A stretch of DNA of 34,945 nucleotides from Vicinamibacteria bacterium (GTDB lineage: Bacteria; Acidobacteriota; Vicinamibacteria; Fen-336). The stretch is taken from NCBI GenBank assembly GCA_023701125.1, contig JAMPXO010000049.1:1-34945 (forward strand). Direction: 5' to 3'. The translations under genes and the position numbers were made by a program. A model generated the notes under the pieces. The model was not told the origin of the DNA and did not search any database. It saw only the letters and a program-made list of their open reading frames with translations. Of the stretch, positions 1 through 34,945 are shown piece after piece. How positions within the stretch are numbered: position 1 is the stretch's first letter; each line of letters starts with the position of its first letter.

Positions 1-205
1 ACGACTGCATGCGCTGTGACGCGAACACGGCGTTGCCGCAGCGTTGGCCGAGGCCGAGGGTCCACTCGGTCACGGGCAGTGGGGTGCCGGCCAGGCCGTG
101 ACGGTCGGCCGCCTCGCGCAGCGAGACCAGCCACCCGGCCGTGGCGGAAAGCGGACCGGCGTGCCCGAGGGCGCGAACCGCAGAATCTCGCCGTTGGTGG
201 TCACC
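1..205 (-). CDS. Partial ORF, unrecognised, reading frame uncertain
   Basis: A coding-like stretch runs off the left window edge. A GTG at 205-203 overlaps the TGA of the upstream DUF3179 gene as GTGA, the coupling style used throughout this window, and opens with MTTNGEILRFAPSGTPVR. That frame stops after about 43 codons. The -1 frame reads openly to the window edge with GC-rich third positions (for example SATAGWLVSLREAADRHG and later RCGNAVFASQRMQS) but has no ATG, GTG or TTG start near its beginning. Either the gene is frameshifted (mutation or sequencing error around 140-155) or it uses an unusual start. I do not recognise the family. The position suggests co-transcription with the DUF3179 selenoprotein candidate. 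Confidence 0.3.
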
Positions 206-1169
206 GCTCCAGCAGCATCGTCCCCGGGTTGGTCAGGCTCCACGTGTACCAGAAGGTGTCGAAGCCCGACACTGGCTCGGCGGGGACGTCCCCACCGACG
301 AAGCGCCGCTGCTTGATGTCGTAGCGAGCACCGGTGTCGCGGTCGATCCAGGCGCCATCGCGGAACTCGAAGCCCGCGGCCGAGCGGAAGGCGCGCGTCG
401 CCTCGTGGAAGTCGGCACCGCGGGGCCGCTCCAGGAACAGGTGAAGGCCCGGGACCGAGAAGGCCGCGGCCTGGCCCTCGAACGCGGTGAACGGCACCGC
501 GTAGGCCTTGCCGCCGTGCCAGAAGGCGTAGATCGGCGCCTTCGTCGGCAGCCGCCGGTCCTTCGCCTGCATCGCGCGGAAGCCCTTTTCCGACGCGAGG
601 TAGTTGTCGTAGGGGTTGTTCTCGACGTGCTCGACGCCGTCGACCGAGAGCACCTGCGTCTGCGGGTGGCGTTTCACCCAGTCCGCGAAGCGGGCCTTCT
701 CGCCGAGCGGCAGCTCCTGCAGGCGGGTGCCGCCGTAGGTTCCCGCCAGCGCGGTGCCGGTCATGATCGACCAGTACGAGTCGGTCTCCTTGTCCTGCAT
801 GACGAGGGCCGAGTGCAGCAGCCCGCCGGAGGGCTCGAAGCGCAGTTCACGATCACCGTATTGCCGGCCGTACACGACGGCCGCGTTGGCGAGCGGTCAC
901 CAGACGGCGGCGACGGGCCGCCCTCCGATCCGGTCGTTGACCACCTCGTGGCGGTTGAGCAGGTTGAGGCTGTAGGCGCGCGCCTCGCCGCCGAGCGCGA
1001 CGCCCAGCACCCAGGCGTCGGCCGGGATGCGAGCGTCCGCGGCGGCCACGAACCGGGGCGCGTCGATGGCGGCGATGCGCCCGCGCGGCAGCAACTGGAC
1101 GAAGTCGTCGGGCAGTTGGGATTGCGGCCCGGCAGCCACCAGCAGGGAGACGGCGAGCAGGCTGAGCAT
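201..1169 (-). CDS. DUF3179 protein with in-frame UGA at codon 91 (candidate selenoprotein)
   Basis: Two abutting minus-strand ORFs (897-1169 and 201-875) lie in the same frame, separated only by one TGA at 899-897. Joined, they give 322 residues: a signal peptide (MLSLLAVSLLVAAG), then the DUF3179 core (LGVALGGEARAYSLNLLNRHEVVND). The UGA falls in VW-UGA-PLANAAVVY. The paralogue at 17648-18688 has SY-C-PLTGSGMVY there, so UGA replaces the conserved Cys. Sequence on both sides aligns with DUF3179 and there is no frameshift. A SECIS-like hairpin follows the UGA at 865-883. I infer that UGA is decoded as selenocysteine; a nonsense mutation or base error at a Cys codon is the alternative. The start has no Shine-Dalgarno, but a CRP-type promoter puts +1 at the ATG. 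DUF3179 function is not known to me; the protein is probably exported. Confidence 0.8.
865..883 (-). promoter_or_regulatory. SECIS-like hairpin downstream of the UGA
   Basis: In the mRNA, 13 bases after the UGA comes a perfect 7-bp stem CGGCCGU / ACGGCCG closing a 5-base loop CGUGU. The loop begins 20 bases after the UGA and its second base is G. As I recall the bacterial SECIS model, it asks for a short stem-loop with roughly 16-37 bases between UGA and apical loop and a G in the first two loop positions, so this fits. No folding energy was computed. Confidence 0.6.
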
Positions 1170-1175
1170 GAGCGC

Positions 1176-1218
1176 AGCCTACGCCGCGCCGTCGTGTTCC
1201 CGTGTTGGCCGCCTCACA
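1176..1218 (-). promoter_or_regulatory. CRP-type class II promoter of the DUF3179 selenoprotein gene
   Basis: Minus strand: dyad TGTGAGGCGGCCAACA (1218-1203), 21 bases, then -10 TAGGCT (1181-1176), 6 bases, then ATG at 1169. The dyad centre lies 41.5 bases from the A of the start codon. There is no Shine-Dalgarno, so a leaderless transcript is predicted. Confidence 0.7.
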
Positions 1219-1222
1219 GTTC
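1201..1222. repeat. 22-bp direct repeat, copy 1
   Basis: The 22 bases at 1201-1222 recur identically and in the same orientation at 16668-16689. The repeat contains the complete CRP-type dyad plus three bases on its right and two on its left. The two copies bracket the whole chemosensory operon. Confidence 0.85.
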
Positions 1223-1530
1223 CGCTCGGAAATGGGGGCTCGCGGCTCCACGTCGGCTCGTGGGCCAGGTCACGGGCGGCCGTGCCCGCGTGACGGCCAC
1301 ACACCAGGACGGCCCCCGCCGACCGAATATATGAACATGAACATCAGCACCAGCGGAAATTTTGGTTCGCTCGAGCAGTCCGCTTTCGGCTTCACCCCGT
1401 CGTGACAGCAGGGCTTCTCGCCCGCCGCCGATACCTAGGCGGTCGCATCCCGGAGACTCGGATGGCAGGTGTACACTTCTTTGCGTTGATGTGCACATTC
1501 TAGTCATTCGGGTTCGGTAGGCGGTGGGCG
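1219..1530. other. Intergenic region ahead of the che operon
   Basis: This stretch separates the minus-strand DUF3179 promoter from the first cheW. It holds an unusually AT-rich patch near 1325-1370 and, closer to cheW, two 8-bp perfect palindromes (1469-1497, listed separately). A weak -10-like CATTCT (1496-1501) and a purine-rich GGTAGGCGG ahead of the ATG are plausible expression signals. No CRP-type dyad with the 21-base/-10 arrangement is seen facing cheW. Confidence 0.5.
1469..1497 (+). promoter_or_regulatory. Paired palindromes upstream of the che operon
   Basis: GTGTACAC (1469-1476) and TGTGCACA (1490-1497) are perfect 8-bp palindromes whose centres are 21 bp apart, two helical turns. 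They sit within a tandem repeat of form GRTGTRCAC(A)TTC. This could be a cooperative regulator site about 35-60 bases ahead of the first cheW. The regulator is unknown. Confidence 0.35.
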
Positions 1531-2022
1531 ATGGGGGACCCTACGAGGCAGCGCGAACGGTCGCCCGCGGCAAGACTGTTCGTGTTCTCCACGGACGGGC
1601 AGCGTTACGCCGTCCCGCTGCTCGAAGTTGACCGGGTCCTGCCGATGGTCGCCGTGTCACCCCTGTCGGAGGCGCCGGACGTGGTCGAGGGCGTGGTCAA
1701 CGTCCGTGGCGAGGTGGTTCCGGTGGTCGACGTGCGGCGTCGACTCGGGTTGCCCGCGCGGCAGCGGGGGCTGTCGGCGCGGCTGGTGCTGGTGCGCACG
1801 GCGCGGCGAGCCCTCGCGCTCGCGGTCGACAGCGCGGACGGCGTGAGCGAGTTCGACGCCTCGGCCGTCGCCTCGGCCGAGGCGCTGATCCCCGGCGCTC
1901 GTTACGTCGCGGGGATCGCCGCGCTGCCAGATGGCCTGCTGTTCATCCACGACCTCGACGCGTACCTCTCGCTCGACGACGAGCGGCGGCTGGACGCGGC
2001 GCTCGCCGAGGCCCGGACGTGA
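1531..2022 (+). CDS. CheW-like coupling protein (WspB position)
   Basis: This is a single CheW/SH3-like domain of 163 residues, the usual CheW length. It begins at about residue 15 (RLFVFSTDGQRYAVPL) and carries the typical core VVNVRGEVVPVVDVRRRLGL. It should link the MCP signalling tips to the CheA kinase as a cytoplasmic adaptor. It is the first gene of the nine-gene operon and its TGA overlaps the GTG of cheR. The gene order CheW, CheR-TPR, CheW matches wspB-wspC-wspD of the Wsp surface-sensing system. The ATG is preceded by a purine-rich GGTAGGCGG. Family assignment is firm; the Wsp label rests on order alone. Confidence 0.9.
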   Translation: MGDPTRQRERSPAARLFVFSTDGQRYAVPLLEVDRVLPMVAVSPLSEAPDVVEGVVNVRGEVVPVVDVRRRLGLPARQRGLSARLVLVRTARRALALAVDSADGVSEFDASAVASAEALIPGARYVAGIAALPDGLLFIHDLDAYLSLDDERRLDAALAEART

Positions 2023-3380
2023 ACCTCGCTCCCGGGGCCTGGTCGGAGGCGCGGGAACTGATCGCCCGCCGACTGGGGCTCCACTTCCCGGAAGGGCGCC
2101 AGGCCGACCTCGAACGTGGGCTGGCACGAGCCTTCGATGAGTCGGCCCTCAGGGAGCCCGCACAGTACCTCTCGTGGCTCGCCAGCGCGCCGGAGGGCGA
2201 TCCCGGGCTGCGGCGGCTGGTGGCGGGCCTGACCGTGGGGGAGACCTACTTCTTCCGCGACGCCGCCAGCTTCGACGCCTTACGCGACGACGTGCTGCCC
2301 GAGCTGATCGAGAGGCGGCGCTCCCAGGGCAGCCGGCGCCTGCGGGTGTGGAGTGCCGCCTGCGCGACGGGCGAGGAGGCGTACTCGCTTGCCATCCTGC
2401 TCGATCGGTTGCTGCCCGATCGCGGGGATTGGAAGGTGACGATCCTCGCCACGGACATCCACGTCGGGGCGTTGGATGTGGCGCGTCGCGGGCTCTACCG
2501 CGAGTGGTCCTTCCGCCAGACGCCCGCGGACATCCGGGCCCGGTACTTCCGGGCCCACGGTAGCGACGCGTTCGAGATCGATCCGGCGATCCGCAGCGCG
2601 GTCGCCTTCGCTCCCCTGAACCTCGCCGCCGAGATCTACCCGGACCTGGTCACCAACACCACCGCCGTGGACCTCATCCTCTGTCGCAACGTCCTCATCT
2701 ACTTCACGCGCGAGGCGCAGCAGCTGGTCGCCGCGCGACTCGGCCGCGCCTTGACCAGCGACGGCTGGCTGCTGGTGAGCGCCGTCGAAGCCTCGGCATC
2801 GCTGTTCGCGCCGCTGCTGCCGGTCAACGTCGCGGGCGTCACGTTCTATCGGCGGCCGAGCGGACGCGAGCCGGGGACGAAGCCCACCGACCAGCCAACC
2901 CGCGACCGTTCCGACGCGCTCCCGCCCGCGACCGCGACCGCCGTCATGCCGCCCGTGCCGCCCGCGGCGGTGGCTGTCGCCCAGGCGGTCAGCCCTCTGG
3001 AAGAGGCGCGCGCGCTGGCCGACGAGGGTCAGCTCGACGAGGCGCTGCGGCTGTGCCGCGCCGCCCTGGCGCACGACCGGCTCGACCTCGACGCGCACCT
3101 GCTGCTGGCCGCCGTTTGCCAGGAGACCGGTGAGATCCCGGCGGCCCTGGACGCGCTACGCGCCGCCGTTTACCTGGCGCCCGAGAGCGCGCTGGCGCAT
3201 TTCCTGCTCGGCGCTCTGCTCCTGCGCTGCGAACAGCGCCGGCGTGGGGCGCTGTCCATGCAGACCGCGGTCAGGCTCTTGGCTCTGGTCCCGCCCGACG
3301 AACCGATCCTGGGTGCGGGAGGGGTGAGCGCCGGCCGCCTGCTCGAGGCGGCGCGCCAGCACCTGGAGGGCGCCGCGTGA
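2019..3380 (+). CDS. CheR methyltransferase with C-terminal TPR region (WspC-like)
   Basis: 453 residues. An N-terminal CheR helical domain is followed by a SAM-dependent methyltransferase core: VGETYFFRD near residues 75-83, then [19 protein letters not shown] (SAM motif I) and [11 protein letters not shown]. These are hallmark CheR motifs for methylating glutamates on MCPs. After a Pro/Ala-rich linker (about 285-325), residues 330-450 show TPR-like helices ([46 protein letters not shown]). TPR-fused CheR is typical of Wsp and other alternative-function chemosensory systems. The GTG start overlaps the preceding TGA by 4 bases. Confidence 0.93.
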
Positions 3381-4003
3381 CGAACCAGCGCTCCGCGGTC
3401 GACTGGCAGGAGGCCAACGCCCGGCTCGAGCGCGTGCGACGCGCGCTCGAGGAACACGCGGAGCCCGCTCCGGAGCAGGTGGCGCGGGTGCTGAAGGAGA
3501 GGGCGCTGGCGTTGGCGCGCGCCCCGCAAGCCGCGGCTTCGTCGGAGGAGTCCCACGACGTGCTCGTGTTCGGCCTCGGAGCCGAGCGCTATGCGATCGC
3601 GCTCGCGGCGGTCGAGGCATTGGTCGCGCCCGGCGAGCTGACCTGGGTGCCTGGCCTGCCCGCGGTCTACCGCGGCGTCGCAAACCACCGCGGCCGCGTC
3701 GTCGCCATGATCGACCTTCGAGGCCTGCTCACGTCGACCTCGGAGGTCGCGGTGACCGCGGCCTGCAGGGCCGTGATGGTCGAGTGGGCGGACGCCTCGT
3801 TCGGGATCCTGGTCGACTCGGTTCACGGGGTCGCGGCGATGTCGCTTCACGGCCTCGCAGCCGCGCCCGCCGACTCGGGGCGGGGGCTGATCCAGGGCGT
3901 GACCCCGGACCTGATCGCCGTGGTGGACGTGGACGCCCTGGTGCGGCGACTTGTGATCGACGAGCCGGCGGCAGTACCAGGCGCCCCGGGGGGGGAACGA
4001 TGA
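3377..4003 (+). CDS. CheW-like coupling protein with N-terminal helix (WspD position)
   Basis: 208 residues: about 60 N-terminal residues predicted helical and charged ([17 protein letters not shown]), then a CheW domain ([43 protein letters not shown]). The N-terminal extension resembles that of WspD-type CheW proteins. GTG start overlapping the cheR stop; its own TGA overlaps the ATG of the first MCP. It probably provides a second receptor-kinase coupling surface in the same array. Confidence 0.9.
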
Positions 4004-5478
4004 GTTGGACAGTGGGGCGGCGGATTGCGGCGGGCTACGCGGCAGTGCTGTTCCTGCTCGCGATCGTGGCGATCGTGGGCGTGTCCAGTCTGGATCGGGC
4101 GGTGTCGGCGCTGGGCACGGCGTTGCACGATCAGGAACGGTACCTGCTGGCCGTCGGGGCCGCCGACCGCGGCTCCGACTCGGCCACGGAGGGCTACCTC
4201 CGCTATTTGCTCACGAGCGAGGCCGAAGCCCTCGATCTTTGGAGGGCGGGGGCCGAGGACACTCGAAAGGCGATGGTCGAGCTCCGGGACCGCGCCGGTG
4301 CCGAGTCGCGGGAGGGCTGGGCCGAGGCGCTGGCGACGCTGGAGGCCTGGGGACAGGCGGCCGGGCGCGCGATCGCGGCGCAGAAGGCGGGACGCCACGA
4401 GGAGGCCTTGCGGCTGCGGGCGGAGGAGGTGACGCCGCTTCGCCAACAGCGCGACGCCCAGTTGGCGCGGCTCGTCGAGTTGGAGCGGCAGCGGACCCGC
4501 GAGCGCATCGAGTTGGCGACGGCCACGGCCTCGCGCGCCGCCTGGATCATGATCCTCGTCGGCGGTCTGGCCCTCGTCGTCGCCACCTCCGTCGCGGTCG
4601 GCCTGACCCGCTCGATCACCCGACCGCTGGGCGACACGATCGGCACCCTGGCCTCGGCGTGCGCCGAGATCCTGGCGGCGACCGCGCAACAGGCGGCGGG
4701 CACCGCCGAGGAGGCGGCTTCGGTCCAGGAGACCTCGACGACGGCAGACGAGCTCAAACAGACGGCGCAGGTCTCGACCCAGAAGGCGCGGGCCGTCACC
4801 GACGCCGTCCAACGCACGACCCAGGTCGCGCACGACGGGCGGCGGGCGGTGGAGGACAGCGTCCGCGGCATGCAGGAGACGAAGGCCCGGATGGAGGCGA
4901 TCGCCGAGCGGGTGCTGACGCTCAGCGAACGGGCGCAAGCGATCGGGGAGATCATCGCCGCCGTCAACGACCTCGCCGAGCAGTCGAACCTGCTGGCGGT
5001 GAACGCGGCGATCGAGGCGGCCAAGGCCGGGGAGCAGGGCCGCGGCTTCGCCGTGGTCGCCGCCGAGGTGAAGAGCCTCGCCGAGCAGTCGAAGCAGGCG
5101 ACCGCGCAGGTGCGGGCGATGCTCGGGGAGATCCAGCGCGCGACTCAGGCCGCGGTGATGGCCGCGGAGCAGGGCGTGAAGGCTTCGGAGGCGGGCGTCG
5201 GCGTCGCCACGCGCGCCGGCGAGGCGATCGAGCTGCTGGCCGGGAGCCTCGCCGAGTCGGCGCAAGCGGCGCAGCAGATCGCGGCGTCGGCGCAACAACA
5301 GTCGGCGGGAACGGAGCAGATCGCGACCGCGATGCGGAACATCGGCCAGGCTTCGACCCAGAACATGGCCGCCACCCGCCAGGTGGAACGGGCCGCCCAG
5401 GACCTGAACGAGCTGGCCGCGCGGTTGAAGGTGCTGGTGACGGCGGGCGGAGCCGCTTCATCCCGGCCCACGGCATAG
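4000..5478 (+). CDS. Methyl-accepting chemotaxis protein lacking most of a HAMP domain
   Basis: 492 residues. TM1 at about 10-32, a short periplasmic four-helix-like region, TM2 at about 180-203, and a cytoplasmic signalling domain with hairpin tip at about 326-350 ([20 protein letters not shown]). After TM2 the sequence reads [20 protein letters not shown] and runs straight into the methylation helix ([17 protein letters not shown]). A full HAMP module, present in the next MCP, appears deleted after its first few residues. The C-terminus has no CheR-docking pentapeptide that I recognise. ATG overlaps the cheW stop as ATGA. It should be an array receptor; the ligand cannot be read from the sequence. 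Confidence 0.92.
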
Positions 5479-5505
5479 CGTCGCCGGATCTCGGAAGGAG
5501 AGGGC

Positions 5506-7143
5506 ATGCGTCGCTTCTCGAGCCTAGCAACCCGGAGCAAGCTGCTGCTGGGCTTCGGCCTGATGATCCTGCTGCTGGCGGCGGCCATCGCCACGGCCGC
5601 GAGCAGCATCACGGCGATCCAGCAGTCCCAGCAGCGGCTGTTCCACGAGGACTTCGCCGACGCCATCGACCTGCTGGCGCTGCGCGTCCACCAGAACGCC
5701 GTGCGCACCGACGTGCTGGCGATGATGGTCGCCCCCAATCGTGCGGAGCAGGGGCGGGCCCAGGCCGACATCAAGGAACGGAGCCGCGAGATCGACGAGA
5801 TCACCCGCCGCCTGGTGAGCCGTCAGCGGACCGGCTCGCGGGCGCTTCCACAGCACGAGGAGATCGTGTCGGTCAGGGACGCCTACTTTCGGACGCGCGA
5901 CGACGAGGTCGTCCCGCTGATCCAGGCGGGCAAGCTGGAACAGGCCAAGGAACTCGTCTTCGGCATTCAGGAGGAGCGCCAGACCAGGCTGCGCTCGATC
6001 ACTCGGGAGGTCGGGGACGAAGCCGTGCGGGCCGCCCAGGCCCGGGTGCTCGAGTCCGAGGGCCGGGCGACCGCATCGCTGCGCACGTTCGCGCTGGTAG
6101 CCGCCCTCGCGTTGGTCGTCGCCGGCGCGATGGTCGTGCTGCTCGACCGCATGATCAGCCGGCCGCTGGTGGCGCTCGCGGCGCTGGCGCAGCGCGCGTC
6201 GAAGGGCGACTTGACCGTCACGCCGGTGGCGGACCCGCGAACCGACGAGGTCGGGGTCCTGAGCGAGAGCTTCCGCGACATGATCGAGTCACTCCGCGCG
6301 CTCAACCAGGAGATCCGCCATGGCGTGAACCTGCTGGGCGCCTCGGCCAGCGAGATTCTGGCGGCCACCACCCAGGTCGCCGCGGGGGCCGCGGAGACAG
6401 CCACCGCGGTGAGTGAGACCTCGACCACGATCGAGGAGGTCCGGCAGACCGCGCAGGTCTCGAGCCAGAAGGCCCGCCACGTCTCCGACAGCGCCCAGAA
6501 GGCGGCCCAGATTGCGCAGGCCGGGAAGAAGTCCGTGGAGGAGGCGGTGCTCGGCATGAACCGGATCCAGGAGCAGATGGATTCGGTCGCCGGCAGCATC
6601 CTCGAGCTGAGCGAGCACAGCCAGTCGATCGGCGAGCTGGTCGCCACCGTCAAGGACCTGGCCGAGCAGTCCAACTTGCTGGCGGTCAACGCCGCGATCG
6701 AGGCGGCGAAGGCCGGCGAGCAGGGCCGTGGCTTCGCCGTGGTCGCGAGCGAGGTGCGCAGCCTCGCGGAGCAGTCCAAGCAGGCGACCGCGCAGGTCCG
6801 CGCGATCCTGGGCGCGATCCAGAAGGCGACCAGCGCCGCCGTGATGGCGACCGAGCAGGGCAGCAAGGCGGTGGCCGCGGGCGTTCGACAGTCGAGCCAG
6901 GCCGGGGAGGCGATCCGGGCGCTGGCGGACGGCGTCGCCGAGGCCGCCCAGGCCGCGACCCAGATCGCCGCCTCGAGCCAGCAACAGCTCGTCGGCACGG
7001 ACCAGGTGGCGCAGGCGATGGAGAGCATCAAGCTGGCCACGACTCAGAACGCCGCCAGCACGAGGCAGGCCGAGGCGGCGGCCCAGGGCCTGCATGACCT
7101 GGGACACAAGCTGAAGCTGCTGGTCGAGCGTTATCAGGCGTGA
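5506..7143 (+). CDS. Methyl-accepting chemotaxis protein with 4HB sensor and HAMP
   Basis: 545 residues. TM1 at about 12-32, a periplasmic four-helix-bundle-like sensor to about 195 (including SSITAIQQSQQRLFHEDF), TM2 at about 195-215, a canonical HAMP (RPLVALAALAQRASKGDLTV onward) at about 215-267, and a signalling domain with tip near 386-410 ([20 protein letters not shown]). The signalling region is nearly the same as in the upstream MCP, suggesting tandem duplication with divergent input halves. A clear GGAAGGAGAG precedes the ATG. Its stop overlaps the GTG of the hybrid kinase, so receptor and kinase are probably translationally coupled. Confidence 0.93.
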   Translation: MRRFSSLATRSKLLLGFGLMILLLAAAIATAASSITAIQQSQQRLFHEDFADAIDLLALRVHQNAVRTDVLAMMVAPNRAEQGRAQADIKERSREIDEITRRLVSRQRTGSRALPQHEEIVSVRDAYFRTRDDEVVPLIQAGKLEQAKELVFGIQEERQTRLRSITREVGDEAVRAAQARVLESEGRATASLRTFALVAALALVVAGAMVVLLDRMISRPLVALAALAQRASKGDLTVTPVADPRTDEVGVLSESFRDMIESLRALNQEIRHGVNLLGASASEILAATTQVAAGAAETATAVSETSTTIEEVRQTAQVSSQKARHVSDSAQKAAQIAQAGKKSVEEAVLGMNRIQEQMDSVAGSILELSEHSQSIGELVATVKDLAEQSNLLAVNAAIEAAKAGEQGRGFAVVASEVRSLAEQSKQATAQVRAILGAIQKATSAAVMATEQGSKAVAAGVRQSSQAGEAIRALADGVAEAAQAATQIAASSQQQLVGTDQVAQAMESIKLATTQNAASTRQAEAAAQGLHDLGHKLKLLVERYQA

Positions 7144-10121
7144 GCGGCCTGGCGGTGACCGGGATTCACGTCCTCCTCGTCGAGGACAGTGCGACGCAGG
7201 CGGAAGCTCTGCGCACGCTGCTGACGGAGGCCGGCTTCGCCGTGACGGTGGCGGTCGACGGCGTCGCCGGTCTCGCCGCTGCTCGGCGCCACGCTCCGGC
7301 GATCGTGATCAGCGACATCGCGATGCCGGAGATGGACGGCTACGCGCTGTGTCAGGCGCTCAAGGCCGACCCGGTGCTGAGGGATACGCCCGTCATCCTG
7401 CTCACCTCGCTCGACGATCCCCGGGACCTGCTCCGGGGGTTGGAAAGCGGGGCCGACAACTTCGTCCGCAAGCCCTGCGACCTGGCCCACCTGGTGTTGC
7501 GCGTGCGCAGCCTGGTCGCCAATCGCGAACTGCGCGGCGGGGCCCGGACCCGGGTCGGCGTGGAGATCGAGGTCGGCGGCCGGCGGCACCTGATCACCGC
7601 GGAGCGCCAGCAACTGCTGGACCTGCTGGTCTCGACCTACGAGCAGGCGGTGGGGGTCGGCGAGGAGCTCCGCACGCGCGAGCGGGAGCTGACCCGCTCC
7701 CACCAGGTGCTGAAGGCCATCCATCGCATCGCCGAGAGACTCAACGCGGCGACGACCGAGCGGCAGGTCGCCGACGCCGCCCTGCAGGGCGCGCTGGAGC
7801 TCCCCGGCGTGCGCGCGGGCTGGATGGTGCTGCGGGTCGGCGCCAGCGGCTTCCGGGTCGCCGCGGCCCGCGGAATGCCGCCGGCGCTCGCGGCTCCTGG
7901 TGCCTTCGTCGGCGATTGCCGCTGCCGGCGGCTGTGCCTTTCGGGCGAGCTCGGTCGGACGACGAGCGTGCTCGAGTGCGAACGGCTGGAGCACGCCGAG
8001 GGCGACACGGGTGGCCTCCGTTGCCACGCCACGGTGCCGCTGTGGACGCCGAGGCGCACGCTCGGCGTCCTCAACCTCGCGGGGCCCGATCGCGGCGCCT
8101 TCGCGGACGACGACGTCGAACTGCTCAGTGGGGTCGGCAACCTGGTCGGCGTCGCACTCGAACGAGCCCAGCTCCTGGAGCGCCTGGAGGGTGAGGTCAG
8201 CCAGCGGACCGCGGAGTATCGCGAGATCCTGGAGAACTCGGTGGTCGGGATCTACCGCTCGACGCCCGAAGGCCGCTTCGCGATGGCCAACCCGATGATG
8301 GCCCGAATCCTCGGCTACGAGACGCCCGAGGAGCTGATCGCGAGCCTGACCGACGTGCAGCACCAGGTCTACGCCCAGCCCGGGCGTCGCCAGGAGTTCC
8401 TGCGCGCGATTGGCGAGCGCGGCGCCGTGCATGGGTTCGAGTCGCAGGCGGTGCGCAAGGACGGCAGCCGAATCTGGATCTCCGAGGACGCGCGACCGCT
8501 GCGCGACGCCGCGGGGAATCTCGTCGGCGTCGAGGGCATCGTCCTCGACGTCAGCGCCCGCAAGGCGGCGGAAGAGGACCGCGAGCGGCTGGTCGCGATC
8601 CTGGATGCGACGCCTGACTTCGTCGCCATCGCCGAACCGGGCGGACGGGTGTTGTACCTGAACCGCGCTGCGCGAGAGCGCCTGGCGCTCGGCCCGGACG
8701 ACGACCTGGGCCCGCTCAGGGTCGGTGCCGGCCAACCCGAGTGGGTGCGGCGCCTGATCCTGGAGACCGCCCTGCCGGCCGCCATCCGACAGGGCACATG
8801 GCAGGGGGAGACGGCGTTCTTCGACGGCGGCGGCCACGAAGTGCCGTACTCCCAGGTCGTGCTCGCCCACAAGGGCTCCGATGGCGGCGTCGCATTCCTG
8901 TCGACGATCGGCCGCTGCCTCTCCGAGCAGAAGGCCCTCGAAGCGCAGCTCCGCCAGGCGCAGAAGATGGAGGCCATCGGCCAGCTCGCCGGCGGCGTGG
9001 CTCACGACTTCAACAACATCCTCGGCGTCATCACCGGCTTCGCGGGGATCCTGCTCGCGAGGCTGCCGCCGGCGGACCCCCTGTGCCGGCACGCCCAGGA
9101 AGTTGCGAACGCCGCTCAGCGCGGAGCCGGGCTCACCCGTCAGCTCTTGGCCTTCAGCCGCCAGCAGGCGCTCGCTCCTCGCGTGCTCGACCTCAACCCG
9201 GTCGTGTCGGGCATGGTGGCGATGCTGCGCCGCATCCTCGGCGAGGACGTGGACCTGTTGATGGCTCTCGCGCCCGACGTGCCGCTGGTGAGGGTCGACC
9301 CCGGCCAGGTGGAGCAGGTGCTGCTCAACCTGGCGGCCAACGCGCGCGACGCGATGCCGACGGGCGGGCGGCTGACGATCGAGACGGCCGACATCTATCT
9401 GGGAGAGGCCTACGCCCGGCGCCACGTCGAGGTGCGGGCCGGGCCCTACACGATGATCGCGGTGAGCGATTCGGGCCGCGGCATGGACGAGCAGACGCAG
9501 GCCCGGATCTTCGATCCCTTCTTCACGACCAAGGAGCCGGGAAAGGGGACGGGGCTGGGTCTGGCGACGGTGTACGGCATCGTCAAGCAGAGCGGCGGCC
9601 ACATCTCGTTGTACAGCGAACCGGGAGTGGGGACGACTTTCAAGGTCTACCTGCCCCAGGTCGGGGAGGAGGCCGAGACAGCCGCCAGCGTGGAGGCGAG
9701 CGCCGAACTCGCACCGACCCTGGAGGCGCCGGGCGGCGCGGAGACCATCCTCGTCGTGGAGGACGAGCCGGCGCTGCGGGCCGTCATCCAGGAAGTCCTT
9801 GAAGACCACGGCTACACTGTCCTCGTCGCTGCGGATGGACTCGAGGCCCTGGCGGTGGCCGAGGCGGGCCTGCCGTCGCTCGACCTGCTGCTGACCGACG
9901 TCGTGATGCCCCGGCTGAACGGCCCCGACCTGTTCGCCCGCCTGGCTCGCTCGCGGCCCAGCCTGCTTTGTCTGTTCATGTCGGGGTACACGGGCCACGC
10001 GGCGCTGAACAACGGCGCGTTCCCGGGCGGCCACGGCTGGCTCGACAAACCCTTCACGCCCGACGGGCTGCTGCGCAAGGTCCGCGAGGCGCTCGACGCC
10101 CAGGCGAGGGAGAGCGCGTGA
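7140..10121 (+). CDS. Hybrid histidine kinase REC-GAF-PAS-PAS-HisKA-HATPase-REC
   Basis: 993 residues, no membrane segment. N-terminal receiver at 9-125 with phosphoacceptor D59 (VISDIAMPEMDGY). A linker (RTRVGVEIEVGG...LLVSTYEQAV) leads to a GAF domain at about 195-345 with a Cys pattern (DCRCRRLC, then ECERL and RCHATVPL). Two PAS-like regions follow at about 355-600. The phosphoacceptor H622 lies in GGVAHDFNNILG, then N-box NLAANARDAM, DSGRGM and GKGTGLGL of the ATPase domain, and a C-terminal receiver with D920 (LLLTDVVMP). The N-terminal receiver is a candidate target of the operon's CheA. GTG start overlaps the MCP stop. Paralogous to the kinase at 13474. Confidence 0.92.
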   Translation: MSGLAVTGIHVLLVEDSATQAEALRTLLTEAGFAVTVAVDGVAGLAAARRHAPAIVISDIAMPEMDGYALCQALKADPVLRDTPVILLTSLDDPRDLLRGLESGADNFVRKPCDLAHLVLRVRSLVANRELRGGARTRVGVEIEVGGRRHLITAERQQLLDLLVSTYEQAVGVGEELRTRERELTRSHQVLKAIHRIAERLNAATTERQVADAALQGALELPGVRAGWMVLRVGASGFRVAAARGMPPALAAPGAFVGDCRCRRLCLSGELGRTTSVLECERLEHAEGDTGGLRCHATVPLWTPRRTLGVLNLAGPDRGAFADDDVELLSGVGNLVGVALERAQLLERLEGEVSQRTAEYREILENSVVGIYRSTPEGRFAMANPMMARILGYETPEELIASLTDVQHQVYAQPGRRQEFLRAIGERGAVHGFESQAVRKDGSRIWISEDARPLRDAAGNLVGVEGIVLDVSARKAAEEDRERLVAILDATPDFVAIAEPGGRVLYLNRAARERLALGPDDDLGPLRVGAGQPEWVRRLILETALPAAIRQGTWQGETAFFDGGGHEVPYSQVVLAHKGSDGGVAFLSTIGRCLSEQKALEAQLRQAQKMEAIGQLAGGVAHDFNNILGVITGFAGILLARLPPADPLCRHAQEVANAAQRGAGLTRQLLAFSRQQALAPRVLDLNPVVSGMVAMLRRILGEDVDLLMALAPDVPLVRVDPGQVEQVLLNLAANARDAMPTGGRLTIETADIYLGEAYARRHVEVRAGPYTMIAVSDSGRGMDEQTQARIFDPFFTTKEPGKGTGLGLATVYGIVKQSGGHISLYSEPGVGTTFKVYLPQVGEEAETAASVEASAELAPTLEAPGGAETILVVEDEPALRAVIQEVLEDHGYTVLVAADGLEALAVAEAGLPSLDLLLTDVVMPRLNGPDLFARLARSRPSLLCLFMSGYTGHAALNNGAFPGGHGWLDKPFTPDGLLRKVREALDAQARESA

Positions 10122-12409
10122 CGATGGATCGCGACCGCCAGCTCCAGGCTCGACTGATGGCGACGTTTCGGGTGGAGGCCCTGGAGCACCTCCAGGCCCT
10201 GAACGCGAACCTGCAGGCACTCGACCGCGACCCCGCAGGAGGCCAGGCACCGGCCCTGCTGGAGGCCACGTTCCGCGCGATGCACACGCTCAAGGGCGCC
10301 GCTCGCTCGGTGAGCCAGGGCGAGGTCGAGGCCCTGTGCCACGCGAGCGAGTCGCTGCTCAGCAACCTGAAGCGGGGCCAGCTCCCGCTCACGCGGTCGG
10401 CGCTCGACCGCCTGCTGGAGGCCGTCGACGGCCTGACCCGCCTGCTCTCGGGCGCCGCAGGCGAGAGAGTGGACGAACCGGCCCACCGCTTGGAGCGACA
10501 AGCCACGGCACCTGCGACCAGCTCCCCGGAGGCGCCGAGCGACGCTGGCCCGGCCCCGCTCGCCGCGATCGCCCTCCCGCAGGTCTCCGCCGTGCGCGAC
10601 AGCCTGCGGGTGGCGACGACGAGGTTGGAGGCGCTGACCCTTCGCTCGGAGGAACTCCTCGCTGCCAAGCTCGCGGCGGCGGAGAGGGCTCGCGAGGTGC
10701 TCGCGCTGGCAGACGGGCTCGAAGCGTGCCGGGCGACGCTGGGCCGCGCCCCCGCGGGCGTCGGCGCGACTGCGGATCGGCTTCAGGGCGGCACGATCGA
10801 GTCGGCGCTCCACGCCGCCGCCGCGCAGGCGCGGGAGCTACAGGCCCGACTCGCCCGCGATGCGCGGGCCACCGCCGTCGGCGTGGACGGGTTGTCCGAG
10901 GAGGTGCGGCGCCTGCGCATGACGCCGGCGGCCAGCGTGCTCGACGTGTTCCCGCCGATGGTGCGCGGCCTGGCCCGCGAGCAGGGCAAGGAGATCGAGT
11001 GGGTCGCCCAGGGGGCGGAGCACGAGGTCGACAGTCGAGTCCTGGAGGTGCTCAAGGACCCGCTGATCCACCTGGTCCGCAACGCCATCGATCACGGCAT
11101 CGAGCCACCATCCGTACGCGCCTCCGCCGGTAAGGCCGCGCGCGGCCGGGTGACGGTGGCGATCGCCCCGTTGGAGGGCGGACAATTGGAGATCCGGGTC
11201 GACGACGATGGCGGCGGGATCGATCCGCGGCGGGTCCGCGAGGCCGCCGTGCGCGGTGGCCTGCTGGCCGCCACGAGCGGGGACCTCGCCGACGAGGCGG
11301 CGGCCGATCTCGCGTGCTGGTCCGGGCTGAGCACGAGCCCGATCATCACCGAGGTCTCCGGCCACGGCCTGGGCCTGGCGATCGTCAAGGAGCGCGTGGA
11401 AGGGCTGCGCGGAAGGCTGCTGCTCGAGTCGAGGGCCGGCCACGGGCTGACCGTCAGGATGCTCGTGCCTGCCAGCATCGCCACCTTCCGCGGCCTCCTC
11501 GTGCGCTGCGGCCTGCAGGCGTTCTTGCTGCCGATCGAGTCGGTGGAGCGCGTGATGCGCGTCGCGCCATCGCAGATCGAGCAGGTCGACGGCCGCGACG
11601 TCGTCCGCGCCGGCGGGGGTTTGGGGGCGGAGCCGCCTCCGTCCGGCGGCGTGAGCCCCCATGGGACCAGCGCCGGGGTCCCCCCGGCGCTGGAACGCGA
11701 CGGGCAGCCGCTCTTCGTCGCCCGCCTCGCCGACCTGCTTCAGACGGACGCAGCGGAGGCGCCACCCGAGCCCGAGGGCCAGCGGCCCTGCGCCGTCGTC
11801 CGCTCGGAGCGGGGTCGCCTCGGCCTGATCGTCGACGAGATCCTCGGCGACCGCGAGGTGTTGCAGCGGGAGCTGTGTCCTCCGCTCCGACGCGTCCGCA
11901 GCGTCGCAGGGGCTGGGCTGCTGGGCAGTGGCCAATTGGTGCTGACCCTGCGGCCCTCCGACCTGCTCCGCGGCGCGGCGAGGCGCAACCTCGCGGTTCC
12001 GCCGACGCGTCCCGCCGGCGCGTCCCGCCCAGCGCCGAAACGGCGAGCTTCGCGGGTGCTGGTCGTCGACGACTCGATCACCACCCGCACGATGGAGCGG
12101 CACCTGCTGGAGGCGGCGGGCTACGAGGTGGTCGTCGCCGTCGACGGGATCGACGCCTGGACGCCGCTCAAGACCGGGCCGATCGACCTCGTGGTGTCCG
12201 ACGTCGACATGCCGCGGATGGACGGCTTCGGCCTGACGGCCCGCATCCGCGCCGACCCGGAGCTGGCCGCGCTGCCCGTGGTGCTCGTCACCGCGCTCGA
12301 GTCGCGCGAGGACAAGGAGCGGGGCATCGAGGTCGGCGCCAACGCCTACGTGGTCAAGTCGAGCTTCGACCAGTCGAACCTGCTGGACATCATCCGGCGG
12401 CTGGTGTAG
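10118..12409 (+). CDS. CheA-type histidine kinase with C-terminal receiver (WspE-like)
   Basis: 763 residues from the GTG that overlaps the previous TGA; ATG at 10124 is an alternative. HPt domain with H56 (FRAMHTLKGAARS), a long helical linker, a CheA catalytic domain with N-box HLVRNAIDHGIEPP, DDDGGGID and GHGLGLAIVKERV, a CheW-like domain (about 455-625) and a receiver (VLVVDDSITTRTMERHLL, LVVSDVDMPRMDGFG) to the end. There is no separate P2 domain. The HPt-kinase-CheW-REC layout matches WspE, FrzE and PixL-type kinases. The CheW domain is interrupted by about 30 Pro/Gly-rich residues encoded by palindromic DNA (see 11627-11693). Confidence 0.93.
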   Translation: MTMDRDRQLQARLMATFRVEALEHLQALNANLQALDRDPAGGQAPALLEATFRAMHTLKGAARSVSQGEVEALCHASESLLSNLKRGQLPLTRSALDRLLEAVDGLTRLLSGAAGERVDEPAHRLERQATAPATSSPEAPSDAGPAPLAAIALPQVSAVRDSLRVATTRLEALTLRSEELLAAKLAAAERAREVLALADGLEACRATLGRAPAGVGATADRLQGGTIESALHAAAAQARELQARLARDARATAVGVDGLSEEVRRLRMTPAASVLDVFPPMVRGLAREQGKEIEWVAQGAEHEVDSRVLEVLKDPLIHLVRNAIDHGIEPPSVRASAGKAARGRVTVAIAPLEGGQLEIRVDDDGGGIDPRRVREAAVRGGLLAATSGDLADEAAADLACWSGLSTSPIITEVSGHGLGLAIVKERVEGLRGRLLLESRAGHGLTVRMLVPASIATFRGLLVRCGLQAFLLPIESVERVMRVAPSQIEQVDGRDVVRAGGGLGAEPPPSGGVSPHGTSAGVPPALERDGQPLFVARLADLLQTDAAEAPPEPEGQRPCAVVRSERGRLGLIVDEILGDREVLQRELCPPLRRVRSVAGAGLLGSGQLVLTLRPSDLLRGAARRNLAVPPTRPAGASRPAPKRRASRVLVVDDSITTRTMERHLLEAAGYEVVVAVDGIDAWTPLKTGPIDLVVSDVDMPRMDGFGLTARIRADPELAALPVVLVTALESREDKERGIEVGANAYVVKSSFDQSNLLDIIRRLV
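11627..11693 (+). repeat. Palindromic in-frame insert inside cheA
   Basis: Within the CheW-like domain of CheA, where CheW proteins normally read continuously from VVRLRG into LPLVRL, the DNA carries two hairpins. The first is GGGGGCGG-AG-CCGCCTCC, with one G-T mismatch. The second, at 11667-11693, has perfect 12-bp arms CCAGCGCCGGGG and CCCCGGCGCTGG around a 3-base loop. The encoded residues (GGGLGAEPPPSGGVSPHGTSAG and the next few) are low-complexity and keep the frame. It looks like an intragenic palindromic element, though a simple flexible loop is possible. Confidence 0.5.
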
Positions 12410-12412
12410 CCG

Positions 12413-13456
12413 ATGATCCGGGTGCTGATCGCGGAGGACTCGGCGGCGACCCGCGAGTACCTCGTCTCCCTGCTCGACGCGGACCCGGCTCTGGGAGCCG
12501 CGGGCATCGCGCGGGACGGGATGGAGGCCGTGGAGCAGGCCGAACGGCTGCGGCCCGACGTGATCCTGATGGACGTCCACATGCCGCGGCTCAACGGCTT
12601 CGAGGCCACCCGCCTGATCATGGAGCGGGTGCCCACGCCGATCGTCGTCGTCAGCGCCAGCTACAGCCGGGACCAGGAGGCGCTGACGTTCGAGGCGTTG
12701 CGAGCGGGCGCCCTCGCGGTCGTCGAGAAGCCGCCGGGCCCCGACCATCCCGGCCAGCCGGAGAGCGCGCGCAAGCTGCGCGAGACGCTGCGGCTGATGG
12801 CCGAGGTCAAGGTCGTCCGTCGCTGGCCGAGGCGGGTCCACCCGGCGCCACCAGGACCGCCTCCGGTGTCGGCGGCGGCACCCGGCCGGCCGCTGCGGCT
12901 GGTCGCGATCGGCGCCTCGACCGGTGGACCGGCGGCGCTGTGCGAGATCCTCGAGGAGCTGCCCGGCGACCTCGAGGCCCCGATCCTCGTCGTCCAGCAC
13001 ATCGCGCCGGGTTTCACCCAGGGCCTCGTGGAGTGGCTCGACCAGGGCACGGAGCTCGTCGTCAAGCTGGCGCAGGACGGGGAACATGTACGCCCGGGAA
13101 CGGTGTACGTCGCCCCGGAGGGCGCTCAGATGGGGATCACCGCCGCGGGCCGCATCCAGCTCGACGCGGATCCCGGAAGCGACGGCTTCCGGCCCTCGGC
13201 CTCGCATCTGCTGGCCGCGGTGACCAGGGCGTACGGGCGCAGCGCCCTGGGCGTGATCCTCACCGGCATGGGGCGCGACGGGGCGCAGGCCCTGCTGCAC
13301 CTGCGCGAGGCCGGCGGCACCACGATCGCCCAGGACGAGGCCACCAGCGTCGTCTTCGGGATGCCCGGCGAGGCGGTTCGGCTGGGGGCCGCACAGTACG
13401 TCCTCTCGCCCGCGCGCATCGCCGAGACCATCCGTTTGCTCGTCGGCCCCGATTAG
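12413..13456 (+). CDS. cheB: CheB protein-glutamate methylesterase (WspF-like)
   Basis: 347 residues: receiver domain at 2-120 with D54 (VILMDVHMPRLNGF), a linker rich in Pro and Arg, and the methylesterase domain with catalytic S169 (GASTGGP), H196 (VVQHIAPGF) and D289 (LTGMGRDG). The spacing matches the CheB triad. It removes methyl groups from MCP glutamates and opposes the TPR-CheR of this operon, giving adaptation. ATG starts 3 bases after the cheA stop. Family assignment is very secure. Confidence 0.96.
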   Translation: MIRVLIAEDSAATREYLVSLLDADPALGAAGIARDGMEAVEQAERLRPDVILMDVHMPRLNGFEATRLIMERVPTPIVVVSASYSRDQEALTFEALRAGALAVVEKPPGPDHPGQPESARKLRETLRLMAEVKVVRRWPRRVHPAPPGPPPVSAAAPGRPLRLVAIGASTGGPAALCEILEELPGDLEAPILVVQHIAPGFTQGLVEWLDQGTELVVKLAQDGEHVRPGTVYVAPEGAQMGITAAGRIQLDADPGSDGFRPSASHLLAAVTRAYGRSALGVILTGMGRDGAQALLHLREAGGTTIAQDEATSVVFGMPGEAVRLGAAQYVLSPARIAETIRLLVGPD

Positions 13457-13473
13457 GATTCCAGGAGGAGCGC

Positions 13474-16400
13474 ATGTCCGCGACCGGGAAGGCGGCGGCA
13501 GGTCCGGTGCTGATCGTGGAAGACAGCCCGACCCAGGCCGAGCGCCTGCGCTACGTACTCGAAGCGGCGGGCTTCGAGGTGGAGGTCGCAGCGAACGGCG
13601 CCCAGGGACTCGCCGCAGCCCGGGAGCACCATCCCGTCGCCGCCATTAGCGACATCGTGATGCCGGAGATGGACGGCTACGCGTTCTGCAAGGCGATCAA
13701 GGCGGACCCGGCGTTGCGCGACACGCCGGTCGTGCTGCTGACGTCGCTGGGGAGCCCGCTCGACGTCGTCAGGGGGCTGGAGTGCGGGGCCGACAACTTC
13801 ATCCGCAAGCCCTACGACGGCGACTACCTCGTGTCGCGGCTGCGCCACGTGTTGGTGACCCGCGAGATCCGCCGCGGTGAGAAGACCCGGATCGGGGTCG
13901 AGATCGACCTGGGCGGCCAGCGCCACTTCATCACGTCCGAGCGCCAGCAGATGCTCGACCTGCTGATCTCGACCTACGAAGAAGCGGTCCACATCAACGC
14001 CGAGCTGCGCACTCGTGAGGCCGACCTGGCTCGCTCGTACCAGGCGCTCGAAGCGGTTCACCAGGTCGCCGAGGGGCTCAGCCGCTGTACGACCGAGAAA
14101 GAAGTCGTGGAGAGCGTGCTCGCGAGATCGCTCGGCCTGCCTGGCATCCGGGCGGGTTGGGTCTTCCTGCGCGATGCCCAGGGGGCCTTCTACACGGCGG
14201 CGGAGCGAGGCCTGCCGCCCGGCCTCGACGCGGTGGGCGCCTGGCGCACCGACTGCGAGTGCCGGCGCAAGCTGCTTTCGGGCGAACTGTGCGACGTCAC
14301 CAACATCCTCCGCTGCGAGCGGCTGACGGCGGCTCAGGGTGCCGCAGAAGGCCTGCGCTATCACGCCACCATTCCGCTCAAGGTGGGGGATCGGGCCGTG
14401 GGCCTGCTCAACCTGGCGGCGCTCGACCCCGAGCCGCTGGACGAGGACGACGTCCAGATCCTCCGCGGCATCGGCAACCAGGTCGCCATCGCGCTGGAGC
14501 GGGCGCGGCTCTACGAGCACCTCGAGGACGAGGTCCGGCTCCGCACCGCGGCGCTCTCGGCGCGGGAGCGCCAGCAAGCGGCGGTGGCCGAGCTGGGTCG
14601 CGCCGCCCTGGCCGGGGCGAAGCCCGAGGTCGTGATCGAGCGCGCCGTCGACCTCGTGGCCCACACTCTGGAGATCGAGTACGTCAAGGTCCTGGAACTG
14701 CTGCCCGGCGGGGAGGCGCTCTCGTTGCGCGCGGGGGTCGGCTGGCGCGACGGCGCCGTCGGTCGGGCGATCGTTCGGCTGGCCGACTCCCAGGCCGGGT
14801 TCACGCTGCAGGGCGACCGATCGGTGATCATGGAGAGCGCCGCGCACGAACACCGATTCGGCCAAGCCGCGCTGCTCCGCGAGCACGGGGTCGAGAGCGG
14901 CCTCAGCGTGGTCATCCGGACCGGCAGTCGAGCGTGCGGCGTGCTCGGCGCTCACGCCCGCGGCGCGCGCACGTTCAGCCAGGACGACATCCACTTCCTG
15001 GAGGCGGTCGCCAACGTGATCGGCTCCGCCACCGAGCGCGCCGAGGCGCTGGCGGCGTTGCAGGCGAGTGAGGAGCGTTACCGGGCCCTTTTCGAGAGCG
15101 CGAACGACACCGTCTGCATGCTCGACGCCGAAGGCGCGTTCGTCTCGATCAACCCGGCCGGCGAGCGGATCACGGGCTACTCGCGCGAGGAGCTCGTCGG
15201 GTCGAGCGTCGAATCGCTCTGCGACCCCGAGCAGCGCCGCCTGCTCCACGAGCGGCTGCTCGGCCTGGCCGCTGGCGAAATCGACGCGACGGCTTTCGAC
15301 CTCGAGATCGACGCCAGGGGAGGAGGCCGGGTTTCGCTCGACGTCAGCGCCCATGCCGTGCGGAGCGAGGGACGCCTGGCGCGGATCGAGGTCATCGCCC
15401 GCGACGTGACCGAGCGCAAGCGGCTCGAGGCCCAACTGCGGCAGGCGCAAAAGATGGACGGGATCGGCCGGCTCGCGGGCGGGGTCGCGCACGACTTCAA
15501 CAACATGCTGGGAGCCATCACCGGCTACGCCGAGCTGCTCCGGCGCCGGCTCGAGGACGGGGACCCGCTCGCCCGCTATGCCGACCAGGTCCTGAGCGGG
15601 GCGGCCCGCGCCGCTGAGCTGACCCGCCAGCTCCTGGCCTTCAGCCGGCAACAGGCGCTGCGGCCGAAGATCGTCGACATCAACGCCGTGGTGGTCGAGA
15701 TCGAACCGATGTTGCGCCGGCTGATCCGCGAGGACGTCGAGTTGCGGACGGTCCTGACGCCCGCGATCGGGTGGGTGAAGGCCGACCCGGGACAGCTCGG
15801 CCAGGTCATCCTCAACCTGGCCCTCAACGCCCGGGACGCGATGCCGCGCGGCGGCAGGATCACCCTCGAGAGCGCCAACGTGACGCTGGGCGAGGAGTAC
15901 GGCCGGACCCACGCCAGCGTGCCGCCGGGTGCCTACACGCTGCTCGCCGTCAGCGACACCGGCGAGGGGATGGACGACAAGACGATGGCTCGCGTCTTCG
16001 AGCCCTTTTTCACGACCAAGGAGCAGGGCAAGGGCACCGGGCTCGGACTGTCCACCGTGTACGGCATCGTCAAGCAGAGCGGGGGCTTCATCTGGGTGTA
16101 CAGCGAGCCCGGCCACGGCACGACCTTCAAGGTGTACCTGCCACAGGTGGAGCAGCCAGCGGCGGCCGGCGTCGAGGACAGCCCGCCCGCCCCACCCCAG
16201 GCGCTCCGCGGCTCGGAGACGATCCTCGTGGTTGAGGACGACGAGGCCCTCCGCACGCTGATCGCCGAGGTCCTCGAGGAAGGCGGATATCGCGTCCTCA
16301 GCGCGCGCGAAGGAACCCAGGCGCTGTCGCTGGCCGATGCGCTCGACGGTCACATTCACCTCGTGTTGACCGACATCGTGATGCCGCGGATGGGCGGCCG

Positions 16401-16584
16401 CGAGGTCGTCGAGCGGCTGCGCGCGGGCCGCCCTGGCATCCGCAGCGTGTACATGTCCGGCTACACCGGAAACACCGCGATCCACGACGGGCACCTGGCG
16501 AGCGGCCAGCCGTTCCTGCAGAAGCCCTTCAGTTCGGTGGAACTCCTCCGGAGGATCCGCGAGCAGCTCGCAGCGGCACCCTGA
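13474..16584 (+). CDS. Hybrid histidine kinase REC-GAF-GAF-PAS-HisKA-HATPase-REC
   Basis: 1036 residues, soluble. N-terminal receiver with D60 (AISDIVMPEMDGY), a linker like that of the kinase at 7140 (RIGVEIDLGG), and a first GAF (about 195-345) sharing the TDCECRR and RCERL cysteine pattern. A second GAF (about 375-530) is absent from the paralogue. Then a PAS domain (YRALFESANDTVCMLDAEG), H673 in GGVAHDFNNMLG, ATPase motifs NLALNARDAM, DTGEGM and GKGTGLGL, and a C-terminal receiver with D967. AGGAGGAG precedes the ATG. It takes the place a WspR diguanylate cyclase occupies in Wsp operons. I infer phosphotransfer from CheA to the N-terminal receiver. Confidence 0.92.
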   Translation: MSATGKAAAGPVLIVEDSPTQAERLRYVLEAAGFEVEVAANGAQGLAAAREHHPVAAISDIVMPEMDGYAFCKAIKADPALRDTPVVLLTSLGSPLDVVRGLECGADNFIRKPYDGDYLVSRLRHVLVTREIRRGEKTRIGVEIDLGGQRHFITSERQQMLDLLISTYEEAVHINAELRTREADLARSYQALEAVHQVAEGLSRCTTEKEVVESVLARSLGLPGIRAGWVFLRDAQGAFYTAAERGLPPGLDAVGAWRTDCECRRKLLSGELCDVTNILRCERLTAAQGAAEGLRYHATIPLKVGDRAVGLLNLAALDPEPLDEDDVQILRGIGNQVAIALERARLYEHLEDEVRLRTAALSARERQQAAVAELGRAALAGAKPEVVIERAVDLVAHTLEIEYVKVLELLPGGEALSLRAGVGWRDGAVGRAIVRLADSQAGFTLQGDRSVIMESAAHEHRFGQAALLREHGVESGLSVVIRTGSRACGVLGAHARGARTFSQDDIHFLEAVANVIGSATERAEALAALQASEERYRALFESANDTVCMLDAEGAFVSINPAGERITGYSREELVGSSVESLCDPEQRRLLHERLLGLAAGEIDATAFDLEIDARGGGRVSLDVSAHAVRSEGRLARIEVIARDVTERKRLEAQLRQAQKMDGIGRLAGGVAHDFNNMLGAITGYAELLRRRLEDGDPLARYADQVLSGAARAAELTRQLLAFSRQQALRPKIVDINAVVVEIEPMLRRLIREDVELRTVLTPAIGWVKADPGQLGQVILNLALNARDAMPRGGRITLESANVTLGEEYGRTHASVPPGAYTLLAVSDTGEGMDDKTMARVFEPFFTTKEQGKGTGLGLSTVYGIVKQSGGFIWVYSEPGHGTTFKVYLPQVEQPAAAGVEDSPPAPPQALRGSETILVVEDDEALRTLIAEVLEEGGYRVLSAREGTQALSLADALDGHIHLVLTDIVMPRMGGREVVERLRAGRPGIRSVYMSGYTGNTAIHDGHLASGQPFLQKPFSSVELLRRIREQLAAAP

Positions 16585-16667
16585 ACCAGCGATGAGGCCG
16601 GCGGCGAGCAACAAGGGTGACGGCGAGCGGGCTGCGTCCCGCGGAGACGCCCGCGCCCGTGCCCGTG

Positions 16668-16689
16668 CGTGTTGGCCGCCTCACAGTTC
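16668..16689. repeat. 22-bp direct repeat, copy 2, with orphan CRP-type dyad
   Basis: Identical to 1201-1222. It includes the dyad (16670-16685) but lies between the ends of two convergent genes. Reading it on the minus strand, the hexamer 21 bases downstream is GTCTCC, which lacks the A and T kept in all other copies, and no gene follows. It is probably a non-functional duplicate of the DUF3179 promoter element. Confidence 0.7.
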
Positions 16690-16691
16690 GT

Positions 16692-17528
16692 TCAGAACGC
16701 GCGGCTGATGCCGAGGCTCAACACCGGCCCGGCGGGCCAGTTGCGACCGCTGACCGTGAAGGGGACCGCGAGCGAAGCGCCCCAGCCCGACCCGAAGGCG
16801 GCCGTCAGCGCCGGCTGCAGGTACACGGCCTCGCGCCGCAGCGAGGTGATCGGCAGCCCAAAGGCCCGGGCGTCGCGGCCGTGCAGACCGCGCGCGACGA
16901 AGCGCAGGCCAGCCCCGCGCGGCAGGCCCCAACCCGCCTCGGCCACCCAGAACCACTCGTCCCCGGGGTCGATCCCGCTGCGGTCGTTGGCACGGCGGGC
17001 CCGGTAGCCGCCCTGGGCCGAGACGTACCCGGGGCGCGGCCACAGCGAGCGGCCCAGCTCCAGGCTGATCTCGCCGTCCCACTGGCCTTCGCCGACGGGC
17101 ACGATCTCGGCGTCGTTGGCGAAGTCGCCGGTCGGGGCCTTGATCCGCGCACCGACGGTGACGACCAGCGGCTCCATCGCCAGGTTCGCGCGCAGGCTGA
17201 GGCGCGTGTCCCCGATGCCCGTCGAGCGCCGGCCGGCGGCGAGGTCGTCGAAGTCGACCCGGAACAGCGCGCTCTGAACCCCGATCTCGAGCCGCGAGGT
17301 GAGCCCGTGGCTGACGTCCAGGAACAGCGCCTGGGTGCGGTTCTGGCCCTCGAAGAAGTAGGGAATGCGCTCGCCCGCGAGGAAGTACCGCTCGTCGGTC
17401 TGCTGGTGGTACAGGTTCAGCTCGATCCGGGTCCGCCCGTCCGGCTGGACCCAGGCGCCCGCCGCGGCAGGCTGGGCCGCGAGTGCCAGCCCGACCAAGG
17501 GCGCCCAAAGACGTCGTCTCCTGCTCAT
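16692..17528 (-). CDS. Outer-membrane beta-barrel protein, unknown cargo
   Basis: 278 residues. Signal peptide MSRRRRLWAPLVGLALAAQPAAA, then alternating amphipathic strands (TRIELNLYHQQTDERYFLAG, SRLEIGVQSALFRVDF, LRANLAMEPLVVTVGARIKA, EISLELGRSLW) and a terminal Phe in LSLGISRAF, the usual C-terminal outer-membrane insertion signal. The size would suit a barrel of about 12 strands. The specific family is not recognised. A GGAGG lies 12 bases before the ATG. The ORF could be extended upstream to 17597, but the mapped promoter lies in that extension, so 17528 is preferred. It shares a bidirectional promoter with the DUF3179 gene. Confidence 0.75.
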   Translation of the reverse strand: MSRRRRLWAPLVGLALAAQPAAAGAWVQPDGRTRIELNLYHQQTDERYFLAGERIPYFFEGQNRTQALFLDVSHGLTSRLEIGVQSALFRVDFDDLAAGRRSTGIGDTRLSLRANLAMEPLVVTVGARIKAPTGDFANDAEIVPVGEGQWDGEISLELGRSLWPRPGYVSAQGGYRARRANDRSGIDPGDEWFWVAEAGWGLPRGAGLRFVARGLHGRDARAFGLPITSLRREAVYLQPALTAAFGSGWGASLAVPFTVSGRNWPAGPVLSLGISRAF

Positions 17529-17555
17529 CGCGTCGTCGACCTCCGCCCCGCAAGC

Positions 17556-17598
17556 AGAGTAGGGGCCACGAACGACGCTGACTGTCGGAAGGCTCACA
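17556..17598 (-). promoter_or_regulatory. CRP-type promoter of the beta-barrel gene
   Basis: Minus strand: TGTGAGCCTTCCGACA (17598-17583), 21 bases, -10 TACTCT (17561-17556). The predicted +1 is about 6-7 bases later, giving a leader of about 20 bases that contains GGAGG. The same dyad serves the divergent gene. Confidence 0.7.
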
Positions 17599-17625
17599 GA
17601 AGCCGCGGCCCTGGGTCCCTAACGT
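17583..17625 (+). promoter_or_regulatory. CRP-type promoter of the DUF3179 (Cys) gene
   Basis: The same dyad read on the plus strand, TGTCGGAAGGCTCACA, is followed after 21 bases by TAACGT (17620-17625). A short leader with AAAGAAGG precedes ATG 17648. One 16-bp dyad thus has a -10 at exactly 21 bases on both sides. Confidence 0.65.
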
Positions 17626-17647
17626 GGAAGGCGAAAGAAGGTGTCCG

Positions 17648-18688
17648 ATGCGACCAATCCTCTTCGGCCTGGCGCTGCTCGCGCTGGCTGCGCCCAAGGT
17701 GGCGGGCCAGTCCTGTCTCGTGCCCAACAATCAACTCGTGTCCGGCGGACCGGGCAAGGACGGCATCCCGGCGCTGACGCGCCCGCGGACGATGGGTGCG
17801 GTCGAAGGAGCCACGGCCTGGGCGCCCGACACCCTCGTCCTGGGGGTGGTGATCGGCGGTGAAGCCCGGGCCTATCCGCACAACATCCTGTGGTGGCACG
17901 AGATCGTGAACGACGTTGTCGGTGGCCAGCCGATCGCGCTCAGCTACTGCCCGCTGACCGGCTCCGGCATGGTCTACGAGCCGCTCGTGCGCGATCGCGT
18001 CTCCGATTTCGGCGTCTCGGGCCTGCTCTTCGACAACAACCTCGTGCTCTACGACCGCAACCAGCCGGAGACGCTGTGGTCGCAGATGCGCGTCCAGGGC
18101 ATCTGCGGTGCCGAGGCCGGCCGGAAGCCGCGCCTGTTACCGGTCACCCAGTCGACCTGGGCCGCGTGGCGGGCGTTGCACCCGGAGACCACGATCCTCC
18201 ATCCCGATACGGGACACCGCCGCAGCTACTCGGTCTATCCCTACGGCACCTACGACCGGCTCGACGACAGCAGCCTGTTGTTCCCGCAGAGCTTCGTCGA
18301 CCCGCGGCGGCCGATGAAGGAGCTGGTCTTCGGCTTCACCCAGGAGGGCGTGTCGCGGGCCTGGCCCTACGGCGCCCTGGGCGAGCGCGCCGCGATCAAC
18401 GATCACGTCGGCGCGCGTGCGGTGCTGGTGGTTTGGGACCAGCAGGCGCAGATGGCGATCGGCTTCGATCGCACGGTCGGCGAGCAGACCTTCGAGTTCG
18501 AGCTGGAAGAGACGGGAGGCTTCCCCTTCCGGCTGCGCGATCGGCAGACCGGTTCGCTGTGGAGCCTCGACGGCCTGGCCGTCGAAGGCCCGCTGGCCGG
18601 CACCCTGTTGCCCCGCCTCGCCACCTTCTCCGCGATGTGGTTCGCGTGGGCCAGCTTCCACCGCGGCACCGAGCTCTACCTGCCCTGA
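17648..18688 (+). CDS. DUF3179 protein, cysteine form
   Basis: 346 residues with signal peptide MRPILFGLALLALAAPKVAG, so exported. The DUF3179 core is complete: LVLGVVIGGEARAYPHNILW, HEIVNDVVGG, then SYCPLTGSGMVY with C101, followed by FDNNLVLYDR and TLWSQM. C101 is the position occupied by UGA in the paralogue at 201-1169. Function unknown to me; the exposed conserved Cys suggests redox or metal chemistry. AAAGAAGG lies 7-14 bases before the chosen ATG; an in-frame ATG at 17624 overlaps the predicted -10 and is rejected. Divergent from the beta-barrel gene and sharing its activator site. Confidence 0.9.
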   Translation: MRPILFGLALLALAAPKVAGQSCLVPNNQLVSGGPGKDGIPALTRPRTMGAVEGATAWAPDTLVLGVVIGGEARAYPHNILWWHEIVNDVVGGQPIALSYCPLTGSGMVYEPLVRDRVSDFGVSGLLFDNNLVLYDRNQPETLWSQMRVQGICGAEAGRKPRLLPVTQSTWAAWRALHPETTILHPDTGHRRSYSVYPYGTYDRLDDSSLLFPQSFVDPRRPMKELVFGFTQEGVSRAWPYGALGERAAINDHVGARAVLVVWDQQAQMAIGFDRTVGEQTFEFELEETGGFPFRLRDRQTGSLWSLDGLAVEGPLAGTLLPRLATFSAMWFAWASFHRGTELYLP

Positions 18689-18731
18689 CGACGCCGTCGC
18701 CGGTGGCTGCGTCGGCGTTCTCTTCGGTTCC

Positions 18732-18774
18732 TGTGAGCGAGCCGACAGCTTCGGGGAGCGCGGCGCCACAGACT
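18732..18774 (+). promoter_or_regulatory. CRP-type class II promoter of the bufferin operon
   Basis: TGTGAGCGAGCCGACA (18732-18747), 21 bases, -10 CAGACT (18769-18774), 6 bases, then ATG 18781. Dyad centre is at -41.5 from the start codon. There is no Shine-Dalgarno, so a leaderless start is predicted. Confidence 0.75.
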
Positions 18775-18780
18775 GCCGGC

Positions 18781-19602
18781 ATGCAGATCGGGGGATGCGG
18801 TCTCGGCCTTCGCCGCGAGCACTACGAGGTGGTGCTCGCCGAGCGCCCACCCGTGGCCTGGTTCGAGGTGATCACCGAGAACTTCATGGTCGCCGGCGGA
18901 CGCCCGCGACGCGTGCTCGAGCAGGTCCGCGCGTCGTACCCCGTCGCACTCCACGGCGTGTCGCTGTCGATCGGGTCCGCCGAGCCGCTGGACGCCGGCT
19001 ACCTCGACCGGCTGGCCACGCTGGTCCGCGAGATCGAGCCGGCGCTCGTCTCCGACCACCTGTGCTGGACCCGGCTGGGCGGCCACAGCAGCCACGACCT
19101 GCTGCCGCTGCCGATGACCCGCGAGAGCGTCGAGCTGGTGGTGCGCCGCGTCGACCAGGTCCAGGAGTGGCTGGGTCGTCGCCTGCTGCTCGAGAACGTG
19201 TCGAGCTACGTGCGCTTCGCCCAGGACGAGATGACCGAGTGGGAGTTCGTCGCCGAGGTGGCCGAGCGCGCCGACTGCCACCTGCTGCTCGACGTCAACA
19301 ACGTCTACGTCAACGCCCGCAACCACGGCTTCGACCCCGTCGCCTACCTGGACGGGTTGCCCGCTTCGCGGGTGCGGCAGATCCACCTTGCCGGCCACGA
19401 GGACCACGGCCACGTGGTGATCGACACTCACGACGCCGCCGTGCGTGACGAGGTGTGGGACCTGTATCGCGCCGCGGTCGGGCGTTTCGGTCCGGTGCCG
19501 ACGCTGATCGAGCGCGACGCGCGGGTGCCGCCGCTGCCCGAGCTGCTCGCGGAAACCCGCGTCGCCGCGGAGATCCAGGCGGGGTTGCTTGCAGCTCGCT
19601 GA
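18781..19602 (+). CDS. bufB: MNIO-family (DUF692) enzyme, BufB-like
   Basis: 273 residues. This is the multinuclear non-heme iron oxygenase family that modifies cysteines of ribosomally made peptides. Family motifs with likely metal ligands are visible: ALHGVSLSIG, VSDHLCW, LLLENVSSYV, HLLLDVNNVYVNARNHG, IHLAGHEDHGH and TLIERDA. It should act in the cytoplasm on the Cys-rich precursor encoded two genes downstream (20428-20736), together with the DUF2063 partner. An unusual point is GGCGLGLR at the N-terminus, where the family usually has a small residue in place of Cys. The start follows the -10 by only 6 bases. Confidence 0.93.
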   Translation: MQIGGCGLGLRREHYEVVLAERPPVAWFEVITENFMVAGGRPRRVLEQVRASYPVALHGVSLSIGSAEPLDAGYLDRLATLVREIEPALVSDHLCWTRLGGHSSHDLLPLPMTRESVELVVRRVDQVQEWLGRRLLLENVSSYVRFAQDEMTEWEFVAEVAERADCHLLLDVNNVYVNARNHGFDPVAYLDGLPASRVRQIHLAGHEDHGHVVIDTHDAAVRDEVWDLYRAAVGRFGPVPTLIERDARVPPLPELLAETRVAAEIQAGLLAAR

Positions 19603-20401
19603 CCCGACGTCCCTGCGCGAGACCCAGGCTTGTGTGCTCGCGGCGCTGCGGGCCGGCAGCGGAGCCGGCGAGGTGGAGGCGCTGCTGGCGCCGCCCGCGT
19701 TCGGCGACGTGGCCGCGCGCTGGCACGTCTACGAGAGCGGCTACACGGCGCGCTTCGTCGAGGCGCTGGAGAACGACTTCCCGGCCCTGCACCGCATCCT
19801 CGGCCAGGGCCCCTTCACCAGCCTGACCGTGCGCTACACCCGCGCCTGTGTGCCGCGCTGCTTCGACCTGGGCCGGCTCGGCGATCGGCTGGCCGTGTTC
19901 CTCGAGACCGACCCGCTGTCCCGCACGCTGCCGTTCCTGTCCGATCTCGCGCGGCTCGAGTGGGCGCTGGCCGAGGCCTTCGTGGCAGCGGAGGCGACGC
20001 CGCTGGGGCTCGCCGACCTGCACACCGCGGGCCTGGAGGCGGTGGCGGACTGGCCCCTCGGCCTGGCTCCGGGCGCGGCCGTGATCGCCTCGGCCTGGCC
20101 GCTGTGCGAGCTGTGGGCGATCCAGGCGGTGGCGGACGAGGCGATCGACCTGGACGTCACGGCCCGCCCGAGCGACGTGCTGGTGCGGCGCGCGGGCGAC
20201 CGGGTCGTGCCGCTCGCACTGGAGCCGCCCGATGCCGCGCTGCTGACCGCGGTCGCCGCCGGCGCGCGCCTGGCCGACCTGGCCGCAGCGGCGGCCGATG
20301 CAGCGGCCGTCGACGACCTGGCCCTGCGCTTCCGCGCCTGGGTCGAAGCGGAAGTGATCGTGCGCCGCCCGGCGTCGCCCGACCAAGAGTTCTCGATGTA
20401 G
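19589..20401 (+). CDS. bufC: DUF2063 partner protein, BufC-like
   Basis: 270 residues from a TTG start that overlaps the end of bufB by 14 bases. The N-terminal half has the DUF2063 signature (WHVYESGYTARFVEALENDFPALHRILG, then FLSDLARLEWALAEAF). MNIO enzymes commonly need such a partner for peptide recognition; the C-terminal third is Ala-rich and poorly conserved. No signal peptide, so cytoplasmic. Order here is B, C, then the precursor, rather than precursor first. Confidence 0.88.
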   Translation: MQLADPTSLRETQACVLAALRAGSGAGEVEALLAPPAFGDVAARWHVYESGYTARFVEALENDFPALHRILGQGPFTSLTVRYTRACVPRCFDLGRLGDRLAVFLETDPLSRTLPFLSDLARLEWALAEAFVAAEATPLGLADLHTAGLEAVADWPLGLAPGAAVIASAWPLCELWAIQAVADEAIDLDVTARPSDVLVRRAGDRVVPLALEPPDAALLTAVAAGARLADLAAAAADAAAVDDLALRFRAWVEAEVIVRRPASPDQEFSM

Positions 20402-20427
20402 TGAAGACGAGGAATGGAGGAGCGGAG

Positions 20428-20736
20428 ATGAAGAGGACGATGGAGACCACCCCGAGCCGGAGGCTGTTGATCGCGTCGCTGGCGGGCGCCCTGGCGCTGC
20501 CGGCGCTGGCGGGCCCGAGCGCGCAGCCGGCGCCGGCTGCCGAGAAGGTCAAGTGCTACGGCGTCAACAAGTGCAAGGGCACCGGCGACTGCGGTGGCCC
20601 CGGCCACTCGTGCGCCAACCAGAACACCTGCAAGCGCCAGGGCTACGTCGAGATGGACAAGGACACCTGTCTGCGCCTCGACGGCGGCCGGCTGACGCCC
20701 AACGAAGAAGCGAAGAAGGACGGCGACAAGAAGTAG
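20428..20736 (+). CDS. bufA: Bufferin-type Cys-rich exported peptide precursor (BufA-like)
   Basis: 102 residues. Basic N-terminus and signal peptide (SRRLLIASLAGALALPALAG), then a mature region with six cysteines (KCYGVNKCKGTGDC, SCANQNTC, DTC) and a Lys/Asp-rich tail. The KCYGVNKCKG start matches the BufA group of RiPP metallophores, closest in my memory to BufA2. In characterised bufferins an MNIO enzyme converts Cys to thiooxazole-type groups, and the exported peptide binds copper. GGAGG lies 7 bases before the ATG. Assignment of family is strong; the metal is inferred. Confidence 0.85.
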   Translation: MKRTMETTPSRRLLIASLAGALALPALAGPSAQPAPAAEKVKCYGVNKCKGTGDCGGPGHSCANQNTCKRQGYVEMDKDTCLRLDGGRLTPNEEAKKDGDKK

Positions 20737-20740
20737 GCCT

Positions 20741-20781
20741 GGGGGAGCGGACCGCCCGCTGGCGCGGTCCGCTCGTGCCCC
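20741..20781 (+). terminator. Strong intergenic hairpin between bufA and yceI
   Basis: Perfect 11-bp arms GAGCGGACCGC (20745-20755) and GCGGTCCGCTC (20764-20774) around an 8-base loop, with GGGG and CCCC able to pair outside. No U-tract follows, so it is not a classic intrinsic terminator. A partial terminator or an mRNA-stabilising hairpin that raises bufA over yceI expression are both plausible. Confidence 0.6.
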
Positions 20782-20802
20782 GTTCCGAGGAGCAAAAAGA
20801 AG

Positions 20803-21399
20803 ATGAAGACTCGTATGGCCGCTGGCGTCCTGGCCCTGGCCGGGCTGTTGGCGGCGGGGCCCGCCGTCGGCGAGGCGCTGCCGCTCAAGATCGACGCCGA
20901 GCACTCGACGGTCGCCTTCAAGGTGCGTCACCTCTTCACCAGGGTGGCGGGGCAGTTCCGCAAGTTCGAGGGCACGATCGAGTTCGATCGCGCCAGCCTG
21001 GCCGCTTCCAAGGTCGCGGTCACGATCCAGGCCGACAGCATCGACACCAACGTCGAGGCCCGCGACAAGGACCTGCGCAGCCCGCGCTTCTTCGACGTCG
21101 CGAAGTTCCCGACCCTCACCTTCGTGAGCACCGGCATCACCGGCGTCGCTGGCCAGCGCGGGCAGATCCGCGGCACCCTCACCATGCACGGCGTGTCCCG
21201 CGACGTCGTGCTCGCCACCGAGTTCCTGGGTGCCGGCAAGGACCCGTGGGGCAACACCCGCTACGGCTTCCAGGCCGTCACCACCGTCAACCGCAAGGAC
21301 TTCGGCATGGCCTGGAACGAGGTGATCGAGGCCGGCGGCGTGCTGGTCGGCGACGAAGTGGAGATCGTCCTCGACGTCGAAGCCGTTCCGGCACGCTGA
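20803..21399 (+). CDS. YceI-family periplasmic protein
   Basis: 198 residues. Signal peptide (AAGVLALAGLLAAGPAVGEA), then a lipocalin-like YceI fold with the typical motifs IDAEHSTVAFKVRHLFTRVAGQF, FDRASLAASKVAVTIQADSIDTN, RSPRFFDVAKFPTLTF and GTLTMHGVSRDVVL. YceI proteins bind isoprenoid-type or other hydrophobic ligands in the periplasm. GAGGAG lies ahead of the ATG. Location 66 bases after bufA suggests membership of the same operon. Confidence 0.93.
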   Translation: MKTRMAAGVLALAGLLAAGPAVGEALPLKIDAEHSTVAFKVRHLFTRVAGQFRKFEGTIEFDRASLAASKVAVTIQADSIDTNVEARDKDLRSPRFFDVAKFPTLTFVSTGITGVAGQRGQIRGTLTMHGVSRDVVLATEFLGAGKDPWGNTRYGFQAVTTVNRKDFGMAWNEVIEAGGVLVGDEVEIVLDVEAVPAR

Positions 21400-21410
21400 T
21401 CTCCACAGCG

Positions 21411-23594
<2,184 letters not shown>

Positions 23595-23611
23595 GTCGTC
23601 ACGTCTGCGGT

Positions 23612-23654
23612 GGTGAACCGCTTCACAGACAGCACCGGCGACGGCCCCCAGACT
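23612..23654 (+). promoter_or_regulatory. CRP-type class II promoter of the TVP38/flavoprotein operon
   Basis: GGTGAACCGCTTCACA (23612-23627; reverse complement TGTGA-N6-TCACC), 21 bases, -10 CAGACT (23649-23654), 7 bases, then ATG 23662. This dyad is the closest of the set to the E. coli CRP consensus. No Shine-Dalgarno is visible. Confidence 0.75.
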
Positions 23655-23661
23655 GGGGTCG

Positions 23662-24390
23662 ATGAAAGGAGCGCCCGCGACGACGGGGAAGCGGCGGCGA
23701 TGGCTGATCGCGTTCGGCCTGGCTGCGCTCGCGCTGGCGCTGACGGCCGGCCGCTCGGCGCTCGCCACCCGCTGCCCGCTGGACGACCTGTCCGCGCGCA
23801 GCGCGGAGGCCGGTCCCGAGGGCATGCTCGCGCTGGGGCTCGGCTACGTCGCGCTGTCGCTGACGCTGATTCCCGGCGTGGGCCTCACCGTCCTCTTCGG
23901 CGGGCTGTTCGGGTTCTGGCGTGGCGTCGCCCTGGCCTCGGTGTCGTCGACGACCGCGGCGCTGCTCGCGTTCGCGATCTCGCGCCACCTCGCGCGCGAA
24001 CGGCTGGCCCGATTCGCCGCTCGCCGCCCGCGCTTCCAGGCCTTCGACCGCGCGATCGCGCGCGGCGGCTGGCGGGTCGTGGCGCTGTTCCGGCTGTCGC
24101 CGGCGCTGCCGTTCAGCCTCGGCAACTACCTGTTCGGCCTGACCGCGATCCCGTTCGTGCCGTACGCGATCACCACCTGGTTGTTCATGCTGCCGGGCAC
24201 GCTTTTCTACGTGTCGCTCGGCGCAGCCGGCCACGCGGCGCTCCACGGCGGGCTCTCGCCCGCCCAGTGGGCGTGGCAGATCCTCGGCGTGGCCGCGACG
24301 CTCGCCGTCACCCTCTACCTCGGTGCGCTGGCCCGGCGCGCCCTCGTCGCGGTCGAACCCCGGGCCTTCAGCGAGGACTCCGAAAAGTGA
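23662..24390 (+). CDS. TVP38/TMEM64 (DedA-like) membrane protein
   Basis: 242 residues with about 5-6 hydrophobic segments: WLIAFGLAALALALTAG, MLALGLGYVALSLTLIPGVG, LTVLFGGLFGFWRGVALASV, YAITTWLFMLPGTLFYVSLG and a C-terminal helix. The VALFRLSPALPFSLGNYLFGL stretch is the TVP38/VTT signature. The family is linked to lipid scrambling or transport. It often neighbours, or is fused to, MerA-like flavoproteins, as here. Its TGA overlaps the next GTG. Confidence 0.9.
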   Translation: MKGAPATTGKRRRWLIAFGLAALALALTAGRSALATRCPLDDLSARSAEAGPEGMLALGLGYVALSLTLIPGVGLTVLFGGLFGFWRGVALASVSSTTAALLAFAISRHLARERLARFAARRPRFQAFDRAIARGGWRVVALFRLSPALPFSLGNYLFGLTAIPFVPYAITTWLFMLPGTLFYVSLGAAGHAALHGGLSPAQWAWQILGVAATLAVTLYLGALARRALVAVEPRAFSEDSEK

Positions 24391-25925
24391 CCGACTCGAC
24401 CGACGCGCTGCTCGCCCGCATCGCCGCCCTGGCGCCCGCGGACCCCCACAACCGCCGGCTGCTTTCGCACGTCCACCCGCCCGCCTGGGCGAACCCGCAG
24501 CCCGCAGAGGTCTACAACCTGGTCGTCGTCGGTGCGGGGACCGCGGGGCTCGTCGCCGCCGCCGGCGCGGCGGGCCTCGGGGCCCGCGTGGCCCTGGTCG
24601 AGCGCGACCTGATGGGCGGGGACTGCCTCAACGTCGGCTGCGTGCCGTCCAAGGCCCTGCTGCGCGCGGCGCGCGCGATCGCGGAGGTGAAGGCCGCCGG
24701 CCTGTTCGGGATCGAAGGCGTCGACGGCGCCGTCGTCGACTTCCCGAAGGTGATGGAGCGGCTGCGGCGGCTGCGGGCGGACATCGCGCCGCACGACTCG
24801 GCGGAGCGCTTCCGCTCGCTGGGCATCGACGTGTTCCTGGGCGACGGCCGCTTCACCGGACGCGATCGGGTCGAGGTGGCAGGGCGCACGCTGCGCTTCC
24901 GTCGGGCCCTGATCGCGACCGGCGGCCGCGCCAAGGCCCCGGACCTGCCGGGCCTGGCGGCGTCGCGGGCGCTGACCAACGAGACGGTGTTTTCGCTGAC
25001 CGCGCTGCCGCGCCGGCTGCTGGTGATCGGCGGCGGCCCGATCGGCTGCGAGCTGGCGCAGGCGTTCGCCCGCTTCGGCTCGCAGGTCACGCTCGTGCAG
25101 AGCGCGGCCCAGGTCCTCGACCGCGAGGACCCGGAGGCGGCCGCGCTGGTGGCGGCGGCGCTGCGGCAGGACGGCGTGGAACTGGTGACCGGCGCGGCCG
25201 TCCAGGCCGTGTCGCGCGATGCCTCCGGCTGCCACGTGAAGGTGAAGACCGCGGCGGGCGAGCAGGCCCTGCACGCGGAGGAGGTGCTGGTCGCCGTCGG
25301 CCGGGCTCCCAACATCGAGGACCTGGGCCTGGAGGCCGCCGGCGTCGCGCATGCGCCGACCGGGGTGACCGTGGACGACTTCCTGCGCACCACCAACCCG
25401 GCGATCTACGCCTCGGGCGACGTGTGCTCGCGCTTCAAGTTCACCCACGCCGCCGACGCGCTGTCGCGGATCGTGCTGCGCAACGCCTTGTTCTTCGGCC
25501 GCGAGCGGGCCAGCGCGCTGACCATCCCGTGGTGCACCTACACCAGCCCGGAGCTGGCCCACGTCGGCCTGACGGAGTCCGATGCGCTCGCGGCGGGCCA
25601 CGCCTGCCAGGCGATCCGCGTCCCGCTCGAGCAGGTCGATCGCGCCCGTCTCGACGGCGACACGGGCCTGCTCAAGGTCGTGGTGGCCGCCGGCAGCGAC
25701 CGCATCCTCGGCGCCACGCTGGTGGCGCCCGACGCCGGCAACATGATCTCCGAGCTGACGCTGGCGATGACGGCCGGCGTGGGCCTCGGCACGATCGCCC
25801 GCACGATCCACCCGTACCCGACCCAGGGCGAGGTGATCAAACGCGCGGCCGACGCCTGGAACAAGACGCGGCTGACCCCGCGCGTGAAGCAGATGATGAA
25901 CGGGCTGCTGGCCTGGCGGCGGTGA
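24387..25925 (+). CDS. MerA-like pyridine nucleotide-disulfide oxidoreductase
   Basis: 512 residues. N-terminal FAD-binding VVVGAGTAGLVAAAGAAGLG, redox-active disulfide C80/C85 in GGDCLNVGCVPSKA, NAD(P)-binding VIGGGPIGCELAQAFARFG, FAD motif IYASGDVC, and dimer interface HPYPTQGEVIKRAAD. It belongs to the mercuric reductase/dihydrolipoamide dehydrogenase family. It lacks the N-terminal HMA domain and the C-terminal vicinal cysteines of true MerA (it ends MNGLLAWRR), so the substrate is probably a low-molecular disulfide or an unknown oxidant rather than Hg(II). GTG start and stop both overlap neighbours by GTGA. Confidence 0.9.
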   Translation: MTDSTDALLARIAALAPADPHNRRLLSHVHPPAWANPQPAEVYNLVVVGAGTAGLVAAAGAAGLGARVALVERDLMGGDCLNVGCVPSKALLRAARAIAEVKAAGLFGIEGVDGAVVDFPKVMERLRRLRADIAPHDSAERFRSLGIDVFLGDGRFTGRDRVEVAGRTLRFRRALIATGGRAKAPDLPGLAASRALTNETVFSLTALPRRLLVIGGGPIGCELAQAFARFGSQVTLVQSAAQVLDREDPEAAALVAAALRQDGVELVTGAAVQAVSRDASGCHVKVKTAAGEQALHAEEVLVAVGRAPNIEDLGLEAAGVAHAPTGVTVDDFLRTTNPAIYASGDVCSRFKFTHAADALSRIVLRNALFFGRERASALTIPWCTYTSPELAHVGLTESDALAAGHACQAIRVPLEQVDRARLDGDTGLLKVVVAAGSDRILGATLVAPDAGNMISELTLAMTAGVGLGTIARTIHPYPTQGEVIKRAADAWNKTRLTPRVKQMMNGLLAWRR

Positions 25926-26998
25926 GCGCCGCGCCGCGCCTGGTGCTGGTCGGGGGTGGCCACGCCCACGTCGAGGTGCTGCGGCAGTTCGCGCTGGAGC
26001 GACCGGCGGCGGCGCTGATCGTCGTCCTCGATGCCGCCTGGAGCTTGTACTCGGGCATGGTCCCCGGTGTCATCGGCGGCCGTTGGGCGCGCGAGGACGT
26101 CGCCATCGACGTCGTCCGGCTGGCGCTGCGAGCGGGCGCGCAGGTGCTGCACGGCCGCCTCGAGCGGGTGGACACCGCGCGTCGCGCGGTTCAGCTCGTG
26201 GATGGACGTGCGATCGACTACGACCGGCTCTCGATCAACGTCGGCTGCGAGTCCGCGGGCAGCGAGCAGCCCGGGGTGGTCGAGCACGCGGCCACCGTGC
26301 GACCGCTGGGGGCGTTCCTCGAACGCGTCCGCAGCGGCGCCCGGGGCCGGGTGGTCGTGGTCGGCGGTGGCGCGGCCGGCGTCGAGTTGGCGTTCGCGCT
26401 GCGCCACCGGCCCGGCGTCGACAGCGTGCACCTGGTCTCGGCGAGCCGGACCCTGATGCCGGACCGGCCGCCTGCCGTCGCCGTCAAGCTGGCGCGGGCC
26501 GCCGTCGCCGCCGGTGTCGTCCACGTCGGCGGGCGGCGCGCCGTGGCGGCCGAGCCGCGCCAGCTCGTGCTGGAAGGCGGCGACCGGTTGCCGTTCGACC
26601 TGCTGGTGTGGGCCGGCGGCGCGCGTCCCCACCGTGCCATCGCCGCCTCGGATCTGGCAGGCGGGGCCGGCGTCGTGCCGACCCGCTCCACGCTGCAGGT
26701 CGTCGGCCATGACGACGTGTTCGCGGCCGGCGACTGCGCTGGCCTCGTCGGCCGACCCCTGCTCCCGCGGGCGGGCGTCTACGCCGTGCGCCAGGGGCCG
26801 ATTCTCGCCGCCAACCTGCGGGCAGCAGTCACGGCCGGGCCGCTGGCCGAGTTCATCCCGCAGTCGGACTTCCTCCGCCTCGTCGATCTCGGCGACGGCA
26901 CGGCCCTCGCTTCCCGCGGGGCATGGAGTTACCACGGCCGAGCGGCGCTGAGGCTCAAGGACTGGATCGATCGCCGCTTCGTGGAGCGCTATCGCTAG
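25922..26998 (+). CDS. FAD/NAD(P)-dependent oxidoreductase, SelD N-terminal-domain relative
   Basis: 358 residues. The start LVLVGGGHAHVEVLRQFAL, then SLYSGMVPGVIGG, DYDRLSINVG, VVVGGGAAGVELAFALRH and FAAGDCA. The GGGHAHVEVLR and YSGMVPG motifs are those of the NDH-2-like domain found fused in front of selenide,water dikinase in many bacteria, and also as stand-alone proteins. Here no SelD domain follows. No redox-active CxxxxC. Reaction unknown; a link to selenium metabolism is only suggestive. GTG start overlaps the upstream TGA. Confidence 0.82.
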   Translation: MSAAPRLVLVGGGHAHVEVLRQFALERPAAALIVVLDAAWSLYSGMVPGVIGGRWAREDVAIDVVRLALRAGAQVLHGRLERVDTARRAVQLVDGRAIDYDRLSINVGCESAGSEQPGVVEHAATVRPLGAFLERVRSGARGRVVVVGGGAAGVELAFALRHRPGVDSVHLVSASRTLMPDRPPAVAVKLARAAVAAGVVHVGGRRAVAAEPRQLVLEGGDRLPFDLLVWAGGARPHRAIAASDLAGGAGVVPTRSTLQVVGHDDVFAAGDCAGLVGRPLLPRAGVYAVRQGPILAANLRAAVTAGPLAEFIPQSDFLRLVDLGDGTALASRGAWSYHGRAALRLKDWIDRRFVERYR

Positions 26999-27136
26999 CC
27001 CGAGCCGCTGCTGCGGAACCGGCGCCGCCGTCCCGTCGAGTCCGATCCGTTGAGCGGCGCGAGGGAACGGCGGCACTTTGTAGAATCCCAGACACCACGA
27101 GGGGCCTGGGGTCGAGCCCATCCGGGGCGCTGTCCT

Positions 27137-27244
27137 CTACTTGGAGGCCTGCGGCTTCTTGGCGCAGCGGCAGTCCTTCCCGCAGTTACACTTGCCGCCC
27201 TTGTCGCATTCGCACTTCATCTCGCCACACGCGTTGCATTTCAT
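27137..27244 (-). CDS. Metallothionein-like Cys-rich peptide
   Basis: 35 residues with eight cysteines: MKCNACGEMKCECDKGG followed by KCNCGKDCRCAKK. The dense CxC and CxxC pattern without a signal peptide points to an intracellular metal-thiolate binder. A strong GGAGG sits 7 bases before ATG 27244. A much longer open frame extends upstream through pfkB, but it is a shadow. Divergent from the sugar kinase, with 93 bases between them. Confidence 0.8.
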   Translation of the reverse strand: MKCNACGEMKCECDKGGKCNCGKDCRCAKKPQASK

Positions 27245-27337
27245 CTTCGTCCTCCACCGGAAGTTCGTACGGGTGTCCTTTGGCCTGTGCAAGGCAGGTG
27301 CCACCAGCCGGTCGTGGCGCGGCGTTTGCTGTGTGGT

Positions 27338-28273
27338 GTGACCGTGATCATCTCCGTCACGCTCAATCCAGCCGTGGACCAGACGGCCTGGGTCGACAGG
27401 CTCGAGCCCGGCAGCGTCCACCGCGTCCGGGAGACCCACATCGACCCCGCGGGCAAGGGCATCAACGTGTCGCGCATGGCGCATCGCCTCGGCTGGCCGA
27501 CCCTCGCCTTCGGCTTTCTCGCCGGTGACGTGGGGAACATCGTCCGCAAGGCGCTCGAGCAGGAGGGTGTGCCGGCCCACTTCGTGCCCGTGCCCGGCCA
27601 GACCCGGATCAACGTGACCGTCGTCGAGGGGCCAGGGACGGCCACCAGCTTCTATGGTCCGGGACCCGCGGCGCCGGCCGAGGCGCTGGCGTCGCTGGAG
27701 GGCCTGGTCCGCTTCTGGCTTCAGGCCGGGCGCGTCCTGGTCCTGGCCGGCAGCCTCCCGTCCGGAGTGCCGCCGGACGTCTATGCGCGGCTCACGCGCG
27801 CCGCAGGCGAGCGCGGAGTGAAGGTCTTTCTCGACGCGGACGGCGAGCCGCTGCGGCTGGGGCTCGCCGCCGGACCGAGCCTGATCAAGCCCAACGTGGC
27901 GGAGGCCGAGCGCCTGCTCGGCCGCTCGCTTCCCGACGAGGTCGCGATCCTGGCCGCAGCGCGCGAGCTGGTGGGCCGCGGGGTGGAGACCGTGATCATC
28001 TCGATGGGCGGGCGGGGCGCCGTCTGCGCTCAGGCCGCCCGCGCCTGGCGCATCCATCCACCCGACGTGAAGCGGCTGAGCACGGTCGGGTCGGGAGACG
28101 CCATGGTGGCCGGGCTCGCGGTCGCGCTGGCGCGGGGCGAGGACCTCGTGCGCGGTCTCGCGCTCGGGACCGCCGCCGGCGCGGCCACCGCGATGTCGGA
28201 GGGGACGGCGCTCGGGACGGCCGACGACGTGGCCGCTCTCCTGCCGCGGGTGCGCATCGAGCAGATGTCGTAG
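27338..28273 (+). CDS. PfkB-family sugar-phosphate kinase (1-phosphofructokinase type)
   Basis: 311 residues. Begins VIISVTLNPAVDQT, followed by GKGINVSRMAHRLG, LAGSLPSGVPPDVY, and the catalytic STVGSGDAMVAGL with base D254. TLNPAxD and GKGxNVxR are characteristic of the 1-phosphofructokinase/tagatose-6-phosphate kinase subgroup. It transfers phosphate from ATP (or a related donor) to a phosphosugar in the cytosol. No PTS genes are adjacent, so the substrate is uncertain. GTG 27338 is chosen; GTG 27344 is also possible. Confidence 0.88.
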   Translation: MTVIISVTLNPAVDQTAWVDRLEPGSVHRVRETHIDPAGKGINVSRMAHRLGWPTLAFGFLAGDVGNIVRKALEQEGVPAHFVPVPGQTRINVTVVEGPGTATSFYGPGPAAPAEALASLEGLVRFWLQAGRVLVLAGSLPSGVPPDVYARLTRAAGERGVKVFLDADGEPLRLGLAAGPSLIKPNVAEAERLLGRSLPDEVAILAAARELVGRGVETVIISMGGRGAVCAQAARAWRIHPPDVKRLSTVGSGDAMVAGLAVALARGEDLVRGLALGTAAGAATAMSEGTALGTADDVAALLPRVRIEQMS

Positions 28274-28331
28274 AGGACGACCGGCCGCCCGACTTCCTGC
28301 GCACGACCGGCCGACATCGCCCGCTCGGTTC

Positions 28332-28374
28332 TGTGAGCGAACCGACATGCGCCCGGGCAGCGAACTGAGATCAT
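28332..28374 (+). promoter_or_regulatory. CRP-type promoter of the small membrane protein/hydrolase operon
   Basis: TGTGAGCGAACCGACA (28332-28347), 21 bases, -10 GATCAT (28369-28374). The predicted +1 near 28381 leaves a leader of about 20 bases with GAGGAG before ATG 28400. The ATG at 28373 lies inside the -10 and is rejected as a start. Confidence 0.7.
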
Positions 28375-28399
28375 GTCGCCCAGCTCGAGGAGTGAACGC

Positions 28400-28648
28400 A
28401 TGGGCCATGTCTTCTGGATACGCCGGTTTCTGACGGTCTTCGCCGGCGCGTTCGTGGTGATCGCCGCCGCGCAGCTCCTCAAGGGGCGCGCGATGGAAGA
28501 CGCCGCATGGCACGCGTCGCTGTGGGCCGCCGCGGCCGCCGCGGTCTTCACCGCGTCCCGGCTGTACCAGTCCCGCCGCGGCCAGCACTGCGCGATCTGC
28601 AAGGACACGCCCGAGATGCTGGACCACGACCACCTGACGCAGCGGTGA
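28400..28648 (+). CDS. Small two-segment membrane protein with CxxC
   Basis: 82 residues. Hydrophobic segments FLTVFAGAFVVIAAAQLL and ASLWAAAAAAVFTASRLY, then a polar tail with HCAICKDTPEMLDHDH, a CxxC next to His/Asp that could bind metal or be redox-active. Family not recognised. GAGGAG lies 7 bases upstream. Its TGA overlaps the GTG of the hydrolase. Confidence 0.7.
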   Translation: MGHVFWIRRFLTVFAGAFVVIAAAQLLKGRAMEDAAWHASLWAAAAAAVFTASRLYQSRRGQHCAICKDTPEMLDHDHLTQR

Positions 28649-29523
28649 ACCCCTCACTCGCGGCGTGGCGCGCCGCCGGCTCGTATTTCGTGCATGCCGG
28701 GCAGCGCCACTTCGTGCGCCGCGGCGGCTCGGGAACGCCCGTGCTGCTGATCCACGGCTATCCGACGAGTTCCTGGGACTGGCACCGGATCTGGGATTCG
28801 CTGACGGCGCACCACACGGTGATCGCGGCGGACATGCTGGGCATGGGCTTCGCGGACAAGCCCCGCGACCACCGCTACGGCGTGTTCGATCACGCGGACA
28901 TGCACGAGGCCCTGCTGCGGGACCTCGGCGTCGGCTGCGTCCACGTCGTGGCCCATGATCTCGGGGTCAGCGTCGCGCAGGAGCTGCTGGCGCGGCAGTC
29001 GGCGGGCGCGTCCACGACCACGATCGCGTCCGTGGTGTTCCTGAACGGCGGGCTGTTTGCGGAGTGCTACCGGCCGCGCCTGATCCAGCGGCTGCTCTGC
29101 TCGCCGGTGGGCGGCCTGATCGGGCCGCGCATTCCGCGGCGCGCCTTCGACAGCTCCCTGCGCGAGTTGTTCGGCCCCGGGACTCAGCCCGACGACGCGG
29201 ACCTGGCGGCGATGTGGGAACTCGTGAACCACGCCCAGGGCCGCCGCGTCACGCACCGGGTCGGCCGCTTCGTGTTCGATCGCGTCACCCATCGCGACCG
29301 GCTGGTGGCTCCGCTGATCGCCGGGGTGGTGCCGATGCGGCTGATCAACGGCTCGCGCGATCCCAACTCTGGCGCCCACATGGCGCGGCGCTATCGCGAG
29401 CTGGTGCCCGACCCGGACGTGATCGACCTCGCGGAGATCGGCCACTGGCCGCAACTCGAAGCCCCCGGCGAGGTCGCCGCCGCGATCCACGAGTTCCTTC
29501 GGCTGTCGGCGTCTTTGAAGTGA
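28645..29523 (+). CDS. Alpha/beta hydrolase with Asp nucleophile (epoxide hydrolase/dehalogenase type)
   Basis: 292 residues. Oxyanion-hole motif LLIHGYPTSSWDW, ADMLGMGFADKP, nucleophile elbow VVAHDLGVS with D105 where lipases and esterases have Ser, and catalytic H267 in EIGHWPQLEAP. Asp nucleophiles mark epoxide hydrolases and haloalkane dehalogenases; the HGYP motif favours the former. Cytoplasmic. GTG start overlaps the preceding stop and its own TGA overlaps the next GTG. Confidence 0.88.
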   Translation: MNPSLAAWRAAGSYFVHAGQRHFVRRGGSGTPVLLIHGYPTSSWDWHRIWDSLTAHHTVIAADMLGMGFADKPRDHRYGVFDHADMHEALLRDLGVGCVHVVAHDLGVSVAQELLARQSAGASTTTIASVVFLNGGLFAECYRPRLIQRLLCSPVGGLIGPRIPRRAFDSSLRELFGPGTQPDDADLAAMWELVNHAQGRRVTHRVGRFVFDRVTHRDRLVAPLIAGVVPMRLINGSRDPNSGAHMARRYRELVPDPDVIDLAEIGHWPQLEAPGEVAAAIHEFLRLSASLK

Positions 29524-30035
29524 GGGATACCCATCTGGCTCGGATCTTTCTCATCGTCGGCCCCGTGGGCGCCGGAAAGTCAACATTGGCCCAGCGTCTC
29601 GCGGTCGAGCATCGCGCGGTGCGCCTGACCCTCGACGAGTGGATGACGACGCTTTTCCGCCCCGATCGGCCGAACGACGGAGTGATCGGGTGGTATGTCG
29701 AACGCGCCCGGCGCTGTGTCGACCAGATCTGGCGGGTGGCGAATGACGTTCTGGCGACCGACACGGACGTCATTCTGGAGATCGGACTCCTGCAACGGCA
29801 CCAGCGCGAAGACATCTATGCGCGTGCACGCGAGCGGGGCATCGAACTCACGCTCATCGTCGTCGATGCTCCGCGGGATCTTCGGCGACAACGCGTGATG
29901 GAGCGCAACCACGAGCAGGGATCGACGTTTTCGGTCGTGGTGCCGCTGGAGTTCTTCGAGCGAGCCAGTGATCTCTGGGAACCACCGGGTGATGACGAGT
30001 GCCTGGATCGCGAGGTGCGCTGGGTGGAGGGTTAG
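29520..30035 (+). CDS. P-loop kinase/ATPase, small-molecule phosphotransferase-like
   Basis: 171 residues. Walker A at residues 14-22 (GPVGAGKST), followed by LTLDEW and a later Arg-rich lid (RDLRRQRVMERN). This resembles the AAA_33/zeta-toxin/chloramphenicol phosphotransferase group that phosphorylates small molecules. Substrate unknown. Base composition looks less GC-rich than neighbours, with more A/T third positions, a hint of recent acquisition. GTG start overlaps the hydrolase stop. No antitoxin-like partner is evident. Confidence 0.78.
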   Translation: MRDTHLARIFLIVGPVGAGKSTLAQRLAVEHRAVRLTLDEWMTTLFRPDRPNDGVIGWYVERARRCVDQIWRVANDVLATDTDVILEIGLLQRHQREDIYARARERGIELTLIVVDAPRDLRRQRVMERNHEQGSTFSVVVPLEFFERASDLWEPPGDDECLDREVRWVEG

Positions 30036-30063
30036 CGGGCGCTCCCGCGACCTGCCGCGATCC

Positions 30064-30090
30064 TCCCTGCGGGCCCGCGGGCCCGAGGGA
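30064..30090. repeat. Hairpin between convergent genes
   Basis: A large dyad with arms TCCCTGCGGGCCC and GGGCCCGAGGGA (one bulged base) around GC; its core is a perfect 16-bp palindrome at 30070-30085. It sits between the converging kinase and AhpD-like genes. Neither strand has a U-tract after the stem, so intrinsic termination is doubtful. It may block read-through or protect 3' ends. Confidence 0.5.
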
Positions 30091-30145
30091 AAAAGGGCGT
30101 CGCGGCGACGGCGCGTCTCGGCCGGCGCCGCGACGGGTCTCGGCA

Positions 30146-30721
30146 TCAGGCGCGCGACTTCCACTCGTGACCGGCGAACACGCCGTCGAGCGGGGTGTGG
30201 AACAGGTGGTTGGCGTAGTTGCTGAGCGTCTTGACCGCCAGCGCCAGCACGATCTCCAGCACGTGGCGCTCCTGGTAGCCGGCCGCCAGGAAGGCCTCGA
30301 CGTCGGCCTTCGACGGCAGGCCGCGGGTCGCGCGCAGCGTCTCGGTGAAGCGGGCCAGCGCGCCCAGCTTCGGGTCCGGCACCTCGCGTCCCTCGCGCAG
30401 CGCGAGGAGCACCGCGGCCGGCACCTGCGAGACCTTCTCGGCCAGCATGCTGTGGGCCGACACGCAGTAGTCGCAGCCGTTGCCGACGCTGACCGCCAGG
30501 AACACCACCTCCTGCTCGGCCGGGGTGAAGCCGGAGCTCTTGCGGAAGCGCTCGTAGCCGTCGAGGTAGGTCTCGAGCAGGCCCGGCGAGTGGACCATGC
30601 CCGCGTACATGTTGGGGATGAAGCCGAGCGCGCGCTGGGCGCGCTCGAGCACGGGGCGGGCCTCGGGGCTCGCGGCGTCGAGGCTGACGAGGGGCTGGGT
30701 CATCTTGTATTCGCTGTTCAT
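30146..30721 (-). CDS. AhpD-like carboxymuconolactone decarboxylase family protein
   Basis: 191 residues. Redox CxxC with downstream His (GCDYCVSAH: C83, C86, H90), the catalytic triad region of AhpD-type peroxidase-related proteins. FTPAEQEVVFLAVSVGNGC and HVLEIVLALAVKTLSNYANH are family hallmarks. Likely peroxide or alkyl hydroperoxide defence. AAGGAACG precedes the ATG. A perfect TetR-type operator lies about 33 bases upstream, so it can be expressed and repressed separately from the redoxin gene. Confidence 0.92.
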   Translation of the reverse strand: MNSEYKMTQPLVSLDAASPEARPVLERAQRALGFIPNMYAGMVHSPGLLETYLDGYERFRKSSGFTPAEQEVVFLAVSVGNGCDYCVSAHSMLAEKVSQVPAAVLLALREGREVPDPKLGALARFTETLRATRGLPSKADVEAFLAAGYQERHVLEIVLALAVKTLSNYANHLFHTPLDGVFAGHEWKSRA

Positions 30722-30753
30722 CGGAACGTTCCTTTCGGTGGCTGCGGTGATGA

Positions 30754-30773
30754 TCTGGAACGAGCGTTCCAGA
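30754..30773. promoter_or_regulatory. TetR-type operator upstream of the AhpD-like gene
   Basis: Perfect inverted repeat TCTGGAACG-AG-CGTTCCAGA. The left arm is identical to that of the element at 32216-32235 in front of the tetR gene, so both are probably bound by the TetR protein encoded here. A shorter palindrome GGAACGTTCC (30723-30732) overlaps the AhpD-like gene's ribosome-binding region. Confidence 0.75.
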
Positions 30774-30794
30774 CCGGGTGAAAAAGGGGGGTGC

Positions 30795-31559
30795 TCAGGC
30801 GCGCCCGGGGCGCAGCAGCTTCAGCAGCGAGGCCAGCGCCGCCAGCGGTGGGGTCACGCGCCACAGGTCGGCCCACGCGCCGCGGCCGGCGCGGTCCATC
30901 ACGGGGGCGACGCGGGGCAGCATCCGGACCATGGCCTTGACCAGGCCGCCGCTCTCGAGCCGGGGCAGCGCCCGCGCCGCGGTGAGCGCCACCAGCGCTT
31001 CGCCGATCGCCTCCCAGTCATTGGCCCAGTGGGCGCGGAACAGGATCGTGCCGTCGTGTCCCAGCAGGTATGCGGAGTTGGGCTTGGGGCCGAGCGCCCG
31101 GTGCAGGCGGCCGTCGACGTCGTCGACTGCGACCTCGAAGGGCAGTGCGTGCAGGTCCCGCAGCCGGGTGGCGCGCTCGAGCTTGGCGGCGTCGGTCGTG
31201 GGCTGGGGCAGCGCGTCGCCCGGGTGGGCCTCGCGCACGTTCACCATCACGAAGCGGACGGCGTGCCCGAAGCGGGCGTGCAGGTCACGCAGCCGCGGGG
31301 CCGCGTCGTCGGTGACCGGGCACGTCGCCGAGCCGAAGACGAGCAGGACGGGGCCAGTGTCGGCAAGTTCCGCGCGCCGGAAGCGCCCGCCCCCGACCAG
31401 GGGCAGGTCGAAGTCGGGGACGTGGTCTCCGGCCCTCGGGGCCGACTCGTCGAAACGCATGTCCGCCAGGATCAGCGGCAGCGACAGCCGCTCGAAACGG
31501 TAGCGGCGACCGTCCTCGGTCGGCGGGCAGGCTGCCGCCACGTCGTTCGTGTGCGTCAC
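30795..31559 (-). CDS. Redoxin related to iodothyronine deiodinase, cysteine form
   Basis: 254 residues. A thioredoxin-fold core: DHVPDFDLPLVGGG, then LLVFGSATCPV with C80, followed by VNVREAHPGDAL and later NSAYLLGHDGTILFRAHWAND. In animal deiodinases the corresponding motif is FGSCTUPP followed by EEAHPSDGW, so C80 aligns with selenocysteine. The substrate here is unlikely to be thyroid hormone; a peroxide or thiol role is more plausible. GTG start with GAGGAG upstream. Between tetR and the AhpD-like gene. Confidence 0.82.
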   Translation of the reverse strand: MTHTNDVAAACPPTEDGRRYRFERLSLPLILADMRFDESAPRAGDHVPDFDLPLVGGGRFRRAELADTGPVLLVFGSATCPVTDDAAPRLRDLHARFGHAVRFVMVNVREAHPGDALPQPTTDAAKLERATRLRDLHALPFEVAVDDVDGRLHRALGPKPNSAYLLGHDGTILFRAHWANDWEAIGEALVALTAARALPRLESGGLVKAMVRMLPRVAPVMDRAGRGAWADLWRVTPPLAALASLLKLLRPGRA

Positions 31560-31590
31560 TCTCGGAATCTCCTCGGTTCTGGGGTTCGCG

Positions 31591-32178
31591 CTACGGGTCC
31601 AGCCGTCGCAGCGCGTCGTCGACGACGTGGTTCAGCAGGGACCGCTCGGGCCGGCTGCGCGCCAGCACGGCGATCCCGATCAGCGAGGCGAGCAACCCGC
31701 TCGCCGTGGTGGCCGCGTCGACGGCCTTCGGGATTTCGCCTGCCGCCTGGCCGCGTTCGATCGAGCGCCGGAAGAAGGCCTCGATCTCCTGCTGGGAGTG
31801 GGCGACGACGCGCCCCACCTTGCGATCGTGGGCCGCGAGCTCGAGCGCGGTGTTGGTCAGGAAGCAGCCGCGCCGCGCCCGCCGGCCGCCGGCCGCCCCG
31901 GCGGCGAACGCCTCGAACAGCTTGCGAATCGCCGTGCGCGGGTCGTGGTCGGCTTCCAGCCGGGTCAGCCGCTCGCTCCGCATCGTCTCGTCATAGCGGC
32001 GCAGGGCGGCCAGGAACAGCGCGTGCTTGTCGCCCCAGGTCGCGTACAGGCTGGCGCGCTGGACGCCCATGTGCTCGACCAGGTCCTGGATCGAGGTGGC
32101 CTCGTAGCCGCGGTTCCAGAACACGTCCACGGCCCGCTCCAGCGCCAACTCGACGTCGAACTGCTTGTGCCAGGGCAT
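31591..32178 (-). CDS. TetR-family transcriptional repressor
   Basis: 195 residues. N-terminal helix-turn-helix at about 8-55: ALERAVDVFWNRGYEATSIQD followed by LVEHMGVQRASLYATWGDK. C-terminal ligand domain includes RRGCFLTNTALELAAHD, typical of TetR_C_11-like regulators, with one Cys. ATG 32178 is preferred over a possible GTG at 32199. It probably represses its own operon and the AhpD-like gene through the TCTGGAACG operators. Ligand unknown; the target genes suggest an electrophile or oxidant. Confidence 0.92.
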   Translation of the reverse strand: MPWHKQFDVELALERAVDVFWNRGYEATSIQDLVEHMGVQRASLYATWGDKHALFLAALRRYDETMRSERLTRLEADHDPRTAIRKLFEAFAAGAAGGRRARRGCFLTNTALELAAHDRKVGRVVAHSQQEIEAFFRRSIERGQAAGEIPKAVDAATTASGLLASLIGIAVLARSRPERSLLNHVVDDALRRLDP

Positions 32179-32215
32179 CGCGTCGCCTTTCGCCTCCACT
32201 CCCGAAGCTAGGCGG

Positions 32216-32235
32216 TCTGGAACGATCGGTCAAGA
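32216..32235. promoter_or_regulatory. TetR-type operator at the tetR promoter
   Basis: TCTGGAACG-AT-CGGTCAAGA: left arm identical to the operator at 30754-30773, right arm degenerate (6 of 9). It spans the predicted +1 (about 32228) and touches the -10 hexamer, the right place for autorepression. Confidence 0.7.
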
Positions 32236-32276
32236 CTCTGCGGAGCCGAACCGCCGTTCCTGTCGGATCGCTCACA
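32235..32276 (-). promoter_or_regulatory. CRP-type promoter of the tetR-redoxin operon
   Basis: Minus strand: TGTGAGCGATCCGACA (32276-32261), 20 bases, -10 CAGAGT (32240-32235). This is the only member with 20 rather than 21 bases. The TetR operator follows immediately, so activator and repressor inputs are combined. Confidence 0.65.
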
Positions 32277-33642
32277 CTCGGGTGCTCAGGCGGGATCCGG
32301 CGCTGGGTCTGGGGGCGGAGGTGCTTCGTTCACGCCGGAACCCGTCAGCCGTCAGCCCGCGGCGGTGAGTCACGATGCCGAGCAGCCAGATCGCCGCGAG
32401 CCCGGCGAGCAGGGCCAGCAGGGCATCGAGGCCGGCGCCGAAGCCGCGGTCGGCGACGAGCACGACCACCGCGCCGAGGCCCTCGCCGAAGCGGGGTCCC
32501 GCGCCCTTGATCGTGGCCCGGGCCGATTCCCCGGTCTCGGCCTCGGCGGTCAGCATCAGGCGATCGATCGCCGGATCGTTCAGGGCGACATGCAGTGACG
32601 ACTCGGCGAGGCGGAGGGCGTACACGACGGCGAGCGACACCTGGAACGCGAGCGCGGCGGAGCCGAGCAGCAGCGCCGACGGCAATGCGGCGAGACTGAC
32701 CGCGAGGCCCAGCGACCGCAGCACCCGGCTGGTGCCGAACGCCAGCATCAGCAGATTGCCGGTACCGAGGAAGACGTAGAAGTCCGCGAACAGGGCCGTG
32801 CGCCCGCCGGCGGCGCTCGTGCCTTCGCTGATGGCCCAGTAGAAGATGAACTTGAGCACGGAGTCCGCGGCGCCCCCGACCGTCACCAGCAGCGCGGCCA
32901 GGCGTCCCTCGGGCTGCGCGAGCAGGGCTCGAAACGCGGCGCCCACGCCAGGAACAGCCGCGGGCGTCGCCGTGACGGCGGGACCTTGTGTCGCTACCGG
33001 ACCGGTACGCGAGAACGCGCCTGCGATCACCAGCGCCATGACCAGCATCAGGTCGTCGCGGGTGGCCCAGTAGCTCCCGCCGCCGGCCCACGCGGCGGCC
33101 AGCCCGCGCGCGAGCAGGCTGCCTGCCAGGCCGCCGACTGTGAACGCCAACGCCCCGTGCAGCAGGGCCCGACCCTCCGCGCCGGTTCCGCGCTCGTTGC
33201 GAGCGGCGCGGAGCAGGACCTCGAACGCCGCCCCGGCGAGCAACCCAAACAGGACGCCGATGCCGACGTAGAAGAAGAGGTAGCTCCAGCGCATCGCGAC
33301 GATCACGAAGCGCAGGCTGCCGTCCGTGCCGAGCCCGGTCGCGTGGAGCGAATGCAGCCAGGCGGTCCACAGCCGGAACCCGAGCAGTGCGGCTGCCGTG
33401 CCCAGCGCCAGCCGACGATCCCAGCGCCCCGGGCCGAGGCGGGCCTGGGCCCGCAGGGCCAGGCCTGCCGCGGGTGCGGTGACGAGGGCGACGGCGAGCA
33501 GCGCGAGCGGCACGTAGCGGAAGCCGACGTTGCAGGTCAGGGAGCAGTCGCGAACCACCTTGCCGATCCCCAGCCCGGCCCCCACGAGCAGCGAGGGGAT
33601 CAGCGCCCAGATCGGCGTGCCTCCCGGCCGCAGGTTCCTCAC
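32272..33642 (-). CDS. Twelve-segment transporter, possibly nucleotide-exchange (Npt/TLC-like) or MFS
   Basis: 456 residues, highly hydrophobic, about 11-12 membrane segments, with a loop near the middle (RTGPVATQGPAVTATPAAVPG). Segments such as TALFADFYVFLGTGNLLMLAFG followed by TSRVLRSLGLAVSL, and the GEGLGAVVVLV stretch, recall the Npt1/Npt2 nucleotide transporter group, but I cannot exclude another MFS-like family. Substrate unknown. The GTG start has no Shine-Dalgarno and lies 6 bases after a -10 hexamer. Its 3' end overlaps the CRP-type site of tetR. Confidence 0.7.
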   Translation of the reverse strand: MRNLRPGGTPIWALIPSLLVGAGLGIGKVVRDCSLTCNVGFRYVPLALLAVALVTAPAAGLALRAQARLGPGRWDRRLALGTAAALLGFRLWTAWLHSLHATGLGTDGSLRFVIVAMRWSYLFFYVGIGVLFGLLAGAAFEVLLRAARNERGTGAEGRALLHGALAFTVGGLAGSLLARGLAAAWAGGGSYWATRDDLMLVMALVIAGAFSRTGPVATQGPAVTATPAAVPGVGAAFRALLAQPEGRLAALLVTVGGAADSVLKFIFYWAISEGTSAAGGRTALFADFYVFLGTGNLLMLAFGTSRVLRSLGLAVSLAALPSALLLGSAALAFQVSLAVVYALRLAESSLHVALNDPAIDRLMLTAEAETGESARATIKGAGPRFGEGLGAVVVLVADRGFGAGLDALLALLAGLAAIWLLGIVTHRRGLTADGFRRERSTSAPRPSAGSRLSTRV

Positions 33643-33648
33643 GGCAGG

Positions 33649-33691
33649 ACTCTAGTCGGAGGCCGTCCCGGCTCCTGTCGGCTGGTTCACC
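33649..33691 (-). promoter_or_regulatory. CRP-type class II promoter of the transporter gene
   Basis: Minus strand: GGTGAACCAGCCGACA (33691-33676), 21 bases, -10 TAGAGT (33654-33649), 6 bases, then GTG 33642. Dyad centre is 41.5 bases from the start codon; a leaderless transcript is predicted. Confidence 0.75.
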
Positions 33692-33722
33692 AAAGTGCGG
33701 AGCAGCAGCGAACCCGGCGAGG

Positions 33723-33765
33723 TGTGAGAACGACCACAGATCCCGCCCACGGCAGCGGCCAGGAT
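33723..33765 (+). promoter_or_regulatory. CRP-type promoter of the NrtS-like operon
   Basis: TGTGAGAACGACCACA (33723-33738), 21 bases, -10 CAGGAT (33760-33765). The predicted +1 near 33772 lies downstream of ATG 33764, which moves the likely start to TTG 33788 preceded by GGGGGAGG. Confidence 0.65.
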
Positions 33766-33787
33766 GGCTGGCGTCTGGGGGAGGAAG

Positions 33788-34015
33788 TTGGACAAGAAGC
33801 AGGCTGCACACTCGGCGCGCGTCGCCCTGGTCGTCGCCCCGGTGCTCGTGGTCGTCAACCATTACGAAGATCTGGCACGGGGGCACTGGCGGGGACTCGG
33901 CATCAAGGCGCTGCTGACGCTCGCCGTGCCGTTCTGCGTCTCGTACTACTCCGCCCGGGCTGCGAGACGGCGCGGCGTGACGCCACCCGTGGAAGGAAGC
34001 GAAGGACCGTCATGA
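33788..34015 (+). CDS. NrtS-like small membrane protein
   Basis: 75 residues from TTG 33788. Two hydrophobic helices: ARVALVVAPVLVVVNHYED and IKALLTLAVPFCVSYYSARAA. The pattern of a short first helix ending in N-x-x-D, then lLt-vPf-V-Y-SA, matches small NrtS nitrate/nitrite transport proteins. The start was chosen because the upstream ATG at 33764 overlaps the -10 hexamer and lies before the predicted +1. Its TGA overlaps the next ATG as ATGA. Substrate assignment by family only. Confidence 0.65.
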   Translation: MDKKQAAHSARVALVVAPVLVVVNHYEDLARGHWRGLGIKALLTLAVPFCVSYYSARAARRRGVTPPVEGSEGPS

Positions 34016-34449
34016 GATACAAGGCGCTGGCCGCCCGTCCGTACCCGAACCCGCTGCGCGGGCGGGTGTTCCGCCTGTTGGTCCAACTCGGCGTGGACGT
34101 CGAGGTGCCGCCCGAGCTGGAGGGGGCGGCGACCAACGACGAGGTCGTGGCGTACCTGCGCGGCCGCCGCCCGGACCTGCTGGTGATTCCCTTCCACGCC
34201 CAGCGCGACCGCCAGGACGAGCGCACCTCGGGCCTGGACCTGCTGGCGCGGGTGCGGGCCGAGATCCCCGAGTTGCGCGACGTCCCCGTGTTCATGCCGG
34301 TCAGCGTCTACGGGCGGGTCGCGTTCGAGGCCGCCTGGCGGGCGGCACCCCTGAAGGCGGTCGAGCCGCTGTTCGAGGAAGATCTGGCCGACGCGGCGGC
34401 GCTGCCGCGACTACTCGAGACGCTGCGCCGCCAGCACCGGCCGCGCTGA
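34012..34449 (+). CDS. CheY-like receiver-fold protein, probably degenerate
   Basis: 145 residues. Central part DLLVIPFHAQRDRQDERTSGLDLLARVRAEI followed by ELRDVPVFMPVSV resembles the beta3-alpha3-beta4 portion of a receiver domain, with PFHAQ where DxxMP would be expected; no acidic pair is seen near the N-terminus. It may therefore be a pseudo-receiver. Weak family confidence. ATG overlaps the upstream stop. Lies between the NrtS-like gene and a peroxiredoxin in one apparent operon. Confidence 0.5.
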   Translation: MRYKALAARPYPNPLRGRVFRLLVQLGVDVEVPPELEGAATNDEVVAYLRGRRPDLLVIPFHAQRDRQDERTSGLDLLARVRAEIPELRDVPVFMPVSVYGRVAFEAAWRAAPLKAVEPLFEEDLADAAALPRLLETLRRQHRPR

Positions 34450-34461
34450 GACGGAGGAGCG

Positions 34462-34945
34462 ATGAAGAGAAGCCTGATCCTGGCCACGGCGCTGACGAGT
34501 GGTGTGACCCTGGCCGCGAGCGCGCAAGACGCCCGGCCGCGCGAGGCCGTGCTGGGCGAGACGCCGGCACCGGGCCTGGGCCGGGTGGCGGCCGGCCTCG
34601 GCATCGCGCTCGGCGACGAGGCGCCCGACCTGGTGGTCGCCGACGCCGCGGGTCGGCAGGCGAATCTGCTGGCCGGGGCGGGCAAGCGCGGGGCGTTGCT
34701 CGTCTTCTATCGCGGCGGCTGGTGCCCGTTCTGCAACGCCCAGGTTCACGCCCTGACCCGCGCGTTCGACGAGTTCCGGCGCCGCGGCGTGACGCCGATC
34801 GTGATCAGCGTCGACCAGGCGGACGAAGCGGCCAGGACGAAGGCGAGCTACGAGATCCCGTTCCCGGTGCTGTCCGACCCCGACCTCGTCGCCCACCGCG
34901 CTTACCGCGTCGTCCACGAGGTGGGCAGCGAGGAGTACGCGCGGC
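34462..34945 (+). CDS. Peroxiredoxin-like AhpC/TSA protein (truncated by window end)
   Basis: 161 complete codons before the window edge. Signal peptide (SLILATALTSGVTLAASAQ), then a thioredoxin-fold peroxidase core with LLVFYRGGWCPFCNAQVHAL, a CPxC active site of the type seen in AhpC/TSA-like peroxiredoxins, and VISVDQADEA. Probably acts in the periplasm against peroxide. GGAGGAG lies 3 bases before the ATG. Last visible gene of the NrtS-like operon. Confidence 0.88.
   Translation, partial: MKRSLILATALTSGVTLAASAQDARPREAVLGETPAPGLGRVAAGLGIALGDEAPDLVVADAAGRQANLLAGAGKRGALLVFYRGGWCPFCNAQVHALTRAFDEFRRRGVTPIVISVDQADEAARTKASYEIPFPVLSDPDLVAHRAYRVVHEVGSEEYAR

Follow-up and report, generated by a model that had tools for sequence, protein, structure and literature searches.

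The in-frame UGA near the start of the window, by which we mean the whole stretch of 34,945 nucleotides analysed here from a Vicinamibacteria bacterium, is best explained as a selenocysteine (Sec) codon. We regard it as almost certain that the gene carrying it encodes a Sec-decoded DUF3179 selenoprotein belonging to a clade that appears fixed for Sec; the protein is probably exported, folds as Rieske-like repeats and likely uses its selenol in redox chemistry.

The gene occupies positions 201-1169 of the minus strand. Read through the UGA from 1169 to 201, it encodes 322 residues and ends with a TGA terminator at 203-201. Its sole internal TGA lies at 899-897 and corresponds to residue 91 in the motif VW-U-PLAN; no further lesion was found in this reading frame. 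The PF11376 (DUF3179) profile matches in one stretch that spans both flanks of the UGA (residues 31-315, E 3e-54), covers profile positions 3-290 of 292 and scores 184.8 bits against a curated cut-off of 27, which places the gene in the family with its whole domain. GC3 is 0.94 upstream and 0.93 downstream of the UGA. The first-pass annotation had described an otherwise intact DUF3179 gene, split by one UGA at the column where a paralogue in the same window has Cys, and this description held in both respects. The paralogue (17624-18688, plus strand, motif SYCPLTG), which falls in a separate clade from the Sec gene, carries the Cys codon TGC at 17948-17950 in the very column that is occupied by Cys in homologues of the family. 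The protein encoded at 201-1169 has no Cys residue outside position 91.

The genome is equipped to decode such a codon. It contains a tRNA-Sec, which scores 71.9 bits, over the Rfam cut-off, and which ARAGORN likewise reports as tRNA-SeC(tca), together with selA (516 bits), selB (312 bits) and selD (352 bits). The complete set of SelA, SelB, SelD and tRNA-Sec expected for a bacterial selenoprotein is thus present. The selD gene (G000:C9:11801-12718) has an in-frame TGA of its own, which splits it within SSAG-U-ASKL; this is the usual Sec site of SelD, which is commonly a selenoprotein itself. Across the sampled genomes, selA was above the cut-off in 43 of the 46 with a UGA copy of DUF3179, compared to 21 of the 34 for which only Cys copies were listed, and of 19 clade genomes examined for it, 18 carry it. 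The exceptions among UGA-bearing genomes are G046, which has selB and no detected selA; G080, where selA is not above the cut-off and fragments were found; G317 (310 contigs, 93% complete), where neither selA nor selB was detected; and the candidate division KSB1 record L117, where selA was not detected. UGA-bearing genomes of this kind may simply be incomplete metagenome assemblies.

We searched for PF11376 in 396 genomes of the window's phylum. A first alignment of the fetched loci held 61 UGA rows and 31 Cys rows in a single column; after a second search there were 102 and 32, counts in which some loci are present twice, and every in-frame UGA still fell in the same column. The only other residues in this column are Gln in one partial protein and Ala in a single row, the latter being a second-half match of locus L100. 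This locus is itself a divergent Sec member (U-P-I-D in place of UPL[C/T/A]), and its genome, G386, contains at least three UGA-bearing DUF3179 genes. Elsewhere in the family, Sec forms are scattered over differing subgroups (L068, L074, L085 and L102, with UTLC, UPLT and UPLS motifs), L068 being a Sec row within a Cys clade, which argues for repeated exchange of Cys and Sec across DUF3179. One group of sequences (f19) places Cys forms, YCTLCH, from genomes without full selA beside a Sec form, YUTLCH, whose genome does have selA.

The window gene falls in a subgroup with a different pattern, VW-U-PLA[NQ] (UxxA). A protein-pattern search of genome contigs from 84,980 species returned 42 loci of this clade, all 42 with TGA in the Sec column and none with Cys. 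They are labelled as Acidobacteriota (many of them Thermoanaerobaculia), Calditrichota, Krumholzibacteriota, Latescibacterota and candidate division KSB1; a Deltaproteobacteria label on one record is doubtful, since its contig belongs to G386, a genome in our sample of the window's phylum. In the tree, the clade comprises 35 rows, each with Sec, on a branch of length 1.06 with support of 100/100, although the bootstrap had yet to settle completely. When the 396 phylum genomes were searched independently with a profile, 11 clade-level matches emerged, every one of which had one TGA. Furthermore, the UxxA motif is confined to Sec forms: beyond the clade, PLA follows the residue in 8 more Sec members and in no Cys member. 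Judged from these sequences, the clade appears to be fixed for Sec. We found no conserved neighbourhood around its loci, where no gene recurs widely; the sole recurring neighbour is a Ku-like gene at 6 loci. No NCBIfam model matched the window protein.

AlphaFold2 modelled the protein with a pLDDT of 94.6, both as a whole and for its first half alone. The first half (residues 60-161; positions 687-992, minus strand) contains Sec91 and the conserved H74-E75-N78-D79. The second (residues 205-322; positions 204-557, minus strand) is a degenerate repeat that lacks the Sec/Cys and the His of the first, and hhalign relates the two with a probability of 99.7% (E 2.4e-25). The predicted fold of the first half is Rieske-like: it matches Rieske-fold structures with a Z of 6.9 within the whole model and, modelled alone, with a Z of 8.9 over 92 aligned residues (rmsd 3.1), and all 50 structure matches listed were Rieske-fold proteins. 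The cluster ligands of a Rieske iron-sulphur protein, CxH...CxxH, are nevertheless lacking. In the alignment to the ferredoxin 2qpz (92 residues, pairing model 10-111 with chain 2-96), Sec91 falls at ferredoxin residue 23-36, and the aligned ranges place it ahead of the cluster-binding Cys and their region. With the ligands missing and Sec91 ahead of the cluster region, the Rieske-like fold says little about function. We also considered Sec as a ligand of Rieske box II, owing to a resemblance to C-P-x-H, and rejected it as residue 91 precedes the cluster region and two of the four ligands are missing. An hhalign comparison with the genome's own Rieske proteins found no sequence similarity (0.3%), no solved structure related by sequence was found, and a Foldseek search of the whole model against the PDB gave nothing significant (best E 0.019). 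The model suggests that Sec sits in a beta-hairpin turn of the first repeat.

We propose the following mechanism. SelA, SelB, SelD and tRNA-Sec of this genome would decode the UGA at 899-897 as Sec under the direction of a hairpin at 883-865. The protein is probably exported, as judged by eye from its sequence: it has a hydrophobic N-terminus with a probable signal peptide (MLSLLAVSLLVAAG, minus strand), and relatives have lipoprotein-like starts. The mature protein would fold as two Rieske-like repeats with Sec in the first, and the selenol would act as a catalytic redox nucleophile aided by His74, Glu75, Asn78 and Asp79, of which the His, Glu and Asn are invariant and the Asp nearly so. It is reasonable to take the Sec/Cys column to be catalytic from its occupancy in the family (32 Cys, 102 Sec and one Gln, the last from a partial protein). 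The domains of 39 of 43 clade members contain no Cys-like residue apart from Sec, which leaves these without a resolving Cys. Hence, oxidised Se would be restored by an external thiol or reductase, whereas the UxxC relatives would use their resolving Cys.

The same solitary Sec could instead serve as a ligand of a metal or heavy atom, with a role in electron transfer or in metal or metalloid binding, and the resemblance of the fold to Rieske electron-transfer domains points the same way. We consider this unlikely, though less so than the other alternatives: the Rieske ligands are absent, Sec91 lies ahead of the cluster-binding Cys in the 2qpz alignment, and close relatives bear UxxC, a redox motif. 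We regard the window protein as most likely an exported redox enzyme with a single selenol. More tentatively, and with rather less than even confidence, the clade as a whole may be a separate exported single-selenol enzyme that requires Se, built on a cluster-less duplicated Rieske-like scaffold and spread over several phyla with neither a Cys substitute nor a resolving Cys.

The hairpin that would direct Sec insertion (865-883, minus strand) has a 7-bp stem, 883-877 pairing with 871-865, and the loop CGUGU at 876-872. According to published criteria (PMC13188914, Fig. 2A), a bacterial SECIS has a loop of 3-9 nt and an upper stem of 4-16 bp, a G within the first two loop positions, a distance of 16-37 nt from the UGA and an MFE of at most -7.5 kcal/mol. 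The window hairpin, which is much as the first-pass annotation had drawn it, lies within all five limits, with a 5-nt loop, a 7-bp stem, G in the second position, a spacing of 20 nt from the UGA and -10.6 kcal/mol (21 nt). Taken singly it is only suggestive and could have arisen by chance, since 8.5% of synonymous recodings score equally well; its significance comes from conservation and covariation across relatives. Over the 42 clade genes, whose kinship inflates both the covariation and the codon counts given here, 91.5% of stem cells are paired and 11 cells have changed on both sides. This pairing was matched by none of 500 shuffles, and slid structures pair at 23-55%. The strongest pair, between base 18 and base 28 downstream of the UGA, joins the third base of an Ala codon to its partner and is C-G in 34 genes, U-A in 7 and A-U in 1, with no mismatches; its changes track the residue that follows Tyr (Gly or Asp versus Ser). 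The pair of columns 20 and 32 is unpaired in 20 of the 42 genes. In the loop, the two Val codons occur as GUC-GUG (30 genes) or GUA/GUG-GUC/GUU (12) and in no other combination, in keeping with the rule of pairing between the bases on either side of G-[G/U]. Compared with synonymous shuffles, the hairpin has a mean z of 1.2 in clade UGA genes and 1.7 in other UGA genes versus -0.2 in Cys genes, and in this control comparison the hairpins of UGA genes sit at fixed positions.

These results leave little room for a pseudogene with a nonsense mutation, or for a sequencing error at TGC/TGT. The contig does begin at base 1 of the window, near the gene, and it belongs to a fragmented draft assembly of 254 contigs. 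However, the same UGA is shared by 42 clade members that were sequenced independently and by dozens of further DUF3179 genes, the frames are intact on both sides, the stem covaries and GC3 stays coding-like past the UGA; at the level of the family, the UGA column counts, the 396-genome search and the tree refute both readings, which we find very improbable for the window gene. Suppression or an altered code by which UGA is read as Cys, Trp or Arg would produce an equally conserved UGA with coding flanks, but is hardly credible given that the column residue is Cys and not Trp or Arg, that this gene and others terminate with TGA, and that tRNA-Sec, selA, selB and selD are all in the genome. Decoding of the UGA at 899-897 as Sec at the conserved Cys column, which was the central claim of the first-pass annotation, is strongly supported by the three lines of sequence evidence that it had proposed to examine, namely the Sec genes, the UGAs of homologues in the same column and the covarying SECIS.

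Several other features of the window were recorded. After the Cys-DUF3179 paralogue come genes for an MNIO enzyme (PF05114, E 9e-115), a DUF2063 protein, a small Cys-rich protein without a Pfam match (20425-20733) and YceI; this segment (17624-21399) looks like a bufferin-type copper/RiPP operon. Divergent to the paralogue is a gene for a barrel-like outer-membrane protein (16695-17597). A 50% identical protein with a PF13557 match is encoded at 7296-8189 of L127, again divergent to a Cys-DUF3179 gene; there the barrel gene is flanked on the opposite side by a Sec-DUF3179 gene, and the Sec-DUF3179, Cys-DUF3179 and barrel genes adjoin. On the minus strand, a deiodinase/redoxin-like protein (30798-31559) and a carboxymuconolactone decarboxylase-like protein (30149-30721) are Cys forms of families with selenoprotein members, and a short Cys-rich reading frame at 27140-27241 is metallothionein-like (MKCNACGEMKCECDKGGKCNCGKDCRCAKKPQASK).

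Standard annotation splits the clade genes at the UGA, and a widespread selenoprotein is missed as a result. DUF3179 overall has Cys forms and the 42-locus clade has none, which hints at a reaction that may need Se itself. The conserved Sec/Cys residue also indicates where this domain of unknown function may have its active site, and the duplicated Rieske-like fold offers a first structural model of DUF3179 for testing.

The first-pass annotation was right about Sec and mistaken about its novelty. It knew of no described DUF3179 selenoprotein, but the family (PF11376) is listed as a predicted selenoprotein with the motif UxxC/T (PMC9312934, 2022; PMC13188914, 2026), and both reviews credit Zhang and Gladyshev 2007, so that the family-level claim was already known. 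The window protein shares with the listed selenoprotein its Pfam family and a single Sec, placed where most other members have Cys. It differs from the listed motif in that the window gene and its clade have U-P-L-A, i.e. UxxA, without a resolving Cys, and no Cys-form member of the clade was found. What is new here is this undescribed UxxA branch, which extends across several phyla and has Sec in all copies found. The clade hairpins agree with the bacterial SECIS consensus in loop size, stem length, loop G, spacing and stability, whereas the cross-loop pair would be C21-G24 in 30 of the 42 genes and R21-U25 in the other 12, and a single stem mismatch, C-A or G-A, occurs in half of the genes. 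Finally, the Sec-bearing half has a predicted fold like that of Rieske-type ferredoxins and NirD (e.g. 2qpz and 3c0d), but it carries no cluster ligands, hhalign shows no sequence likeness to this genome's own Rieske proteins, and the DUF3179 unit is duplicated.
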